This document shows positions 1 through 64,000 of a DNA stretch of 64,000 nucleotides, piece after piece. The DNA comes from Pelagibius sp. GTDB taxonomy: Bacteria; Pseudomonadota; Alphaproteobacteria; Kiloniellales; Kiloniellaceae. Location: assembly GCF_028281305.1 (NCBI RefSeq), contig NZ_JANQKD010000013.1, positions 1 through 64,000 on the forward strand, in the 5' to 3' direction. The notes under the pieces are model-generated. The model made no database searches, was not told the origin of the DNA, and saw only the letters and a list, made by a program, of their open reading frames with translations. Numbering within the stretch: the first letter of the stretch is position 1; every line of letters begins with the position of its first letter. The position numbers were made by a program, and so were the translations under genes.

Positions 1-343
1 GCAGGAAGCGCATTTTCAAGGCGATGATCAGCTTGTTGATGTCGCTGACCTGCGGACGCACGTTCGACGCCAGAAGCCGCCGCATCTCGGTACGTCCCAG
101 TTCGGTGACCGTCAGCACCGCGTCCTCGCCCTTGGCGCCGGGATCGGCGGGTTCGACAAGACCCTCCACCTTCAGGACTTCAAGGGGGGCTCCTACGAGG
201 TCAAGCGACGGGCCGATAATGCGTCCGGTGAAGTGCCGCACTTCCTTCGCCAACTGGGCATAGGGCATCGGCCGGCCGGCCAGAATGCCCAGAGCCAGCA
301 GGCGGACAGCCTCGCTCGGAATCAGCGTATTGTCGCGGTACAT
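1..343 (-). CDS. PadR-like winged-helix transcriptional regulator (3' end cut off by window)
   Basis: An open frame of 114 codons starts at the ATG at 343 and runs off the left edge without a stop. The protein begins MYRDNTLIPSEAVRLLALGIL and continues with a helix-rich part and a GAPLEVLKVEGLVEP segment that looks like the recognition helix and wing of a PadR-type winged helix, then a LTVTELGR strand, the usual wing sequence in that family. PadR proteins repress transporters or stress genes in response to ligands; the ligand here cannot be told. A purine stretch (AAAGGG) lies about 11 nt before the start. A Fur-type palindrome sits about 115 nt upstream, so the gene may answer to iron. Family assignment is by pattern only, and the C-terminal dimerisation part is missing from the window. 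Confidence 0.6.
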   Translation of the reverse strand, partial: MYRDNTLIPSEAVRLLALGILAGRPMPYAQLAKEVRHFTGRIIGPSLDLVGAPLEVLKVEGLVEPADPGAKGEDAVLTVTELGRTEMRRLLASNVRPQVSDINKLIIALKMRFL

Positions 344-458
344 GGCGCCGTGGCCCTTTCGGAAATCGGCTGGGTGTGGCCTCTCTGAGCCTACCCGACC
401 GGATCGATCCAGTCCGTTAACAGCAATATAGCGCTTCTACCCTGCGCTGTCCATGTTT

Positions 459-475
459 TTGAGAATGATTCTCAA
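459..475. promoter_or_regulatory. Fur/Irr-type iron box
   Basis: TTGAGAATGATTCTCAA is a perfect palindrome around a central G and fits the 7-1-7 Fur consensus (TGAGAAT-G-ATTCTCA). It lies 116 nt upstream of the PadR-like gene start at 343, the only gene start it faces. In alphaproteobacteria such a site could be bound by Fur/Mur or Irr; the sequence alone does not decide. Confidence 0.6.
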
Positions 476-551
476 TAAACCATCGCTCATCTGACGCAGA
501 TGCGCTCGGGCGGTCTTCCGGGCCGCATTCCGGATGCCCTGCCGATCGGCA

Positions 552-603
552 GACCCAGGCCCATACCCGGACCCAGGCCCATACCCAGGCCCATACCCAG
601 GCC
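552..603. repeat. 12-nt tandem array abutting a stop codon
   Basis: About four imperfect copies of a CCCAGGCCCATA unit, with one 6-nt interruption, end directly at the TAG stop of the binding-protein gene (604-606). The unit differs from other arrays in the window. Confidence 0.7.
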
Positions 604-1815
604 CTAGCCGGAGGGTTCCTGCAGCCAGGCGTTAAAGCGCTCCACCAGTGCGGCACCGTTTTCGCCCCAGAACGAGGCGCTGCTTCTGAGCGCTGTGGAA
701 AAGTTATCCGGATGGGTCGGCAGGAAGGGGGCAATGTCGACGTCCGCGGCGATGACGGTCGGGCCCACCAGTGCATTGGACGACCGCCGCGCCGGGCCGT
801 AGGGCAGCCACTTGGTGATCTCCGCCAGCGGCTCGGTGCTGGTGGCGAAGCGAATGAACTCCAGCGCCTGCTCCTTGTTGCGGGCGCCCTTGGGGACCGC
901 CCAGAGATCGACGTCCCAGATCTGGTTGTCCCAGATCACGGTGTAGGGTTCCTGCTCAATGGCCACGTCGCGGAAGATGCGGCTGTTGTAGACCGACGTC
1001 ATCAGCACCGCTTCGCGTGCCAGAAGCTGGCCGGGCTCTTCGCCGTCCTCCCACCAGACGATCTGGTCCTTGATGGTGTCCAGCTTGGCGAAAGCCCGGT
1101 CTACGCCTTCCTCCGTGGCCAGTTCCATGTAAACCGCTTCCGGAGCCACACCATCGGCGATCAGCGCCCATTCCAGGTTGCCCTTGGGGGTCTTGCGCAG
1201 GCCGCGCCGGCCCGGGAAGTCATTGAGATTGAAGAGATCGGCCATGCGGTCCGGCTGGTTTTCGCCCGCCTGATCGCTGTCGACGGCGACGACCAGAGAC
1301 CAGACGATCGATCCCACGGCGCAGGGGTGCAGTGTGCCCGGCAGAAAGTCTTCCGCGGCGGAGGCACCGTCGGGCGCCGGCGGCAGCAGCAGCGGCAGCG
1401 GTTCGAAAAGGCCCTCTTCACAGCCCCTGTCCGCCGTTGCAGGCTCGATGTCCACGACGTCCCAGTAGACCTCGCCGCTTTCCACCTGGGCGCGGATCTG
1501 CTGCATGCCGCCGCGATAGTCCTGGCGCAGGATCGGCTGGCCGGTTGCCTCTGTGAAGGGCTTGTAGATCGCCTCCTCCTGGCCGCGCCCGTAGCTGCGG
1601 CCCCAGGACACCACCACCAGCCGTTCGACCGCCTGCGCGGGCTGCTCGGGAGCCGGCGTCTCGCTCTGGGCCTGGGCCTCGACCTCATTGGTTTGGGTCT
1701 CATTCTGGGCCAAGGCTGGAAGCGGCGTCTGTGCCAGCAGGCCGGCCAAGAGCACGGCTAGGAGCGCGGCCCCCGTCAGGCCGAGACGAGCCGCGATCTT
1801 TCTGCAGTCAGGCAT
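604..1815 (-). CDS. Extracellular substrate-binding protein, polyamine (PotD) type
   Basis: 403 residues. The ATG at 1815 is chosen because a GGGGGGAA ribosome site precedes it and it puts a signal peptide (basic MPDCRKIAARLG, hydrophobic ALLAVLLAGLLAQ, cleavage near ALAQN) at the N-terminus. After a Gln/Glu-rich linker the mature part starts VERLVVVSWGRSYGRGQEEA, the first strand of family-1 binding proteins of the PotD/spermidine-putrescine kind. It contains the expected DVVDIEP and GSIVWSLVVAVD segments and a C-terminal LWAVPKGARNKEQALEFIRF hinge. It would act in the periplasm as the capture subunit of an ABC importer. No permease or ATPase gene is next to it, so it is an orphan subunit here. 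The ligand (polyamine or another cation) is inferred. Confidence 0.82.
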   Translation of the reverse strand: MPDCRKIAARLGLTGAALLAVLLAGLLAQTPLPALAQNETQTNEVEAQAQSETPAPEQPAQAVERLVVVSWGRSYGRGQEEAIYKPFTEATGQPILRQDYRGGMQQIRAQVESGEVYWDVVDIEPATADRGCEEGLFEPLPLLLPPAPDGASAAEDFLPGTLHPCAVGSIVWSLVVAVDSDQAGENQPDRMADLFNLNDFPGRRGLRKTPKGNLEWALIADGVAPEAVYMELATEEGVDRAFAKLDTIKDQIVWWEDGEEPGQLLAREAVLMTSVYNSRIFRDVAIEQEPYTVIWDNQIWDVDLWAVPKGARNKEQALEFIRFATSTEPLAEITKWLPYGPARRSSNALVGPTVIAADVDIAPFLPTHPDNFSTALRSSASFWGENGAALVERFNAWLQEPSG

Positions 1816-1914
1816 GGCAGTTCCCCCCGCGAAGCTTTTGATAGCTTTGCCTTTTTGCGCCCATCCCGGCAATGCCTGGCCCGTGACTTATTTGTGCCCA
1901 AGGGTTAACCCGTG

Positions 1915-1965
1915 CCCAGCCCGAACCCAGCCCGAACCCAGCCCGAACCCAGCCCGAACCCAGAA
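1915..1965. repeat. 11-nt tandem array
   Basis: Four exact copies of CCCAGCCCGAA plus a partial fifth, about 100 nt upstream of the binding-protein start and about 100 nt downstream of the hemA stop. It is imperfect only at its right edge. Confidence 0.85.
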
Positions 1966-2066
1966 TGATGCACCACGAGATGCCGCGCGGGCAGCTTGGC
2001 AACAAGCGGGGCTGCGACGTTTTGGGGGTGGCGTAACGAGACCCGGCAATCGCACGCCGGGGGCGT

Positions 2067-3278
2067 TTAGGCGGCGCGGCGCAGGTCCATGGCCTGCCAG
2101 ATCTCGCCCAAGGCCATCACCAGATGGTCGAGATCGGCGTCGTTGTGCAGCGGCGAGGGGGTGAGGCGCAGCCGCTCGGTCCCGCGCGGCACCGTCGGAT
2201 AGTTGATCGGCTGCACGTAGATGCCGTAGTCCGCCATCAGGCGGTCGGTGACCGCGCGGCAGGCGACGGGATCGCCGACCAGCACCGGCACGATATGGCT
2301 CTCTGACGGCATGACGGGCAGGCCGGCGTCGGTGAGCCGCCGCTTCAGGGTGGCGGCGCGCTCCTGGTGAGCCGTCCGCTCCGCCTGGCTGCGGCGCAGG
2401 TGAGACACGCTGGCCAGAGCCCCGGCGGCAATGGCCGGCGGCAGGGAGGTGGTGAAGATGAAGCCGGAGGCGAAGCTGCGCACGAAATCGGTCAGGTTGG
2501 CCGATGCGGTAATGTAGCCGCCCATTACGCCGAACGCCTTGCCCAGGGTGCCTTCGATCACTGTCACCCGGTCGGCGACGCCGTCGCGCTGGGCGATACC
2601 GCCGCCCTGATCGCCGTAGAGGCCGACAGCGTGGACCTCGTCCAGATAGGTCATGGCGCCATGGCGCTCCGCCACGTCGCAGATCTCGGCGATGGGCGCG
2701 ACATCCCCGTCCATCGAGTAGACGGACTCGAAGGCCACAAGCTTGGCTCCGTCGGGACCGGCCTCGGAGAGCTTACGATCCAGGTCTTCCGGGTCGTTGT
2801 GCCGGAAAATCGCCTTTTTCGCCCGGCTCTGGCGGATGCCCTCGATCATGGAGGCATGGTTCAAGGCGTCGGAAAAGACGGTGCAGTTGGGCAGGCGGCT
2901 GGCCAGGGTACCGAGCGCCGCCCAGTTGGAGACATAGCCGGAGGTGAACAGCAGGGCGGATTCCTTGCCGTGCAGCGCCGCGAGTTCGCGCTCAAGCAGG
3001 ACATGGTAGTGGTTGGTGCCGGAGATGTTGCGGGTCCCGCCGGCGCCGGCGCCGCAGCGTTCGATCGCCTCGTGCATGGCGGCGATCACGTCCGGATGCT
3101 GGCCCATGCCCAGATAGTCGTTGGAACACCAAACGGTGACCGCTTCGACGCCTCTGGGCCCGTGGAAGTCAGCGCGGGGGAAGTTCCCCATCCTGCGTTC
3201 AAGATCGGCAAAAATCCGATAGCGGCCCTCTGCTTTCAGGCCGGCCATTTCCTCAGCAAAAAACCGCTCGAAGTCCAT
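2067..3278 (-). CDS. hemA: 5-aminolevulinate synthase
   Basis: 403 residues. It condenses glycine and succinyl-CoA to 5-aminolevulinate, the first step of heme synthesis by the C4 route typical of alphaproteobacteria. The start [10 protein letters not shown] at 3278 matches the family; a TTG six codons upstream is also open. Visible features: substrate-site [10 protein letters not shown] (50-59), [17 protein letters not shown] (76-92), [12 protein letters not shown] (211-222), and the PLP-binding Lys247 in [10 protein letters not shown]. The C-terminal [21 protein letters not shown] completes the active site. Length is normal (about 400). It is cytoplasmic and stands alone on the minus strand. 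A 12-bp palindrome lies about 180 nt upstream. Confidence 0.96.
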
Positions 3279-3560
3279 GCGCGTGATGTCTCTCAATCCA
3301 TCTGTGCAGGTATTTGTCCCTCTTCGGCGGCAAGTCTAGCGACGCCACTTGGGTGGGCTTTGATGTCCGTCAATCCAGGCGTTTGCGACTGACGGCCTGC
3401 TTTGCTGCAACTCTAGCAATCCCGGCAAGGCCGGTCATAGCTCAATCTGCTCGATAATGACAAAGCTTTGTGAACAGGGTGTCAATTCGCCGCATAACCG
3501 GCGGTTTTGTGGGCCGTAGGGGCGTTTCGCCGCGCCTGCGGGGCTTCCCTGGGAACGGTC
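3279..3560. other. Intergenic region upstream of hemA with a 12-bp palindrome
   Basis: 282 nt between hemA and the end of the aminotransferase gene. It contains the perfect palindrome ACAAAGCTTTGT at 3460-3471, a possible operator. No gene is supported. Confidence 0.4.
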
Positions 3561-4952
3561 CTAGGCCACCGCCGCCAGGCCCTCGGCGGCAACCCAGGCT
3601 TCGGTTTCCGAAAGCGCGGTCCCGAAGCCCTCCAGCAAGCGGTCGATCTCCGCTTCGGTGATGACCATCGGCGGGCAGACCGCGATGGTATCGCCAAGGT
3701 TGCGGAAGAGGACACCCTGGGCCTGGGCACGGGCAGCGAAGTAGGCCCCGACCTTGCCCGGCGGGTCGAAGGGGGTCTTGGCGGCCTTGTCGGCGACCAG
3801 TTCGGCGGCGGCGATCAGGCCGATGCCGCGGACCTCGCCGACGATGGGGCTGTCCTGGAAGCGGCGGAGGCCGTCCTGCAACCGCGGCGCCATGGCCTGG
3901 ACATGCTCGACGATCTGCCGCTCCTCGTAGATTTTCAGCGTTTCCAGGGCGACGGCGGCGGCAACGGGATGGGCGCCATAGGTGTAGCCATGGCCGAACG
4001 ACCCGAGCTTCGCCGAGCTGTCGGCGATGGCCTGGTAGATAGGGTCGGAAATCAGCACCGCCGAGATCGGGACATAGGCGCTGCTGAGCTGCTTGGCGCA
4101 GGTCATGATGTCCGGCTCCAGCCCGAAGGTCTCGCTGCCGAACATCCGCCCGGTGCGCCCGAAGCCGCAGATGACCTCGTCGGCAATCAACAGCACGTCG
4201 TACTTCTTCAGCACCGCCTGGATCTTGGCCCAGTAGCCTTCCGGCGGCACGATCACCCCGCCGGCCCCCTGCAGGGGCTCGCCGATGAAGGCGGCGATCG
4301 TCTCCGGGCCCTCCTGCAGAATCAGGTTCTCCAGCTCGCGGGCCAGCCGGTCGGTGAAGGCCTCTTCGTTCTCGCCGTCTTCGGCGAAGCGGTAGTGGTG
4401 CGGCGCCCCGGTGTGGATGATGTTGGCGATCGGCAGGTCGAAGCCGGCCTGCACGTAGGGCATGGCCGTCAGGCTGGCAGCGGCGATGGTGACCCCGTGG
4501 TAGCCTTTGACCCGGCTGATGATCTTCTTCTTCTGCGGCCGGCCGAGCGCGTTGTTGTAGTACCAGACCATCTTGATGGCGCTGTCGTTGGCCTCCGAGC
4601 CGGAGTTGGCAAAGAACACCTTGGTCAACTGCGGCGGCGTCATCCCGACCAGCTTCTCGGCCAGATCGACGGCCGGGCCGGCGGTCTTCTGGGCAAAGGA
4701 GTGGTAGTAGGGCAGCCTGGCCAGTTGCTCGCTGGCCGCTTTCACCAGGCGCTCCTCGCTGAAGCCCAATCCGGTGCACCAGAGGCCGGCCATGGCCTCC
4801 AGGTAGCGGTTGCCCTGGCTGTCGATGACATAGACGCCCTCACCGCGGTCGATAATCAGCGAGCCTTCGCTCTCGTTCTTGCGGGCGTTGGTATAGGGGT
4901 GAAGGTGGTAGGCGATGTCCCGGTCGACGGCCGAGTTCGAGCGATCGCTCAT
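3561..4952 (-). CDS. Class III PLP-dependent aminotransferase (omega-amino acid type)
   Basis: 463 residues from the ATG at 4952, which has a clear GGAGA ribosome site; a longer reading to 4988 lacks one. The protein moves an amino group, usually from an omega-amino acid or amine, to pyruvate or another keto acid. Visible are the cofactor-phosphate motif FFANSGSEANDSA (113-125), the LLIADEVICGFGRTGRM segment with the PLP-contacting Asp258 (254-270), and the Schiff-base Lys287 in IMTCAKQLSSAY. Length fits the family. Substrate cannot be set from sequence; the polyamine-type binding protein nearby makes a putrescine or GABA-like amine plausible, but that is only context. It ends about 280 nt before the hemA start. 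Confidence 0.88.
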   Translation of the reverse strand: MSDRSNSAVDRDIAYHLHPYTNARKNESEGSLIIDRGEGVYVIDSQGNRYLEAMAGLWCTGLGFSEERLVKAASEQLARLPYYHSFAQKTAGPAVDLAEKLVGMTPPQLTKVFFANSGSEANDSAIKMVWYYNNALGRPQKKKIISRVKGYHGVTIAAASLTAMPYVQAGFDLPIANIIHTGAPHHYRFAEDGENEEAFTDRLARELENLILQEGPETIAAFIGEPLQGAGGVIVPPEGYWAKIQAVLKKYDVLLIADEVICGFGRTGRMFGSETFGLEPDIMTCAKQLSSAYVPISAVLISDPIYQAIADSSAKLGSFGHGYTYGAHPVAAAVALETLKIYEERQIVEHVQAMAPRLQDGLRRFQDSPIVGEVRGIGLIAAAELVADKAAKTPFDPPGKVGAYFAARAQAQGVLFRNLGDTIAVCPPMVITEAEIDRLLEGFGTALSETEAWVAAEGLAAVA

Positions 4953-5120
4953 GCTGGTCTCCAGAAAAGGGCTCTCTCCAAAGGGCAACGGTCCCGCCAG
5001 GGCCGAGGCCTCCGGCCCATGGAAGGGACCGGGGGCAGCCTACTCTCCCGCATGGCCGGCTGCCAATTCTTTGATGTCCTTTACTCTTCGGGCCTCTCGC
5101 AAAGGCTTATCGTGCGCGCC

Positions 5121-5714
5121 TCAGAGCGTCGCAGCGGTTCTCTCGACCCGCTTCAGAAAGCGTTCCCGCCGTTCGGCGTCGATCTTTTCCGTGTTGTAGC
5201 AGGTCAGCTTGCGAAAGCGGGCCTGCGGTGCGCAGGCCCCGACGATCCCGCGCCGCAGTTGCCGGTCGACGGGATGGCCCATGAAGAGCGCGCTCACCCA
5301 GCGGGCGGAGCCGAGCGTGGAGACGGCCAGGACCGCCTGCAGCGACGTCAGGCGCGGACGGATTTGTCCGTAGCCCGGGGTGTGGTCGAAAGCGACGCCG
5401 GGCTGGAACACGCGGTCGAAGTAGCCCTTCAGAATGGCCGGCATGTTGAACCACCACTGGGGAAACACCAGCACCACCTTGTCGGCGGCCTGCAGGCGCC
5501 GGATCTGGTCTGCCACCGCGGAATGATCCGGTTGGTCTGTGTAGTACCTGAGGCGTTCGCTCCGGCTGAGGTGCGGATCGAAGTCCTCGCGGTAGAGATC
5601 GAGAACGTCGACGGCATCGCCCCTGGCCGTGAGGGCCGCGGCGGCGCGTGCGGCGATGGCGGCGCAGAAGCTGTCCTCCAGCGGATGCGCCAGGATGAGA
5701 AGCACCTGGGCCAT
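5121..5714 (-). CDS. Flavodoxin-fold NAD(P)H oxidoreductase (NQO/KefF-like)
   Basis: 197 residues. The N-terminal VLLILAHPLEDSFCAAIAA is the FMN/FAD-phosphate loop of the NQO1/MdaB/KefF family. FPQWWFNMPAILKGYFDRVFQPGVAF (about 85-110) is the family signature around the flavin ring. Such enzymes transfer two electrons from NAD(P)H to quinones or nitro-compounds in the cytosol, or regulate K+ efflux. It starts 17 nt after the ABC exporter stop on the same strand, so the two are probably co-transcribed. No KefC-like transporter is present, so a quinone or electrophile reductase role is more likely. Confidence 0.87.
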   Translation of the reverse strand: MAQVLLILAHPLEDSFCAAIAARAAAALTARGDAVDVLDLYREDFDPHLSRSERLRYYTDQPDHSAVADQIRRLQAADKVVLVFPQWWFNMPAILKGYFDRVFQPGVAFDHTPGYGQIRPRLTSLQAVLAVSTLGSARWVSALFMGHPVDRQLRRGIVGACAPQARFRKLTCYNTEKIDAERRERFLKRVERTAATL

Positions 5715-5731
5715 GGCCTAGGGTGCCATCC

Positions 5732-7579
5732 TCACGAGGCCTTGCGCTCCGCGTCGAGGCCGAGGAAGCCGCCGGACTGACGTTCCCAGAGCTGGGCGTA
5801 GAGCCCGCCGCGGCGCAGCAGCTCGGCATGGCTGCCCTGCTCGACGATGTGGCCCTGGTCCATGACCACCAGCCGGTCGAGGGAGGCGATGGTGGAGAGA
5901 CGGTGGGCGATGGCGATCACGGTCTTGCCGGCCATCAGGTTCTTGAGCTGGCTCTGGATTGCCGCCTCGACCTCGGAGTCGAGCGCCGAGGTCGCTTCGT
6001 CCAGCACCAGGATCGGCGCGTCTTTCAGGATCACCCGGGCGATGGCCACGCGCTGGCGTTGCCCGCCCGACAGCTTGACGCCGCGTTCGCCGACATGGGC
6101 CTCGAAGCCGCGGCGCCCCTGCATGTCCTCCAGGTCGGGGATGAAGGGCAGGGCCTCGGCGAGGTCGGCGGCGCGGCGCATTTCGGCCTCGCTGGCCTCC
6201 GGCCGGCCGTAGAGAATGTTGTCGCGGATGGAGCGGTGCAGCAGTGCGGTATCCTGGGTCACCATGGCGATCTGGCTGCGCAGGCTGTGCTGCGAAACCT
6301 CCGCGATATCCTGGCCGTCGATGAGGATGCGTCCGCCCTCCAGGTCGTAGAAGCGCAGCAGCAGGTTGACCAGGGTCGACTTGCCGGCCCCGGACCGGCC
6401 GACGATGCCGACTTTCTCGCCCGCCCGCACGGTCAGGCTGAGATCCTCGATCACGCCGTCTTCCTTGCCGTAGTGGAAGCGGATTCCGTCGAAGCGTACC
6501 TCGCCGTCGTTGACGGTCAGGGTCTTGGCGGCCGGCGGGTCGGCGACCGAGTAGGCCTGGGAGATGGTTTCGATGCCGTTCTGCACGGTACCGATGTTCT
6601 CGAACAGGCTGGTGACGGTGCGCAGAATCCAGCCGGACATTTGGGTCAGGCGGATGATCAGGCTGATGGCCACGGCGATGGCACCGGTGGAGATGCTTTC
6701 CTGAATCCAAAGCGCGATGGCCAGCCCCGACACCAGGACGATGAGGGCCGTGTTCAGCACCGTCAGGGTGATGGTCATGCCGACGACCGAGCGCATCAGC
6801 CGCCGGAGCGCCAGGGTGTGGCGGTCCACGACTTCGGCGACGAAGGCATCCTCGCGCTCGCTGTCGGCGAAGAGCTTGACCGACTGGATGTTCGTGTAGC
6901 TGTCGACGATGCGCCCGGTGAGGGCGGAGTTCGCTTCGGAGAGGGCCGAGGACTTGCGCCGCACCGGCGGCACCATGAAGTAGATCACCGCTGCATAAGC
7001 CAGGGTCCAGGCCAGCACCGGCAGCAGCAGGCGCCAGTCGATCCCGGCAAAGAGGACCAGAGTGCCGATCAGATAAATCAGCAGGAACCAGACGCCGTCG
7101 ATGACGTTGATCACCGCTTCCCGCACGGCGTGGCCTGTCTGCAACACCTTTTGCGCGATCCGCCCGGCGAAATCGTTCTGGAAATAGGCCAGGCTCTGCC
7201 GCAGCACGTAGCGGTGGTTCAACCAGCGCACCCGGTTGGTGAGGCCGGGCGCCAGGCTGAGGTTGATGAGGCCGCGCGAGACCAGGGTGGCAATGGGGCG
7301 CAGAAGCACCGCCACCACCGCCATTCCGGCGAGACCCCAGCCGTAATCCTGCAGAAAGGTGCTCGGGTTGCCGGTGGTCAGCCAGTCGACCAGCATGCCG
7401 AGAAAGTAGTAGAGCGCGATCTCGGCCGCCGCCGCGACCCCGGATATCAGCAGGGTGGCCAGCAGCAGCCCTTTGACCGGTGACAGGAAGTGAATGAAGA
7501 AGTCACGGGTCAAGGTCGGCGGACGCTCGATCGCCGCCGGTGCGAGAGGGTTGAAGAGGCGCTCAAAAAAAGCATACAT
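5732..7579 (-). CDS. ABC exporter, fused permease-ATPase
   Basis: 615 residues, a half-size exporter of the MsbA/Atm1 type that works as a homodimer in the inner membrane. The first ~330 residues hold about six membrane spans (for example LLLATLLISGVAAAAEIALYY and LLIYLIGTLVLFAG). The ATPase part has Walker A GRSGAGKST, Q-loop VTQDTALLH, signature LSGGQRQR, Walker B ILVLDEATS and the switch His in AIAHRLST, so it looks active. The start at 7579 has AAGGAGA about 13 nt upstream. Substrate unknown; pairing with a flavodoxin-fold reductase suggests detoxification. It is divergent from the DUF2927 lipoprotein gene. Confidence 0.92.
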   Translation of the reverse strand: MYAFFERLFNPLAPAAIERPPTLTRDFFIHFLSPVKGLLLATLLISGVAAAAEIALYYFLGMLVDWLTTGNPSTFLQDYGWGLAGMAVVAVLLRPIATLVSRGLINLSLAPGLTNRVRWLNHRYVLRQSLAYFQNDFAGRIAQKVLQTGHAVREAVINVIDGVWFLLIYLIGTLVLFAGIDWRLLLPVLAWTLAYAAVIYFMVPPVRRKSSALSEANSALTGRIVDSYTNIQSVKLFADSEREDAFVAEVVDRHTLALRRLMRSVVGMTITLTVLNTALIVLVSGLAIALWIQESISTGAIAVAISLIIRLTQMSGWILRTVTSLFENIGTVQNGIETISQAYSVADPPAAKTLTVNDGEVRFDGIRFHYGKEDGVIEDLSLTVRAGEKVGIVGRSGAGKSTLVNLLLRFYDLEGGRILIDGQDIAEVSQHSLRSQIAMVTQDTALLHRSIRDNILYGRPEASEAEMRRAADLAEALPFIPDLEDMQGRRGFEAHVGERGVKLSGGQRQRVAIARVILKDAPILVLDEATSALDSEVEAAIQSQLKNLMAGKTVIAIAHRLSTIASLDRLVVMDQGHIVEQGSHAELLRRGGLYAQLWERQSGGFLGLDAERKAS

Positions 7580-7777
7580 GCGGGCAGCGAGTCTCCTTTG
7601 TCATGGCGGCGCAGCGGGTGTCGTGGCCGCACACCGGCACTCGATCGCCGGGTCAGGCTGTCCCTGTGGAAGGGCCTTTTCCGGCGGCGTCGGGCGTGTT
7701 CGCCAAACCCCTCGGATTAATCTGAAGCGCGGCGGGGAATTGGCAATGTTTACGACTGGCGTATCGGGAGCAGCGCA

Positions 7778-8629
7778 GTGCCTGACATCATAGCAGCTTC
7801 GCGTCGCCGGACCTGTGCAAAGTCGGAAGCCCTGCCAATCAGGCGCGCCCTGCACCTCTCCTGCCTTCTCCTGACATTGCTTGCCGGCTGCGCCGCTCCG
7901 GCGCCGCCCGAGCCGGAGGAAGAAGCTCTGCTGCAGGACTTTCACACCCTGGCCTTTCAGACAGCACGACCGGTGCTGGGCAGTGACGGGCGTCCGCGGC
8001 CGCGCCGCGACCACCTGGCCAAGTGGACGATCCCGGTCCGCGTTGCCCTGGTCGACGGCGACTCCGAGGACTTGCGGGCGCCGGTCCCCCCGTCCTTTCG
8101 CCGTCTGGCGGAGGCGCATCTGGAGGACCTGGCCGGGCTCACCGGGCTGGAGATATCTTCAGCGCAGGTCTCCCAAGCCAACCTCTTGGTCTTCCTTGGT
8201 GCCGATCCCTTTGCCGCGGCCCGCCGTCACGTTGGGCTGTTCGCTCACAAGATCGCCGACCGGGCCAGCTATGAAGCGCTGCTGGCGGAGATGGAACGCT
8301 CGGCGACCTGCTTCGGCTTTCTCTGGGGCGGCTGGCCCAGCGGCCGCAGCATCGACTTCGCCGTCGCCTTCGTCCGCGCCGACCGCGGTGCGCGCACCAT
8401 AGAGGGATGCCTGGTGCAGGAGGTGACCCAGGTCCTGGGGCCGATGAACGATCTGGCGCCGACGGCCGACTCGGTGTTCAGCGACTCCGGCCGCCAGGTC
8501 GCCCTGACCGCGCGCGACCGCCTGTTGATCCGCATGCTTTACGATGCGCGCCTCAGCCCCGGCATGGGCTGGGCGGAAGCCGAGCCGCTGGCCCGCGAGG
8601 CGCTGCGCGAGCTCCGGCGTGGGGGCTGA
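7778..8629 (+). CDS. DUF2927 lipoprotein
   Basis: 283 residues from a GTG at 7778, preceded by GGGAG seven bases upstream. A long basic leader, a hydrophobic LSCLLLTLLAGC and a lipobox with Cys38 mark an exported lipoprotein. The C-terminal half has the DUF2927 pattern: EGCLVQEVTQVLGPMNDL, a DSVFSDSG segment, then RDRLLIRMLYDARLSPGM. The family is widespread in alphaproteobacteria with no established function; the layout resembles zincin-like secreted proteins but no HExxH is seen here. The leader before the hydrophobic stretch is long, so the true start might be internal. Confidence 0.75.
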   Translation: MPDIIAASRRRTCAKSEALPIRRALHLSCLLLTLLAGCAAPAPPEPEEEALLQDFHTLAFQTARPVLGSDGRPRPRRDHLAKWTIPVRVALVDGDSEDLRAPVPPSFRRLAEAHLEDLAGLTGLEISSAQVSQANLLVFLGADPFAAARRHVGLFAHKIADRASYEALLAEMERSATCFGFLWGGWPSGRSIDFAVAFVRADRGARTIEGCLVQEVTQVLGPMNDLAPTADSVFSDSGRQVALTARDRLLIRMLYDARLSPGMGWAEAEPLAREALRELRRGG

Positions 8630-8733
8630 TTGCCACCCGTCGGACAAGCCCCTAGCATGAGTGCATTCAGTGAGAGCGGATCGGTCGTGCTGTGAGATCG
8701 GGTGCACAGGCCGGCCGCGGGGAGGGCGAGACT

Positions 8734-9969
8734 ATGGGACAGGTTCTGTTCCGCAATGGCCGGCTGTTCGACGGGCAGGGGTCCCAACTGCTGGAGGGCC
8801 ATGAAGTCCTGACCGAAGGCTCGGTCATCAAGGAGGTCTCCGACAGGCCCATCACGGCGGAGGGGGCGGAAGTCCTCGATCTCGGCGGGCGGACGTTGAT
8901 GCCGGGCCTGATCGACGCGCATTTCCATGCCATGGCCGCCGACCCGGATTTCGCCAAGATGGAGGCCATGCCCCGCTCGCTGCTGGCCCAGCACGCCCGT
9001 CACCTGCTGGAGGCGGCGCTGGCCCGCGGCTTCACCTCCCTGCGCGATGCCGGCGGCGCCGACTACGGCCTGGCGCTGGCCATCAAGGCGGGGCTCATCA
9101 AGGGCCCGCGGTTGTTCTATTCCGGCCGGGCGCTGACCCAGACCGGCGGGCATGCCGATTTTCGAAGCCTGGAGGACCACAGCGCCTTCTGCTTCTGCGG
9201 CCAGGGCAGCCATGTCTTCGGGGTCATTGCCGACGGCGTCCCGGCGGTGCGCCAGGCGGCGCGGGAGGAGCTGCGCAAGGGGGCAACCCAGATCAAGATC
9301 ATGGCCTCCGGCGGGGTGGCTTCGCCCAGTGATCCGATCTGGAACCTGCAGTACTCCGAGGAGGAGATCCGCGCCATCGTCTGGGAGGCCGCTTCCTGGC
9401 GGACCTACGTCATGGCCCACGCCTATACGCCCGAGGCGATTTCGCGCTGCGTGCAGTTCGGCGTGCGCTCCATCGAACACGCCAACCTGATCGACGAACC
9501 GACAGCGGCGCTCTGCGCGGCGGAAGGCGCCTACGTGGTGCCGACCCTGGTGACCTACGATGCGCTGCACCGCTTCGGCCCCGAACTGGGCCTGCCGGCG
9601 GTCAGCCAGGAGAAGCTGAAGGAGGTGCGCGCCGCCGGCCTCACCTCCCTCGAAATCCTCAGGTCCGCCGGGGTCCGGATGGGCTTCGGCACCGACCTCC
9701 TCGGCGCCATGCAGGCGCACCAGAGCGAGGAGTTCACGATCCGGGCGGAGGTGCTGTCGCCGGCGGAGGTGCTGCGCTCCGCCACCTCGGTCAATGCGGC
9801 CATGATGAACGCGGAGGGCGAACTGGGGGTGGTCGCCCCCGGCGCCCTGGCCGACCTTCTGGTCGTGGACGGCGATCCGCTGTCTGACCTTGGTGTTCTG
9901 GGCGATCAGGGCGCACGCATTCCGGTCATCATGAAGGACGGTGGCTTCGTGAAGCGTGACGGGCTGTGA
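8734..9969 (+). CDS. Metal-dependent amidohydrolase (prolidase/imidazolonepropionase-like)
   Basis: 411 residues. The ATG at 8734 follows a strong GGAGG (8721-8725). Amidohydrolase-superfamily hallmarks appear in order: the N-terminal beta-sandwich (VLFRNGRLFDGQ), HxH in GLIDAHFHAM, a metal-bridging Lys in TQIKIMASGG, His in VMAHAYTPEA and SIEHANLID, and Asp in GFGTDLLG. The C-terminal PGALADLLVVDGDPL is also typical. This subgroup includes cytosolic dipeptidases and carboxypeptidases such as Xaa-Pro or Xaa-Arg/Lys enzymes. It lies just upstream of a full peptide ABC transporter and an M20 amidohydrolase, so it probably splits imported peptides or N-acyl amino acids. Exact substrate unknown. 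Confidence 0.88.
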   Translation: MGQVLFRNGRLFDGQGSQLLEGHEVLTEGSVIKEVSDRPITAEGAEVLDLGGRTLMPGLIDAHFHAMAADPDFAKMEAMPRSLLAQHARHLLEAALARGFTSLRDAGGADYGLALAIKAGLIKGPRLFYSGRALTQTGGHADFRSLEDHSAFCFCGQGSHVFGVIADGVPAVRQAAREELRKGATQIKIMASGGVASPSDPIWNLQYSEEEIRAIVWEAASWRTYVMAHAYTPEAISRCVQFGVRSIEHANLIDEPTAALCAAEGAYVVPTLVTYDALHRFGPELGLPAVSQEKLKEVRAAGLTSLEILRSAGVRMGFGTDLLGAMQAHQSEEFTIRAEVLSPAEVLRSATSVNAAMMNAEGELGVVAPGALADLLVVDGDPLSDLGVLGDQGARIPVIMKDGGFVKRDGL

Positions 9970-10155
9970 GCGCCGCATGACAGGGGGCGAAGGCTATGGT
10001 CCTACTTCCCGTAATCAGCTTGTTAAGGCAGGCTGCCTCGTACTAGGGTAACCGGCGCGGACAAGCAAAAAACGCCTGCATTTTCCGGCGATCGCCATCG
10101 TCCTTCGCCGGCCTGCAGGTGCGGACAGACAGGGAAGCCGACAAGGGAGACAACA

Positions 10156-11763
10156 ATGAAGATGCAGCGACGCACGACTCTGTGGACCGGCCTGCTGGCG
10201 GCCGCAGCGGGCATGGCGCTTGCCATCGGCAGCGGGGTAGCCGAAGCGAAAACCTTCAAATGGGCCTTTCAGGGCGACGTTCAGACCATGGATCCGCATG
10301 GTCTCTTTGAAACCATGACACTTGGGTTTCAGGCCAATATCTACGAGGGATTGGTGACGCGCACGCCGGATCTTGAGCTGGTGCCGGCGCTGGCGACCTC
10401 CTGGGAGAACGTAAAGCCCGATACCTGGCGCTTCACCCTGCGCAAGGGCGTGAAGTTTCAAAACGGAAACACCTTCAACGCCGACGATGTGATCTTCTCG
10501 GTCGAGCGCATCCGCAGCGAAGGCTCGGACATCAAGGTGGTCGCCGGCCTGATCAAGGATGCCGTCAAGGTCGACGACTTCACGGTCGATATCGTGACGC
10601 CGCAGCCCAATCCAATCCTGCCGCTGCAGCTCGAAATCTTCTACATCATGGACAAGGAGTGGGCCGAGGAGCACAACACCACCGAGGCCACCAACGTCCG
10701 GGGCGACGACCAGGGCAATCACGCCAATATCAACGCCAACGGCACCGGCCCCTACATGGTGAAGCAGCGGCAGCCCGACGTCCGCACGGTTCTGGTGCCC
10801 AACCCCAATTGGTGGGGGCAGAACGACAGCAACATCACCGAGGCGGTCTTTACGCCGATCAGCCAGGATGCGACGCGCGTCGCCGCCCTGATCTCCGGTG
10901 ATGTCCATATGGCCTACCCGATTCCGGTGCAGGACTGGAAGCGCCTGGAGGATGCCAACGGTGTCAGCCCGCTGACCGGCCCGGAGGCGCGGACCATCTT
11001 CCTGGGCTTCGATCAGGACCGCGACGAGCTGCTCTATTCCAACATCAAGGGCGAGAACCCCTTCAAGGATCAGCGCGTGCGCCAGGCCTTCTATCAGGCC
11101 ATCGACATCGAAGCGATCCGCAAGAAAGTGATGCGCGGGGCGGCCACGCCGTCCAACCTGATGGTGGCGCCGCAGATCAATGGCTACAACGCCGCGCTCA
11201 ACGATCGTTTGCCGCTTGACGTGGAGGGGGCTAAGGCCCTGATGGCCGAAGCCGGCTATCCGGACGGCTTCGAGGTCACCATGGACTGCCCCAACGACCG
11301 CTACGTCAACGACGAGCGTATCTGCCAGGCGGTTGCCTCGATGCTGGCGCGGATCGGCGTCAAGGTGGATCTGCTGGCGCAGACCAAGTCGAAGTACTTC
11401 GGCAAGGTGCTGGCGCAGAACGACTACGACACCAGCTTCTATCTGCTGGGCTGGACGCCCTCAACCTTCGACTCGCACAATCCGATCTCGACGTTGATGT
11501 CCTGCCGCGAGGACGGCAAGGGCGCCTTCAACCTCGGCGGCTACTGCAATGAGCGCGTCACGGCGCTGGCCGACATGATCCAGACCGAAACCGATCAGGA
11601 AAAGCGGCAGACCCTGATCAATGAGGCCTTCAAGATTCATTCCGAAGAGGTCGGCCACATTCCGCTGCATCAGCAGCCGCTGTCCTGGGGCGTTAGCGAC
11701 GACGCGACGGTCGCGCAGAGGGCGGACAACGTCTTTCACCTGCAGTATGTCACGGTGAAGTAA
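10156..11763 (+). CDS. Peptide-type ABC transporter substrate-binding protein (family 5)
   Basis: 535 residues. The ATG at 10156 has AGGGAGA upstream. A signal peptide (TTLWTGLLAAAAGMALAIG, cleavage near AEAKT) is followed by FKWAFQGDVQTMDPHG, then IYEGLVTRTPDLELVPALAT and WRFTLRKGVKFQNG, the DppA/OppA family signature. It binds di- or oligopeptides (or glutathione or opines) in the periplasm. Its gene leads a five-gene transporter operon in standard order: binding protein, two permeases, two ATPases. A strong hairpin right after its stop would explain extra transcript for this subunit. Confidence 0.94.
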   Translation: MKMQRRTTLWTGLLAAAAGMALAIGSGVAEAKTFKWAFQGDVQTMDPHGLFETMTLGFQANIYEGLVTRTPDLELVPALATSWENVKPDTWRFTLRKGVKFQNGNTFNADDVIFSVERIRSEGSDIKVVAGLIKDAVKVDDFTVDIVTPQPNPILPLQLEIFYIMDKEWAEEHNTTEATNVRGDDQGNHANINANGTGPYMVKQRQPDVRTVLVPNPNWWGQNDSNITEAVFTPISQDATRVAALISGDVHMAYPIPVQDWKRLEDANGVSPLTGPEARTIFLGFDQDRDELLYSNIKGENPFKDQRVRQAFYQAIDIEAIRKKVMRGAATPSNLMVAPQINGYNAALNDRLPLDVEGAKALMAEAGYPDGFEVTMDCPNDRYVNDERICQAVASMLARIGVKVDLLAQTKSKYFGKVLAQNDYDTSFYLLGWTPSTFDSHNPISTLMSCREDGKGAFNLGGYCNERVTALADMIQTETDQEKRQTLINEAFKIHSEEVGHIPLHQQPLSWGVSDDATVAQRADNVFHLQYVTVK

Positions 11764-11778
11764 GGTACATCGACGTCT

Positions 11779-11806
11779 GGGGCCCGGGCTGAGCGGTCCG
11801 GGCCCC
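11779..11806 (+). terminator. Intercistronic hairpin after the binding-protein gene
   Basis: GGGGCCCGG (11779-11787) pairs perfectly with CCGGGCCCC (11798-11806) over a 10-nt loop, between the binding-protein stop and the first permease start at 11829. No U-tract follows, so it more likely protects the upstream message or attenuates than fully terminates. Confidence 0.75.
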
Positions 11807-11828
11807 CCTTCGCGGGGTTCGTGGCCTT

Positions 11829-12854
11829 ATGATCGCCTTCATCGTTCGACGACTCTTGCAGTCCATCCTGGTGATGCTGGCGGTCGGCTTTATCGCTTTC
11901 TCGCTGTTCACCTACGTCGGCGATCCGATCAACAACATGGTGGGCCAGGACACGACCCTGGAGCAGCGCCAGGAGCTGCGCGAGCGTCTCGGCCTGGACG
12001 ACCCCTTTTTCGTGCAGTATGGCCGTTTTCTGGTGAACGCGGTCCAGGGCGACTTCGGCCTCTCCTACCGCCACCGCCGCCCGGTCTCCGAGCTCATCGC
12101 CGAGCGCATGCCGGCGACGCTGGAGCTCTCCTTCGTCGCTGCGGTCCTCGCGCTCTTCATCGGCGTGCCGATGGGTGTCTATACCGGGCTGCACCGCCGC
12201 GGCTTCCTGTCCCAGGTCTTTCTGACCGTATCCCTGATCGGCATTTCCCTGCCCACCTTTCTGATCGGTATCCTGCTGATTCTGGTATTCGGGGTGATGT
12301 CGCAGGACATCAACCAGGCCATCGGCTTTTCCCTGCTGCCGCAGCTGCCCACCTTCGGGCGCGGCGAGACCACCCAGATCGGCTGGTGGAGCACCGGCTT
12401 TCTCACCCAGTCCGGCATTCTGGCCCTGATCCTGCCGTCGATCACCCTGGCGCTGTTCCAGATGACGCTGATCATGCGCCTCGTGCGCTCGGAAATGCTG
12501 GAGGTGCTGCGCACCGACTACATCAAGTTCGCCCGCGCCCGCGGCCTCACCAACCGGGCGGTGAACTTCGGCCATGCCCTGAAGAACACCCTGGTGCCGG
12601 TGATCACCATCACCGGCCTGCAGCTCGGCTCCATCATCGCCTTTGCGCTGATCACCGAGCAGGTCTTCCAGTGGCCGGGCATGGGCCTCTTGTTCATCCA
12701 GGCGATCAACGAGGTCGACATACCGGTCATGGCCTCCTACCTCATCATGATCGGTTTCTTCTTCGTGGTCATAAATCTGATCGTCGACCTGCTGTACTAC
12801 GTGGTGGACCCGCGCCTGCGTGCCGACAAGGCCGTGGCCGGCGGGCATCAGTAG
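11829..12854 (+). CDS. Peptide-type ABC transporter permease (DppB-like)
   Basis: 341 residues, about six membrane spans. The N-terminal FIVRRLLQSILVMLAVGFIAF is the first span typical of DppB/OppB. The ATPase-contacting EAA loop is visible as DYIKFARARGLTNRAVNFGHALKN near residues 235-260, followed by LVPVITITGLQLGSIIAFALI. It forms half of the inner-membrane pore with the next gene, whose coding region begins 10 nt downstream. The stretch between the second and third spans is longer than in many relatives, but the frame is intact. Confidence 0.93.
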   Translation: MIAFIVRRLLQSILVMLAVGFIAFSLFTYVGDPINNMVGQDTTLEQRQELRERLGLDDPFFVQYGRFLVNAVQGDFGLSYRHRRPVSELIAERMPATLELSFVAAVLALFIGVPMGVYTGLHRRGFLSQVFLTVSLIGISLPTFLIGILLILVFGVMSQDINQAIGFSLLPQLPTFGRGETTQIGWWSTGFLTQSGILALILPSITLALFQMTLIMRLVRSEMLEVLRTDYIKFARARGLTNRAVNFGHALKNTLVPVITITGLQLGSIIAFALITEQVFQWPGMGLLFIQAINEVDIPVMASYLIMIGFFFVVINLIVDLLYYVVDPRLRADKAVAGGHQ

Positions 12855-12864
12855 GAGGGCAGCC

Positions 12865-13833
12865 GTGGCCGTCAGTCAGGACAAGCCGATCGCGGTGGAG
12901 GCGGGCATAGGGGCGCGCTTCGTCGATGCGCTGAAGCGCTTTTTCGACGGCGATATCTGGTACTCCTTCACCCGCTCGCCGGTGGTCATCGTCTCGGCGG
13001 TCGTCACCTTGTTCTTCGTGCTGTCCTCAATCGGCGCACCGCTGGTGGCGCCGCACGATCCCTTTGATCTTGCCTCCATCGACCTGCTCGATGCCGAGAT
13101 CCCGCCGCTCTGGTATGCCGATGGAGATCCCAGGTTCCTGCTCGGTACCGACGCGCAGGGGCGGGACATTCTCTCGACGATGATCTATGGCTCCCGCATT
13201 TCCCTCGGCGTCGGCTTCGCCTCTGTGCTCTTCGCCATGGTGCTGGGCATCGCGCTGGGTCTCGTCAGCGGCTACTTCGGCGGCACGGTGGATGCGGTGA
13301 TCATGCGTATCGCCGATGTGCAGCTCACCTTTCCGGCCATCCTCATCGCGCTGCTGATCGACGGGCTGGCCCGCGCCGTGCTGCCGCGGGACTTCCACAG
13401 CGAGGTCTGGTTCTACGTTCTGGTGCTGGCCATCGGCCTGTCGTTCTGGGTCCAGTATGCCCGCACCGTGCGCGGTTCGGCCATGGTGGAGCGCAATAAG
13501 GAGTATGTGCAGGCGGCCCGCGTGATCGGCATCCCGCCGGTTCTGATCATGATCCGCCATGTCCTGCCCAACGTCATGGGGCCAGTGCTGGTGATCGCCA
13601 CCATCAACCTGGCCATTGCGGTGATCACCGAGGCGACGCTCTCCTTTCTCGGTGTCGGCGTACCGCTGACCTCGCCGTCTCTCGGCACCCTGATCCGTGT
13701 CGGCAATGATTTTCTCTTCTCGGGGTCGTGGTGGATCACCATCTTTCCCGGCGCCGCCCTGGCGGTTCTGGTGCTGGCGGTCAACCTTCTGGGCGACTGG
13801 CTGCGCGACGCCCTGAACCCGAAGCTGCGCTGA
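12865..13833 (+). CDS. Peptide-type ABC transporter permease (DppC-like)
   Basis: 322 residues from a GTG at 12865, chosen because GGAGGGC lies immediately upstream. After a short cytosolic leader (FVDALKRFFDGDIWYSFTRSP) comes the first span VVIVSAVVTLFFVLSSIGAPL. The DppC periplasmic signature LLGTDAQGRDILSTMIYGSRISL follows, in conserved sub-stretches. The EAA loop reads EYVQAARVIGIPPVLIMIRH. It pairs with the DppB-like subunit. Length and order match DppC. Seven bases separate it from the first ATPase gene. Confidence 0.93.
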   Translation: MAVSQDKPIAVEAGIGARFVDALKRFFDGDIWYSFTRSPVVIVSAVVTLFFVLSSIGAPLVAPHDPFDLASIDLLDAEIPPLWYADGDPRFLLGTDAQGRDILSTMIYGSRISLGVGFASVLFAMVLGIALGLVSGYFGGTVDAVIMRIADVQLTFPAILIALLIDGLARAVLPRDFHSEVWFYVLVLAIGLSFWVQYARTVRGSAMVERNKEYVQAARVIGIPPVLIMIRHVLPNVMGPVLVIATINLAIAVITEATLSFLGVGVPLTSPSLGTLIRVGNDFLFSGSWWITIFPGAALAVLVLAVNLLGDWLRDALNPKLR

Positions 13834-13840
13834 CGCCGTC

Positions 13841-14866
13841 ATGAGCGATCCCGCCCGCGAGTTCCGTCCCTCCAACCAGCCGCTGCTGCGGGTCGACAAC
13901 CTGCGCATCGAGATTCCCAACCGCCGCGGCACCCTGGTGGCCGTCGACGACGTGTCCTTTCACATCAGCGAGGGCGAGGTGCTGGGGGTGGTAGGCGAGT
14001 CCGGCGCCGGCAAGTCGCTCACCGGCTCTGCCGTCATCGGTCTGCTGGAGCCGCCCTGCCATATCGCCGGCGGCACGATCCATCTCGACGGCCGGCGCGT
14101 CGACAACCTGCCTTACGAGCAGATGCGGCGCATCCGGGGGCGGGAAATCGGCATGGTCTTCCAGGACCCGCTGACGTCTCTCAATCCGCTCTACACGGTC
14201 GGGCGCCAGTTGACGGAAACCATCCTCACCCACACCGACCTGGGCGAGAAGGCGGCACGCCAGCGGGCCATCGACCTGCTGCAGGAGGTCGGCATTCCCG
14301 CCGCCGCCGAGCGCATCGACCACTATCCGCACCAGTTCTCCGGCGGCATGCGCCAGCGCGTGGTGATCGCCCTGGCGCTCTGCATCAACCCGCGGCTCAT
14401 CATCGCCGACGAGCCGACGACGGCGCTGGACGTTTCGATCCAGGCGCAGATCATCGCGCTCCTGAAGCGCCTCTGCCGCGAACACGGGGCGGCGGTCATG
14501 CTGGTGACTCATGACATGGGGGTGATCGCCGAGACTGCGGACCGGGTGGCGGTGATGTATGCCGGGCGCATCGTCGAGATCGGGCCGGTGGCCGACGTGG
14601 TGCTGCGCGCCCAGCACCCCTATACGGCCGGGCTGATGGGCTCGATTCCGCTGGTCGGCCACGATGTCGAAGACCTGACCCAGATCGACGGCGCGATGCC
14701 GCGGCTGAACGCCATCCCCCAGGGCTGCGCCTTCAACCCGCGCTGCCCGCGGGCCTTCGACCGCTGCCGGCGGGAGCGCCCGGATCTGCAGCCGGTCGGC
14801 GCCACCCAGGCGGCCTGCTGGCTGTTCGACGAGGCTGCCGCGGGGCGGAGCGGGACCCATGGCTGA
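13841..14866 (+). CDS. Peptide-type ABC transporter ATPase (DppD-like)
   Basis: 341 residues. Walker A is GESGAGKS, the Q-loop lies in [14 protein letters not shown], the signature is FSGGMRQR, Walker B is [14 protein letters not shown] and the switch His is in LVTHDMGVI. The C-terminal [21 protein letters not shown], three spaced cysteines, is the oligopeptide-transporter extension that in some relatives binds an Fe-S cluster. It drives import from the cytoplasmic side. Its last 8 nt overlap the next ATPase gene, which implies translational coupling. Confidence 0.93.
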
Positions 14867-15914
14867 GGCGGTGCAGCAGAAGCACGACGAGGCGCTGGTC
14901 GCCGTGACCGACCTGGCCAAGACCTTCGATGTCTCGCCGCCGCTGCTGAATCGTATTCTGCAGGGGGAGAAGCGCGTCTACCTGAAAGCCGTCGACGGCG
15001 TTTCCTTCGAGATTCCGCGCGGCAAGACCTTCAGCCTGGTGGGGGAGTCCGGCTGCGGCAAGTCCACCGTGGCCCGCCTCGTGGTCGGGCTCTACCAGCC
15101 GACCCGCGGCAAGATCGAATTCGACGGCACGGACATGGCAGGGCTGAAGACACGGGCCGAGATCGCGCCGCTGCGCAAGCGCCTGCAGATGATCTTTCAG
15201 GACCCCTATGCCAGCCTCAACCCGCGCTGGCGCGTGGCCGACATCATCGCCGAGCCGATCCGCGCCCACGGACTTTCGCGCGACAGCCATGCGATCGCCC
15301 AGCGCGTGGGCGAACTGCTGATGCAGGTGGGCCTGGCCCCGGCTGACGGCGAGAAGTTCCCGCACGAGTTTTCCGGCGGCCAGCGCCAGCGCATCTCCAT
15401 CGCCCGGGCGCTCGCCAGCAACCCGGAGTTCCTGGTCTGCGACGAACCGACCTCCGCGCTGGACGTCTCGGTGCAGGCGCAGATCCTGAACCTGATGAAG
15501 CGCCTGCAGCGCGACCTCGGCCTCACCTATCTCTTTATCAGCCACGACCTGGCGGTGGTCTATCATATCTCCGACATGGTGGGGGTGATGTACCTGGGCA
15601 GGCTGGTGGAATGGGGCGAGGCGCGGGCGCTGTTCCGCCGCCCGCAGCACCCCTACACCCGCATGCTGCTGGACGCCATTCCCGATCTGGAGATGACCGG
15701 GCGCCACCGCATCCCGGTGGCCGGAGAGGTGCCGAGCCCGATTTCCCCGCCCAGCGGCTGCCACTTTCACCCGCGCTGCCCCTTCGCCAATGAGCGCTGC
15801 AAGCGCGAAGCGCCGAAGCCGCTGACGACGGCGGCCGGCGCGGTGGCCTGCCACGCCGTGGAAGAGGACCGCCTGGCGGAAGCGGAGCCGCGCCGGCTCC
15901 CGAAACAGGCATAA
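14859..15914 (+). CDS. Peptide-type ABC transporter ATPase (DppF-like)
   Basis: 351 residues. Walker [11 protein letters not shown]-loop [14 protein letters not shown], signature FSGGQRQR, Walker [15 protein letters not shown] and switch region [10 protein letters not shown] are intact. The C-terminus has the family's cysteine block ([20 protein letters not shown]). A ~25-residue insertion before Walker A ([21 protein letters not shown]) is common in DppF/OppF. It completes the importer with the preceding four genes; the M20 hydrolase gene follows 66 nt later. Confidence 0.93.
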
Positions 15915-15980
15915 GCGGCCACCGTCGCCGGAAGCCAAGCGCCGCGAGCCTGAAAAAAGAAGCCAAGAGGAGTGCCCCCG

Positions 15981-17165
15981 ATGGCCGTCATCAACCGTAT
16001 CGCCGAGTTCCATGAGGAGATCAAAGGCTGGCGCCGCGATCTTCACGCCCACCCGGAGACCGCTTTCGAGGAGCAGCGCACCTCCGACTTCGTGGCCGAG
16101 AAGCTGGCCGAGTTCGGCATCGAGGTGCACCGCGGCCTCGCCACCACCGGTGTCGTCGGCCTGCTCGATGGCCGGACCAACGCCAGCGGGCGGGCCATCG
16201 GCCTGCGCGCCGACATGGACGCGCTGCATATCCAGGAGCTGAACGACTTCGATCACCGCTCCCGCCACGACGGCAAGATGCACGCCTGCGGCCATGACGG
16301 CCACACGGCCATGCTGCTGGGCGCGGCCAAGTACCTCTCCGAGACCCGCAACTTCGACGGCCGGGTCGCTTTCATCTTCCAGCCGGCCGAGGAAAACGAA
16401 GGCGGCGGCCGGGTGATGGTGGAGGAGGGGCTGTTCGACAAGTTCCCGGTGGAGGCCGTCTACGGTCTGCACAACATGCCGGGCGAGCCCGTCGGCAAGG
16501 TCGCCATGCGCGCCGGGCCGGCGATGGCCGCCTTCGACATCTTCGAGATCGCCATCACCGGCAAGGGCGCCCATGCCGCCATGCCGCACCAGGGCATCGA
16601 TCCGGTGATCACCGGGGCGCAGATCGTCACCGCGCTGCAGACCATCGCCAGCCGCCGCACCGAGCCCATCGACTCCGTCGTCCTGAGCGTCACCCAGTTC
16701 CATGCCGGCGACACCTGGAACGTGATTCCGGAGACGGCGGTGATCCGCGGCACCGTGCGCACCTTCCGCAAGGACACCCAGGCCAAGGTGGAGGAGGACA
16801 TCGCCCGCATCGCCGAAGCGATCTGCGCCTCCCAGGGCGCGCGCATGACCCTGCGCTACGAGCGGCGCTATCCGGCGCTGGTCAACAGCGAAGCGGAGAC
16901 CGACATCGCCGCCGCCGTGGCCGCCAAGGTGGTGGGCGCGGAGAACGTGCGCGTCGGCGCCGAACCGCTGATGGGTTCGGAGGACTTCGCCTATATGCTT
17001 GAGGCCCGGCCCGGCTGCTACATCTGGCTCGGCAACGGCACCGAGGGCGGGCCCGGCGGCTGCGCCGTCCACAACCCGCACTACGACTTCAACGACGACA
17101 TCGCCGTGGTTGGTGCCAGCTACTGGGCCACCCTGGTGGAATCGACTCTGCCGAAGGACGGGTGA
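15981..17165 (+). CDS. M20 family amidohydrolase (hippurate / N-acyl-amino-acid hydrolase)
   Basis: 394 residues. The ATG at 15981 is preceded by AGAGGAG. The zinc-binding M20D pattern is clear: ACGHDGHTAMLLG, FQPAEENEGGGRVM, GLHNMPG and the C-terminal MGSEDFAYMLEARPGCYIWLG. The middle lid domain (FEIAITGKGAHAAMPHQGIDP) is present. Such enzymes cut the acyl or peptide bond of N-acyl amino acids, hippurate or small peptides in the cytosol. Placed directly after the ABC importer, it probably processes the imported substrate together with the amidohydrolase at 8734-9969. Confidence 0.93.
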   Translation: MAVINRIAEFHEEIKGWRRDLHAHPETAFEEQRTSDFVAEKLAEFGIEVHRGLATTGVVGLLDGRTNASGRAIGLRADMDALHIQELNDFDHRSRHDGKMHACGHDGHTAMLLGAAKYLSETRNFDGRVAFIFQPAEENEGGGRVMVEEGLFDKFPVEAVYGLHNMPGEPVGKVAMRAGPAMAAFDIFEIAITGKGAHAAMPHQGIDPVITGAQIVTALQTIASRRTEPIDSVVLSVTQFHAGDTWNVIPETAVIRGTVRTFRKDTQAKVEEDIARIAEAICASQGARMTLRYERRYPALVNSEAETDIAAAVAAKVVGAENVRVGAEPLMGSEDFAYMLEARPGCYIWLGNGTEGGPGGCAVHNPHYDFNDDIAVVGASYWATLVESTLPKDG

Positions 17166-17188
17166 AAGGGTGATGTGGTTCCCGGGCC

Positions 17189-18235
17189 CTACCGCTTAGA
17201 GATCTGGATTCCGCTTTCTGCGGTTTTGGTGAGCTCTGCAAGCTCACTGCCGTCCTCCGGGGCCGAGATGAAGATGTGCAAAGCGAGACCGTCGGACAAG
17301 GAATCTGGTCTGAGAATCACCTCGCGATGAACCCAACCGGGGCTTCCTGGTAACGGGGGCTCAAAACGCTCAAGCCACTCGGTGTGATGGCCCAGAATCT
17401 TGGTCGGCGTTCTCCTTAGCTTCTCAAGTGGTATGCCTTTGTGGGAGAAGTGATAGCTAGGGAAGTTCCCGACATAGACTCCAAAGCTACCGGTGGTCGC
17501 GTCGAGAGGTACCAGCCTGCCGATGCGAAAGACGACGAAATCAGGCCCTTGCTCTTTGGAGAAAGTGTATTCCTTTGGGATGGTAAGTGTTAAGTCTGCC
17601 AGTTCCCCGTCGCTCTGCTTCACCTTCACCAGCGTGTGAGTGCCGCCACGGGGCAACTCCTGACGTGGACCTGCACGAAGACTGAAGACAATGCGCTCGG
17701 CAATTGCTTCGGCACGGGCGACCACCTCGGGAGGCTTCTCCCAGGTCATAATCTGAAGATGCTGTGCGGAACCATCTGATTGAGCAATAAGCACGTTTGC
17801 CAAGACATAATCACCTGAAGGGTGGCGATAACTGCCCTTTCCAATTCCGTAAGCCTTGAGCGGCAAGCTCAAATCAATACTGTACGGGGTCACGTCGCCA
17901 ACCGGCTGCTCGCTACCCAGCACCACGTTACGAAAGAACGTTTCCGGATCGCTTGGAAACAAGGCGTAAAGCTCGCGGGCCTGAACAACGATCTCAGTAT
18001 CTGCAAGTGGAATGCGAATCCGAGAGATGGAGCCTTCTGCAGGTGCCGCCGCCATGATGCTATCGGCGCCTACCGTTTCATCTATTGAGTTCCCGGGTGC
18101 CGAGACGAGGAGGCGGCCGTTGAGCATGTGAAGTGTCTGCCAAGCGGACTCATCAGCCGTCTGCGCAAGTGTTTGGAAGGGCCAGCTGGATGCAGCAACG
18201 AACATCAAGGCTGCAACGCGTCTCAATCTTCTCAT
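17189..18235 (-). CDS. Secreted protein of unknown function
   Basis: 348 residues that I do not recognise. The N-terminus MRRLRRVAALMFVAASSWPFQTLAQTAD is a plain Sec signal peptide cut after ALAQ-like residues (quoted here in parts: basic RRLRR, hydrophobic AALMFVAASS). The rest is soluble and beta-rich, with two similar-looking halves: each has a positively charged then hydrophobic strand pattern and a residue run of the type YxxxKGSYRHPSGDY or YHFSHKGIPLEKL. Base composition is visibly lower in GC than all neighbours, and codon use is less biased, which suggests transfer or weak selection. It is convergent with the M20 gene and alone on its strand. Confidence 0.65.
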   Translation of the reverse strand: MRRLRRVAALMFVAASSWPFQTLAQTADESAWQTLHMLNGRLLVSAPGNSIDETVGADSIMAAAPAEGSISRIRIPLADTEIVVQARELYALFPSDPETFFRNVVLGSEQPVGDVTPYSIDLSLPLKAYGIGKGSYRHPSGDYVLANVLIAQSDGSAQHLQIMTWEKPPEVVARAEAIAERIVFSLRAGPRQELPRGGTHTLVKVKQSDGELADLTLTIPKEYTFSKEQGPDFVVFRIGRLVPLDATTGSFGVYVGNFPSYHFSHKGIPLEKLRRTPTKILGHHTEWLERFEPPLPGSPGWVHREVILRPDSLSDGLALHIFISAPEDGSELAELTKTAESGIQISKR

Positions 18236-18574
18236 CGATGCCTGCTCCCCCGAACTGACGAGAGAAGTTTGACACCAATTATGGCGAAAATGCAGTACGA
18301 GAATTTGACTAAGCGATAATGAGTTGAAGCCGTCTTACCTTCGTATGCTCATCACCATAGACCCTTGCTGAACCTTCACGCCCCCTGCCAGCCAGACATA
18401 TGCCGCGAGCTGACCCCTTTTCCGCCGCTCAGGCTTCCATCCGGGTCTTGTGAGCACTTCAAAGACACTCACGCTCTCTCACACAAGAGGGGCGCAGGTT
18501 TTTCAAATCTATTGTTTTCGCTTGGCCGCGATATCACATTTCGGTAATCGATTGTCACTGCCATTCGCGCCAGA
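18236..18574. other. Low-GC intergenic region
   Basis: 339 nt between divergent genes, continuing the reduced GC of the neighbouring secreted orphan. I see no gene, strong repeat or terminator in it; promoters for both flanking genes must lie here. Confidence 0.5.
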
Positions 18575-19252
18575 ATGACCCCGCAACCCGACCCCAGTCA
18601 GCCCACTCCGCCGCCCGGCGGGCGGGAGCCGATTTTCAACCTGCCGGCAGGCACCAAGTGGCTGACCCTGGCGATCCTGGCTGTCTTCGCGCTGCAGGTG
18701 GTTCTGCCGGGGCGGAGCGGGGATTGGCTGGTCCTGACGCTGGCTTTCGAGTCTTTCTCCTTCTGGCCGCAGGGCAGCAGCCTGCCGGAGCTCGGCGCTT
18801 TGCCGTCCCTCGTCACCTACGCCCTGCTGCACGCCGACGCCACCCATCTGCTGCTCAATCTCGGGTTCTTTCTGGCTTTCGGCAGCTTCGTCGAGCGCCG
18901 GGTCGGCCTTGTCGCCTTCCTGCTGCTGGTGGTGCTGACGGCGGCGGCCGGGGCGCTTGCCGAATTCGTGCTGCGCGGCGGGCGAGAGATCCTGCTGATC
19001 GGTGCTTCCGGCGTGGTCTACGGCATGACCGGCGCCGCGGCGCGTTTCATGCTGCTGGACCGCGGCGGGCTGCGGCGGCGCGCCGGCCTCAGCCTGGTTT
19101 TCGTGCTCATCGGCCTGAACCTGGTCTTCGGGGTCACCGGTCTCGGCGACTTCCTGGCCGGCGCTCAGATCGGCTGGAAGGCGCACATCGGCGGTTTCCT
19201 GGCCGGTCTCTTCGCTGCCGGTCTGCTCGGCAACCGGCCTCATCTCCGCTAG
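18575..19252 (+). CDS. Rhomboid-family intramembrane serine protease
   Basis: 225 residues, about six membrane spans. Rhomboids cut substrate helices inside the membrane. The catalytic Ser145 lies in LIGASGVVYG (GxSG motif) and the partner His204 in WKAHIGGFLAG. The HADATHLLLNLGFFLAFG stretch (86-103) matches the conserved His/Asn oxyanion region. The N-terminal ~25 residues are proline-rich and cytosolic. The stop overlaps a small hairpin (AGCGCC/GGCGCT, 19251-19267) that may help end transcription. Substrate unknown. Confidence 0.92.
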   Translation: MTPQPDPSQPTPPPGGREPIFNLPAGTKWLTLAILAVFALQVVLPGRSGDWLVLTLAFESFSFWPQGSSLPELGALPSLVTYALLHADATHLLLNLGFFLAFGSFVERRVGLVAFLLLVVLTAAAGALAEFVLRGGREILLIGASGVVYGMTGAAARFMLLDRGGLRRRAGLSLVFVLIGLNLVFGVTGLGDFLAGAQIGWKAHIGGFLAGLFAAGLLGNRPHLR

Positions 19253-19434
19253 CGCCCCAGCGGCGCTGTCGCGAAACCGCAGCCTGCTCGGTTCTGCCCC
19301 AGAACGGTCACAGATCGGTCATCCGGCGCCTGTGTATAAGGAGGTCCGGAGGAAGCGCCCGGCAACCATGCCTTCGTCAGGCTGGGCCGCGGCGGCAGCA
19401 AGCAAGAACGCCGGAACAACCGGAAGACCGAGTC

Positions 19435-20145
19435 ATGGCCACCATCTTGGCGCATCCCGCCAGCAGCAGCACGCCGACCGCCCTGAGACGCCTGCCCGTT
19501 TTTCTCGACGGCAGTGAGGCCTGTGTGGGAGAGACGCAGATCATCTCCGGCGCTGCCAGAATTGCGCGCGGCATCCTGGGACCGGAGGCGGTCCTCACGG
19601 CTGCCGGTTTCGCACGCCGAACGCGGAACCAGGTGCTCTGCCTGCTGGGCGACACGCCGCCGCCCGAGGGGCTGGAGCCGATCGGGGAGGCCCGCTTCGC
19701 CACCCAGTCCGGCGACAGCGGCCCGGTGGTCCTGCGCTTTGCCGAGCTGGCCGAGCCGGCCGAGCGGCGGAAAGGCCGCCACGATGTGATCTTCGAGCCG
19801 CTGGGGCCGCGCGGGGCAGGGCTGAACGGCACCTTTGCTTTTGCCGGGCTTCTGGACTTCGAAGACCTGCTCAGTCTCATCGTCGAGACCGTGAAGGGGG
19901 TGCACCTGGCGGGGCCCGGGATGCTGGACGATCTGCGCTTCGCGGGGTTCCGCCAAACGGCACTGCCGGTCGGGGCCGCCCCGATGATGGCGGGCAAGCT
20001 GACCGTCCGGCACCTGCGCGTCATGGAGCGGGCGCCGCGCCTGCGTACCGTCAGCCGCGTCCAGATCGAAGGGCCCGGGGGCGACAGCCTCGCAGCGACG
20101 GTCACATTTGTCTGCAGCGCCCCGGTGGCCGCCCCGGCGGCCTGA
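19435..20145 (+). CDS. Protein of unknown function
   Basis: 236 residues from the ATG at 19435 (weak GGAAG upstream). I do not recognise the family. It is predicted soluble with no signal or membrane span. Notable segments are a HDVIFEPLGPRGAGLNGT core, an AGLLDFEDLLSLIVETVKGVH helix, and a C-terminal LRTVSRVQIEGPGGDSLAATVTF strand pair, suggesting an alpha/beta fold. A damaged second copy of its central part lies at about 24175-24262, between the two histidine kinase genes. Together with the kinase duplication this suggests that gene and kinase were once duplicated as a unit, so they may be functionally linked. Confidence 0.7.
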   Translation: MATILAHPASSSTPTALRRLPVFLDGSEACVGETQIISGAARIARGILGPEAVLTAAGFARRTRNQVLCLLGDTPPPEGLEPIGEARFATQSGDSGPVVLRFAELAEPAERRKGRHDVIFEPLGPRGAGLNGTFAFAGLLDFEDLLSLIVETVKGVHLAGPGMLDDLRFAGFRQTALPVGAAPMMAGKLTVRHLRVMERAPRLRTVSRVQIEGPGGDSLAATVTFVCSAPVAAPAA

Positions 20146-20411
20146 TCCCTGGCTGCCGGGGCTGGCAGAATCCAAGATCAGATCGTTTTGCTGCACTCCA
20201 AAAGTGTAATAGCTGCGCTCAATCACCTGTAAATTGCTTCTTTTGCCTTCATTTCTGCCGTGCTCGCCAGGCAGTGAATGCGGCTGCTTTGCATGGACCT
20301 CATGGAAGAGGCCCTTCACAGTTTTTTTGCAAAGAGGAGTTGAAATTCTTTCGTGCCCCTCTATTTTGCCCGTATTGATTATATCAATATGAGTAGAATT
20401 CTCTTTGGGTT
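20146..20411. other. AT-richer promoter region of the first kinase gene
   Basis: 266 nt, clearly more AT-rich than neighbours. It holds the dyad TATTGAT-TAT-ATCAATA at 20373-20389. No gene is supported. Confidence 0.5.
20373..20389. promoter_or_regulatory. AT-rich dyad upstream of first CheB-CheR kinase
   Basis: TATTGAT-TAT-ATCAATA is a perfect 7-3-7 inverted repeat ending 22 nt before the GTG start at 20412. It resembles an FNR box but with a spacer one base too short. An operator is likely; the binder is unknown. Confidence 0.5.
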
Positions 20412-23400
20412 GTGCCGAGGCTGCGACGGGGGCGAGCCATAGTCAGGGACAAGATCAACGGTCGAGAGGTTGCCATTGTCGGCATCGGGGCTTCGGCTGG
20501 CGGGCTTGAGGCTCTGCGAGAGTTCGTCGCCGAACTCACGCCCGGCGCGAACGCCTGTTACGTGGTGGCCCAGCATCTGTCGCCGCGTCACCGCAGCATG
20601 CTTATGGAGTTGCTGGCTCGCGAGACCGAACTGCAGGTGAAGGAGATCCTGCGCAACCAGCGGCCACGCCCCGACATCATCTACATCACACCCCCGAACC
20701 GCCACGTCGAACTGCAGAACGGTTTGCTGACGGTGCGGACGCCGAAGATCAAGTCCGGGCCGCAGCCCTCTGTCGATCTGCTTTTCGCCTCGCTTGCGCT
20801 TGAGTGTGAGGAGAGGGCGATCGGCGTGGTCCTCTCTGGTACCGGGTCAGACGGCGCGCGTGGCATCAAGGCAATCCGGGCCGCGGGAGGCGTCACCGTC
20901 GCGCAGGACTCCTCGGCCAAGTACAACGGAATGCCAAACGCCGCCACCGCGACGGGTTGCGTCGATCTGGTGCTGAAGCCCGGGGAGATTGCGCGGCGCG
21001 TTCCCGATCTCCTCCACGGCGGCCACCGCCAGGACATTCTGCAGAGACAGGACCGTGAGGTCGCCAGCGATGTCTATCTGGAAGTCTGCGCCGTTGTCCG
21101 TACCCACACCAGCATCGATTTCAGCAACTATCGTTCTTCGACGATCCTGCGCAGGCTCGCGCGGCGCATGAAGCTGCAGCACGTCCCGGATCTTGAATCC
21201 TATCTCTCTGTCTTGAACCGTGACACCGCTGAGATCGATCATCTGGTCCGTGAACTGCTGATCGGTGTGACGTCGTTTTTTCGTGACCCGGCTGTCTGGG
21301 AGGCTTTGGCGGAGCCGGTCGACACTCTCGTGCGCTCGAAGTCAAGCCGGAACTCCCTCAGGATCTGGGTGCCCGGCTGCGCGACCGGCGAGGAAGCCTA
21401 TACGGTTGGGATTCTGTTTGCCGAGACCTTGCGCAAGCAGAACAAGCATCTGAAAGTCCAGATTTTCGCCACCGATCTCGACAGCGAAGCCCTGGCGATC
21501 GCCCGGCGCGGCGTCTATCCCGCCTCGGTGGCGGAGCAGATCAGCGGTTCCATTCTTCGGCGCTACTTCACGCCCGCGGGAAGCGAATTCTCGGTCAAGC
21601 AGGCCGTCCGGGACATGATCGTTTTCAGCCGGCACAACATCATAGAAGACCCGCCGTTTTCGAAGCTCGATCTTATCAGCTGCCGCAACCTCTTCATTTA
21701 TTTCACACCTGACCTGCAGCACCGCATTCTCGAGCGCTTCCACTATGCCTTACAGAGCGGCTGCCTCCTGGTGCTGGGGCGATCGGAGGCCATCGGGGAC
21801 CTGGGCGACCTCTTCGAACTGGTCGATCGCCCGAACAAAGTGTTTCGCGCCGCCAGCCACAAGTCCTCGCCGTTCAGGCCCAGCGCCTTTACCCCGGTGG
21901 TCAGCCCCAAGGTGCACGAGGCCAAACAGCTGGCCAAGCGCCCGCGGTCCAGAGAGGCGCGGGCCCATGAAGCGATTGCCAAGCGGTTCGGCCCGCCAAC
22001 GGTGATTGTCGACGGCAACGACCGGCCCGTCCATATAGCGGGCGCCATCAAACCCTACCTCCAGGTGCCCACCGGCAGCTCGCAGTTCGACGTCTTCAGC
22101 CTGGTGGAAGAAAGCCTGCGCGCTGAGTTGCGTGCGCTTCTGCTGCGCAGCCGCCGGGAGCATGTCGTGGTGCGCAGCCGCCCTCACACGGTCAAGCACC
22201 AGGGCGACCGATGGCAGTTCAGGATCGTCATTCACCCCTACCGCGACGAAGAGACGGATGAGGAACTGAACCTCATCGCGTTTATGACCGTACGCGCTCT
22301 CGTCGAAGAGGACGAAAGCGCGGACCTGGAGGTCACAGACAAGCCGGACCAGGTGAAGGAGCTCGAACACGAACTGCTGGCCATGCGCGAGCACCTTCAC
22401 ACCATGGTCAGCGAGTTGGAGACCTCCAATGAGGAACTGCAGTCCCTGAACGAAGAGCTGCAGTCCTCAAACGAAGAGCTGCAGTCGACCAATGAGGAGC
22501 TCGAAACCTCTAACGAGGAGTTGCAGTCGACGAATGAGGAACTCACCACGGTCAATGAAGAGATTGTGGTGAAGTCCGATGCTCTGAACGAGGCGAACCT
22601 GTTTCAGACGTCGATCCTCGAGAGCATCTCCAACGCGGTGATCGTGACCGACAAGAATCTGTGCATTCAACGCTACAATGCCGCCGCGGCGCGGCTGTTC
22701 AGGGTTGACGAGCAGAGCATCGGCCAGCCCCTGCCGCAAGCGCGGCCTCAATTTCGGATGCCGGATCTGAGCGCTCTGGTCCATGAGGTCATTAAGAGCG
22801 GCAGTCCCAAATCGAAAGCGATTCGGGCCCGCACGATCGACAAGTACTTCGACCTTTTGATCCACCCCTGCATCGATGCTCAGAGTCAGACGGTCGGTGC
22901 CGTTCTCACCGTCAACGACGTCTCCAGGCTGGCCCGCGCCAATGCAAAGCTGCGACGCAGCCGTCGCGATCTGGCCGAGGAAGTGGAGCTGCGCAGTACC
23001 ATTCTCGACAGCACGCCGGCGCAGATCGCCGTCCTCGACAAGAACGGAGAGATCATCGCCGTCAACGAGGGCTGGCGAAAGTTCGGCCGTGAAAACGGCG
23101 CAACGGACGACCGTTTTGGCGTCGGCAGCAGTTACTTTGGGGTTTGCGGACAACCTGACGCACAAGAGGGGACTTTCTCTCAGACGGCCGAAAGTCTGCG
23201 GCAGGTCCTCAACGGCCATGTCAGTCAAGCCGAGGTTCGTTATACCTGCCACGCGCCGAACGAGAAACGCTGGTTCAAGTGTGTCATTCGCGGAACCGGG
23301 TTGGAGAATGACAAGATCGGCGCGCTGATCATGCATTTCGACATTACCAGCGAGGTCTTGCTGGAGGCTTCGACCGCCGCGGCGCGTCGGCTGGCTGAGC

Positions 23401-24170
23401 AGGCAAGCCACGCCAAATCCAGCTTTTTGGCGAACATGAGCCATGAGTTGCGCACGCCGCTAAACGCCATCATCGGGTTCTCCGACCTTATCGCCTCGGA
23501 AGCTTATGGTGCGCACAGCAGCCATAAGTACACCGAGTATGGAGAGGACATTTCCCGCGCTGCGAACCACCTTCTCGGCATGATCAATCACATTCTCGAC
23601 CTCTCGAAGGTCGAGTCCGGTCGCCTTGAACTCAGCGAGGCTCTGGTCGATGTCGGGGATTGCGCGGCGGGGGTGTTGAAGTTCTTCGAGCAGGAAGCAA
23701 GGCAGAAGCGGATTCGGCTTCTTTGCGATGTGCCTGAGCGCTTCCCGCTCGTGCTGGCGGATGAGGGCGCAATGAGCCAGATCCTGACCAATCTCATCGG
23801 CAATGCGATCAAATTCACTGGAGAGGAGGGGACAGTCACCTGCAGCGCACGCCTCGAATGCGCGAGCGGCGCCCTGAAGCTGGAAGTCGCCGACGACGGC
23901 ATCGGCATCGCCAAGGAAGACCTGAAGCGTATCAGCGAGCCTTTTGCCCAGGTGCGCTCCACCTTGACCAGCAACAACTCCGGGGTTGGGTTGGGGCTCT
24001 CGCTCGTTCACGGCCTCGCCCGGCAGCACCAGGCAAAGGTCGACATTCAAAGCGACCTCGGCCAGGGGACGCGCGTGGTGCTGACCTTCCCGCGCTCACG
24101 GGTCAGAAAACGCCGGGCAGCGCGGTCTAAATCTGTCCTGGGGCAGGCTCAGGCCATGGCCGCGAAGTAA
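20412..24170 (+). CDS. CheB-CheR-PAS hybrid sensor histidine kinase (copy 1)
   Basis: 1252 residues from GTG 20412; no good ribosome site is visible. Domains in order: CheB methylesterase (about 15-200; Ser in GIGASAGGLEAL, His in AQHLSPRHR, Asp in SGTGSDGARG); CheR methyltransferase (about 215-480; SAM motif IWVPGCATGEEAYT); a linker; a Glu-rich coiled coil of repeated NEELQS heptads (about 670-720); two PAS-like regions (FQTSILESISNAVIV and LRSTILDSTPAQIAVLD); HisKA with the phospho-His in SFLANMSHELRTPLNAIIGF; HATPase (DDGIGIAKEDL, GVGLGLSLVHGL). Both CheB and CheR catalytic residues look intact. It probably senses a cytosolic signal and phosphorylates a response regulator encoded elsewhere, since none is nearby. 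It has a tandem paralogue downstream. Confidence 0.9.
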   Translation: MPRLRRGRAIVRDKINGREVAIVGIGASAGGLEALREFVAELTPGANACYVVAQHLSPRHRSMLMELLARETELQVKEILRNQRPRPDIIYITPPNRHVELQNGLLTVRTPKIKSGPQPSVDLLFASLALECEERAIGVVLSGTGSDGARGIKAIRAAGGVTVAQDSSAKYNGMPNAATATGCVDLVLKPGEIARRVPDLLHGGHRQDILQRQDREVASDVYLEVCAVVRTHTSIDFSNYRSSTILRRLARRMKLQHVPDLESYLSVLNRDTAEIDHLVRELLIGVTSFFRDPAVWEALAEPVDTLVRSKSSRNSLRIWVPGCATGEEAYTVGILFAETLRKQNKHLKVQIFATDLDSEALAIARRGVYPASVAEQISGSILRRYFTPAGSEFSVKQAVRDMIVFSRHNIIEDPPFSKLDLISCRNLFIYFTPDLQHRILERFHYALQSGCLLVLGRSEAIGDLGDLFELVDRPNKVFRAASHKSSPFRPSAFTPVVSPKVHEAKQLAKRPRSREARAHEAIAKRFGPPTVIVDGNDRPVHIAGAIKPYLQVPTGSSQFDVFSLVEESLRAELRALLLRSRREHVVVRSRPHTVKHQGDRWQFRIVIHPYRDEETDEELNLIAFMTVRALVEEDESADLEVTDKPDQVKELEHELLAMREHLHTMVSELETSNEELQSLNEELQSSNEELQSTNEELETSNEELQSTNEELTTVNEEIVVKSDALNEANLFQTSILESISNAVIVTDKNLCIQRYNAAAARLFRVDEQSIGQPLPQARPQFRMPDLSALVHEVIKSGSPKSKAIRARTIDKYFDLLIHPCIDAQSQTVGAVLTVNDVSRLARANAKLRRSRRDLAEEVELRSTILDSTPAQIAVLDKNGEIIAVNEGWRKFGRENGATDDRFGVGSSYFGVCGQPDAQEGTFSQTAESLRQVLNGHVSQAEVRYTCHAPNEKRWFKCVIRGTGLENDKIGALIMHFDITSEVLLEASTAAARRLAEQASHAKSSFLANMSHELRTPLNAIIGFSDLIASEAYGAHSSHKYTEYGEDISRAANHLLGMINHILDLSKVESGRLELSEALVDVGDCAAGVLKFFEQEARQKRIRLLCDVPERFPLVLADEGAMSQILTNLIGNAIKFTGEEGTVTCSARLECASGALKLEVADDGIGIAKEDLKRISEPFAQVRSTLTSNNSGVGLGLSLVHGLARQHQAKVDIQSDLGQGTRVVLTFPRSRVRKRRAARSKSVLGQAQAMAAK

Positions 24171-24174
24171 ACGC

Positions 24175-24262
24175 CGCCACGAAGTGATTTTCGAGCCGCT
24201 GGGCCACGCGGGGCGGGCCTCAACGGAACCCTCGCCTCTGCGGGGCTTTTGGACACCGAGGC
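24175..24262 (+). pseudogene. Relict of the 19435-20145 gene
   Basis: About 88 nt align with 19777-19864 at roughly 75-80 percent by eye. RHEVIFEPLG is followed by a one-base deletion, after which RGAGLNGT and AGLLD reappear in another frame. Most differences before the break are third-position or conservative, so it evolved as coding DNA before decay. It sits 5 nt after the stop of the first kinase. Confidence 0.75.
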
Positions 24263-24397
24263 CACACGAATCAGCATGTCCGGACCGAAAAGCAGACCGG
24301 TCCTGGTTTCTCCGATAAGATTTTCCATTAAAAGTAGATTCTGCCATGCGCGGTCGCTGGCCATTGGTAAAGCCTGCCAGCGCGGCAGACTCGACGC

Positions 24398-24410
24398 TAT
24401 CATATTGATA
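24398..24410. promoter_or_regulatory. AT-rich dyad upstream of second kinase
   Basis: TATCA-TAT-TGATA, a 5-3-5 inverted repeat with the same TAT spacer as the dyad before copy 1. The 13-mer TCATATTGATATA here is the exact reverse complement of 20380-20392. Confidence 0.4.
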
Positions 24411-24551
24411 TAAAAAAGATCTTCTCTGCCCTTTCGTGGGCTGCTGCAGGTGTCGGCGGATTTCCGCCCGGGGCACAAAGCCTTCTTTTCGCGATCCCTT
24501 ATACAAGGAGGGTTGAATGGCGAATCTAGCCAGCATAATATAATTGAATTG

Positions 24552-24573
24552 TTTATCAGTGTTTTCTGATAAA
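24552..24573 (+). promoter_or_regulatory. Hairpin upstream of second kinase
   Basis: TTTATCAG pairs with CTGATAAA over a 6-nt TGTTTT loop, about 65 nt before the second kinase start. It could be an operator or a leader hairpin. Confidence 0.5.
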
Positions 24574-24637
24574 TGGGGACGTCGGTGTAGGACTTACGGG
24601 TGGCGAGCGGGGGTGTTGTCGCCATGCATGTGTGCCT

Positions 24638-27600
24638 ATGCAGATAAACAAGAGTGCTGGTGTTACCATAGTCGGTATCGGAGCTTCGGCGGGCGGGCTA
24701 GAGGCGCTGCGGGAGTTTGTCGGAAATCTCGTGCCGGGTGGCAACACCTGCTACGTGGTCGCGCAGCATTTGTCGCCCAGCCATCGCAGCATGCTGATGG
24801 AATTGCTGGCGCGGGAAACCACGCTGGAAGTCAAGGAGATCACCCGCAATCAGCGCCCGCGCGCCGACGTGATCTACATCACCCCGCCGAACCGCCATGT
24901 CGAACTGCAGAGCGGTTTGCTGACCGTCCGAAAGCCGAAGATCAGGTCCGGCCCGCAGCCCTCTGTCGATCTGCTCTTCGCTTCCCTGGCGCTGGAGTGC
25001 GAGGAGCGCGCGATCGGTGTCGTCTTCTCCGGCACCGGCTCTGACGGTGCCCGGGGCGTTCAGGCGATCAGAGCGGCCGGCGGCATCACCTTCGCCCATG
25101 ACCACACCGCGAAGTACAACGGCATGCCCAACGCGGCCATTGCAACGGGCTGCGTCGACCTGGTGCTGCCACCGGCCGAGGTTGCCGCGCGCATCCCTCA
25201 TCTGCTGGAAGGCAATGTCCGCCACGTTGTGCTGAAGGAGCCGGAGAAGGCCAGCACCAGCAACACCTATGCGGACATCTGCGCCGTTATTCGCACCCAC
25301 ACCAACATCGACTTCACGAACTACCGGTCCTCGACGATTCTGCGCCGCCTCTCGCGGCGCATGAATCTGCTCCACCTGGCCAATCTGGAATCCTACCTCG
25401 CCCTTCTGGGCCGCGATCCGGGCGAGATCGAACGTCTGGTCCGCGAACTCCTGATCGGCGTAACCTCGTTCTTCCGCGATACTTCGGTCTGGGAACGGCT
25501 GGAGGAGACGGTCGACAAGCTGGTCCAGTCCAAGGAGGGGGCGGACTCGATCCGGGTCTGGGTGCCGGGCTGTGCCTCCGGCGAAGAGGCCTATACCATT
25601 GCCGTGCTCTTCGCCGAGGCCATGCGCAAGCTGAACAAGCGTGTCAAGGTGCAGATCTTTGCCAGCGACCTGGATGCCGAAGCATTGATGGTGGGGCGGC
25701 GCGGAATCTATCCGTCTGCCGCTGCCGAGCAGGTCGACCCGAAGCTCCTGCGCCGTTACTTCACGCCTCTGGCCTCAGAGTTTTCGGTAAAGCAGCCGAT
25801 CCGCGAAATGATCGTGTTCAGCCGCCACAACCTGGTACAGGATCCGCCTTTCTCGAGGATCGATCTGATCAGCTGCCGGAACCTCTTCATCTACTTCACG
25901 CCGGACCTGCAGCGGCGCATTCTCGAACGCTTTCACTATGCGCTGAACCCGTCGGGAACGCTGCTGCTCGGCAAGTCTGAAGCGATTGCCGAGCCCAGCG
26001 AACTCTTCGAACTGGTGGACCGGAGCCACAAGCTCTTCAAAGCGACTGTTACAGTTGCCTCGCCGTTCCGGCCTTCGGCCTTCACGCCCTTGAAGCACAC
26101 GGCGGCCTCGCCGGCGAGCAAGCTTCTCAAGAATCCACGCTCGCGAGAGGACCGGGCCAACGAGGTTGTCGCAAAGATCTTCGGGCCGCCAACCGTCATC
26201 GTGAACAGCGACGACAAACCGGTTCACATCTCCGGTGCGGTCAAACCCTACCTCACTGTGCCGACCGGATCGTCCGAGTTCGATGTCTTCAGTCTTGTGG
26301 AAGAAGACCTGCGCGCCGAACTGCGCGCGCTGCTGCTGCGCTGCCGCCGCGAAGAGGTGGTGGTGCGCAGCCGCGTTCACACCGGTGAGCATCAAGGCGA
26401 CCGCTGGCAATACCGCATCGTCATTCATCCTCATAACGATGACGAGACGGACGAGAAGCTGAGCATTGTCGCCTTCATGACCGTCCGGGCGCTTCTCGAA
26501 GAAGCGGAGGAGTCGGTCGATGAGATCGAGCAGCAGGACCAGGTGCGGGAACTCGAGCATGAACTTCTGGCCATGCGCGAACACCTCCACACGATGGTCA
26601 GCGAGCTGGAAACCTCCAACGAGGAACTGCAATCCCTCAATGAAGAGCTTCAATCCTCGAACGAGGAACTCCAGTCCGCCAACGAAGAACTGGAGACCTC
26701 CAACGAGGAGCTGCAGTCGACCAACGAGGAACTGACCACCGTCAATGAGGAAATCGTCGTCAAATCCGATGCTTTGAACGAGGCAAACTCCTTTCAGTCT
26801 TCCATTCTGGAGAGCATCTCGAACGCGGTCATCGTCACTGATCAGAACCTGCGGGTGCAGCGCTACAACGCTGCTGCCCAGAAGACCTTCAAGCTGGACG
26901 AGCACAGCGTCGGGGAGCCGCTGGCACTGATCAAGACCCGGTTCCGCATTCCTGACCTGCGCCCGCTTGTCGAAGAGGTCATTCGCGGTGGGACGCCGCG
27001 CAGCAAGGCGATTCGATCCCGCCAGAATGACCGCTACTTCGACCTCGTTGTGCAACCCTGCATGAATGACCAGCATGGGATCATCGGTGCGGTGCTGGTG
27101 CTGAACGACGTTTCCCGTCTTGCCAAGGCGAACGCCAAGCTGCGGCGCAGCCGCGGCGAGCTTGCCGAGGCGATGGAGCTGCGCAGCGCTATACTGGACA
27201 CGACCCCTGCCCAGATCGCTGTTCTCGATCGTGTCGGGACAATTATCGTCGTGAACGAAGCCTGGCGCGACTTCAGCCGGGGGAATGGTGGAGTCGATCT
27301 CAGTTTCGGCGTCGGCACGAACTATCTGCAGATTTGTGAAGGCGTGATGGTCGACGGGGAGAGCGAAGCCGACGAGGTCTCGGTAAAGCTGCGCGATGTC
27401 TTGGCGGGGCGACTCAAGTACGCCGAGGTGCGCTATGCCTGTCATTCGCCGACCGAAAAGCGCTGGTTCAAGTGCATCATGCGCGGCGCGGAGGCCGAGA
27501 ACGAGCAGATGGGCGCGCTGATCATGCACATCAACATCACCAGCGAAGTCATGCTGGAGGAGTCCATGGCGGTGGCGCGGCGCATGGCCGAGGAGGCGAG

Positions 27601-28363
27601 CGCCGCCAAATCAAGTTTCCTGGCAAACATGAGCCACGAGCTGCGCACGCCCTTAAATGCGATCATCGGCTTTGCCGACATGATCGGCGCGGAGACTTTC
27701 GGAGCTCACAGCAGCGACAAGTACTCCGAGTACGGCCGCGACATCAGCAATGCCGCGGACCATCTGCTGCGCATGATCAACCACATCCTCGACCTCTCGA
27801 AGATCGAATCCGGTCAGCTGCAACTGGAGGAGAAGCTGATCGACATCGCCGACTGCCAGCGCTCGGTCTTCAAGCTCTTCGAGCAGGGGGCGAAGACCAA
27901 TCACGTCAGGCTGGAGTGCCGTGTATCCAGAAACCTGCCGCGGCTGCTGGCCGACGAGGGAGCCATCAACCAGATTCTGATGAACCTCATCGGCAACGCG
28001 ATCAAGTTCACCGGTGAGGAAGGCACGGTCACCTGCAGCGCCAGGATCGAGAAGTCCAACGGCTCCTTGACGCTGGAAGTCGCCGACGACGGCATCGGCA
28101 TCGCCAAAGAGGATCTGGAGCGTATCAGCGAGCCTTTCGCCCAGGTGCGCTCGACTCTGACCAGCAACAACTCAGGCGTCGGCCTTGGGCTCTCGCTCGT
28201 GCACGGCCTCGCCCGGCAGCATCAGGCAAAGGTCGATATTCACAGCGACCTCGGCCAGGGAACGCGCGTGGTGCTGACTTTCCCCCGTTCACGGGTCAGA
28301 AGACGCCCCGCCAGAAGGCCCAGATCCGCCGCGGTGCGGGCCCAGGCCATGGCCGGGAAGTAA
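24638..28363 (+). CDS. CheB-CheR-PAS hybrid sensor histidine kinase (copy 2)
   Basis: 1241 residues from ATG 24638 (an in-frame GTG at 24632 is equally possible; no ribosome site decides). Same domain order as copy 1: CheB (GIGASAGGLEAL, AQHLSPSHR, SGTGSDGARG), CheR (VWVPGCASGEEAYT), NEELQS coiled coil, two PAS-like regions, HisKA (SFLANMSHELRTPLNAIIGF) and HATPase (DDGIGIAKEDL, GVGLGLSLVHGL). The first ~720 residues and the last ~250 are near-identical to copy 1. The PAS-like middle (about 860-960) diverges most, which is where the sensed signal would differ. It is a tandem duplicate with conserved catalytic sites, so probably diversified in input rather than decayed. Confidence 0.9.
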   Translation: MQINKSAGVTIVGIGASAGGLEALREFVGNLVPGGNTCYVVAQHLSPSHRSMLMELLARETTLEVKEITRNQRPRADVIYITPPNRHVELQSGLLTVRKPKIRSGPQPSVDLLFASLALECEERAIGVVFSGTGSDGARGVQAIRAAGGITFAHDHTAKYNGMPNAAIATGCVDLVLPPAEVAARIPHLLEGNVRHVVLKEPEKASTSNTYADICAVIRTHTNIDFTNYRSSTILRRLSRRMNLLHLANLESYLALLGRDPGEIERLVRELLIGVTSFFRDTSVWERLEETVDKLVQSKEGADSIRVWVPGCASGEEAYTIAVLFAEAMRKLNKRVKVQIFASDLDAEALMVGRRGIYPSAAAEQVDPKLLRRYFTPLASEFSVKQPIREMIVFSRHNLVQDPPFSRIDLISCRNLFIYFTPDLQRRILERFHYALNPSGTLLLGKSEAIAEPSELFELVDRSHKLFKATVTVASPFRPSAFTPLKHTAASPASKLLKNPRSREDRANEVVAKIFGPPTVIVNSDDKPVHISGAVKPYLTVPTGSSEFDVFSLVEEDLRAELRALLLRCRREEVVVRSRVHTGEHQGDRWQYRIVIHPHNDDETDEKLSIVAFMTVRALLEEAEESVDEIEQQDQVRELEHELLAMREHLHTMVSELETSNEELQSLNEELQSSNEELQSANEELETSNEELQSTNEELTTVNEEIVVKSDALNEANSFQSSILESISNAVIVTDQNLRVQRYNAAAQKTFKLDEHSVGEPLALIKTRFRIPDLRPLVEEVIRGGTPRSKAIRSRQNDRYFDLVVQPCMNDQHGIIGAVLVLNDVSRLAKANAKLRRSRGELAEAMELRSAILDTTPAQIAVLDRVGTIIVVNEAWRDFSRGNGGVDLSFGVGTNYLQICEGVMVDGESEADEVSVKLRDVLAGRLKYAEVRYACHSPTEKRWFKCIMRGAEAENEQMGALIMHINITSEVMLEESMAVARRMAEEASAAKSSFLANMSHELRTPLNAIIGFADMIGAETFGAHSSDKYSEYGRDISNAADHLLRMINHILDLSKIESGQLQLEEKLIDIADCQRSVFKLFEQGAKTNHVRLECRVSRNLPRLLADEGAINQILMNLIGNAIKFTGEEGTVTCSARIEKSNGSLTLEVADDGIGIAKEDLERISEPFAQVRSTLTSNNSGVGLGLSLVHGLARQHQAKVDIHSDLGQGTRVVLTFPRSRVRRRPARRPRSAAVRAQAMAGK

Positions 28364-28410
28364 GCCCCGCCATCCGGTCTGGCGCTCAACCGGGCCCGGG
28401 CTCTGAAATC

Positions 28411-29382
28411 TCATTCTTTCTGGCGGATGGCGCGCGGATCGAGCGCGTCCTGCAGGCCGTCGCCCAGGAAGTTGAAGGCAATGACCGTCAGGAAGATCAG
28501 CAGGCCCGGGTAGATCGCCAGCACCGGAGCATCCCAGATGAGTTCCTGCGCGTTGGTCAGCATGTTGCCCCAGGAGGGCAGCGGCGGCTGAATGCCGAGG
28601 CCGAGAAAGCTCAGAACCGATTCCAGCAGGATGATGCCGCCGATGGACAGCGTCGTTGCGACGATGATGGGCGAGACCACGTTGGGCAGAATATGCACCA
28701 GCATAACCCGCGGACCCGAGGCGCCGAGCGCTTCCGCAGCGCGCACGAACTCGCGTGCTTTCATCGAGAGCGTTGCCCCGCGCACGAGACGGGCCACCGT
28801 TGTCCAGCCGACCAGGGCGATCAGGAAGACGATGCGATAGATCGAAATGGTCTCGGAGTTTGCCAGATCCTGAGGCAGGCCGAGCTTGGTAAGGTCGACC
28901 ACCGCCAGGATGATCAGCAGCGGCAGGATCGGCAGGGCGATGACGCCATCGGTGAAGCGCATCAGCAGGGCGTCCAGGCGCCCGCCGTAATAGCCGGCGG
29001 TGATGCCCAGCAGCGTCCCGATGATGGCCGCGCCGACCGCCGCGGCAAGGCCCACCACCAGCGAGACCTGGCCGCCGTAGAGCAGGCGCACCAGCGTGTC
29101 ACGCCCCAGCTCGTCGGTGCCCAGCGGATGCTGCGGCGAAGGCGGCTGCTTGGCGTTGAAAAGGTCGACCAGGTTGCCGTCGACGCCAAGCCAGGCTTCC
29201 ACCAGCGGCGCGGCGGCCGAAAGCAGACCCAGGAAAACGAGGAATGCGAGGCTTGCGACGGCGATGCGATGACGCAGGAAGCGCTGCAGAAACGTCTGCC
29301 GCGCGGTCAGCGACCCGCCGGCGGCCAGGGCGGCTTCGGCGGCCAGCAGGGGCGCCCCCGGACTGTCGCTGTTGCGGCTCAT
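28411..29382 (-). CDS. Peptide-type ABC transporter permease (DppC-like)
   Basis: 323 residues. Cytosolic leader, first span IAVASLAFLVFLGLLSAAAPL, then the DppC signature HPLGTDELGRDTLVRLLYGGQVSL. The EAA loop is EFVRAAEALGASGPRVMLVH, and the last span ends FNFLGDGLQDALDPR. Its start overlaps the stop of the DppB-like gene by 4 nt (ATGA), so they are coupled. The operon order on the minus strand is binding protein, DppB-like, DppC-like, and no ATPase gene follows, so ATPases must be shared from another locus. Confidence 0.92.
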   Translation of the reverse strand: MSRNSDSPGAPLLAAEAALAAGGSLTARQTFLQRFLRHRIAVASLAFLVFLGLLSAAAPLVEAWLGVDGNLVDLFNAKQPPSPQHPLGTDELGRDTLVRLLYGGQVSLVVGLAAAVGAAIIGTLLGITAGYYGGRLDALLMRFTDGVIALPILPLLIILAVVDLTKLGLPQDLANSETISIYRIVFLIALVGWTTVARLVRGATLSMKAREFVRAAEALGASGPRVMLVHILPNVVSPIIVATTLSIGGIILLESVLSFLGLGIQPPLPSWGNMLTNAQELIWDAPVLAIYPGLLIFLTVIAFNFLGDGLQDALDPRAIRQKE

Positions 29383-30326
29383 TGATAGGAGATCCTCGGG
29401 TCCAGCCAGGTGTAGGCCAGGTCGGCCAGCAGGTTGGCCAGCAGGGTTGTCAGGGTCGCGAAGAGCAGGCCCACCAGGGCCACGTTGTAGTCGTTGCCCA
29501 CGACGGAGTCGTAGATGGTCTTGCCCATGCCGAGGTAGGCGAAGATGGTCTCCGTGATCAGGGCGCCTGAGAAGAGATTGCCCATCTGCAGGGCGAGAAT
29601 GGTGGCCACCGGGATCATGGCGTTGCGCAGCACATGGCCGACCACGATCTGCCGGCCGCTGAGCCCCTTGGCGCGGGCGGTGCGCACATAGTCCTGGCGC
29701 AGCGCCTCGATGGCGGCGGCCCGCATGAAGCGGATGATGCCGCCCACCGTCGCAATGGTCAGCGCCAGCACCGGCAGAACCAGAAAGCGCAGGTCGGACC
29801 AGAAGTTGCGACCGTCGCCCATCCCGCCGGCGGGAAGCCAGCCGAGCGTGACGGCAAAGAGGATGATCAGCAGGATGGCGAGCCAGAAGGGCGGCACCGA
29901 GATCCCGGCAAAGGCCAGCAGGTTGATGGCGTGGTCGGTCAGGCTCTGTGGGCGCGTCGCGGCATAGATGCCGGCAGGCAGGGCGATGAGGAGAGCCAGG
30001 AACAGGCTGAGGCCCATCAGCACGATGGTGTTGCCGAGGCGCGGTATCAGGATGTCGAGCGTCGGCTGGTTGTAGAGTCGCGAGTAGCCGAATTCGCCCT
30101 GCAGGGCCGCGCCGAGCCAGGTGAGGTAGCGGTCGGTGATCGGGCGGTCGAGGCCGTAGAGCGCGCGCAGCCGCGCCGCATCCTCCGGCGTCATCTCCGG
30201 ATCGGAGAAGATCATGATGTCGATCGGATCGCCCGGCATAAGCCCCAGCAGGGCGAAGATCACGAAAGACATGATCGCCAGAACGATCAGCGATTCCGTC
30301 AGGCGGCGGGCCAGGTAGGACAGCAT
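29379..30326 (-). CDS. Peptide-type ABC transporter permease (DppB-like)
   Basis: 315 residues, about six spans. N-terminal YLARRLTESLIVLAIMSFVIF is the DppB first span. The periplasmic LYGLDRPITDRYLTWLGAAL and the EAA loop DYVRTARAKGLSGRQIVVGH are typical. It starts 17 nt after the binding-protein stop and overlaps the DppC-like gene. It pairs with that subunit in the inner membrane. Confidence 0.93.
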   Translation of the reverse strand: MLSYLARRLTESLIVLAIMSFVIFALLGLMPGDPIDIMIFSDPEMTPEDAARLRALYGLDRPITDRYLTWLGAALQGEFGYSRLYNQPTLDILIPRLGNTIVLMGLSLFLALLIALPAGIYAATRPQSLTDHAINLLAFAGISVPPFWLAILLIILFAVTLGWLPAGGMGDGRNFWSDLRFLVLPVLALTIATVGGIIRFMRAAAIEALRQDYVRTARAKGLSGRQIVVGHVLRNAMIPVATILALQMGNLFSGALITETIFAYLGMGKTIYDSVVGNDYNVALVGLLFATLTTLLANLLADLAYTWLDPRISYQ

Positions 30327-30343
30327 GGCTGTTCAGCCCGTCT

Positions 30344-32038
30344 TCAACGCCCTTCCACCGTCCAGTCCTCGACCCAGAGGGAGGAAGAGGCCATCTGGCC
30401 CGTCGGGCGCAGACCTTTCAGCCACTTCGGCAGCACATAGGCGTTGGCGCGCCAGTAGAGCGAAATCACCGGCACCTCTTCGGCATAGATCTGCTGGACT
30501 CTTGCCCACATCTCCTTGCGTTTGGTGCGGTCGAGTTCCACGCCGATGGCGTCGATCAGCTCGTCCATCTCCGCGTTGCGGAAGCCGGTGTAGTTCTGGC
30601 CGGACCAGCCGTTCTCTTCCGCCGGGATCTCTTCGGAGTGCAGCGTGGTGCGCGGCACGTGCTCCGGTCCCTTGCCCCAGGCGAACATGGCAAGCCCGGT
30701 GAAGCGGCGATGATGTACGGTCTCCCCGAAGAAGGCGCGCGGCGGTTCGTTGCGCACGCGCATGTCGATCCCGGCCTGCTTCCACTGACTTTGCAGCACC
30801 TGCTGGACCAGCTCGCGGATGCGGTTGCCTGCAGTCGTCATGAACTCCAGGCGCAGCGGCTCGCCGGCCGCATTGTGGCGGACGCCGTCGCGCATCTCGC
30901 TCCAGCCCGCCTCGTCCAGCAGGGCGGCGGCTTTCTGCGGGTCGTGGCTGTACTTCTTGATGTCCGGATAATGGACCCAGTCCAGCGGCGAGACGCCCGA
31001 GTGCGCGACCGGCTGGCGGCCTTCGAAGAGGCGTTCGCTGATGGCCTCCCGGTCGATGGCGTAGACCAATGCCTGGCGCACCCGCTTGTCCTGCAGGATC
31101 GGGTTTTCGAGCATCAGGTCGATGTGTTCGTAGAGCAGCCCGGGTTCGTAGATGATCTGGTAGTCCTCGCCGTTGCGCTTTTCGAAAGCCAGGGCCTGAT
31201 CGAGCGTCAGGCCTAGCTCGCCGGAGATCATGTCAATGTTGCCGGACAGCAGGTTGGCCTCCAGCGCCGTCGTCTTTTCGATGGTGAGCAGGGTGATGCG
31301 GTCGAAGGTCGGGCGCTTGCCCCACCAGGTCTCGTTGCGCTCCAGGACGATGCGCGAGCCGGGGATCGCCTCGACGATGCGGTAGGGGCCGAAGGCGAGG
31401 CCCGGGTTGGTCGGGTCGTTGTCGAAGGCGGTGCGGTTCCGGTAGTCCTCCGGCGCGGTGTCGAAGATCGGCTCCTCGATGTGGGCCGGCAGCAGCCGGA
31501 AGTCGTTGATGGCGGCATACTCGAAGGAGATGCGGTCGACGTGCATGACGAAGGTCTTGTCGTCGATGACGTCGATGGAAAGGATGCGGCGGTAAAGCTC
31601 CAGGCTGCCGACGCCGGACTTCTCGTGCCGCCCCACCTTGTAGGTGAACAGCACGTCCCGGGTAGTAATCGGCGTGCCGTCGCCCCAGGTCGCCTCCGGC
31701 TGGATGGTGTAGGTGAGGGCGATGCCCTGCCCGTCTCCTGCGCCCTCAACGCCCTCCGGCAGGGCCTCGGGAACGGCGGTGCCGGCCTCGATGGACGGCA
31801 GTTCGACGCAGAGCATGCAGATAAGCTGCCATTCGTGGTCGTAGACCGTCATCGGCCGCTGGGTCATCGACATGATGTAGGACTTGGCGACCGAGGCTTC
31901 CCTGCTGGGATGCAGGGTCGTGGGGTATTGCGATATGCCGATGCGCAGTTCCTCGGCTGCGGCGGGCAGCGGCCCTGTAAAGGCGGTGGAGAGACTTCCC
32001 GCAAGTGCCAGGACGACGGCCAGCAACAGCTTTCGCAT
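30344..32038 (-). CDS. Peptide-type ABC transporter substrate-binding protein (family 5)
   Basis: 564 residues. The ATG at 32038 has AAAGGGG upstream; a TTG two codons earlier is less likely. A signal peptide (KLLLAVVLALAGSLSTAFTG, cleavage near AAAEE) precedes ELRIGISQYPTTLHPS, the first strand of DppA/OppA-type binding proteins. Later segments such as WGDGTPITTRDVLFTYKV and DKRVRQALVYAIDREAI are family hallmarks. The large size fits an oligopeptide or complex-ligand binder. The mature N-terminus and low similarity to the other binding protein (10156) suggest a different ligand. Confidence 0.92.
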   Translation of the reverse strand: MRKLLLAVVLALAGSLSTAFTGPLPAAAEELRIGISQYPTTLHPSREASVAKSYIMSMTQRPMTVYDHEWQLICMLCVELPSIEAGTAVPEALPEGVEGAGDGQGIALTYTIQPEATWGDGTPITTRDVLFTYKVGRHEKSGVGSLELYRRILSIDVIDDKTFVMHVDRISFEYAAINDFRLLPAHIEEPIFDTAPEDYRNRTAFDNDPTNPGLAFGPYRIVEAIPGSRIVLERNETWWGKRPTFDRITLLTIEKTTALEANLLSGNIDMISGELGLTLDQALAFEKRNGEDYQIIYEPGLLYEHIDLMLENPILQDKRVRQALVYAIDREAISERLFEGRQPVAHSGVSPLDWVHYPDIKKYSHDPQKAAALLDEAGWSEMRDGVRHNAAGEPLRLEFMTTAGNRIRELVQQVLQSQWKQAGIDMRVRNEPPRAFFGETVHHRRFTGLAMFAWGKGPEHVPRTTLHSEEIPAEENGWSGQNYTGFRNAEMDELIDAIGVELDRTKRKEMWARVQQIYAEEVPVISLYWRANAYVLPKWLKGLRPTGQMASSSLWVEDWTVEGR

Positions 32039-32207
32039 CGGCAAACCCCTTTCGCATCCTACCCTGTCGGCGCTCCGGTCAGGCGCTTCACGCTGCCTGC
32101 TTCCGGGTGCTTCGGGCCAGTCTATCCGACCGCGGCCCCCAAGGCGAAGGCTTTGCGGGGTCGCGCACGGGGACGTGAAAGGCGCCGAAAGGCCCGCCGG
32201 AACGGCC

Positions 32208-33191
32208 TTACATCCAGCCCTTCTCTTTGAAGTAGCGCGCCGCCCCCTCGTGCAAAGGGGCGGAGAGGCCGTCGCGCACCATCACTTCGGGCTGCAGGCG
32301 GGCGAAGGCCGGATGCATGGCGCGGAAACGCTCCAGGTTTTCGAAGATCGCTCTGGTGACGGCGTAGACGGTCTCCGCCGGCACCTGCGCCGAGGTCACG
32401 ACCGTGGCCTTGACGCCGAAGGTGGCGACATCGTTGGCGTTGCCGGCATAGAGCCCGCCGGGGACCGCCGTCATGGCGTAGTAGGGGTTGTCGTCGACCA
32501 GTTTCTGGATCTGCCGTCCGGACACCTCGGCAATCACCGCATCGCAGAGCCGCACGGCCTGGGCGACCGAGTCGTTGGGATGGCCGACCGTATAGATCAT
32601 TGCCTGAATGCGGTCATGACAGAGCGCGAGCGACTGCTGGCTCGCCGGCAGTTCCTCGGCAAGGCTGAACGACGTCTTGCTCCAGTTCATCGCCTTCATC
32701 ACCACTTCCATGGTGCCGCGCTGGCCCGAGCCGGGGTTGCCGATGTTCACGCGCTTGCCGGCGAGATCACGCAGATGCTGAATCCCGGAATCGCGCCGGG
32801 CGACCACCGTAAAGGGCTCCCCGTGCACCGAGAAAACGGCGCGGAGATCGGAGTCGGCCTTGGCCTCGGCAAAGCGGCTGGTGCCGTTGACGGCGTGGAA
32901 TTGCCAGTCGGACTGGGCGACGGCAAACGCGATGGTGCCCTGGCGCACGGCTTCCAGGTTGGCGATCGACCCCGCCGTCGGTTCCGCGGTGCAGGTGATG
33001 CCGTGTTCGCTCTGCGTCTGGTTGATCAGGCGGCAGGCAGCACGGCCGACCTGGAAATAGACTCCGGCGCGGCTGCCGGTACCGATGGTCACCGTCTCCT
33101 CGGCTGCAGCCGTCGGTTCGCCGAACGAAACGACCGCGGCCAGGACGGCAAGTGGGAACAGCAGGCAAGGTAAACAGAGTCGTTGCGCCAT
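32208..33191 (-). CDS. TAXI-family TRAP transporter solute-binding protein
   Basis: 327 residues. A signal peptide (LCLPCLLFPLAVLAAVVSFG, cleavage near AAAEE) leads to VTIGTGSRAGVYFQVGRAAC, the TAXI signature strand. NIGNPGSGQRGTMEVVM and the C-terminal HPAFARLQPEVMVRDGLSAPLHEGA, quoted in parts, also fit. TAXI proteins catch small acids such as glutamate for a fused TRAP membrane protein. That membrane partner is not encoded nearby, so this is an orphan subunit in the window. Confidence 0.92.
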   Translation of the reverse strand: MAQRLCLPCLLFPLAVLAAVVSFGEPTAAAEETVTIGTGSRAGVYFQVGRAACRLINQTQSEHGITCTAEPTAGSIANLEAVRQGTIAFAVAQSDWQFHAVNGTSRFAEAKADSDLRAVFSVHGEPFTVVARRDSGIQHLRDLAGKRVNIGNPGSGQRGTMEVVMKAMNWSKTSFSLAEELPASQQSLALCHDRIQAMIYTVGHPNDSVAQAVRLCDAVIAEVSGRQIQKLVDDNPYYAMTAVPGGLYAGNANDVATFGVKATVVTSAQVPAETVYAVTRAIFENLERFRAMHPAFARLQPEVMVRDGLSAPLHEGAARYFKEKGWM

Positions 33192-33411
33192 TTGATCCTC
33201 CCCAGATTGGATAATCCAATACGGTCAGCGGCGGATCGGATGACGCCCAGCGGTCCTGAACGGTGGGTCACGTACGCCCTTGCGGCGGCAGTCCAAGGAC
33301 CTCTCGGCGCCGGAGATCCTGCAATTTTTCCTATTATCGTTTGAATACGGACAGTCTAGAGCATGTTCCGTGGCGGCTGAAGGGCGCTGTGCCGCGCGGC
33401 GTGAACCGGCT

Positions 33412-33972
33412 TCAGGCCATGGAGGCCTGGTCCCACGCGATGATGTCTTCGTAAATCGCGGAGAAGCGCTGGTCTTCGCGCCGTTCAAAGAGAGGATCTT
33501 CGATCGGTTTCAGTTGCGCGCCGATGGCCGCCCAGTCTTCCGGTTTGAGGCTGCGTTGGGCGGCTGGGAAGAAATGCTTCTCCTCCATCATGATGTGCCG
33601 GCGATAGGCACTCAGGAATTCGACAGCGACCTCCTGGATCGCGCTGCGTTCAATGGGAATGTCCTGTTCAACGGACTCGATGGCCGCGGCAAACTTGCGG
33701 GTTTTTTCAGCCAGAGCCGCGTGTTCCTCGCGCAGATCGCGCACACCCTCGAGAGCCCCGGGATTGCGCTCTTTCAGACGGTCGAAGATCAGGTCTTCCA
33801 GCGGATGATGATGAAGGTCCGGATAAGACAGGCAGTAGTACAGAATACCGTCCAGGATATCGAAATCCAGGGACCTGCCGTCTTCGAAGGCTGCCATCTG
33901 GCGCTCCAGGGCGTCCAGCAGCTTGGTGATCCGGGAGTGATCGTTGCGCAGGGATTCGATGACGCCGGCCAT
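33412..33972 (-). CDS. Hemerythrin-domain protein (di-iron)
   Basis: 186 residues from the ATG at 33972, with AGAGGTG upstream. The HHE-type ligands line up: His12 (NDHSRI), His54-His56 with Glu59 (HHHPLEDLIFD), His84 (REEHAAL), His126 with Glu130/131 (HIMMEEKHFF) and His133. Such proteins bind O2 or NO at a di-iron centre, or repair Fe-S clusters as YtfE/RIC does. The short C-terminal tail is not the RIC cysteine type. A perfect FNR/DNR-type box 88 nt upstream suggests induction at low oxygen or under nitric oxide, which fits that role. Confidence 0.9.
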   Translation of the reverse strand: MAGVIESLRNDHSRITKLLDALERQMAAFEDGRSLDFDILDGILYYCLSYPDLHHHPLEDLIFDRLKERNPGALEGVRDLREEHAALAEKTRKFAAAIESVEQDIPIERSAIQEVAVEFLSAYRRHIMMEEKHFFPAAQRSLKPEDWAAIGAQLKPIEDPLFERREDQRFSAIYEDIIAWDQASMA

Positions 33973-34306
33973 GGGTACACCTCTGCTTGAGAAGGCCGCT
34001 CTCACGAGAGGGCCCGGCAAGGGAGAGGCAAGGATAGGGGCCGCTCCGGCGCCCGGACATTGACCTGCGTCAAGCAGGCAGCGCAGGGGGGGCGCCGCAG
34101 ACGATGGCTCGTTTATGGCTCAGCGGTTCGATTACGATGGCTCGACTTTTCCCTTCGCCCGGCTCGGTGCGAAGTGATAGATTGCCGGCGCGGCGCGGTG
34201 GCTGCAGCGGCGTCCGTGGGTCATGAGGTTGCAGAAACGGCCTCTGACATCCGAACAAGGCAGCTGACACAAGTGCAGCTGAGACAAACGCAGTACGACT
34301 GGGGGA
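33973..34306. other. Divergent intergenic region with FNR-type box
   Basis: 334 nt between the hemerythrin gene and the PHB depolymerase gene. Apart from the FNR-type box at 34060-34073 I see no gene or strong structure. Confidence 0.5.
34060..34073. promoter_or_regulatory. FNR/DNR-type anaerobox
   Basis: TTGAC-CTGC-GTCAA is a perfect palindrome with the right N4 spacing for Crp/Fnr-family regulators (consensus TTGAY-N4-RTCAA). It lies 88 nt upstream of the hemerythrin start and about 235 nt from the depolymerase start. Confidence 0.7.
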
Positions 34307-35641
34307 GTGCCCGAAAGCGGCACGGCAACACTGGGGGCCACTGAAACCTTGCTTTACCATGCCTATGAGTTGACTCACGCTGCGGTGAGACCGCTGCGCA
34401 TGCAATCCGACGCGCTGCGCTATGCCTGCCGAAGCGCCTTCAGCCCTGTTGCCTACACACCCGTCGGCAAGGCGGTGGCTGCGGCCTGTGAGGTCTTCGA
34501 GAACGTGACACGGCGTTACGGCAAGCCGGAGTGGGGAATCGATGCTGTGGACATCGATGGCGAGGCGGTCGCCGTTGAGCCCCGCCTTGTTTACGGCAAG
34601 CTGTTCTGCGACCTGCTGCACTTCAAGCGGGACAAGCCGGCTGTTGCCGGACGCAAGGATCCCAAGGTGCTGATCGTGGCGCCGCTTTCCGGCCACTACG
34701 CCACCCTGCTGCGGGGCACAGTGAAAGCGATGATCCCGGAGCACGAGGTCTTCGTGACCGACTGGCGCGACGCCCGCTTCATGCCGCTTGCGTATGGGCG
34801 CTTCGATCTCGACGACTTCATCGACTATGTGATCGACTTCATCCGCTTCATCGGCCCGGACACCCATGTCATTGCCGTCTGCCAGCCTTCGGTGCCCGTG
34901 CTGGCAGCGGCCGCCGTGATGGCCGAGCAACGCGATCCGCTGCAACCCGCGTCGATGACATTGATCGGCGGACCGATCGATACCCGCCGCAACCCGACGG
35001 CGGTGAACGAACTTGCGGCTTCGCGGCCGCTGTCATGGTTCGAGCACACGGTCATCTCGCCGGTGCCGTTTCCCTGTCCCGGCGCCATGCGGCGCGTCTA
35101 TCCCGGCTTCGTTCAGCTGACGGGCTTCATGACCATGAACATGGAACGCCATCTGGATGCCCACGCCGACCTGTTCCGTCACCTGATCGAAGGGGACTGC
35201 GACTCGGTCGATCAGCACCAGCGCTTCTACGAGGAATACCTCTCGGTCATGGATCTGACGGCGGAGTTCTACCTGCAGACCATCGACACGGTGTTCCAGA
35301 AGCACGCGCTGCCGAACGGCACCATGTACCATCGCGGAAAGCCGGTCGACTGCCGCGCCATTCGCAACACGGCGCTGATGACCATCGAAGGGGAGCTGGA
35401 CGACATCTGTGGCCTCGGCCAGACCGAAGCCGCGCACGATCTTTGTCCGAACATCCCGGCTGCGGACCATCACCACTACGTGCAAGAGGGTGTCGGGCAC
35501 TACGGTGTCTTCAATGGACGGCGCTGGCGCGACGAGATTCAGCCGCGGCTGAAGAAGATGATTCGGGCAACCGGGCGTCGGCGCCGCGCCTCTTCTCGGC
35601 TTTCGGGCCGGCTTTCGGGCCGGCTTTCGGGAACGGCCTGA
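34307..35641 (+). CDS. phaZ: Intracellular polyhydroxyalkanoate (PHB) depolymerase
   Basis: 444 residues from GTG 34307; a TTG at 34349 with GGGGG upstream is a credible alternative, since the family usually begins near LLYHAYELTHAA. The enzyme mobilises stored PHB granules. The nucleophile is a cysteine, Cys192 in VIAVCQPSVPVLAA, as in PhaZ of Cupriavidus rather than a Ser lipase box. The acid lies in TIEGELDDICG and the base in EGVGHYGVFNGRRW. The gene ends in a 12-nt array that adds RLSG repeats to the C-terminus, absent from typical relatives. Confidence 0.93.
   Translation: MPESGTATLGATETLLYHAYELTHAAVRPLRMQSDALRYACRSAFSPVAYTPVGKAVAAACEVFENVTRRYGKPEWGIDAVDIDGEAVAVEPRLVYGKLFCDLLHFKRDKPAVAGRKDPKVLIVAPLSGHYATLLRGTVKAMIPEHEVFVTDWRDARFMPLAYGRFDLDDFIDYVIDFIRFIGPDTHVIAVCQPSVPVLAAAAVMAEQRDPLQPASMTLIGGPIDTRRNPTAVNELAASRPLSWFEHTVISPVPFPCPGAMRRVYPGFVQLTGFMTMNMERHLDAHADLFRHLIEGDCDSVDQHQRFYEEYLSVMDLTAEFYLQTIDTVFQKHALPNGTMYHRGKPVDCRAIRNTALMTIEGELDDICGLGQTEAAHDLCPNIPAADHHHYVQEGVGHYGVFNGRRWRDEIQPRLKKMIRATGRRRRASSRLSGRLSGRLSGTA
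35597..35632 (+). repeat. 12-nt tandem array at the depolymerase C-terminus
   Basis: Three copies of CGGCTTTCGGGC (last with a final A), in frame, encode repeated RLSG just before the stop. Confidence 0.9.
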
Positions 35642-35715
35642 GCGCCGGGCTCCCGGACCACCGCGTGGCTGTTTCAGAAGCGAACCGCGTTTAAGGCTGC
35701 GGGTGGGCCGCCGCG

Positions 35716-36372
35716 TCAGGCGCTGCGCTTGTGCAAGCGCCGGTCCTGTTCTCTCTTCGGCGGTTGCGACTCGAGCGCGGCGCTGCTGCGCTGATAGCGC
35801 CAGACCGAAGCCGGGGGAATGTTATCCATCACCCAACTGGCACGGCGGCCCCGAAGGCCGAGGGCGGCGGCAATGCGCTTGGAGACCGGTGAGGCCGGGC
35901 CGTAGGTGAACTGAACAAAGACGCCGTGGTCGTCGAGCACGGCCATGGATTCGGCGACGATCTGGCGGCAGATCCGGTCAGGGATCGACAACAGCGGCAG
36001 GCTCGAGACCACCGCCTTGACCTTGCCGATGCCGGCGTTCTGAAGCAGCCGGCGCAGGTTCGCCGCATCGCCCTGCAGCACCCGCACCTGGGGGAAGCGT
36101 TCGGCGATCACCCGGTGGAACGCTTTGTCGCGTTCGATCACGATGATGTCCCTGTGGGGGATACCGGCTTCCAGCAGGGCAGCGGTGATGTTGCCGGTGC
36201 CGCCGCCCAACTCGATGATCGCGCCCTCGGCGTCGTGGTCAATCTCTGCGGCCATGGCGGTGGCGAGGCTGCGTCCGCTCGGCACCACGGCTCCGACAGC
36301 CTTCGGGTTGCGCAGCCAGCGCCCCAGAAAGCGGATATTGCGCTTCAGGTTCTTCGGTCGGCCCAATTCCAT
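35716..36372 (-). CDS. SAM-dependent methyltransferase, PmtA-like (phospholipid N-methylation)
   Basis: 218 residues. FLGRWLRNPKAVGAVVPSGRSLATAMA (12-38, quoted in parts) is the N-terminal amphipathic and substrate region seen in PmtA of Rhizobiaceae. The SAM loop is IIELGGGTGNITAALLEAG (52-70), and VVSSLPLLSIP matches the next motif. PmtA makes phosphatidylcholine by methylating phosphatidylethanolamine at the membrane surface; rRNA-dimethylase-like relatives share the fold, so the substrate is inferred. The start codon at 36372 lies inside a 14-nt tandem array that supplies two further ATGs upstream in the other frames. The ATG at 36372 opens the full-length frame. Confidence 0.82.
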   Translation of the reverse strand: MELGRPKNLKRNIRFLGRWLRNPKAVGAVVPSGRSLATAMAAEIDHDAEGAIIELGGGTGNITAALLEAGIPHRDIIVIERDKAFHRVIAERFPQVRVLQGDAANLRRLLQNAGIGKVKAVVSSLPLLSIPDRICRQIVAESMAVLDDHGVFVQFTYGPASPVSKRIAAALGLRGRRASWVMDNIPPASVWRYQRSSAALESQPPKREQDRRLHKRSA

Positions 36373-36413
36373 CGGCCCAGTTCCATTAACCCAGTTCCAT
36401 CAACCCAGTTTCG
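36359..36413 (-). repeat. 14-nt array repeating a start codon in three frames
   Basis: Four units, period 14: CGGCCCAATTCCAT (36359-36372), CGGCCCAGTTCCAT, TAACCCAGTTCCAT and a partial CAACCCAGTTTCG. Read on the minus strand, each full unit ends in ATG. Because 14 is not a multiple of three, the ATGs at 36400, 36386 and 36372 fall in three frames. Confidence 0.9.
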
Positions 36414-36729
36414 CCGGCATGGTCCGGTTTGATCCGTCCGCCCCCGGCGGTTGCTCGCCTTGCACAGGCCCCTGCGGCGGTCCCCTGACAACCGGGCCGG
36501 CAGCTCCGGACAAGCAATACCAAGCGCTTGCGAATCCACACAGCGCCTAAGGATATGCTGTATATGGACCCGGGTCGCTCGTCCACAAGTGATCTTCCTG
36601 TGGTGCGGCGCGATGGCAAGGGAAAGTCAGCAACGACGGGAGCTCCGAAAAAGGCCATTCAGGCCCTTCTCGGAGCAACCTCTTTACCGTCATTTCTTCC
36701 CCCGGTTTTGTCAGCCCAAAGGGCGAAGA
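36373..36729. other. Intergenic region between PmtA-like and small proline-rich gene
   Basis: 357 nt. The left end is the start-codon array. A hairpin at 36642-36676 (GCTCCGA/TCGGAGC with an inner GGCC pair) lies 54 nt past the stop of the small gene and may be its terminator. No other gene is supported. Confidence 0.5.
36642..36676 (-). terminator. Possible terminator of the small gene
   Basis: GCTCCGA (36642-36648) pairs with TCGGAGC (36670-36676); GGCC-to-GGCC pairing inside strengthens the stem. There is no U-tract on the minus strand, so factor-independent stopping is uncertain. Confidence 0.4.
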
Positions 36730-36915
36730 TCACGCTTCAAAGTCGATCTTCTGTCCCCGGTCGGGATCCGGATAGGGAAACCGCGGGGGCGGGTCCTTTG
36801 GGGCCGACTCCACCGGCCGGGCCGAGTCCGACTTGGCGGCGGGCGTGACTTCAGGCGCCACCGACTGCGTCGATCCCGTGTTGGCCAGCGGCACGGGGCT
36901 TGGTTGGATCTGCAT
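36730..36915 (-). CDS. Small proline-rich protein of unknown function
   Basis: 61 residues. The start at 36915 has a near-perfect AGGAGGT at proper spacing, the strongest ribosome site in the region, so the gene is real. The protein is Pro/Ser/Ala-rich and disordered, with a more ordered tail PPPRFPYPDPDRGQKIDFEA. No signal peptide, span or cysteine. I do not know the family. It is transcribed away from the AT-rich island and the ParA gene, which may share its promoter region. Confidence 0.7.
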   Translation of the reverse strand: MQIQPSPVPLANTGSTQSVAPEVTPAAKSDSARPVESAPKDPPPRFPYPDPDRGQKIDFEA

Positions 36916-37418
36916 TTGAACCTCCTAAAGTTCAGGCAGCCGCTCTCCCATTACTATATAATACATCGAGGCGCTTAAGTAAATATTTAAATAAAAAGCA
37001 AGTAATGCTAAATTCAAGTAAAATTTTATTCAAATTTTCTCTCGATGTGTATTCGTCTGCCAGTAGATTTACTTGAATTCAAGGTTGATTTTGAGATGAC
37101 AACGCACGCTTTACGCGCTAAACATGCCTGGAGGGAGGGCGCAGCCGGCTGTGTCCCACAGCGGCTGCCGCAGGGCGGCGAAGGCCTGCATTCTCTGGCC
37201 AAGGGCTTTGCCGCGATGCACTTTTTTTGCCCTGCGCAATATGTCCAGCTTCCAATCAACCGCTACATATAGTATAGGTTAACAAAATATTAACTGTCAC
37301 TGGTAGGTGCGGGGAGCTTACGCTTTCTTGCAGCGCTGAGGTAAGGGCTGCTGACGCCGCGTCGGGCCGCGGTTGGTCGGCATTGAGGGGCTCTTGTCAA
37401 TTGGGGGAGCGGGCGGTT
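36916..37418. other. AT-rich island with nested inverted repeats
   Basis: 503 nt, the most AT-rich stretch in the window (36950-37080 and 37230-37310), between the small gene and the ParA gene. Nested dyads: TACTATAT (36952-36959) with ATATAGTA (37267-37274); ACATCGAG (36963-36970) with CTCGATGT (37041-37048); AATTCAAGTAAA (37011-37022) with TTTACTTGAATT (37068-37079); GTTAA (37278-37282) with TTAAC (37290-37294). No coding sequence is supported. It could be a divergent promoter or a binding site for a partition-like protein. Confidence 0.6.
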
Positions 37419-38126
37419 GTGAAGGTTGTTGTTGTTGCATCCCAAAAGGGTGGATCCGGAAAAACGACGATTGCCGGGCACCTGGCAGTTCAGGCTGAAC
37501 TCAGCGGCCGCGGGCCGGTCGGGCTGATCGATGTCGATCCGCAGGGCAGCTTGGCGGACTGGTGGAACGAGCGGGCGGCGCCCAATCCCTTCTTCATCCA
37601 GACCGCGGTTCCGCGCTTGGCGCAGGACGTCAAGGAACTGGCTGCGCACGGCATGGAATTGCTGGTGATCGACACGCCACCGGCGCTGACCGGCACGATT
37701 GCCGATGTCATCCGCGTTGCCGACCTGGTGGTCATTCCCACGCGTCCGAGCCCGCACGACCTGCGCTCGATCGGGGCGACCATGGAACTGGTGGAACATC
37801 TGGGGAAGCCGCTGGTCTTTGTGGTCAACGGTGCGGCGCCAAGAGCCAAGATCACAGCGGAAGCGGTTTCTCTGCTGTCCCAGCATGGGCCTCTGGCTCC
37901 TGCGATCATTCATCAGAGAGTCGATTTCGCCGCCTCCATGATCGATGGCCGCACGGTGATGGAATTGCCCGGCGAGTCCCGCTCGGCGCGCGAGATTGCG
38001 GCGCTTTGGGATTATCTCGATGTCCGGCTGTCCGGAGCGAGGAGGCCCCGGAGGGTGCCCGCCGTTCCGCCGGCCCTGACCGGCTCCGAGCAGACCAATC
38101 AGATCAAGGTTGAGGGCAGAGCCTGA
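37419..38126 (+). CDS. ParA/MinD-family P-loop ATPase (orphan)
   Basis: 235 residues from a GTG at 37419, with GGGGGAG upstream; it begins MKVVVVASQKGGSGKTT. The deviant Walker A KGGSGKTT (10-17) has the signature first lysine, and LIDVDPQGSLADWW (43-56) is Walker A'. LLVIDTPPALTG is the Walker B region and VIPTRPSPHDLRSIGATM the switch. ParA ATPases bind DNA as ATP dimers and position cargo. No parB or replication gene is adjacent, so plasmid partition is unlikely. Its stop is one base before the start of the giant SPOR protein, so they are co-translated and probably act together. Short for a chromosomal ParA, like the cargo-positioning orphans (McdA, PpfA). Confidence 0.9.
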   Translation: MKVVVVASQKGGSGKTTIAGHLAVQAELSGRGPVGLIDVDPQGSLADWWNERAAPNPFFIQTAVPRLAQDVKELAAHGMELLVIDTPPALTGTIADVIRVADLVVIPTRPSPHDLRSIGATMELVEHLGKPLVFVVNGAAPRAKITAEAVSLLSQHGPLAPAIIHQRVDFAASMIDGRTVMELPGESRSAREIAALWDYLDVRLSGARRPRRVPAVPPALTGSEQTNQIKVEGRA

Positions 38127-38127
38127 G

Positions 38128-40809
38128 ATGACTCAAGCCAAGGCGGCTTCCCTGACCAGTGCGCTTTTCGCACGCAAAGGCGCTGCGTCCCCGGCCAGCC
38201 TCGTCATTGCCGAGCTTCAGACGGAAGACGGGCCCGAAGGCGCGCTGCCGGTCCAAAAGGGCAAGGGCAGGGGCCAGGACTCCTCCGAGCGGCGGCAGGC
38301 AAAGCTGCCGGAGATCGAACAGGAACTGCCGCTGCTGGCCTTTGTCGACGCCCAGAGCAAGAAAGCCGAAATCGGGAAAGATGGTGCCCTCCCGGCCGAT
38401 GGCCCTGGCGCCGTCGATCAGCCCCGGGACGTGGATCAGCCCCGGGAGGTGGATCAGCCCCGGGAGGTGGATCAGCCCAGAGACGACGAAAGCCACGGCA
38501 CGCCGCTGGCGCGCAACTCTGGTACCGCCGGCGACAGCGCCGGTGAAGCGGACCTTGAGCCGAGTCCGGCTGCGAGCCTTTTGGACCGCAGCCCCCTCGG
38601 GTTGCGAGACGATGCCGAGGAGGCTCCGGGGTCTTCGGAGAACGTGGCACAAGAAGACGCGGCAGATGCGGCAGAGGCAAATGCGGCAGAGGCAGATGCG
38701 GCACAGCAGGCACCCGATCCTTCTGACGTGCTGGGCCCGGAAGTGCGGGCCATCTCCGAAGTGCAGGCCATCGAAGCGGAGATCGTGGAAACCGGTGCAG
38801 CCTCGTCCGGGCCTGTTGTCGACGACCCGCTGGTCGCCGATCCGGCACCGGCGGCGACAGTGCCCTCGACTGCCGATGTCTTCGAACCGGAAGTTATCGA
38901 CGCCGAGATCGTCGAACCCGCAGATGCCGGTGATACGCCTGCCGCGGTGACGCAGAGCGCGGGCCAGCGCGGCGAAGCGTCTGTCGGGAGTGGCGAAGCG
39001 GCCCGCAGCGGTGAGGCGGAGGTTGCCGCCGGCCCGCCAGACGATCCGCAAGAGGCGGTGTCCGCCACGCCCGCATCCGCGCCCGAAGAGACTGCGGCAG
39101 AGGCGGCAGTGTCTGGCACGGCAGCCTCGACCGAGACCGGCGATGCGGAGGCCAGTGATCAGGCAGCCAGTGATCAGGCAGCCAGCGATCCGGCGGCCAG
39201 TGATCCAACAGCCGGTGGTTCGCGCACCAACGATTCGGGTGGGCCGACGCCGGATGCGGAGAAGAGACAGGCACCAGGCGATCCGCTGCTCTCTGACCAA
39301 GAACAGGCCGCTGCGGGGACTGCTGGAGACAAAGCAGACGGCGAGGATCCCGAAGAGGCGCTTAAGAGCGAGCCTTCCGTCATCGCCAAGCCGGAAGAGC
39401 GCGATCCACCGCGCACCTCCTCCGCGGTCAATCTTCGCCTGGCGCAAAAGATCGACGGGCCCAAAGAGGGCAGTCGACCGACTGCTCCTATGACCGCTCC
39501 CGCCACCGCTTCGGCTTCCACCGCTTCGGCTTCCACCGGGCCGCTGCGCGCCGGGCCCGCTGCTGCAGCGCGCGACCGTCTTGGCTCAGGGCACAGCACA
39601 GGGCACAGCACAGGGCGCGACCGCAGCCCCTGGCGCATCGCCGCTGTGATCGCTGTCGGCGCGGCGCTCGGCTTCACGGCCTATACGCTCTGGCCGCGGT
39701 CGTCAGACCCGCAATCCACAGAAGCTCAATCTACAGAAGCTCAATCCACAGGGACCCAGTCTGCGGAGACCCGGTCCCCAGACGGGTCGTCCCCGGGCGC
39801 ACCGCAGGCCGCGGCGGCGGGCCAGGGCTCCGACGCTGCTGTGCCGGCCTCTGCAACGGAACCCGAAGGCAGCGTTGAAAGCGCTGCGCAGGCTGCGGAC
39901 GGGCCGCAGGATGAAGACGCTTTGCCGCCCGAAGACGCAACGGCGGCCGGCACGGACGCTGACCTCGCGGCCGCCGGGACGACCGCGGCGGCCGCGGAGC
40001 CTTCCTTCGACATCATCCGGATCGAGCCGAACGGCCAGTCGATCATTGCCGGGCGTGCGGAACCGCTGAGCGAATGGATTCTGCTGAACAACGGCGAGCC
40101 CATCGGCACCGTTCGGGCCGATATCAATGGTGAGTGGGTGCTGTTGCCGGATGCTTCGCTGATCCCCGGCGCCAACGACTTCAGCCTTGTCAGGAAGGCA
40201 GAGCGCGGCAAGGTCGAGATCCCTGCGACAATCGGCCCCTCCTCCGAGGCGCCTGGAAGCGCCCCAGGGAGCGCCCCAGGGAGCGTGCCTGCGAGCGCGC
40301 CGGACGCGGCGGCGCAGGCTGCGGCGACGGTGTTGCCGGAGGACGCGCTTTCGGGAGAGGAGTTTTCGGCGGAGGGCCTGTCCGCCGGGGTTGTTCTGCC
40401 CCGTCTGAAACCCCGCCAGGAGCCTGCGGCAGAGGAACAGTCTTCGGTGATCAATCTGGCGCCCGGCGGCGGCTATCAGGTCCAGTTCGCATCGGTCCGC
40501 CAGAGTGACGCGGCGGAACGGGAACGCGAAAGGCTGATCGACGTCTTTCCGTCCCTCCTCGGCGGGCTCGGCCTTCGGGTGCAGGAGGCCACCATTGACG
40601 GTGCCGGGGTCTTCTATCGCCTGCGTACGGGGCCGATCGCTGATCTCGGCAAGGCTCGCGAACTCTGCCGCCGGCTGGAGGCAGAGGGGCAGGGCTGTCT
40701 TGTTGTGGCCCGCGCCGTAAATCCGCCGCTGACGGGCACTGATGCCGACTTGCTCGACCCGCCGGCGTCGGTTCTGACGCCGAACCAGCAGGCGGAGATA
40801 CCGGACTGA
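38128..40809 (+). CDS. Giant single-pass SPOR-domain protein with repeat-rich acidic N-terminus
   Basis: 893 residues, starting one base after the ParA-family stop. A short basic-hydrophobic N-terminus (AASLTSALFARKGAASPAS) resembles ATPase-activating peptides of ParA partners. Then comes ~470 residues of acidic, Ala/Pro/Ser/Glu-rich, likely disordered sequence with in-frame repeats (DQPREV, ASDQA). One membrane span WRIAAVIAVGAALGFTAYTLW lies near 502-522. Beyond it is a periplasmic linker with more repeats (QSTEA), an Ig-like domain (about 626-695, FDIIRIEPNG to ANDFSLVRKAE) and a C-terminal SPOR domain (about 781-867, YQVQFASVRQSDAAER). SPOR domains bind septal denuded peptidoglycan. The topology is N-in, C-out. 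I infer septum targeting through SPOR with ParA coupling on the cytosolic side. Confidence 0.88.
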   Translation: MTQAKAASLTSALFARKGAASPASLVIAELQTEDGPEGALPVQKGKGRGQDSSERRQAKLPEIEQELPLLAFVDAQSKKAEIGKDGALPADGPGAVDQPRDVDQPREVDQPREVDQPRDDESHGTPLARNSGTAGDSAGEADLEPSPAASLLDRSPLGLRDDAEEAPGSSENVAQEDAADAAEANAAEADAAQQAPDPSDVLGPEVRAISEVQAIEAEIVETGAASSGPVVDDPLVADPAPAATVPSTADVFEPEVIDAEIVEPADAGDTPAAVTQSAGQRGEASVGSGEAARSGEAEVAAGPPDDPQEAVSATPASAPEETAAEAAVSGTAASTETGDAEASDQAASDQAASDPAASDPTAGGSRTNDSGGPTPDAEKRQAPGDPLLSDQEQAAAGTAGDKADGEDPEEALKSEPSVIAKPEERDPPRTSSAVNLRLAQKIDGPKEGSRPTAPMTAPATASASTASASTGPLRAGPAAAARDRLGSGHSTGHSTGRDRSPWRIAAVIAVGAALGFTAYTLWPRSSDPQSTEAQSTEAQSTGTQSAETRSPDGSSPGAPQAAAAGQGSDAAVPASATEPEGSVESAAQAADGPQDEDALPPEDATAAGTDADLAAAGTTAAAAEPSFDIIRIEPNGQSIIAGRAEPLSEWILLNNGEPIGTVRADINGEWVLLPDASLIPGANDFSLVRKAERGKVEIPATIGPSSEAPGSAPGSAPGSVPASAPDAAAQAAATVLPEDALSGEEFSAEGLSAGVVLPRLKPRQEPAAEEQSSVINLAPGGGYQVQFASVRQSDAAERERERLIDVFPSLLGGLGLRVQEATIDGAGVFYRLRTGPIADLGKARELCRRLEAEGQGCLVVARAVNPPLTGTDADLLDPPASVLTPNQQAEIPD
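38416..38487 (+). repeat. In-frame 18-nt tandem array
   Basis: Four 18-nt units GATCAGCCCCGGGACGTG, with G/C swaps, encode DQPRDV/DQPREV in the SPOR protein's cytosolic part. The last unit is degraded. Confidence 0.85.
39151..39210 (+). repeat. In-frame 15-nt tandem array
   Basis: Four 15-nt units of GCCAGTGATCAGGCA type encode ASDQA/ASDPA. The first two are identical and later units have drifted. Confidence 0.85.
39712..39771 (+). repeat. In-frame 15-nt tandem array in the periplasmic linker
   Basis: Four 15-nt units starting CAATCCACAGAAGCT encode QSTEA and variants just after the membrane span. Units decay toward the right edge. Confidence 0.85.
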
Positions 40810-40854
40810 GGTGCGGGCCTTGCGCCGGTGCGCTGCTGCCGGGCGATGCTGTCG

Positions 40855-41709
40855 TCAGGCGGCGCCGGCGTCGTAAAGGCCGATCGCTTCCAAAACGTCC
40901 TTGATCTCCCGGCGGGCGGCCGCGTGGCTGCTGGTCTCGCCTTCCTCAGGCAGATCGAGTGCGGTCAGTCCGCTGAGGAAGAGCTCGCGGAAGACGACCC
41001 GCTCGCTGACGCCCGGAGCGACGCGAAAGCCGATGCGCTTCGAGAGGACCGACAGCAGGTTGCTGATCTCCCGCATGTTGCGGGCTTCGATATGGGCCAG
41101 CCGGTTGCGCAGCACCACCCAGTCGATCGGCGGCCGTCCGGTGACGACGCGCTGATTGTTCTGCTCCCAGACCAATTGGCTGTACACGCTCGGCGCTTCC
41201 ACCAGCCGGTCCTCGCGGTTGATGCGCGCCAGAACTTCGATGTCCAACAGGCTGTCGTTCAGGGGTGTCACGAGGGTGTCGGCGAAGCGGTGCCCCAGCC
41301 GGCAGAGCGAAGAGTCGCTGCCCGGTGTGTCGATGACCACGAAGTCGCAGCCCTGCGCCTCGGCCAGCGCTGCCTGCAGGCGCTGCTCCTCATCCTCCGT
41401 GGCCTGCTGACGATCGGCGGCGGCGGAGCGTTCGACCACCGCATGGCGCGGCAGTTCCAGCGTCCGACCGCTTCGCTCGGCGTAGTCTTCACGGTTCTTG
41501 AAAAAAGCGGACAGCGTTGCCTGGCGGGAATCCAGATCGAGGGTCGCGACCTTGAAACCCAGTTTCATCAAGGCGACGCTCAGATGAATGGCTGTGGTCG
41601 ACTTGCCGGTGCCGCCTTTCTCGCTGCCGACCACGACAACGTAGGGACCATTGTCGTCCGGCTGCTCCGCAGCCCAGTCCCCCTCTGACTCGACGATCGC
41701 CCCCTGCAT
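40855..41709 (-). CDS. mipZ: Division-plane positioning ATPase MipZ
   Basis: 284 residues from the ATG at 41709. MipZ inhibits FtsZ assembly near ParB-bound poles so that division occurs at midcell in alphaproteobacteria. VVVVGSEKGGTGKSTTAIHL (Walker A KGGTGKST), VATLDLDSRQATLSAFFKNR, FVVIDTPGSDSSLCRLGHRFADTLVTPLNDSLLDIEVL (read in parts) and DWVVLRNRLAHIEARN match Caulobacter MipZ closely. So does the C-terminal GFRVAPGVSERVVFRELF and GLTALDLPEEG. Extra residues 1-20 are low-complexity acidic. It converges on the SPOR gene with about 45 nt between stops, so both division-related genes share a locus but not a transcript. Confidence 0.93.
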   Translation of the reverse strand: MQGAIVESEGDWAAEQPDDNGPYVVVVGSEKGGTGKSTTAIHLSVALMKLGFKVATLDLDSRQATLSAFFKNREDYAERSGRTLELPRHAVVERSAAADRQQATEDEEQRLQAALAEAQGCDFVVIDTPGSDSSLCRLGHRFADTLVTPLNDSLLDIEVLARINREDRLVEAPSVYSQLVWEQNNQRVVTGRPPIDWVVLRNRLAHIEARNMREISNLLSVLSKRIGFRVAPGVSERVVFRELFLSGLTALDLPEEGETSSHAAARREIKDVLEAIGLYDAGAA

Positions 41710-41893
41710 GGTCACGACGCTAGCACAGCGCGAACGCGAGTTCACGGTGTTGACGCGACGGGAGAGATGAAAAGCTGAGGCGCCGCCTCGCACCCTGGCA
41801 TTCCGGCCAGGTCCGGCACCGCAGCCGGTCGATCTTGCGCTCCCCCTGCAAAACAGCTCTCCCCAGAATCGACCTCCCCAGAACAGCCCCTTT

Positions 41894-42463
41894 TTAGAAC
41901 AAGACCGTCCAGCTCTCCGTATCGCGGGCTGCAGCAGCCTGGGCGACAGTTGAGTGGCCGCCAGGGGATACCATTCTCAGGTGTTCCGCCTCTTTTTCGT
42001 CGTCGAGCTCTTGGGGCTGGTCGGCCCGCTCCGGCTCAAGACCGGGGCCTTTCTCCGGCTGACCCACGCTCTCGGCGACGTTGCCCTTGAGGGCGGCCAA
42101 GCGGCGGGCGAGGACCTCGGTCTTTGCCCAGGCCAGGAACTCTTTGCCTTCCTTGTTCTTGTGGACCGCCGCCCATTGCTGGCGCTTGTCCGAGCGCATG
42201 GCAAAGGCGATGTTCTCGCCCTCCAGGCCGCAGTCGAGGGACTGCGTATAGGGCGGCACCTTGCCGCCCCAGATCTCTGAAATGACGTTCCAGGAGAAGC
42301 CTTCTTTGACCAGCAGTTCCATCATCACCTGGTCGAACTCGCCGCGCGCCAGTTCCAGCGCATAGCTGATCATGCAGTCCAGTTCCTGGCTGCCTGTGGA
42401 AGCGCTTTCAAGCTCGGAGATGACGCGCGTGATGATGTCGCCTTCCGGCGTGTTCCGATCCAT
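41894..42463 (-). CDS. Conserved protein of unknown function
   Basis: 189 residues. I do not recognise a named family. ELDCMISYALELARGEFDQ near the N-terminus and PYTQSLDCGLEGENIAFAMRS with EFLAWAKTEVLARRLAALKGN suggest a helical DNA/phage-adjacent fold (pattern like the Ea22/DUF small proteins with YTxSLDAAL), but this is weak. The C-terminal 60 residues are acidic and disordered. No signal or span. It follows MipZ on the same strand at a distance and precedes pyrE, with no obvious operon. Confidence 0.6.
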   Translation of the reverse strand: MDRNTPEGDIITRVISELESASTGSQELDCMISYALELARGEFDQVMMELLVKEGFSWNVISEIWGGKVPPYTQSLDCGLEGENIAFAMRSDKRQQWAAVHKNKEGKEFLAWAKTEVLARRLAALKGNVAESVGQPEKGPGLEPERADQPQELDDEKEAEHLRMVSPGGHSTVAQAAAARDTESWTVLF

Positions 42464-42639
42464 GCTCCCCGTCCCCAGACCCTCGGTTGAAGTGTACTGA
42501 TTTTGCGATGGAAGAGAAGCGCCCCTACCTCGGAATCACAAAAAATAGATTTGCTTATGGTTAATTTCGCGCCGGAAAACTACCTCCGGTGTCCGGGCTG
42601 TGTAGATCCTGCCGCCTAAGGGTTCAGCCGCGGCTGCGG

Positions 42640-43329
42640 CTAGCCGTTCGACTTGGCCTGCGCGTCCGCTGTCCAGCTGTTCGGATCCTGCAGGAAGTGC
42701 CGCACCGTATCGACCTCCGCGCTTTTGAGGTAGCCGGTCTGCTCGGCGACGGCCAGCGCGTCCCACCAGGTTGCAAGGGCGTGCAGCCTCACACCGCGCT
42801 CCTGCAGCGCGGCGACGCCCTCAGGGAAGATGCCGTAGTGGAAGACTACGAAGGTATGGGCGACCTCGGCGCCGGCCTTGCGCAGGGCGTCGACGAAGGT
42901 GAGTTTGGAGCCGCCGTCGGTGGCCAGATCCTCAACCAGAAGTACCCGGCTGCCTTCCGGCAGATGCCCCTCGATCTGGGCGTTGCGGCCGAAGCCTTTC
43001 GGTTGTTTGCGGACGTATACCATCGGCAGGCCCAGGCGCTCGGCGATCCAGGCGGCAAAGGGGATGCCGGCGGTTTCGCCGCCGGCGATGCAGTCGATCG
43101 ACTCGTAGCCGGCTTCGCGCTTGATGAGCTCGCAGCCGAAGTCCATGAGCTGCGCGCGTGCGCGCGGGAAGGAGATGATCTTGCGGCAGTCGACATAGAC
43201 CGGGCTGACGCGGCCGGAGGTGAAGGTGAAGGGCTCCTGCGGGCGAAAGAGGATCGCTTCGATTTCCAGCAGGATCCGGGCCGTGACCGCCGCCATGGCC
43301 TGTGGGTCTGATGTGCTTGCCGCGTGCAT
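42640..43329 (-). CDS. pyrE: Orotate phosphoribosyltransferase
   Basis: 229 residues from the ATG at 43329 (GAGGACGG upstream); a longer reading to 43524 adds a non-homologous leader. PyrE makes orotidine-5-phosphate from orotate and PRPP in pyrimidine synthesis. The PRPP-binding motif is [17 protein letters not shown], and the flexible-loop lysines are in [33 protein letters not shown] is the N-terminal signature. The C-terminal helix and [13 protein letters not shown]-like tail give normal length. Confidence 0.94.
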
Positions 43330-43444
43330 TGTCCGTCCTCGAGGTTCGGCGCCGGGCGGAGGTTTGCTTGGCTCGGCGCCAGCTTTTGCTGGGCCGGTTG
43401 TAGCCCGCCGGGCCGAGTCGATCAAACTTCCGCCCGGCTGTCGA

Positions 43445-44776
43445 CTATTCGGTCCCGCGGGAAAGCGCTGCCGAGGGACGGGACGCCAGCGCGATCTTGG
43501 CCAGGAAGTAGCCGATGAAAGCAATGATCGCAGCGGAGGTCATGACGCTGACCATGGGGATGGCGCTCTCGCTCTGCAGGTGCCCGACCACAAGGGTGGC
43601 AACGCCGCCGACCATCATCTGCAGAAAGCCCAGCAGGCCGGAGGCGGTTCCGGCCAGGTCCGGACGGACCGAGATCGCCGAAGCGGTGGCATTGGGCAGG
43701 CTGAGGCCATTGGCCAGCCCTATGAACATGACCGGGCCGAACAGCATGAGGGGCGTCATCTCGCCCGAGAGCGCGAGGCCGGTCATCAGGGCCATGCCCA
43801 CGAGCGCGAGTGCGCTGCCGGCCAGGGTCATGCGCTCCGGTCCGACTTTCGTCGACAGCCGGCCGGCCAGGTAGTTGCCGGTCATGTAGCTGGCCGCATT
43901 CAGCATGAAGTAGAGCCCGTACTCGCTGGGCGGGCGGCCCATCACCTCGATCATCATGTAGGGGGCGCCGGCCAGGAAGGCGAAGAACACCGCCGTTGTG
44001 AAGGACACGTTGATCGCGTAGCCGGTGAAGGCCGTGTCCTTGAGCAGCGTCCCGAACCCCCGGACCATGCTGACCGGCCCGGCGACGACGTCGCGGTCGA
44101 AGTGGGTCTCCACGAGCAGGAACCAGGCGAAGGCCAGAACCACCGCGCCGACCAGCAGGACCAAGACGAAAGAGGCACGCCAGCCGAAGAGGTCGTCGGC
44201 AAATCCGCCCAGCAGGGGTGCGACCATCGGGGCCACCACCATCGCCATGGTGATGTAACCGATCATGCTGGCTGATTCGCTGCGATCGTGGGTGTCGCGC
44301 ACGATGGCGCGGCCCAGCACCAGGCCGGCACAGCCGCCCACGGCCTGGATCACCCGGCCGACGATCAGCATCGCGATGCTGTCGGCCAAGGCGCAGAGCA
44401 GGGTGCCCAGAAGAAACAGCAGGACGCCCCAAAGCAGCACCGGCCGGCGCCCGAAGCGGTCGGAGAGCGGGCCGAGGAAGAGCTGCGAGATGGCGACGCC
44501 GAAAAGGTAGAGGGTCAGTGTGAGTTGGATGGTGCCATAATCGGTGTTGAAGACCGCCTTCATGCCCGGCATCGAAGGGATGAAGATGTTCAGGGCCAGC
44601 GGGCCGAGCGCGGTGACGGCGATAAGGATGCCCAGCGAAGGCCGGCGCACCGCGCCCTTCCGCAGGGCTTCCGCCGCGACGGGGCGCGGCATCGCCTGGG
44701 GCGGCGGCAGCGGCGCGGCCCCGGCCGCCGCCTCGGGCTGCCGGTGCTCGTCCCGTTCGTCGCTCGCCTCGCGCAT
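43445..44776 (-). CDS. MFS multidrug exporter, Bcr/CflA type
   Basis: 443 residues from the ATG at 44776, with GGGGAG just upstream. After a charged leader come twelve spans. The Bcr/CflA motif [16 protein letters not shown] is motif A, and [21 protein letters not shown] is the family signature in the fourth-fifth spans. Proton-driven export of drugs such as bicyclomycin, or of cysteine, at the inner membrane. It ends about 115 nt before the pyrE start on the same strand. Confidence 0.92.
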
Positions 44777-45178
44777 TCTTCTCCCCGGAAAAGCCAATGT
44801 ATCAAGCGGACGTCAGCGAGGACGCCCCGCGCGACTGCCGCAATCGCGATGGGCGCAATCGCGATGGGCGCAATCGCGATGGGCACAATCGCAATTGGCG
44901 TAGTCGCAACAGCGGAGGTCCCGGTCGCATGCCACCCTCTTGCGCCGGCCGCAAAGAACACTCAGCTTAGGAAACAGAGAAACCTGCCCGGCGGCCGGAT
45001 CTGTCTTCTCCCGGCCCCTTTCGTCCCGGCCCTGTTCGGGCCCGCCGAAATGACACTCTTCCTTGCGGTGACTGTTACACGAAGATGATATCTCTGCGGG
45101 AACAAAGCCAGTGACTTGTCCGCATAGCTGCCCTGTTGCCCGGAAAACAGCCCTTTTTGGAGCGAACCAGGACCGACG
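44777..45178. other. Divergent intergenic region with 15-nt array
   Basis: 402 nt between two MFS exporter genes. It holds the five-unit 15-nt array at 44836-44910 and nothing else I can support. Promoters for both exporters must lie here. Confidence 0.5.
44836..44910. repeat. 15-nt tandem array between two exporter genes
   Basis: Five units of GGGCGCAATCGCGAT type at an exact 15-nt period. Middle units are identical, the outer ones carry increasing changes, so the array is dying from its edges. No stop codon in one frame, but no ribosome site or start supports coding. Confidence 0.85.
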
Positions 45179-46741
45179 ATGAAGATTGCGCCCTGCGATG
45201 ACGGCCAGATCCAGGCCGGTGCCTGCACTGAGCCCTGCCGCCGGGAAGCCCGCCCGATCGTCCTGATGGTCACCATCCTGGGGTCCAGTCTGGCCTTTGT
45301 GGACGGCACGGTGGTGACCGTCGCCCTGCCGGTGATTGGCGAGCAGTTCGGCGGCTCGCTCAGCTTTATGCAGTGGGTGGTCAACGCCTATGCCCTGTTC
45401 CTGGCGGCCTTGCTCCTGGTCGGCGGCGCAGCGGGGGATCTTTACGGCCGGCGCCGGGTCTTCAACATCGGGGTGGTGGTCTTCGCGCTGGCCTCGCTGT
45501 GGTGCGGACTGGCGGAGACCGCGGGCCAGCTTGTCGCCGCGCGCGCGCTGCAGGGCTTCGGAGGCGCCCTTCTGGTGCCCAACAGCCTGGCCATTATCTC
45601 TGCCGCCTTTCCGCCGGAGGAGCGCGGCCGGGCCATCGGCACCTGGGCCGGATTCTCCGCCATCGCCGCTGCCCTGGGGCCGGTGCTGGGCGGCTGGCTG
45701 ATCGACCTCGGGTCCTGGCGGCTGGTCTTCCTCATCAACCTGCCCGTGGCGGCGGTGGCGCTGGCGCTTTCGCTGTGGCGGGTTCCGGAATCCCGCGACC
45801 AGACGGCTGGGCGGCGGATGGATTGGGCCGGCGGCCTGCTGGCGGTGCTGGCTCTGGCGGCCCTGACTTACAGCCTCACGACCTTCGGCGAAAGCCGCCA
45901 GGTTTCGCAGCCCCTGGTCCTGGTGGGCGTCGCGGGTGTGCTGGGCCTGCTGGTCTTCCTCTGGGTCGAGCAGCGCAGCGGCGATCCGATGCTGCCGCTC
46001 GGGCTCTTCCGCTCCTCTGCTTTTGCTGGTGCCAATCTGCTGACACTCTTTCTTTATCTCGCCCTTTCCGGGGTACTGTTCTTCCTGCCGATCACCATGA
46101 TCGAGGCGCACGGCCATACGGCGATGCTGGCCGGCGCAGCCTTCCTGCCCTTCACTCTGGTCATGGCCTTTCTGTCGCGCTGGGCGGGCAGCCTGCTGGA
46201 CCGCTTTGGCGCCCGCCTGCCGCTGACCGTCGGCCCGATGATTGCGGCGGCTGGCTTTCTTCTGTTCATTCCGGCGGCGCCGGGCGCCTCGTTCTGGTCG
46301 GCCGTCGTGCCGGCCATGCTGGTGCTGGGCCTGGGCATGGCGGTTACCGTCGCGCCGCTTTCCACGGTGGTGATGAACGCGGTACCCGCCGGCCAGTCGG
46401 GTCTTGCATCCGGCGTCAACAATGCCGTCTCCCGTTTGTCGGGGCTGCTGGCTGTCGCCGGGCTCGGCGCCTTTGCCGCGCTGGTTTTCGATCAGAGCTT
46501 CGCGGCCCTGGCCGCCGGCGTCGAGCCCGCCGCGCGTGCCGCGGTGGCTTACGGCAGCGACGGCGCCATGACACAGCTCTCCGCTGCGAATGCACTCGCC
46601 CTGGAAGACGCCTACCGTCAGGCCATGGTCGATGCCTTCCGCGCCATTGCCTTCATCGGGGCCGCCTTGGCTGTGCTCAGCGCGCTCTGCGGCTTTTTCC
46701 TGATGCCCCGCTCCCCTCAGCCCCAGCCGCAGGGAGCGTGA
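45179..46741 (+). CDS. MFS drug exporter, DHA2 (14-span) type
   Basis: 520 residues, fourteen spans. The ATG at 45179 has AGGA upstream. VDGTVVTVALPVIGEQFG is the DHA2 motif in the first span, GAAGDLYGRRRVF motif A, and GFGGALLVPNSLAIISAAFPPEERGRAIG (read in parts) motif C, marking an EmrB/QacA-type proton antiporter. A short Cys-containing leader (PCDDGQIQAGACTEPC) precedes span one and is unusual. Substrates are lipophilic cations or toxins in relatives. It is divergent from the Bcr-type exporter. Confidence 0.92.
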   Translation: MKIAPCDDGQIQAGACTEPCRREARPIVLMVTILGSSLAFVDGTVVTVALPVIGEQFGGSLSFMQWVVNAYALFLAALLLVGGAAGDLYGRRRVFNIGVVVFALASLWCGLAETAGQLVAARALQGFGGALLVPNSLAIISAAFPPEERGRAIGTWAGFSAIAAALGPVLGGWLIDLGSWRLVFLINLPVAAVALALSLWRVPESRDQTAGRRMDWAGGLLAVLALAALTYSLTTFGESRQVSQPLVLVGVAGVLGLLVFLWVEQRSGDPMLPLGLFRSSAFAGANLLTLFLYLALSGVLFFLPITMIEAHGHTAMLAGAAFLPFTLVMAFLSRWAGSLLDRFGARLPLTVGPMIAAAGFLLFIPAAPGASFWSAVVPAMLVLGLGMAVTVAPLSTVVMNAVPAGQSGLASGVNNAVSRLSGLLAVAGLGAFAALVFDQSFAALAAGVEPAARAAVAYGSDGAMTQLSAANALALEDAYRQAMVDAFRAIAFIGAALAVLSALCGFFLMPRSPQPQPQGA

Positions 46742-46775
46742 TGCGGGCTCTGCGCTCATTCGTGCTGCGTGTGCT

Positions 46776-47246
46776 TTAGGCGGCGGACATGGCGGCGCGG
46801 GTGCTCAAATAGGCTGAAGGATCAGGCGTCGACGTCATCATCGTTTCGCGCCAGGCTTCCTGTTCGGCGTTGATCAGGCCGAGCTCCCACACACAAGCGA
46901 TAACGGGTCTGGCGGCCGTATCCATCGGCTTCTCCGCACCCCAAAGCGTCCGTTGGATGTGCTGGCACAGCACCGATCCTTGAATCCACCAGTGGGCCAG
47001 GATCGACACGCCAAGCTCGCCCGGATGAATGATCACAAAGCCCAGTCCGTTGTCTTCGCCCTCGGCCGCCACGAGCGGTGGGACTTCTAAGCCTACGAAG
47101 GAGCGGGCGTCGCGGATCAGGGCCTCCGTTATCTCCTGTCCGTCCGCCGCAATGCCGTAGACCTTGAGTGTCAGGGGCGCTATTTCCCAAAGACCCAGGT
47201 CCGATACCGCACGGGGTCGGTAGAGTTCTGTTCCGCCTATCGTCAT
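46776..47246 (-). CDS. Conserved protein of unknown function
   Basis: 156 residues; the start has AGAGGTAT upstream. The core VIIHPGELGVSILAHWWIQGSVLCQH and RPVIACVWELGLINAEQEAW (read in parts) look like a conserved soluble domain common in Rhizobiales and Rhodospirillales, with no function I can name. No signal or span. It stands alone between an exporter and a patatin-like gene. Confidence 0.65.
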   Translation of the reverse strand: MTIGGTELYRPRAVSDLGLWEIAPLTLKVYGIAADGQEITEALIRDARSFVGLEVPPLVAAEGEDNGLGFVIIHPGELGVSILAHWWIQGSVLCQHIQRTLWGAEKPMDTAARPVIACVWELGLINAEQEAWRETMMTSTPDPSAYLSTRAAMSAA

Positions 47247-47323
47247 GAGAATACCTCTATCCGCGAGACGCTTTCGGCATGGCGGTCGGAGCGGCTGGTT
47301 TTGGCATGAAGGCCGGACCCGCT

Positions 47324-48403
47324 TTACAGGTACATCGCGTCGATGTCGGCGGTGGAGCGCTTGCCGAGATCCTGGCGGTGGGCCGCCAGCCAGGCATCGG
47401 TGCGCGCGTAGCCGACGTCATGCAGGTGGCAGAGGAAGTCCCAGTCGGCATTCAGCTTGGAGGAAAAGCCCAGGTTCTGCATGACGTCCTCGGCATCGAC
47501 GACATGCATGTTCAGGCGCTTCAGCCGCCCGCCGTCGTCGAAGCCCTTGTCGATCAGCTTGGTGACGAAACTGATGGCGCGCATTTCGCGCATCAGGCCG
47601 GCGTTGAAGGTGATGGTGTTCAGGCGGTCGATGATCTCCTGGGCAGAGGTCGGCGTCTTCTCGATGTTGATCGGATTGATCTGCACCAGAAGGACGTCCG
47701 GCGTCTCGGCGCCATAAATCAGGGGGAAGATCGCCGGGTTGCCCATGAAGCCGCCGTCCCAGTAGGCCTCGCCGTCGATCTCCACGGCCTTGTGAAGGTA
47801 GGGCAGGCAGGCGGAGGCCATCACCGCGTCCAGGCTCATCTCCTCAAGCTCGAAGATCTTGATGCGGCCGCGGCGCACGTTGGTCGCGGAGACGTAGAGC
47901 TTCACCGTCTTGCAGTGGCGCAGCTTCTCGAAGTCGATATGTTCGTGGATGGTGTCGCGCAGCGGATTGATGTCGAAGAAATTAAACTGATACGGCGAGA
48001 ACACCCGCGACAGCGTGTCCAGCATCCAATAGCCGGGGGCGTAGTCCATGCCGCCGAGGCCGGTCATACGGTCCAGCGGGCTCGGCTGCATCATCGTCAG
48101 CGCGGCGATTTCCGAAACGCGCTTCCAGACGGCGCGCAGCAGATCCCGCGCCCCTTCGCGGCCGCCGACCGAGAGGCCGTAGGCCATGACGGCACCGTTC
48201 ACCGCACCGGCGCTGGCGCCGGTGACGCCCTCGATGGCGATCCCGTCGTCTTCCAGCAGGCGATCGAGCACGCCCCAGGTGAGGGCGCCGTGGGCCCCGC
48301 CGCCCTGGAGGGCCAGATTGATCCGCTTGACGCCGCGGCCCTGCGGCCAGGGGTCCGCGCAATCGCCCGCCGGGCTGCCGTTCTTGGCTCCGGACTTCGC
48401 CAT
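47324..48403 (-). CDS. Patatin-like phospholipase
   Basis: 359 residues from the ATG at 48403 (GGGAG upstream). The patatin dyad is present: oxyanion loop GGGAHG (34-39), nucleophile Ser64 in TGASAGAVNG and catalytic Asp in AYWDGGFMGN. Such enzymes hydrolyse lipids; in bacteria they act on phospholipids or storage lipids. The C-terminal 150 residues (KLNMHVVDAEDVMQNLGFSSKLN and flanks) are the bacterial-type extension. Cytosolic or surface location cannot be told; no signal peptide is visible. Confidence 0.9.
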   Translation of the reverse strand: MAKSGAKNGSPAGDCADPWPQGRGVKRINLALQGGGAHGALTWGVLDRLLEDDGIAIEGVTGASAGAVNGAVMAYGLSVGGREGARDLLRAVWKRVSEIAALTMMQPSPLDRMTGLGGMDYAPGYWMLDTLSRVFSPYQFNFFDINPLRDTIHEHIDFEKLRHCKTVKLYVSATNVRRGRIKIFELEEMSLDAVMASACLPYLHKAVEIDGEAYWDGGFMGNPAIFPLIYGAETPDVLLVQINPINIEKTPTSAQEIIDRLNTITFNAGLMREMRAISFVTKLIDKGFDDGGRLKRLNMHVVDAEDVMQNLGFSSKLNADWDFLCHLHDVGYARTDAWLAAHRQDLGKRSTADIDAMYL

Positions 48404-48541
48404 CTCATCCGATCTCCCGCTTGCTGCTGGGCATGCTGCCAGCTTACGGTTGCGGCGCAGCATCGCAAGGGCCAGAGTGTCGGGGTGCAGAGTATGGGGT
48501 GAAGTCTGCCTTGGGGCAGACTGCCTGGTGGAGGAGTACCC

Positions 48542-48736
48542 ATGGCCGGCGGCGGTATCGACTACTGGACCGAGCATTGGCTGGCGCGCCACTGGCTGCG
48601 CCTGCGGCAGAAGGCGGGAACCTTCACCGAGGGCCAGCGCATGATGATCAGGGAAAGCGACGAACAGCTTCGCGGCCGCTTCCTGGCGTTCGGGCTCTTC
48701 CTGGCTGTCGTGGCCCTGATGGTCTGGATCGCCTGA
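48542..48736 (+). CDS. Small single-span membrane protein
   Basis: 64 residues with a strong GGAGGAG before the ATG. A basic N-terminal half (HWLARHWLRLRQKAGTF) is followed by FLAFGLFLAVVALMVWIA, one membrane span, and nothing after it. Family and role unknown. It lies between divergent patatin and thioesterase genes. Confidence 0.7.
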   Translation: MAGGGIDYWTEHWLARHWLRLRQKAGTFTEGQRMMIRESDEQLRGRFLAFGLFLAVVALMVWIA

Positions 48737-48768
48737 GGCCGGCGCCCGCCTCTGGCCAACACCGTTGT

Positions 48769-49212
48769 TCAGCGCTTGGTGATGTACTTGAAGCTGCCCT
48801 GGCCGCTGCCGACCACCCGTCCGGCCTCGTCCACCACCTGACACTCGGCGAAGAAGATGCTCTTGCCGCCGCCGCTGCGCCGCGCCGTCGCGGTCAACCG
48901 CTGGCCGGCCTGGGCAGCGCCGATGAAGCTGCTGGTGAGCGAGAGGGTGAAGGCGCGCCGGCCCGGTTCGCCGGGGGCGCTGTAGCAGCCGCAGTAGCCG
49001 CAGGCGGTATCGATCAGCGTCGTCAGAACCCCGCCGTGCATCACGCCGCTGCGGTTCAGGTGCCGGGCTTCGACGGTCAGCGCGATGCTGGCCAGGTCCG
49101 GCTCCCAGGCCGCCAGTTCATAGCCCACGAGGTCGGCAAAGCCGCCGCGCAGGCGCAGCGGGTCCAGGCTCTCTGTGTCGCTGGAGTCAGGTTTCGATGG
49201 CGAATCGGGCAT
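48769..49212 (-). CDS. Hot-dog acyl-CoA thioesterase (PaaI type)
   Basis: 147 residues. The acidic linker is followed by LSGVMHGGVLTTLIDTACGYC-like core (NRSGVMHGGVLTTLIDTA), where the active acid and the GGV turn of the PaaI hot-dog domain are visible. These enzymes release free acid from acyl- or aryl-CoA. It ends near the small membrane protein and follows the large membrane protein on the same strand at 75 nt. Confidence 0.85.
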   Translation of the reverse strand: MPDSPSKPDSSDTESLDPLRLRGGFADLVGYELAAWEPDLASIALTVEARHLNRSGVMHGGVLTTLIDTACGYCGCYSAPGEPGRRAFTLSLTSSFIGAAQAGQRLTATARRSGGGKSIFFAECQVVDEAGRVVGSGQGSFKYITKR

Positions 49213-49287
49213 GGCCGCAGACTGCCCCGCTGCGTCACCGCTGTCCAGGGGCGGCGCGCTCCGCCCCGATGACAGGGGAACAGTCCG

Positions 49288-51123
49288 CTACCGGACGAAG
49301 CGCCGCAACAGGCCGAAGCAGAACAGGGAGAAGCAGCAGATCAACGCGACCTCTGCCAGAAAGACGGCGTCGTCCAGGCTGTTGTTGACGGTAAAGGTGA
49401 CCAGCGGCATGGCGACGAAGCCGGTCGCGAAGAACCGCGCCAGCGTGTCCCGCAGAACCACCCCGCGCAGATAGAGCGCCAGCCCCCAGAGGCAGAAGGC
49501 CAGAACGTAAGGCAGCCCGTACTGCGGGAAGGTCAGCAAGGCGAGATCGAGCGCCGGGTAAGCCTCCTCGTCGCAGCACCCCTCGAGGTAGCGCATGAAG
49601 AGCACCGTTATGGCGACGGCATAGACATGAACGCCCAGCAGCATGAGATCACGGGAGCGCAGGCCGCGGCCGTCGCCGCCGGCATAGCGCAGCCAGGTGA
49701 AGAGAGCCGAAAGGGCGGCGATGATGCTGCCGACGAAGGCGATGCGGTTGGCGTTGGCGATCACCAGCCGTGCCGAGCGCCGCAGGTGCACCATGGGCCG
49801 CGGGGGAAACAGGCCGCGCCACCAGGGCACCTCTCGCAGGGCCCGGGCGCGCAGGGTCGCGGCCATGCCGGCGGCGAGCGCGAAGACCAGCCAGAAGAGC
49901 TGGCCGGCGATCAGGTCCAGAACGTCACCGCGCACCTCGGCGGGCACCCGTTCTCTGTTATCAAACAGAAAACCCCAATAGAACAGGTCCCGCGTCTCGT
50001 TGGCCGCGGTCAGCAGGCAGCCGCCGATCCAAAGCCGTGTCGTCAGCGCCAGAAAGCCGCTGCGCAGATGGCGGTAGAGGGCGACGAAAGGCAGCACCAC
50101 GATCAGCACGGCGGGGTAGACGAGATCGCTGTCCAGCAGGCCCTCCAGCAGGACATCGACAAGGATGTCGGCCAGCACCAGGACGGTGGCGACCTGCAGC
50201 CAGGCGAGGCGGGCGTCGCGTTCCGCGATTCTGGCCATGGTTTCGGCCTTGCGTTGCCGCAGCAGCGAGAGGGCGACACCCTGATAGGCGGCGATGCCGA
50301 TGCCGGCGAGCACCAGGTTCGCGCCCCAGTCCTCCAGGCCCAGGGTCCAGACCAGAACCGCCCAAAGGCCCGCCAGAATGGCATCGGTCAGAAAGTGGCG
50401 GTAGGCGGAGCCGGCCAGATGGCGGGTGCGAAAGCTGTAGACGATGAAGAGGACCAGGACCACCGCCACCATGGCGGCGATGAGCCCTTGCGTGTCCGCG
50501 TTGTCTCTGATGGTGACCGCCAGGTAGGCCAGCAGGCTGAAGCCCAGGGCCATCTTGCTGCTCTGCGGCTGGTGGCGGAACTTCAAGTAGATCGCCGGTG
50601 CATAGAGGGCGATGCCGGCGGCAAGCTGGGCACCGCCGGAGATCTCGGCACTGAGCAGGAAGATCATCGGCAGGTAGAGGGTCGCAGTGTTGAACTCGTA
50701 GTCGGCGCTGCGTCCCGTCGCGTTGAGCGCGACCAAAACCCAATAGAGGACCACCGCAGCGGCGATCGCTCCCGGCATCCAGGGGGTCTGCAGGATCGCG
50801 AGCATGCCAAGACCGACGGCAAAGGCGGCGCCGCCGGGCAGGCTGCGCCTGCCGCCAGCCTGGCCAATTGCCGTGACCAACCCGCAGAGCGCGGCGAGCC
50901 CCGCCATGACCAGCGCCGGCAAAAGGCTGTCGCGAAGGGCAGGCGCCGTCAGCAGGTCGGTCTCGCGAAGCAGGTAGACGAGGGTCAGCAGACAGCCGTG
51001 CAGACCGACGAAAGGCAGGATGCGCCCGTTCATGCGGCTTTCGAAAACCGCGACCTTCTCGTCGATGCTGCCCGCCGCAATGGGCGCCTTGGCCTGCCGC
51101 GCCAGGTCCTGGAGGGATTCCAT
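49288..51123 (-). CDS. Large multi-span membrane protein of unknown function
   Basis: 611 residues. After ~30 soluble N-terminal residues come twelve or more spans, among them LPALVMAGLAALCGLVTAI, YLAVTIRDNADTQGLIAAM and VTFTVNNSLDDAVFLAEVALICC. One long loop (EVRGDVLDLIAGQ to PWWRGLFPPRP) separates the bundle into two parts. I recognise no transport or enzyme motif. It starts 12 nt after the PhyH-type gene stop, so the two are probably one operon. Confidence 0.8.
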   Translation of the reverse strand: MESLQDLARQAKAPIAAGSIDEKVAVFESRMNGRILPFVGLHGCLLTLVYLLRETDLLTAPALRDSLLPALVMAGLAALCGLVTAIGQAGGRRSLPGGAAFAVGLGMLAILQTPWMPGAIAAAVVLYWVLVALNATGRSADYEFNTATLYLPMIFLLSAEISGGAQLAAGIALYAPAIYLKFRHQPQSSKMALGFSLLAYLAVTIRDNADTQGLIAAMVAVVLVLFIVYSFRTRHLAGSAYRHFLTDAILAGLWAVLVWTLGLEDWGANLVLAGIGIAAYQGVALSLLRQRKAETMARIAERDARLAWLQVATVLVLADILVDVLLEGLLDSDLVYPAVLIVVLPFVALYRHLRSGFLALTTRLWIGGCLLTAANETRDLFYWGFLFDNRERVPAEVRGDVLDLIAGQLFWLVFALAAGMAATLRARALREVPWWRGLFPPRPMVHLRRSARLVIANANRIAFVGSIIAALSALFTWLRYAGGDGRGLRSRDLMLLGVHVYAVAITVLFMRYLEGCCDEEAYPALDLALLTFPQYGLPYVLAFCLWGLALYLRGVVLRDTLARFFATGFVAMPLVTFTVNNSLDDAVFLAEVALICCFSLFCFGLLRRFVR

Positions 51124-51135
51124 AGCCAGTCCCCG

Positions 51136-51972
51136 TCAGGCCACCCGGCCTTCGGCGTTGCCGGCCTCGGCCTCGTCGAGCAGCTGCGGATAGGGATAGT
51201 CGAGCCCGACCAACTGGCGCAGCAGCGGAGAGGCGCGGTCCAGGATCTGCGGATCGAGACCGCGAACCTGATCTTCCATCGGCTTCACGAACTTGGGCAG
51301 GTACTGGATCAGCACGGCGCTGCGGTCGCCGTCGCTGTCGTTCGGCATCGCGCTGTGCCAGGCGAGCCCGAAGAAGATGGCAACGTCACCGGCCTTGCCG
51401 GTCATGCGTTCCAGCTTTGCCGCGGCCCTGTCCTCCGCGCTCGGATAGCGGCCGAGCTTCTGGCTGCCCGGGACGATGGCGGTGGCTCCGTTCTCCGCCG
51501 TGAAGTCGTCGAGCAGGATGGTCACCTGGGCGTTCAGGGGGAAGCTGGGGTTGATCCGGGCGGGAAAGCTCTCCGGCTTGTACATGTCCCAATAGGGATA
51601 GTCGATGTGAAGCTCCTGGCCGGGTCCGCCGGGCAGCAGCCGGTTGGCGGCGATGGATCCGAGAATGAATTCGGAGCCGAGGAAGCGCCGCATGATGGAG
51701 ACGACCGGTTCGCGCTGCACCATGGCGACGAAGATGTCGCCCTTGTTCAGAAGGTTCCAGACCCGGCGCTGAAGGTGCAGCTTCTCGGGATTGGCACCCT
51801 GGAAGTGGGTCGCCTTGGGCGCATCGCTGTCCGAGTAGCGCATGATCAGGGCGCGCGCCTCGGCGATTTCCGCCGCAGTGAAGACCTGCGGCAGGACCAC
51901 ATAGCCCCTGCCGTCGATCAGTTCGGTGACGATGCCTTCCTGCGTGGCGGCCTCTTGTGCAATCTGCTCCAT
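51136..51972 (-). CDS. PhyH-family Fe(II)/2-oxoglutarate dioxygenase
   Basis: 278 residues from the ATG at 51972 with GGGAG seven bases before it; longer readings overlap the riboswitch region. The iron triad is HxD in ELHIDYPYWD and the distal His in GLAWHSAMPND; the 2-oxoglutarate Arg is in RSAVLIQYL. The family hydroxylates small molecules or lipids. The substrate is unknown. It heads a unit with the large membrane protein. Confidence 0.87.
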   Translation of the reverse strand: MEQIAQEAATQEGIVTELIDGRGYVVLPQVFTAAEIAEARALIMRYSDSDAPKATHFQGANPEKLHLQRRVWNLLNKGDIFVAMVQREPVVSIMRRFLGSEFILGSIAANRLLPGGPGQELHIDYPYWDMYKPESFPARINPSFPLNAQVTILLDDFTAENGATAIVPGSQKLGRYPSAEDRAAAKLERMTGKAGDVAIFFGLAWHSAMPNDSDGDRSAVLIQYLPKFVKPMEDQVRGLDPQILDRASPLLRQLVGLDYPYPQLLDEAEAGNAEGRVA

Positions 51973-52893
<921 letters not shown>

Positions 52894-52907
52894 CGTGAGA
52901 GGCGCTC

Positions 52908-54668
52908 TTACGCCGTCGCCGCGGAGCGCTCCGGCCGGGGGCCCGAGGACGCTTTTCGCGTGGTCTCCGGGTCCAGGGCGGCGAGGGCGTCGTAGTGGCT
53001 GAGGAAGACCCGGCCGGTGAGCTTCGCCAGAAAGTCGGAGCGTTTCAGGCGATCCATCACCGGCCCCTTCACCTCCGACAGGTGGAAGTACACGCCCGCG
53101 GCCTCCAGCCGCTCGTTCAGCATCTCCAGGCTCTCAAGGGCGCTGGCGTCGATGGCGTTGACGGCGGCGCAACTCAGTACGACGTGGCGCAGAGCCGGGT
53201 CGGCGACGGCCATGTCATAGAGCTTGTCTTCCAGCCAGCGGGCGTTGGCAAAATAGAGGCTCTCGTCGACCCGCAGGCTGAGGATTTCCGGGCTGGTCAC
53301 CACCGGGTGGCGCTTCACGTTGCGGAAGTGCTGCGTGCCCGGCACCTGACCCACCACCGCCATGTGGGGACGGCTGGCGCGCACCAGGAAGAGTACCAGC
53401 GAGAGCGCCACGCCGGTGACGATGCCGGCCTCGACCCCCGCGCCGAGGACCACGGCGATGGTCGCGGCCATGGCGGCGAAGTCGGCTTTGGAATAGATCC
53501 AGGTGCGCTTCAGGGCGCCCAGGTCCACCAGCGACAGCACGGCCACGACGATGGTCGCCGCAAGGGTCGCCTTGGGAAGCTGATGGAACAGCGGCGTGAG
53601 CAGCAGGGCGGTGAGGCCGATGCCCGCCGCCGTCAGGACCCCGGCCAGCGGCGTGCGGGCGCCGGCGTCGAAGTTGACGACGGAGCGGGCGAAACCGCCG
53701 GTCACCGGATAGCCGCCGGTCACTCCGGCGGCGATGTTGGCAGCCCCCAGGCCCAGCAGTTCGTTGTTGGGCTGAATGCGTTCGCGGCGCTTGGCGGCCA
53801 GGGTCTGCGCGACCGAGACCGACTCGACGAAGCCGACGACGGAGATCAGGACCGCTGCCGGCAGAAGCTGCTGCCAGAGCTCCGGGTCCAGGGGCGGTAG
53901 GGCAAGTGGCGGCAGGCCCTGGGGGATCGCGCCGACGACCGCCACGCCCTGCGCCTGCAGCGCCATCAGGTCGACCAGGAGGATGGTGACGATGACGGCC
54001 GCCACCGGGCCGGCCTTGGCGAGGCTGTCCGCCAGCCTTGGCCCCAGCCCGGCCCGGGTCAGCAGGGGCTTCAGCCATTGGCGCACCCAGAACAGGAAGA
54101 ACGTCGCGCCGGCGCCGATGGCAAGGGTCGGGCCGTGCACGGCGTCGATCTGCGATGCCAGGGACCGCAGCAGTTCGAGCAGTGTGTGGCCGCCCGCTTC
54201 GATCCCCAGGATGTGCTTCAACTGGCTGGCGGCGATCAGCAGGCCGGAGGCGGTGATGAAACCGGAGATCACCGGGTGGCTCAGAAGACTGGCGAGGAAG
54301 CCCAGGCGCGCGACGCCGAGGATCACGAGAAAGAGGCCGGAGATGAGGGCGAGCGCGAGGGCCGCGCCGCGATATTCGGGCGTGCCGACGGCCGCGAAGT
54401 CGCCGACGGCGGCGGCCGTCATCAGGGAGACCACCGCGACGGGCCCGACCGCCAGGGTCGAGGAACTGCCGAAGAGGGCGTAGGCCAGCAGCGGCGCCAT
54501 GCTGGCGTAGAGCCCGACCTCCGGCGGCAGCCCTGCCAGCAGCGCATAGGCCATGCTCTGCGGGATCAGCATGATGGTGACAATGACCGCGGCCAGGGCA
54601 TCGCCCTGCAGGGCCTGGCGGTCGTAGCGCCGGATCCAGACGAGGCCCGGCAGCAGGCGCTCCATCAT
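52908..54668 (-). CDS. SulP-family anion transporter with STAS domain
   Basis: 586 residues. The SulP signature VTIMLIPQSMAYALLAGLPPEVGLYAS (read in parts) is in the first spans, followed by ten to twelve membrane segments and a C-terminal STAS domain (about 440-560, ILSLRVDESLYFANARWLEDKL). SulP proteins move sulfate, bicarbonate or other anions. It is directly downstream of the SQR-fusion gene on the same strand, so sulfate or sulfite export after sulfide oxidation is likely, though bicarbonate uptake cannot be excluded. Confidence 0.92.
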   Translation of the reverse strand: MMERLLPGLVWIRRYDRQALQGDALAAVIVTIMLIPQSMAYALLAGLPPEVGLYASMAPLLAYALFGSSSTLAVGPVAVVSLMTAAAVGDFAAVGTPEYRGAALALALISGLFLVILGVARLGFLASLLSHPVISGFITASGLLIAASQLKHILGIEAGGHTLLELLRSLASQIDAVHGPTLAIGAGATFFLFWVRQWLKPLLTRAGLGPRLADSLAKAGPVAAVIVTILLVDLMALQAQGVAVVGAIPQGLPPLALPPLDPELWQQLLPAAVLISVVGFVESVSVAQTLAAKRRERIQPNNELLGLGAANIAAGVTGGYPVTGGFARSVVNFDAGARTPLAGVLTAAGIGLTALLLTPLFHQLPKATLAATIVVAVLSLVDLGALKRTWIYSKADFAAMAATIAVVLGAGVEAGIVTGVALSLVLFLVRASRPHMAVVGQVPGTQHFRNVKRHPVVTSPEILSLRVDESLYFANARWLEDKLYDMAVADPALRHVVLSCAAVNAIDASALESLEMLNERLEAAGVYFHLSEVKGPVMDRLKRSDFLAKLTGRVFLSHYDALAALDPETTRKASSGPRPERSAATA

Positions 54669-54705
54669 CCTGCCGCTCCCTGCCGCCGGGCCAGAACCGT
54701 CGTTC

Positions 54706-56388
54706 TCAGTTCACCACCTCCGGCTTGGTGGCCTCCGGTTTGGCCAGCCACTCCTTGCCTTTCAGCATGGCCTGCCAGTAGACCGGCGGCAGGATCTTTT
54801 CCTTCAACAGCCAGGCCAGACGGCTCGGCCGCTTGCCGTCGATCAGCCAGCGCGGAAAGCTGGGCAGCAGCTTGCCGCCGTAGCCGAACTCCGCCAGCAC
54901 GATCTTGCCGCGCTCCACCGTCAGCGGGCAGGAGCCGTAGCCGTCGTAGTGGCCGACGGAGACGTTGCGCCCCATGTCCGAAAGCACGTTCTGCGCCACC
55001 ACCGGGGCCTGCTTGCGGGCGGCGGCGGCGGTCTTGGCATTGGGCGCGTTCATCACGTCGCCCAGGCTCCAGATGTTGTCGAACTGCTTGTGGCGCAGGG
55101 TGTTCTGGTCGACGTCGACCCAGCCGGCCTGGTCGGCCAGCGGGCTTACGCGGATGAAATCGGGCGCGCACTGCGGCGGGCAGACATGCATCATGTCGAA
55201 GCGGCGTTCGACGCGCGTGACCTTGCCGTCGCTGTCCGTCGCATCGAACCAGGCCTGCCTGGCCGGGCCGTCGACGGCGACCAGGTTGTGGGTGAATTTC
55301 AGCTCCGCGCGGTACTTCTCGACATAATCCATGAGGGCCGGGACGTAGTCCTTGACGCCGAAGAGCACCGGTCCGGCGTTGTAGAAAGCGATGTCGATGT
55401 GATCGAGCACGCCGCTGCGCAGCCAGTGATCAGCGGAGAGATAGAGGGCCTTCTGCGGCGCGCCGGCGCACTTGATCGGCATGGGCGGCTGGGTGAACAG
55501 CGCGGTGCCCGCCTTCAGGTTGTGGACCAGCTCCCAGGTGTAGGGCGCCAGATCGAAACGGTAGTTGGAGGTGACGCCGTTCTGGCCCAGGGTATCGACC
55601 AGCCCGTCCACCTTGTGCCAGTCGAGCTTCAGGCCCGGGCAGACGATCAGGCGGCCGTATTCGATGGCGCGGCAGCCTTCCAGAAGCACCACGTTGCGTT
55701 CCGGCTCGAAAGCGGCCACCGCCGCTTTGATCCAGTGCACGTTCTTCGGTAGCACCGAGGAGAGCGTGCGCACGGTCTCGTCCGCTTCGAAGACGCCGCC
55801 GCCGACCAGCGTCCAGCCCGGTTGGTAGTAGTGGATGTCCGCGGGATCGATGACGGCGATGTTGAGTTCCGGCGCGCGCGCGAGCAGGGAGGAGGCAACG
55901 GCGATGCCGGCGGAACCGGCGCCGACCACCACGATCTCGAACCTGCCGTCGATGGCTTCCTGCGGCGTCTTCCCGGCGTTGGCGATGCGCCGGACAACGC
56001 CCGACATGTCATAGCCGGCGCCCTTGGCGGCGGCCAGGATATCGGCCAGCGGCATCCTGTCCGCGCGGCTCAGCGACCACAGCGTGACCGAGCGGGTGCC
56101 GCTGCGGCAGTAGGCGAAGACCGGTTTGGGCGCTGCTTCCAGCCTTTCGCCGAAGGCCTCGGCATCCGCATCGCTGACCTTGCCGCTCTCGACCGGCAGG
56201 TAGTGCGCTTCGAGACCGTGCAGCCGCGCCGCCTCTTCGATTTCGTGGAACAGCGGCTGGTCGTTGCCTTCGCCGTCCGGGCGGTTGCACATGATGGTCT
56301 TGTAGCCGGCCTTTGCGATCTCGGCGACGTCCTCGGCCTCGATCTGCGGCGAGACGGCGAAGCTCTTGTCGATTGTCTTCAGTTCCAT
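54706..56388 (-). CDS. Fused sulfurtransferase-sulfide:quinone oxidoreductase-like protein
   Basis: 560 residues from the ATG at 56388, with GAGGAAAG upstream. Residues 1-125 are a PTP/DUF442-type sulfurtransferase with active Cys94 in FAYCRSGTRS. Residues 150-560 are a FAD oxidoreductase: GAGSAG at 156-161, Cys250 in LIVCPGLKLDW and Cys307 in PIKCAGAPQK in the places where SQR disulfide cysteines occur, and a C-terminal membrane-binding helix pair. It would oxidise sulfide, pass electrons to quinone and hand sulfane sulfur to its own N-terminal domain. The neighbours persulfide dioxygenase and SulP support this. Confidence 0.9.
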   Translation of the reverse strand: MELKTIDKSFAVSPQIEAEDVAEIAKAGYKTIMCNRPDGEGNDQPLFHEIEEAARLHGLEAHYLPVESGKVSDADAEAFGERLEAAPKPVFAYCRSGTRSVTLWSLSRADRMPLADILAAAKGAGYDMSGVVRRIANAGKTPQEAIDGRFEIVVVGAGSAGIAVASSLLARAPELNIAVIDPADIHYYQPGWTLVGGGVFEADETVRTLSSVLPKNVHWIKAAVAAFEPERNVVLLEGCRAIEYGRLIVCPGLKLDWHKVDGLVDTLGQNGVTSNYRFDLAPYTWELVHNLKAGTALFTQPPMPIKCAGAPQKALYLSADHWLRSGVLDHIDIAFYNAGPVLFGVKDYVPALMDYVEKYRAELKFTHNLVAVDGPARQAWFDATDSDGKVTRVERRFDMMHVCPPQCAPDFIRVSPLADQAGWVDVDQNTLRHKQFDNIWSLGDVMNAPNAKTAAAARKQAPVVAQNVLSDMGRNVSVGHYDGYGSCPLTVERGKIVLAEFGYGGKLLPSFPRWLIDGKRPSRLAWLLKEKILPPVYWQAMLKGKEWLAKPEATKPEVVN

Positions 56389-56453
56389 GGGGCTTTCCTC
56401 TGCTGTGCGGCCCTCTTGCAAGGGGCCTTCGTTCTTTAAGCGGCCGGCGCTGC

Positions 56454-57314
56454 CTAGAGTGCGTCGACCGGGATCTTGAGATACCGCAGGCCGTTGTCCT
56501 CGGCCGGTGGCATGTCCCCGGCACGCATGTTCACCTGGACCGAGGGCAGGATGAGAACCGGCATGTCGAGTTCCTTGTCGCGGGCGCTGCGCATCTCCAC
56601 GAAGTCGTCTTCGGAGACGCCGTCGCGGACATGGATGTTCTCCGCCCGCTCCGCGCCCACGGTGGTCTCCCAGCGGTAGCCGCGGCCGTTGGGGGCGTAG
56701 TCGTGGCACATGAAGAGGCGGGTTTCCGGCGGCAGGGCGAGGATCTTGCGGATCGAGCGGAAGAGGGTGCGCGCATCGCCGCCCGGAAAGTCGCAGCGCG
56801 CCGTGCCGAAGTCGGGCATGAAGAGCGTGTCGCCGACAAAGGCGGCGTCGCCAATCACGTAGGTCACGCAGGCCGGCGTGTGGCCAGGCGTGTGAATGAC
56901 CCTGACATCCAGCTTGCCGATGGACAGGCTGTCGCCGTCTTCCAGCAGGCGGTCGAACTGCCGGCCGTCCGCAGTGAAGCCTTCTTCCGTGTTGAAGAGC
57001 TTCTTGAAGACCTGCTGGACCTGGTCGATACGGGCCCCGATGGCGACCTTGCCGCCCAGCTCTTCCTTCAGATAGGGCGCGGCGGTCAGGTGGTCCGCGT
57101 GGACATGGGTTTCCAGGATCCAGACGACGGTCAGCCCGCGCTGCTTGACGAAGGCGATGACCGCGTCGGCGCAGGCGGTTCCGGTGCGCCCCGACTTGGG
57201 GTCGTAGTCCTTCACCGAATCGATGATGGCGGCCTCCCGGGTGTCCGGGTCCCAGACCACATGGGTCGCCGTGTAGGTGGCTTCATCGAAAAAGGTCTTC
57301 ACGTCCGGGTGCAT
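56454..57314 (-). CDS. Persulfide dioxygenase (MBL fold, ETHE1/Blh-like)
   Basis: 286 residues. The MBL motif THVHADH places His70, His72, Asp74 and His75, with further ligands in HTPGHTPACV and FMCHDYAPNG. These match glutathione-persulfide dioxygenases that oxidise persulfide to sulfite. In bacteria such genes sit beside SQR, as here. It lies between the DUF2892 gene and the SQR fusion on one strand. Confidence 0.92.
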   Translation of the reverse strand: MHPDVKTFFDEATYTATHVVWDPDTREAAIIDSVKDYDPKSGRTGTACADAVIAFVKQRGLTVVWILETHVHADHLTAAPYLKEELGGKVAIGARIDQVQQVFKKLFNTEEGFTADGRQFDRLLEDGDSLSIGKLDVRVIHTPGHTPACVTYVIGDAAFVGDTLFMPDFGTARCDFPGGDARTLFRSIRKILALPPETRLFMCHDYAPNGRGYRWETTVGAERAENIHVRDGVSEDDFVEMRSARDKELDMPVLILPSVQVNMRAGDMPPAEDNGLRYLKIPVDAL

Positions 57315-57356
57315 GGCATTTCCTCAGGTTGTTGTTGTGCGGGCCTGGCCCGGAAT

Positions 57357-57557
57357 TCAGGCCTTGCGCTGATCTCTCGCCAGCGTGTAGAGGCCGAGCA
57401 GGCGGTAGGCCGGGCAGAAGCCGGCGAAGGCGGTGGCGAGCGGAACAAGGCCGATGAGGCCCCAGAGTGTCTGCGGGCCGACGAAGACCAGCGCCAGCAG
57501 GGCGATGCCGATGCCGACGCGCAGAATGCGGTCGAGAGTTCCAACGTTGCGGGTCAC
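57357..57557 (-). CDS. DUF2892 inner-membrane protein
   Basis: 66 residues: RNVGTLDRILRVGIGIALLALVFVG and a second span ending in FAGFCPAYRLLGLYTLA, the YgaP-type DUF2892 pattern with its conserved CP. Commonly encoded next to rhodanese, SQR or persulfide dioxygenase genes; function unproven. It is the first gene of the locus on the minus strand, with the repeat operator 72-106 nt upstream. Confidence 0.85.
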   Translation of the reverse strand: MTRNVGTLDRILRVGIGIALLALVFVGPQTLWGLIGLVPLATAFAGFCPAYRLLGLYTLARDQRKA

Positions 57558-57628
57558 AGCTTCGCTCCTTCGTGCAAGGGCCGGATGGCGATGGCACGGG
57601 AAGCTAGGGCCTCAGGCGCGGCAGGTCT

Positions 57629-57663
57629 GTGATTTAGTCACGCAGGGGATTCAGCCACGCAGG
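57629..57663. promoter_or_regulatory. Two-copy operator-like repeat
   Basis: GATTTAGTCACGCAGG (57631-57646) and GATTCAGCCACGCAGG (57648-57663) are direct repeats 17 nt apart, differing at two positions. The first copy overlaps the palindrome GTGATTTAGTCAC (57629-57641), reminiscent of Crp-type half sites with odd spacing. It lies upstream of the sulfur genes and downstream of the Crp/Fnr gene. Confidence 0.55.
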
Positions 57664-57717
57664 AGCAGATACGGCATTGTGCCAGATCAACACCGGATCA
57701 AGGCTTCCGGGGGCCGC

Positions 57718-58380
57718 CTATTCGGTCTCGGTCAGTCGGGCCAGGGCCGCCCGGTCGCTGAGGCCGATCTGGCCGCGGGTCAGAGTCAGCCACCCGCGGC
57801 GCTGGAACTCCTTCAGATGGCGGCTCACCACCTCGCGGGCGGTGCCGAGCTCGACGGCCAGGTCCTGATGGGTTGCCGAGAGGGAGCCGTTGCTATCGGC
57901 TCGTTCCAGAAGCTTCTGTGCGAGGCGCTTGTCGATCCGCTCGAAGGCGACCTCCTCGACGACCTGCAGCAGGTCGGTGATCCGGCTGGCATAGTCGGAA
58001 AAGACGAAACGGCGGAACTGCGCCGAACGCGCCATCATGTCGTCGAAGGCCGAGCGCGGCAGGGCGACGGCCTCCACCGGCGTCTCGGTGATGCCTTCGG
58101 CGTTGTAGGTGTCCTCAGAGAGCAGACAGGCGGTCGTCATGATGCAGCTCTCGCCGCCGCTGATGCGGTAGAGAACGATTTCCCGCCCGCCCGCCGAGAC
58201 CTGCTGCACGCGCACGGTTCCGTCCAGAACCAGCATGAAGCTTTGCGCCGGCTGACCCGGCGCGAAGATGGTGGTCTGTGCCGGCAGGCTGACCGCCTGT
58301 GCGCTCTGGGCGAGCATCTGCTGTTCGGCCGGCGGCAGCGTTGCCAACTCCGGGAACTGTGGAATCCAGTCGCCTGGCAT
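57718..58380 (-). CDS. Crp/Fnr-family regulator
   Basis: 220 residues. A cyclic-nucleotide-type beta barrel (about 20-130) with GGREIVLYRISGGESCI is joined to a C-terminal helix-turn-helix (HQDLAVELGTAREVVSRHLKEF, about 170-190). Four-cysteine FNR and full cAMP-binding residues are absent. Instead a pair Cys79 and Cys85 lies in the SCIMTTAC loop. The position next to SQR and persulfide dioxygenase genes suggests control of sulfide oxidation by thiol chemistry, which is inference. Confidence 0.87.
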   Translation of the reverse strand: MPGDWIPQFPELATLPPAEQQMLAQSAQAVSLPAQTTIFAPGQPAQSFMLVLDGTVRVQQVSAGGREIVLYRISGGESCIMTTACLLSEDTYNAEGITETPVEAVALPRSAFDDMMARSAQFRRFVFSDYASRITDLLQVVEEVAFERIDKRLAQKLLERADSNGSLSATHQDLAVELGTAREVVSRHLKEFQRRGWLTLTRGQIGLSDRAALARLTETE

Positions 58381-58583
58381 CGGGGGAGTCGTCCCTGGGC
58401 TTTTCCTCGGTTATGCCGTGACCATACCTGCGCGACCGCTCGGCGTCCAACGGTGCCGCATCCGGTTTGCCGCGGCACCAAGGAGGAGATGAATTCCCTT
58501 CATCCGCAGGTGTGCCTTACTCGTTTGCGGCTGCAGGCCTTTGCGGCCAAGACTGGAGTGCCATTGCCTCAAGGAGCCCAGCG

Positions 58584-59393
58584 ATGCCCACCCCTCTGAC
58601 ATCCGACGAACCCCTGCTTTGTGACATTCACGAAGGCGTTGCGACTCTCCGCCTCAATCGCCCGCATAAACTCAACGCCATCAGCTATGCCATGGCCGAT
58701 GCGATGCTGCGGCTGCTCGACCGGTTGGAGACCGACCCTGCGGTCGGCGCGGTGGTTCTGACAGGGGCCGGCGACCGTGCCTTTTCCGCCGGTGCGGACA
58801 TTCACGAGTTCTCCGAGACCGTGCGGCGGGATGGCGCCGCTGCGCTGCGGGACTTCGTGCGCCGCGGCCAGACCATGACGGCGCGTCTGGAGGCCTACAC
58901 CAAGCCCGTGATCGCCGCAGTGAACGGACTGGCCTACGGCGGCGGCTGCGAGATCACCGAGGCCGTGCATCTGGCCGTCGCCAGCGAGACCGCGCGCTTT
59001 GCCAAGCCGGAGATCAGGCTGGGCATGCCGCCCACCTTCGGCGGCACACAGCGTCTGCCACGGCTGGCCGGGCGCAAGCGGGCGCTCGAGCTGCTGCTGA
59101 CCGGCGACAGTTTCTCGGCGGAGCGCGCTACGGAGTTGGGCCTGGTGAACAGTGTTGTCCCGGCCGGGGAGGCTTTGCCGGCGGCGCAGGCACTGGCGCA
59201 GCGCGTCCTGGCCCATTCGCCGCTGGCCACCGCCAGCATCATCACGGCGGTCACCCGCGGTCTCAACATGGGCATTGCCGAGGGTCTGTTGGCGGAGAGC
59301 GAGCAGTTTGCCCGCCTGCTGCCGAGCCATGACCTCTCCGAAGGACTGAGTGCCTGGGTCGAGCGGCGTCCGGCCGCCTATACCGGCTCCTGA
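58584..59393 (+). CDS. Enoyl-CoA hydratase/isomerase
   Basis: 269 residues from the ATG at 58584 with AAGGAG upstream. Crotonase signatures: AFSAGADIHEFSE for the oxyanion hole, GLAYGGGCEITEAVHLAVAS and FGGTQRLPRLAGRKRALELLLTG. It hydrates or isomerises enoyl-CoA, usually in fatty acid or amino acid breakdown. The specific substrate is not readable. Its last 16 nt overlap the end of the convergent LysR gene. Confidence 0.9.
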   Translation: MPTPLTSDEPLLCDIHEGVATLRLNRPHKLNAISYAMADAMLRLLDRLETDPAVGAVVLTGAGDRAFSAGADIHEFSETVRRDGAAALRDFVRRGQTMTARLEAYTKPVIAAVNGLAYGGGCEITEAVHLAVASETARFAKPEIRLGMPPTFGGTQRLPRLAGRKRALELLLTGDSFSAERATELGLVNSVVPAGEALPAAQALAQRVLAHSPLATASIITAVTRGLNMGIAEGLLAESEQFARLLPSHDLSEGLSAWVERRPAAYTGS

Positions 59394-60331
59394 GTCGCTG
59401 CGGCGCCGGATTGGGGTCCAGGCTGGGATCCAGACTGGGATCGAGACTGGGCGCCGAGCGCGGCGCAGATCCAGGTGCGGAAGGTGCTGAGCGCCGGCCG
59501 CGCCATGGCGCCGGGGGCAGCCAGAAGCCAGTAGCCGGTACGCGACGGCCGCGGCGGGCCGAGGACGGAGACCAGGCGTCCGGCGCTGAGGTCCTGGTCG
59601 ATCAAGAGCCGGCGACCGATGGCCAGGCCCATACCCTCCGCTGCGGCGTCCAGGGCCATGCCGATGTTGTCGAAGCGCGGCCCCGTTTCCAGGTCGAGCG
59701 CGTCCTCGCCGATCCCGGCGAGCGCGGCCCAGGCCGCCCAGTCCTCCCCGACGCTGTTCACCTGCAGCAAAGTCCGGCCCCGAAGGTCATCTGCCGTCTG
59801 GATGGTCTCGGCGAGCGCGGGGGAACAGACGGGAACGAGGTGTTCCACCGCCAGGCAGGTCGCCTCAAGCTCCGGCCAGTCGCCCCGGCCCATGCGGATG
59901 GCCAGGTCGATGCCGTCCCGCGGAAAGGCGATCGGGCGCTGGCTGCTGTCCAGGGTGACGGCGATTCCGGGATGGCGAACCTGGAAGTCCGGCAGGTGAT
60001 GCGCCAGCCAGCGGGCGCCGAAGGTGGGGGCAACGCTGATGGACAGCCCGGCATCGTCGCTGCGCTGCTGGATGGCATCGCTTGCGGCGACCAAGAGGTC
60101 GAGGGCGTCCTGTACCTGAGGCAGATAGGCCTTCCCCGCGTCCGTCAGGACCAGCGTCCTCTGCGTACGGTCGAAGAGAGGCGTGCCCAGCCAGTCTTCA
60201 AGAACCTTGATGCCGTGGCTGACGGCGCTCGGCGTAACAGCCAGTTCTTCGGCCGCCTGCTTGAAGCTCAGGTGCCGGCCGGCTGCCTCGAACAGGCGCA
60301 GGCTCTTCAGGGGCGGCAATCGATAAGGCAT
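59378..60331 (-). CDS. LysR-family regulator with repeat-encoded tail
   Basis: 317 residues. N-terminal helix-turn-helix PPLKSLRLFEAAGRHLSFKQAAEELAVTPSAVSH (read in parts), a linker helix and a GcvA-like effector-binding domain. The C-terminal QSRSQSGSQPGPQSG tail comes from a 12-nt tandem array at 59408-59455 and is absent from family relatives. It is convergent with, and overlaps, the enoyl-CoA hydratase gene. Confidence 0.9.
   Translation of the reverse strand: MPYRLPPLKSLRLFEAAGRHLSFKQAAEELAVTPSAVSHGIKVLEDWLGTPLFDRTQRTLVLTDAGKAYLPQVQDALDLLVAASDAIQQRSDDAGLSISVAPTFGARWLAHHLPDFQVRHPGIAVTLDSSQRPIAFPRDGIDLAIRMGRGDWPELEATCLAVEHLVPVCSPALAETIQTADDLRGRTLLQVNSVGEDWAAWAALAGIGEDALDLETGPRFDNIGMALDAAAEGMGLAIGRRLLIDQDLSAGRLVSVLGPPRPSRTGYWLLAAPGAMARPALSTFRTWICAALGAQSRSQSGSQPGPQSGAAATQEPV
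59408..59455 (-). repeat. 12-nt tandem array at the LysR C-terminus
   Basis: Four 12-nt units such as AGACTGGGATCG, each slightly different, just past the stop of the facing hydratase gene. In frame they encode the SQSGSQPGPQSG-type tail of the LysR protein. Confidence 0.85.
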
Positions 60332-60398
60332 GACTTCCCGCCATCGTGGCCCGGCAGGCGGCCGAGGGCAAGGCGCCTTCCGCCTTTGCCAGGGGTGT

Positions 60399-61487
60399 TC
60401 AGATGATCTCGTCTTCGTCGAAGAGGGGGTCTTCCTGCAGCTCCGCCTCGATCCGCCCCACTGCGGCCTCGACGCTGCGGGCGCGGCGGTGCCGGGCGAT
60501 GTGCGCCAGCCCGTCGCCGCGGTTGACCACCGGCAGGTTGGTCCGCCCGATCAGCAGGCCGGCATCGCGGGCCCGCAGTTCGGTTTCCATCTCACCGAAG
60601 GGATCGGAGATGATGCCGATCAGGTCGCCCTCGGCCACACTGTCGCCGATGGTCTTGAAGCTGCGCAGGACCCCGCCCTCCGGCGCGCGCAGCCAGTAGC
60701 TCGACTCCGACATCATCGGCGGCACCTTGGCATCGCGCACGCTGCGCGCCGGCAGCATGGAAAGGTGCTTCATGACCCGGAGAATACCGGTCACGCCGAC
60801 GCGGATGGCGAACTCGTCGAAGCGCAGGCCCTCGCCGGCCTCGAACAACATGACGTCGGTGCCCACCTCGGCGGCCGCCTGGCGCAGGGAACCGTCGCGC
60901 AGCGGCGCTTCCAGCACCACCGGCGGGCCGAACACCGTGGCCAGTTCTTCCATGGTCTTCTGCCGGGGCGATATGCGGATCTGCGGCAGATTCACGCGGT
61001 GGACCGCCGCGGAGTGGATATCGATCCCCAGGTCCGCCGGCGCGACGATCTCCGTCAGGAAAAGGTCGGCGAGCTGCCCGGCGAGTGAGCCCCTGGCCGA
61101 GCCGGGGAAGGAGCGGTTGAGATCGCGGCGGTCCGGCAGGTAGCGCGAGTGGCTGATGAAGCCGAAGGCATTGACGATGGGCACCGCAAGCAGCGTGCCC
61201 CTTAGCTTGGCCAGGACCGGCAGCGCCAGCAGCCGGCGGATGACCTCCACGCCGATGATCTCGTCGCCGTGGATCGCCGCAGAGACGAAGAAGGTCGGAC
61301 CCGGCCGCGCGCCGTGGACCACGTGGACCGGCAGCGCCATCGGCGTGTGATTGGACAGCACCGAAAGCGGCAGGCCAATGGTCTCCCGCCCGCCGGGCGC
61401 CACGGAAACCCCGCCGATCCTGAAGGTCTGCCGCCCGGCAGTGGGTTTAGGGCCCGAAGGTTTAGGGGGCACGGTTTTGCGGGCCAA
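60399..61487 (-). CDS. Succinylglutamate desuccinylase/aspartoacylase-family protein
   Basis: 362 residues. The Zn-amidase motif AAIHGDEIIGVEVIRRL with HGDE, then PDRRDLNRSFPG, LGIDIHSAAVHR and the acidic C-terminal half, match the AstE/aspartoacylase family. Its start is 4 nt past the RimK stop; with RimK and the zinc protease it forms the conserved Rim-type cluster. Role in removing or editing glutamate tails is inferred. Confidence 0.87.
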   Translation of the reverse strand: MARKTVPPKPSGPKPTAGRQTFRIGGVSVAPGGRETIGLPLSVLSNHTPMALPVHVVHGARPGPTFFVSAAIHGDEIIGVEVIRRLLALPVLAKLRGTLLAVPIVNAFGFISHSRYLPDRRDLNRSFPGSARGSLAGQLADLFLTEIVAPADLGIDIHSAAVHRVNLPQIRISPRQKTMEELATVFGPPVVLEAPLRDGSLRQAAAEVGTDVMLFEAGEGLRFDEFAIRVGVTGILRVMKHLSMLPARSVRDAKVPPMMSESSYWLRAPEGGVLRSFKTIGDSVAEGDLIGIISDPFGEMETELRARDAGLLIGRTNLPVVNRGDGLAHIARHRRARSVEAAVGRIEAELQEDPLFDEDEII

Positions 61488-61491
61488 GGGG

Positions 61492-62397
61492 CTAGCCCCG
61501 GCCCTTGGTCTTGGTCTTGCCGGGCCGGGCGTTCTTCTCCAGGAACTGGACCATCAGGTCGGCCACGTCCACTCCGGTGGCCTTCTCCACGCCCTCCAGC
61601 CCGGGGGAGGAGTTGACTTCCATCACCACCGCGCCGTGGTTGGAGCGCAGCATGTCGACGCCGCAGACATTGAGGCCCATGGCCTTGGCGGCGCGCACGG
61701 CGGTGGAGCGTTCTTCGGCTGTGATCTTGATGCGCGTCGCCTCGCCGCCGCGGTGCAGGTTGGAGCGGAAGTCATCGGCGGCCCCCTTGCGCTGCATGGC
61801 GGCGACCACCTTGCCGCCGACCACGAAGGCCCGGATATCGGTGCCGCCGGCTTCCTTGATGAACTCCTGCACCAGGATGTTCACGTTGGCGCCGCGGAAC
61901 GCCTCGACCACCGACTTGGCGGAGTTCTTCGTATCGGCCAGGACGACGCCGATGCCCTGGGTGCCTTCGAGAAGCTTGATCACCACCGGTGCGCCGCCGG
62001 CGATCTTGATCACTTCCTCGGTCACCTTGGGATCGTGGGCGAAGGCGGTGACCGGCAGGCCGATGCCGTCGCGGGCCAGGAGCTGCATGGAGCGCAGCTT
62101 GTCGCGCGAGCGGCCGATGGCCACCGATTCGTTCAGAGGAAAGACCCCCATCATCTCGAACTGCCTAAGCACGGCGAGGCCGTAGTAGGTGATCGAGGCG
62201 CCGATGCGCGGGATGACCGCGTCATAGCCGGCCAGTTTTTCGCCGTTGTAGATCACCATCGGCCGGTGCGAGGTGATGTTCATGTAGCAGCGCAGGGTAT
62301 TGGCGATATCGAGTTCGTGCCCTCTGGCCTCGGCAGCCGCCACAAGACGCCGGTGGGAATAGAGGTTCGGGTTGCGGGCCAGCATGAGAATCTTCAT
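61492..62397 (-). CDS. rimK: Ribosomal protein S6 glutamate ligase
   Basis: 301 residues. ATP-grasp fold: [48 protein letters not shown] (read in parts) and [19 protein letters not shown]. RimK adds glutamates to the C-terminus of S6 and alters ribosome behaviour. The N-terminal [18 protein letters not shown] is exact for the family. It is followed closely by the desuccinylase-like gene and preceded by a zinc protease gene, the known rim arrangement. Confidence 0.94.
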
Positions 62398-62472
62398 CGC
62401 AAGCGTCCTGGCTTCGGCCTTGGCAGGCCTTGGGGGTGGGGGCCGGGTAGGGAGTGGACCGTTCTCTCCAAG

Positions 62473-63021
62473 CTAGCGACCTTGTCTTGGGCTCAAGAGG
62501 AACGAGCGCGAGGGATGTACCAGAAAGCGCCCGGCGCGCAAGGCGGTTCGTCCGAACAGCATTTCGAAACCCATCTCCGCCCGGTTGGTCAGGGTCAGCT
62601 CTATCTCGAAGTGCTTTTCGCCGAGCACCACCGGCGTGGTGATGACAAAGCGATCCTGGGCGTGGCCGCTGGAGCTCTTGACCGGACGGTGGTCGCGGAC
62701 CGGGGCGCGGCATTGGATCCGGGCACGGTCGTGCACCCCGCCGCTGTGGGGGGCGACCTCGAAGGTCACCCAGAGCGCGCCCTCGTGGTCGAAAGGGGCA
62801 ATGTTCATGGCATGGAGGGCCGAGGTGCGGGCGCCGGTGTCGGTCTTCGCCTTGATGCGCTCGATCCCAAGGGCCGGGAGGGACAGCCACTCGCGCCAGC
62901 CGATCAGCGCCTGTTTCTCGGTCAGGCTGGTGACTTCAGCCTTGATTCCCCTGCGCTTCGGCTTCTTGGCAGCGGTCTTCGCGCCGGATCCTTTACGGGC
63001 CGTCTTGGGCTTCTTTGCCAC
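62473..63021 (-). CDS. ATP-dependent zinc protease-family protein (RimB-like)
   Basis: 182 residues from a GTG at 63021 (GGGGGG upstream). A basic Lys/Ala-rich leader (AKKPKTARKGSGAKTAAKKP) precedes IGWREWLSLPALGIERIKAKTDTGARTSALHA, read in parts, a retropepsin-like DTGA motif of the Zn_protease family (DUF785). The tail FGRTALRAGRFLVHPSRSFLL is typical. In Pseudomonas this family acts with RimK. It is 75 nt upstream of RimK. Confidence 0.85.
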   Translation of the reverse strand: MAKKPKTARKGSGAKTAAKKPKRRGIKAEVTSLTEKQALIGWREWLSLPALGIERIKAKTDTGARTSALHAMNIAPFDHEGALWVTFEVAPHSGGVHDRARIQCRAPVRDHRPVKSSSGHAQDRFVITTPVVLGEKHFEIELTLTNRAEMGFEMLFGRTALRAGRFLVHPSRSFLLSPRQGR

Positions 63022-63129
63022 TGATCCCCCCAGTGAGTCTTTCCGCCGATGCTGACGGACCTCACGGGCAGGATCAAGCAACTATCCGCAGGTGGCTTCC
63101 GGCCGAGGGGCCGGAGATGCCCAGTGGTT

Positions 63130-64000
63130 CTACTCCGCCGGAGCACCCTGCTTCGCCGGGGCGTCGGGCCTCACCGGGGCATCCGGCTTCACCTGGCCGC
63201 TGGCCGGGCCGCTTTTGCGGAAGATCCGCCGCAGCACGACGTAGAAGACCGGGGTCAGGAGGAGGCCGAAGAAGGTGACCCCCAGCATGCCGGAGAAGAC
63301 CGCCGTGCCCAGAGCCTGGCGCATCTCGGCCCCCGGCCCCTGGGCGACGGCCAGGGGCAGCACGCCGAGGATGAAGGCGAAAGCCGTCATCAGGATCGGT
63401 CGCAGGCGCAGGCGTGCGGCCTCCACCGTGGCGTCGATCAGGCCCTTGCCCTCTTCCTCGAGCTGCTTGGCGAACTCTACAATCAGGATGGCGTTCTTCG
63501 CCGCCAGACCGACGAGAACGATGAGGCCGACCTGGGTCAGGATGTTGTTGTCCATGCCCCGCAGGCTGACGCCCAGCAGCGCCGCCAGGATGCTGGTTGG
63601 CACAATCAGAATGATTGCCTTCGGCAGCACCCAGCTTTCGTACTGCGCTGCCAGCACGAGAAAAGCAAAGATCACGGCGAGAGCGAAGATGTAAATCGCG
63701 GCATCGCCGGCGAGCTTTTCCTGCAGGGCCAGTTCTGTCCATTCGAAGGTGAGGCCCCGTGGCAGGTTGTTGGCGGCCATCGCCTCCATGATGTCCAGGC
63801 TGTCGCCGGTCGAAACCCCGCGCGCCGCGTTGCCCTGCAAGGGGACCGAGACCAGCATGTTGTAGCGCTGCACCAGGTCCGGGCCCGAGCGGTCCTGGAC
63901 CGTCACCAGGGAGCCCAGCGGCACCAGGGCGTTGGTCGCCGAGCGGACCTTCAGACCGAGGATGTCCTCCGGCGCCAGTCGGAACTGCTGGTCGGCCTGT
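63130..64000 (-). CDS. RND efflux pump inner-membrane subunit (3' part; cut by window)
   Basis: The C-terminal ~290 residues of an AcrB/MexB-type pump. The frame stays open to the right edge, so the 5' part is outside the window. Visible are the periplasmic pore docking region, then spans IYIFALAVIFAFLVLAAQYESW, AIILIVPTSILAALLGV, NNILTQVGLIVLVGLAAKNAILIVEFA (read in parts, with family motif KNAILIVEFA), RLRPILMTAFAFILGVLPLA and TPVFYVVLRRIF. Drug or metal specificity cannot be told. The C-terminus carries an 18-nt array giving repeated PDAPV/RPDAPA. Confidence 0.93.
   Translation of the reverse strand, partial: QADQQFRLAPEDILGLKVRSATNALVPLGSLVTVQDRSGPDLVQRYNMLVSVPLQGNAARGVSTGDSLDIMEAMAANNLPRGLTFEWTELALQEKLAGDAAIYIFALAVIFAFLVLAAQYESWVLPKAIILIVPTSILAALLGVSLRGMDNNILTQVGLIVLVGLAAKNAILIVEFAKQLEEEGKGLIDATVEAARLRLRPILMTAFAFILGVLPLAVAQGPGAEMRQALGTAVFSGMLGVTFFGLLLTPVFYVVLRRIFRKSGPASGQVKPDAPVRPDAPAKQGAPAE
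63137..63190 (-). repeat. 18-nt tandem array at the RND pump C-terminus
   Basis: Three 18-nt units of GCCGGGGCGTCGGGCCTC type, with drift, encode the Pro/Ala/Asp-rich tail after the last membrane span. Confidence 0.75.

Follow-up and report, generated by a model that had tools for sequence, protein, structure and literature searches.

What does a ParA-type ATPase act on when the gene directly behind it encodes a giant membrane protein with a terminal SPOR domain? The question was raised by a locus of Pelagibius sp. within the window, which is the whole 64,000-nucleotide stretch of DNA that was analysed. It was approached through the two gene products, the conservation of the peptide at the start of the membrane protein, and the partners and neighbours of the same ParA family in other genomes.

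The parA-SPOR gene pair

The parA gene (37419..38126, + strand) encodes 235 amino acids between a GTG start at 37419 and a TGA stop at 38124-38126. An alternative TTG start at 37383 would add 12 residues, and many orthologs carry an ATG at the position matching 37419. The gene of the 893-aa SPOR protein (38128..40809, + strand) opens with an ATG at 38128, leaving 1 base between parA stop and ATG, as had been described in an earlier, sequence-only reading of this DNA. The translational coupling that was also proposed there is plausible in view of the adjacent or overlapping genes but is not a constant property, with a gap that varies from -4 to +55 nt across SPOR-type loci.

The deviant Walker A motif of the Pelagibius ParA is intact (QKGGSGKTT), and K10 and K15 were invariant in 28 aligned sequences. 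The motif with its signature lysine, the lack of an N-terminal HTH and a length within the range of about 200-250 aa place the protein among the ParF-like (type Ib) ATPases. ParF was also the nearest solved structure by sequence as well as fold; the top seven chains were all TP228 ParA/ParF (TM 0.83-0.88 by target length), and the best fold match was TP228 ParA-AMPPNP-ParB. Pro109 of ParF, reported to lie beside the bound ParB tail in the available text of PMC5393062, aligned with the invariant P112 of the present ParA. NCBIfam model NF041546 (ParA family partition ATPase) scored 165.6 bits, below its curated cut-off of 180, a cut-off that was also missed by the plasmid homolog L211 (170 bits) and by Sphingomonas L131 (163.1 bits). 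Identity as a MipZ paralog or MinD was ruled out by the partial match to Pfam MipZ (35 bits, only positions 2-53 of 262) and by the fold being nearest to ParF; the tail past residue 205, modelled with low confidence and with no apparent amphipathic helix, was likewise counted against it.

The layout proposed earlier for the partner held up: behind the N-terminal peptide comes an acidic part of low complexity, then a single membrane span, and beyond it the Ig-like and the terminal SPOR domains (all + strand). The poorly conserved cytosolic part (residues 31-500, 38218..39627) has a net charge of -57 (K+R-D-E), and the most hydrophobic 19-residue window begins at residue 504, marking a predicted membrane span at about residues 504-525 (39637..39702). 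The Ig-like periplasmic domain (about residues 624-705, 39997..40242) was a beta domain in the predicted model with a weak match to SiiE Ig domains (E 0.02), and Pfam Big_13 was matched in 3 of 67 partner proteins. The C-terminal SPOR domain (residues 780-860, 40465..40707) was identified both by Pfam PF05036 (E 1.3e-9, 38.7 bits, cut-off 21) and by its fold; among PDB entries the best match was a structure of the SPOR domain of RlpA that includes denuded glycan (TM 0.75 by target length, E 2.7e-3). SPOR was the only domain found in a Pfam search of the 893-aa partner, which detected no DNA-binding domain.

FtsN is likewise a single-span protein with a C-terminal SPOR domain. The window protein has both elements, with a cytosolic part of about 500 aa rather than a short one. 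It is less likely to be the FtsN of this genome, since a better candidate (L001) adjoins a gene that we take to be NagZ-like, the usual gene order being argS-ftsN-nagZ. Because this separate candidate exists, the SPOR protein need not be a core part of the divisome.

An N-terminal peptide kept beside ParA

Among six Pelagibius orthologs, identity was 83% over residues 1-30 of the SPOR protein (38128..38217, + strand), 35% over residues 31-90 and 19% over residues 91-500. The amino-terminal region is the sole well-conserved stretch of the cytosolic tail and is conserved to the degree of the folded Ig domain (84%). Its core, LFARKGAASP (residues 13-22, nt 38164-38193, + strand), follows the consensus LLARKGxAxP, hereafter the tag. 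In an alignment of 67 of 121 partners, of differing architecture, K17 was invariant and L13, G18, A20 and P22 were at least 90% conserved.

A strict tag pattern, composed after the sequences had been seen, occurred behind ParA in 107 of 121 loci, a set in which loci reached by two routes were retained and at least six are such repeats of a contig. Elsewhere in these loci the pattern matched 1 of 2,531 remaining ORF ends and 5 of 9,059 positions taken at random. These controls and the class-wide co-occurrence of tag and ParA ruled out a chance peptide. For two of the 121 loci (L098 and L101), the search of the region following ParA revealed no gene with the tag.

In a class sample of 190 genomes, ParA (E<=1e-55) was found in 29 and the tag (E<=1e-3) in 24, all within the 29; no match at that threshold occurred in the 161 genomes without ParA, and 26 of the 27 tag sites lay 8-325 nt downstream of such a ParA. 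Nine of the 35 ParAs in this sample were without a tag match at E<=1e-3, some being at contig ends or broken and some followed by a degenerate or absent tag, and one tagged RHH-like gene (L210) had no ParA within the 5,001 bases fetched around it. In a search of the window's genome and 57 relatives, the tag (E<=0.01) was present in 32 of the 58, each of them one of the 34 genomes that have a strong ParA; many of the genomes searched had supplied the tag profile. The sequence-only reading would predict the gene pair and the peptide to be kept together. Indeed, the full-length Ig-SPOR protein was found in 24 of the 58 genomes and each of these had ParA, with residues 1-30 as strongly conserved as stated above; because the profile used in this search was built from 22 of these 24, the informative result is that the protein was absent from all 24 genomes that lack a strong ParA. 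Within the window's genome, the tag profile, which includes the SPOR protein, matched that protein at 9e-13 and its next target at 0.07.

In having a partner with a conserved N-terminal tail that adjoins the ATPase, the pair resembles the ParFG module. The peptide appears to behave as a ParA tag, and its link to ParA is strongly supported by these comparisons. It is very improbable that the peptide instead serves regulation or the binding of membrane or DNA and simply accompanies the operon while ParA acts elsewhere. Its short, basic-hydrophobic character would suit such a motif and its interaction with ParA is a presumed one, but it is kept on several architectures, almost only beside the present ParA, and was absent from the ParA-less genomes of the class sample. 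Moreover, the tails of ParB, ParG and PomX are known to occupy this position and to have this role, according to the available portions of PMC7993993 and PMC12462528.

Partners and neighbours of the ParA family

Pairing with a SPOR protein represents one form of a broader module, a ParF-like ParA with a tagged partner. The ATPase can hardly be called an orphan, as it had been at first: it belongs to a ParF-like family in which a tagged partner usually adjoins and is often of the ribbon-helix-helix (RHH) type. Many tagged partners are, or resemble, small RHH DNA-binding proteins; matches to RHH were obtained for several relatives and for one plasmid. On three plasmids the tag lies on a small gene after ParA, and one of these encodes an RHH protein above the Pfam cut-off. 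In two genomes a DivK-like response regulator is a second tagged gene, located behind the tagged partner. SPOR is a minority partner, accounting for about 5 of the 26 ParA-adjacent tags of the class sample (the window, L186, L187 and L191 by profile; L226 by eye), and the usual cargo of the module may be DNA. In place of the RHH centromere-binding partner expected of a ParFG system, the window encodes a TM-Ig-SPOR protein.

In Kiloniellales-type genomes the tag sits on the SPOR membrane protein; in one genus of the window's own family (four genomes), the tagged partners were not SPOR proteins and neither a SPOR gene nor mipZ was near. Sphingomonadales-type loci bear the tag on an RHH-like protein, and a SPOR gene still lay downstream of ParA in 59 of 62, compared with a SPOR gene near only 6 of 22 non-SPOR-partner loci of other types. 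The SPOR labels in these neighbourhood counts, in the class-sample partner count and in the ParA tree derive from a profile of 17 partner SPOR domains, which match by construction; L085 matched this profile (1.3e-9) with no Pfam match. L177 and L193 were left out of the partner set, since the ORF picked as partner at both was ParA itself. In the tree of 93 ParAs chosen from the loci, SPOR pairing needed two changes, with five rows unlabelled. Several origins of the pairing were dropped as a proposal, a single clade being compatible with the tree (p-AU 0.454).

AT-rich short repeats lie upstream of the operon. Their motif recurred once in L036 and in none of 10 other relatives checked, and a conserved upstream centromere was dropped because the repeat was hardly kept in these 11 relatives.

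Downstream, mipZ converges on the operon from the opposite strand (40855..41793, - strand, start codon provisional), with positions 1-260 of Pfam MipZ matched at E 8.2e-94. Of 22 SPOR-type loci examined in relatives, 18 likewise had a convergent mipZ downstream and 4 had none; by eye, it was missing from 4 of 5 more distant SPOR-type loci. A role in the cell cycle would agree with this convergent neighbour and with the DivK-like gene that bears the tag in two relatives.

This neighbourhood bears on the reading that the locus is a DNA-partition or regulatory module in which a SPOR gene has replaced the RHH gene and the wall part serves another envelope structure, such as a pilus, flagellum or polar site, rather than division. 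A CpaA/TadV-like prepilin peptidase at L066, where it precedes a class-2 ParA by about 6 kb, and a MotA-like gene near SPOR-type locus L086, both noted by eye, as well as TPR-SPOR lipoproteins beside RHH-type ParAs, would favour it. The prevalence of mipZ beside the SPOR-type loci of the window's relatives and the lack, by eye, of a pilus gene among the ORFs at 34000-44000 of the window render it improbable.

Proposed mechanism and known systems

The locus is probably a ParF/ParG-like partition module with a new cargo, in which the ParA-activating tail is now carried by a septal-wall-binding membrane protein. As established at the level of sequence, the ParA is of the ParF type with intact ATPase motifs, its partner bears a conserved N-terminal peptide common to plasmid and chromosomal partners of this ParA family, and the remainder of that partner has the make-up of a membrane protein with one span, an Ig domain and a SPOR domain. 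Binding of the tag to ParA, localisation and the direction of control are what we infer for the model. By analogy with other ParA systems, ATP-bound ParA dimers would coat the nucleoid, and the tag peptide would bind the dimer interface and stimulate ATP hydrolysis and release. The SPOR domain would concentrate the protein where septal peptidoglycan has lost its peptide stems. The protein might then sense both sides of the membrane, the nucleoid on the inner side by means of its long, flexible tail and the wall of the septum on the outer side. Before constriction, nucleoid ParA would most likely bias the membrane protein toward the nucleoid midpoint or the gap between nucleoids; later, a septum-bound, tag-rich cluster could strip ParA off nearby DNA. 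The sequence-only reading had likewise proposed that the ATPase may use the nucleoid or membrane to position a protein of the divisome or wall. Septal wall work would be coupled to nucleoid clearance, nucleoid-bound ParA and septum acting on each other.

Control might also run in reverse. The SPOR domain alone would then place the protein, which would act as a membrane-bound, ATPase-activating sink that shapes ParA, and the true target of ParA would be DNA, for nucleoid clearance or terminus positioning at the septum. In other bacteria SPOR domains are known to localise unaided, an acidic tail of this length is better suited to flexible reach than to tight tethering, and the frequency of RHH-type partners among relatives indicates that acting on DNA may be the habit of the family. 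We nonetheless consider this arrangement rather unlikely, as the window partner has no DNA-binding domain by Pfam and the window's genome has no further tag site better than E 0.07.

The preferred reading, a partition module with a septal-wall-binding cargo, suggests that some bacteria link DNA to the division site by a plasmid-type sorting engine. If true, a ParA-type transporter would act across the inner membrane on a peptidoglycan-binding protein, and the position of the nucleoid would be tied physically to the state of the septal wall in MipZ-bearing bacteria. More tentatively, the tag may be a portable element of the alphaproteobacterial cell cycle, one peptide addressing SPOR wall-binding, DivK-like and RHH proteins to the same kind of nucleoid-bound, plasmid-type ATPase. 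A ParA field would then connect DNA and cell-cycle signalling with septal peptidoglycan on the far side of the inner membrane. The putative ParA-activating tail was found on DNA-binding, membrane and response-regulator proteins. It offers a simple rule for finding new ParA cargos, namely to seek LLARKGxAxP behind a ParF-like ParA, and is a small peptide open to direct assay.

A search of titles and abstract openings, mainly in openly accessible literature, returned no description of a ParA-SPOR pair. The relationship to MipZ of Caulobacter lies in a ParA-like ATPase that links nucleoid and division, mipZ being the convergent neighbour here; MipZ is a separate gene and protein family, and its partner is ParB. 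Among SPOR proteins of division or polarity, FtsN shares the single span and C-terminal SPOR domain, and the Pelagibius genome has its separate FtsN candidate. RgsS is an FtsN-like SPOR protein of an alphaproteobacterium (PMC7822825), and the available text of that paper mentions no ParA partner. In McdAB and PpfA-TlpT, a ParA positions non-DNA cargo through the N-terminus of a partner, a proposed 'luggage tag' (PMC10241942, available text); the cargos of such systems are carboxysomes or chemoreceptor clusters, unlike that of the window pair, and the words SPOR, peptidoglycan and ParG are absent from the main text of that paper.

One of the closest parallels is the type Ib plasmid partition system ParF-ParG of TP228, in which a small HTH-less ParA is activated by the disordered N-terminal tail of the partner encoded next (PMC5393062 and PMC12462528, available portions). 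The present family includes plasmid members with small tagged partners. It departs from ParF-ParG in having a transmembrane SPOR protein in the window rather than an RHH centromere-binding protein, in its own consensus LLARKGxAxP, and in showing no conserved centromere-like repeat upstream in the relatives checked. As in the PomX-PomZ system of Myxococcus xanthus, a ParA/MinD ATPase would act on division via a short N-terminal peptide of its partner; according to the available text of PMC7993993, joining a peptide of this kind to an interaction domain can be enough to create an activating protein. PomX and PomY, however, place the FtsZ ring as a large nucleoid complex, whereas the protein encoded in the window has a SPOR domain and a predicted membrane span.

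The ParA-SPOR gene pair

The parA gene runs on the forward strand from a GTG at 37419 to a TGA at 38124-38126, and its product was assigned ParA-type domains by Pfam. The gene for the 893-residue SPOR protein (38128-40809) follows on the same strand, its ATG lying one base past the parA stop (38126/38128), as the sequence-only reading had held. The acidic part, single membrane span, Ig-like domain and SPOR domain described in that reading agree with the charge, hydropathy, Pfam and structure results. Residues 31-500 carry a net charge of -57, the hydrophobicity maximum is a stretch from residue 504 onward, an Ig-like beta domain is present, and the SPOR domain occupies residues 780-860 (Pfam E 1.3e-9; SPOR fold match), its fold resembling the RlpA SPOR domain in complex with denuded glycan (E 2.7e-3, TM 0.75 by target length). 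On the reverse strand, mipZ (40855-41793, E 8.2e-94) is convergent towards the SPOR gene.

The window's genus was represented in the relatives' set by genome G001 and six further genomes, and the closest named relative among the best 80 of 557 scan candidates was Pelagibius litoralis DSM 21314, with a ParA 89% identical to that of the window. Upstream of parA, positions 36975-37092 are AT-rich and contain short repeats, both direct and inverted (AATTCAAGTAAA / TTTACTTGAATT). The AT-richness was kept in 6 of the 7 Pelagibius relatives checked; the repeat motif was not conserved among them.

Six Pelagibius orthologs of the SPOR protein were compared (window, L037, L038, L040-L042). Identity was 83% in the N-terminal peptide (residues 1-30, here the tag), 35% in residues 31-90, 19% in residues 91-500, 57% in the membrane span, 84% in the Ig-like domain and 70% in the SPOR domain. 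A cytosolic tail with a fixed tip and drifting length and sequence is as expected for a flexible tether that would bear a docking peptide.

An N-terminal tag on partners of diverse architecture

The region behind ParA was searched for the tag in 121 ParA loci, comprising the window, 40 stretches from relatives and the 80 named loci that ranked best among 557 scan candidates. At least six of the 121 duplicate a contig that entered by another route. A strict form of the tag, L[LF]x[RKPSNVDLQ]KGxAxP, was found near the frame start behind ParA in 107 of the 121 loci, compared with 1 of 2,531 other ORF ends and 5 of 9,059 random positions, the pattern having been drawn up after the sequences were known and the controls taken from the same loci. 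A looser pattern matched 111 loci, and eight of the ten outside it show tag variants by eye. At the other two, L098 and L101, no tagged gene was found in the stretch searched, and the gene behind ParA is lipoprotein-like and matches SPOR. When 67 partners of very diverse size and architecture were aligned, the tag supplied nearly the sole conserved columns (K17 invariant; M1, L13, G18, A20 and P22 at least 90%), with one isolated conserved proline column beyond it (556). By its sequence, the N-terminal peptide of the SPOR protein behaves as a ParA tag.

Pfam searches of these 67 partners (E<=0.05) matched SPOR in 27, RHH_10 in 13, HicB in 7, Antitox_RHH in 7 and ParG in 3, where one partner may match several families and the ribbon-helix-helix (RHH) scores checked were mostly below curated cut-offs. 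Sphingomonadales partners share a conserved C-terminal segment that is RHH-like by eye; the sole one tested alone (L131) had no Pfam match. Two tagged partners (L110, L194) have a C-terminus resembling, by eye, a small DNA-binding domain of the HTH/excisionase type rather than RHH.

The tag also occurs on plasmids. Three from beta- and gammaproteobacteria carry a small gene with the same tag directly behind a ParA 54-64% identical to that of the window; one of these partners scored as RHH above the Pfam cut-off (E 1.1e-6), and the remaining two had no convincing Pfam match. On a fourth plasmid (Lichenicola) no tagged gene was found, the next gene lying on the opposite strand and the following one being untagged.

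Two ParAs were present in all four genomes of genus g4, of the window's family (three as fetched, G015 by search). The first precedes a tagged partner of 174-186 residues whose strongest RHH-type match is weak (TacA1, E 0.08, L055), and the other a tagged partner of 178-185 residues, of which L069 had no Pfam or NCBIfam match. The tagged 178-185-residue proteins behind this ParA paralog (L068, L069, L070) have no recognised fold.

In two genomes (L072 in G011, L085 in G058) the gene behind ParA encodes a tagged SPOR-type membrane protein and the one after it a tagged response regulator. The SPOR assignment rests on sequence similarity for the L072 partner (E 1.3e-7) and on a home-made SPOR profile for the L085 partner (1.3e-9), to which Pfam gives no match. 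Both regulators (L072:4888-5646, reverse strand; L085:6884-7375, forward strand) found DivK as best solved structure (E 3.4e-40 and 2.4e-25, respectively). G011 also has a 148-residue ORF, 53% identical, that could be the ordinary DivK of that genome.

Co-occurrence of tag, ParA and SPOR protein

Profiles of the tag (35 sequences) and of ParA were run on 190 genomes sampled evenly from the class, at least two of which (G000, G025) had fed the tag profile. ParA was found in 29 genomes (35 genes, E<=1e-55) and the tag in 24 (27 sites, E<=1e-3), all within those 29; for 26 of the 27 sites the distance from a strong ParA upstream is 8-325 nt. The exceptional site (L210/L224, G183:C12) is on an RHH-like gene with no ParA within the 5,001 fetched bases, and possibly marks a second cargo served from elsewhere. 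Nine ParAs had no tag match at this threshold. Read by eye, two run to the end of their contig (L216, L218) and a third is interrupted by an in-frame stop (L217). The tag is degenerate in the RHH-like partners at L215, L219 and L220 and not clear in the small RHH-like partners at L222 and L223, and the ORF at L221 is ambiguous. Run on the genome of the window, the tag profile, built including the SPOR protein, gave that protein 9e-13 and the next place 0.07.

Among 58 genomes (own and 57 relatives), 34 have a strong ParA (E<=1e-55), 32 the tag (E<=0.01) and 24 the full-length Ig-SPOR protein (E<=1e-70). Since 22 of the 24 Ig-SPOR genomes had supplied that profile, and many genomes the others, the informative part is the absence of both from the 24 genomes without strong ParA. 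Other SPOR or Ig matches occur in all 58 genomes (E<=1e-12), including those 24. All 24 Ig-SPOR genomes and all 32 tag genomes have ParA, and the question whether pair and peptide are conserved together is thereby answered in favour of joint retention.

SPOR proteins carry about 5 of the 26 ParA-adjacent tags in the class sample (window, L186, L187 and L191 by profile; L226 by eye). Among the SPOR partners tested, 27 (five of which are duplicates) have the Ig-like domain; it was not found in a further six that are more distant (L072, L081, L085, L086, L143, L147). Convergent mipZ lies downstream at 18 of the 22 relatives' SPOR-type loci readable beyond the gene; it was not found in the fetched stretch of L043, L045, L063 and L072, and L039, L048 and L061, where the sequence ends too soon, were not counted. 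Five SPOR-type loci that are more distant were read by eye; at L143 a MipZ-like gene lies downstream, and L081, L085, L086 and L147 have none. L086 has, by eye, a convergent MotA-like gene (1277-2149 nt past the ParA stop, reverse strand) where the window has mipZ.

At 62 Sphingomonadales-type loci (L089-L155, mostly with RHH-like partners), 59 have a SPOR gene downstream of ParA, and 42 have one on each side. Five SPOR matches occur in the roughly 5 Mb of the window's genome, and 59 of 62 is thus far above that density. A SPOR gene was nearby in 6 of 22 other loci with non-SPOR partners. Downstream of class-2 ParA, RHH, PAS-like and TPR-SPOR lipoprotein genes, one ORF apparently fuses a CtrA-like receiver and a MipZ-like ATPase in L071 (4144-5541 nt past the ParA stop) and L073 (3705-5144 nt), the CtrA and PAS likeness being judged by eye.

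Partner ancestry, proposed working and relation to known systems

On an unrooted tree built from 93 selected ParAs, SPOR pairing required two partner-type changes, and a single SPOR-paired clade was acceptable (p-AU 0.454). Non-SPOR partners are scattered over the remaining branches and are also present on plasmids; the ancestral partner was therefore probably DNA-binding, and the tag was probably transferred to the SPOR protein once or twice.

Partners of ParA/MinD ATPases have been described as binding and activating the ATPase through a short peptide at their N-terminus, enriched in basic or aliphatic residues (PMC7993993, PMC12462528). Grafting such peptides onto other domains could yield new activators (PMC7993993), and a role as luggage tags has been proposed for them (PMC10241942). 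The gene pair, its domain make-up, the conservation of the tag and its co-occurrence with ParA are established here from sequence. By analogy, we infer that the tag would bind and activate ParA, itself presumably on the nucleoid, that the SPOR domain would anchor the membrane protein at the septal wall, and that the pair would affect division. ParA would bias the membrane protein early, and the membrane protein would act late as a local ParA sink; such mutual control is the reading we favour.

The window ParA retains the deviant Walker ATPase residues, with K10 and K15 invariant in 28 aligned sequences, and scores below the cut-off of the NCBIfam ParA partition model (165.6 versus 180 bits). 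Its only relatives among solved structures in sequence searches at E<=1e-10 were TP228 ParF and TP228 ParA, and its predicted model (mean pLDDT 80.8) best matched TP228 ParA-AMPPNP-ParB. ParF Pro109 is reported to adjoin Gly16 of the bound ParB tail (PMC5393062); its alignment counterpart, P112 of the window ParA, is invariant in the alignment.

In the open-access literature, no report was found of a transmembrane peptidoglycan-binding ParA cargo or of a tag common to RHH-type, SPOR and DivK-like proteins. The principle of ParA partner tags is already known, and TP228 ParF/ParA is the nearest solved structure to the window ParA both by sequence and by predicted fold.
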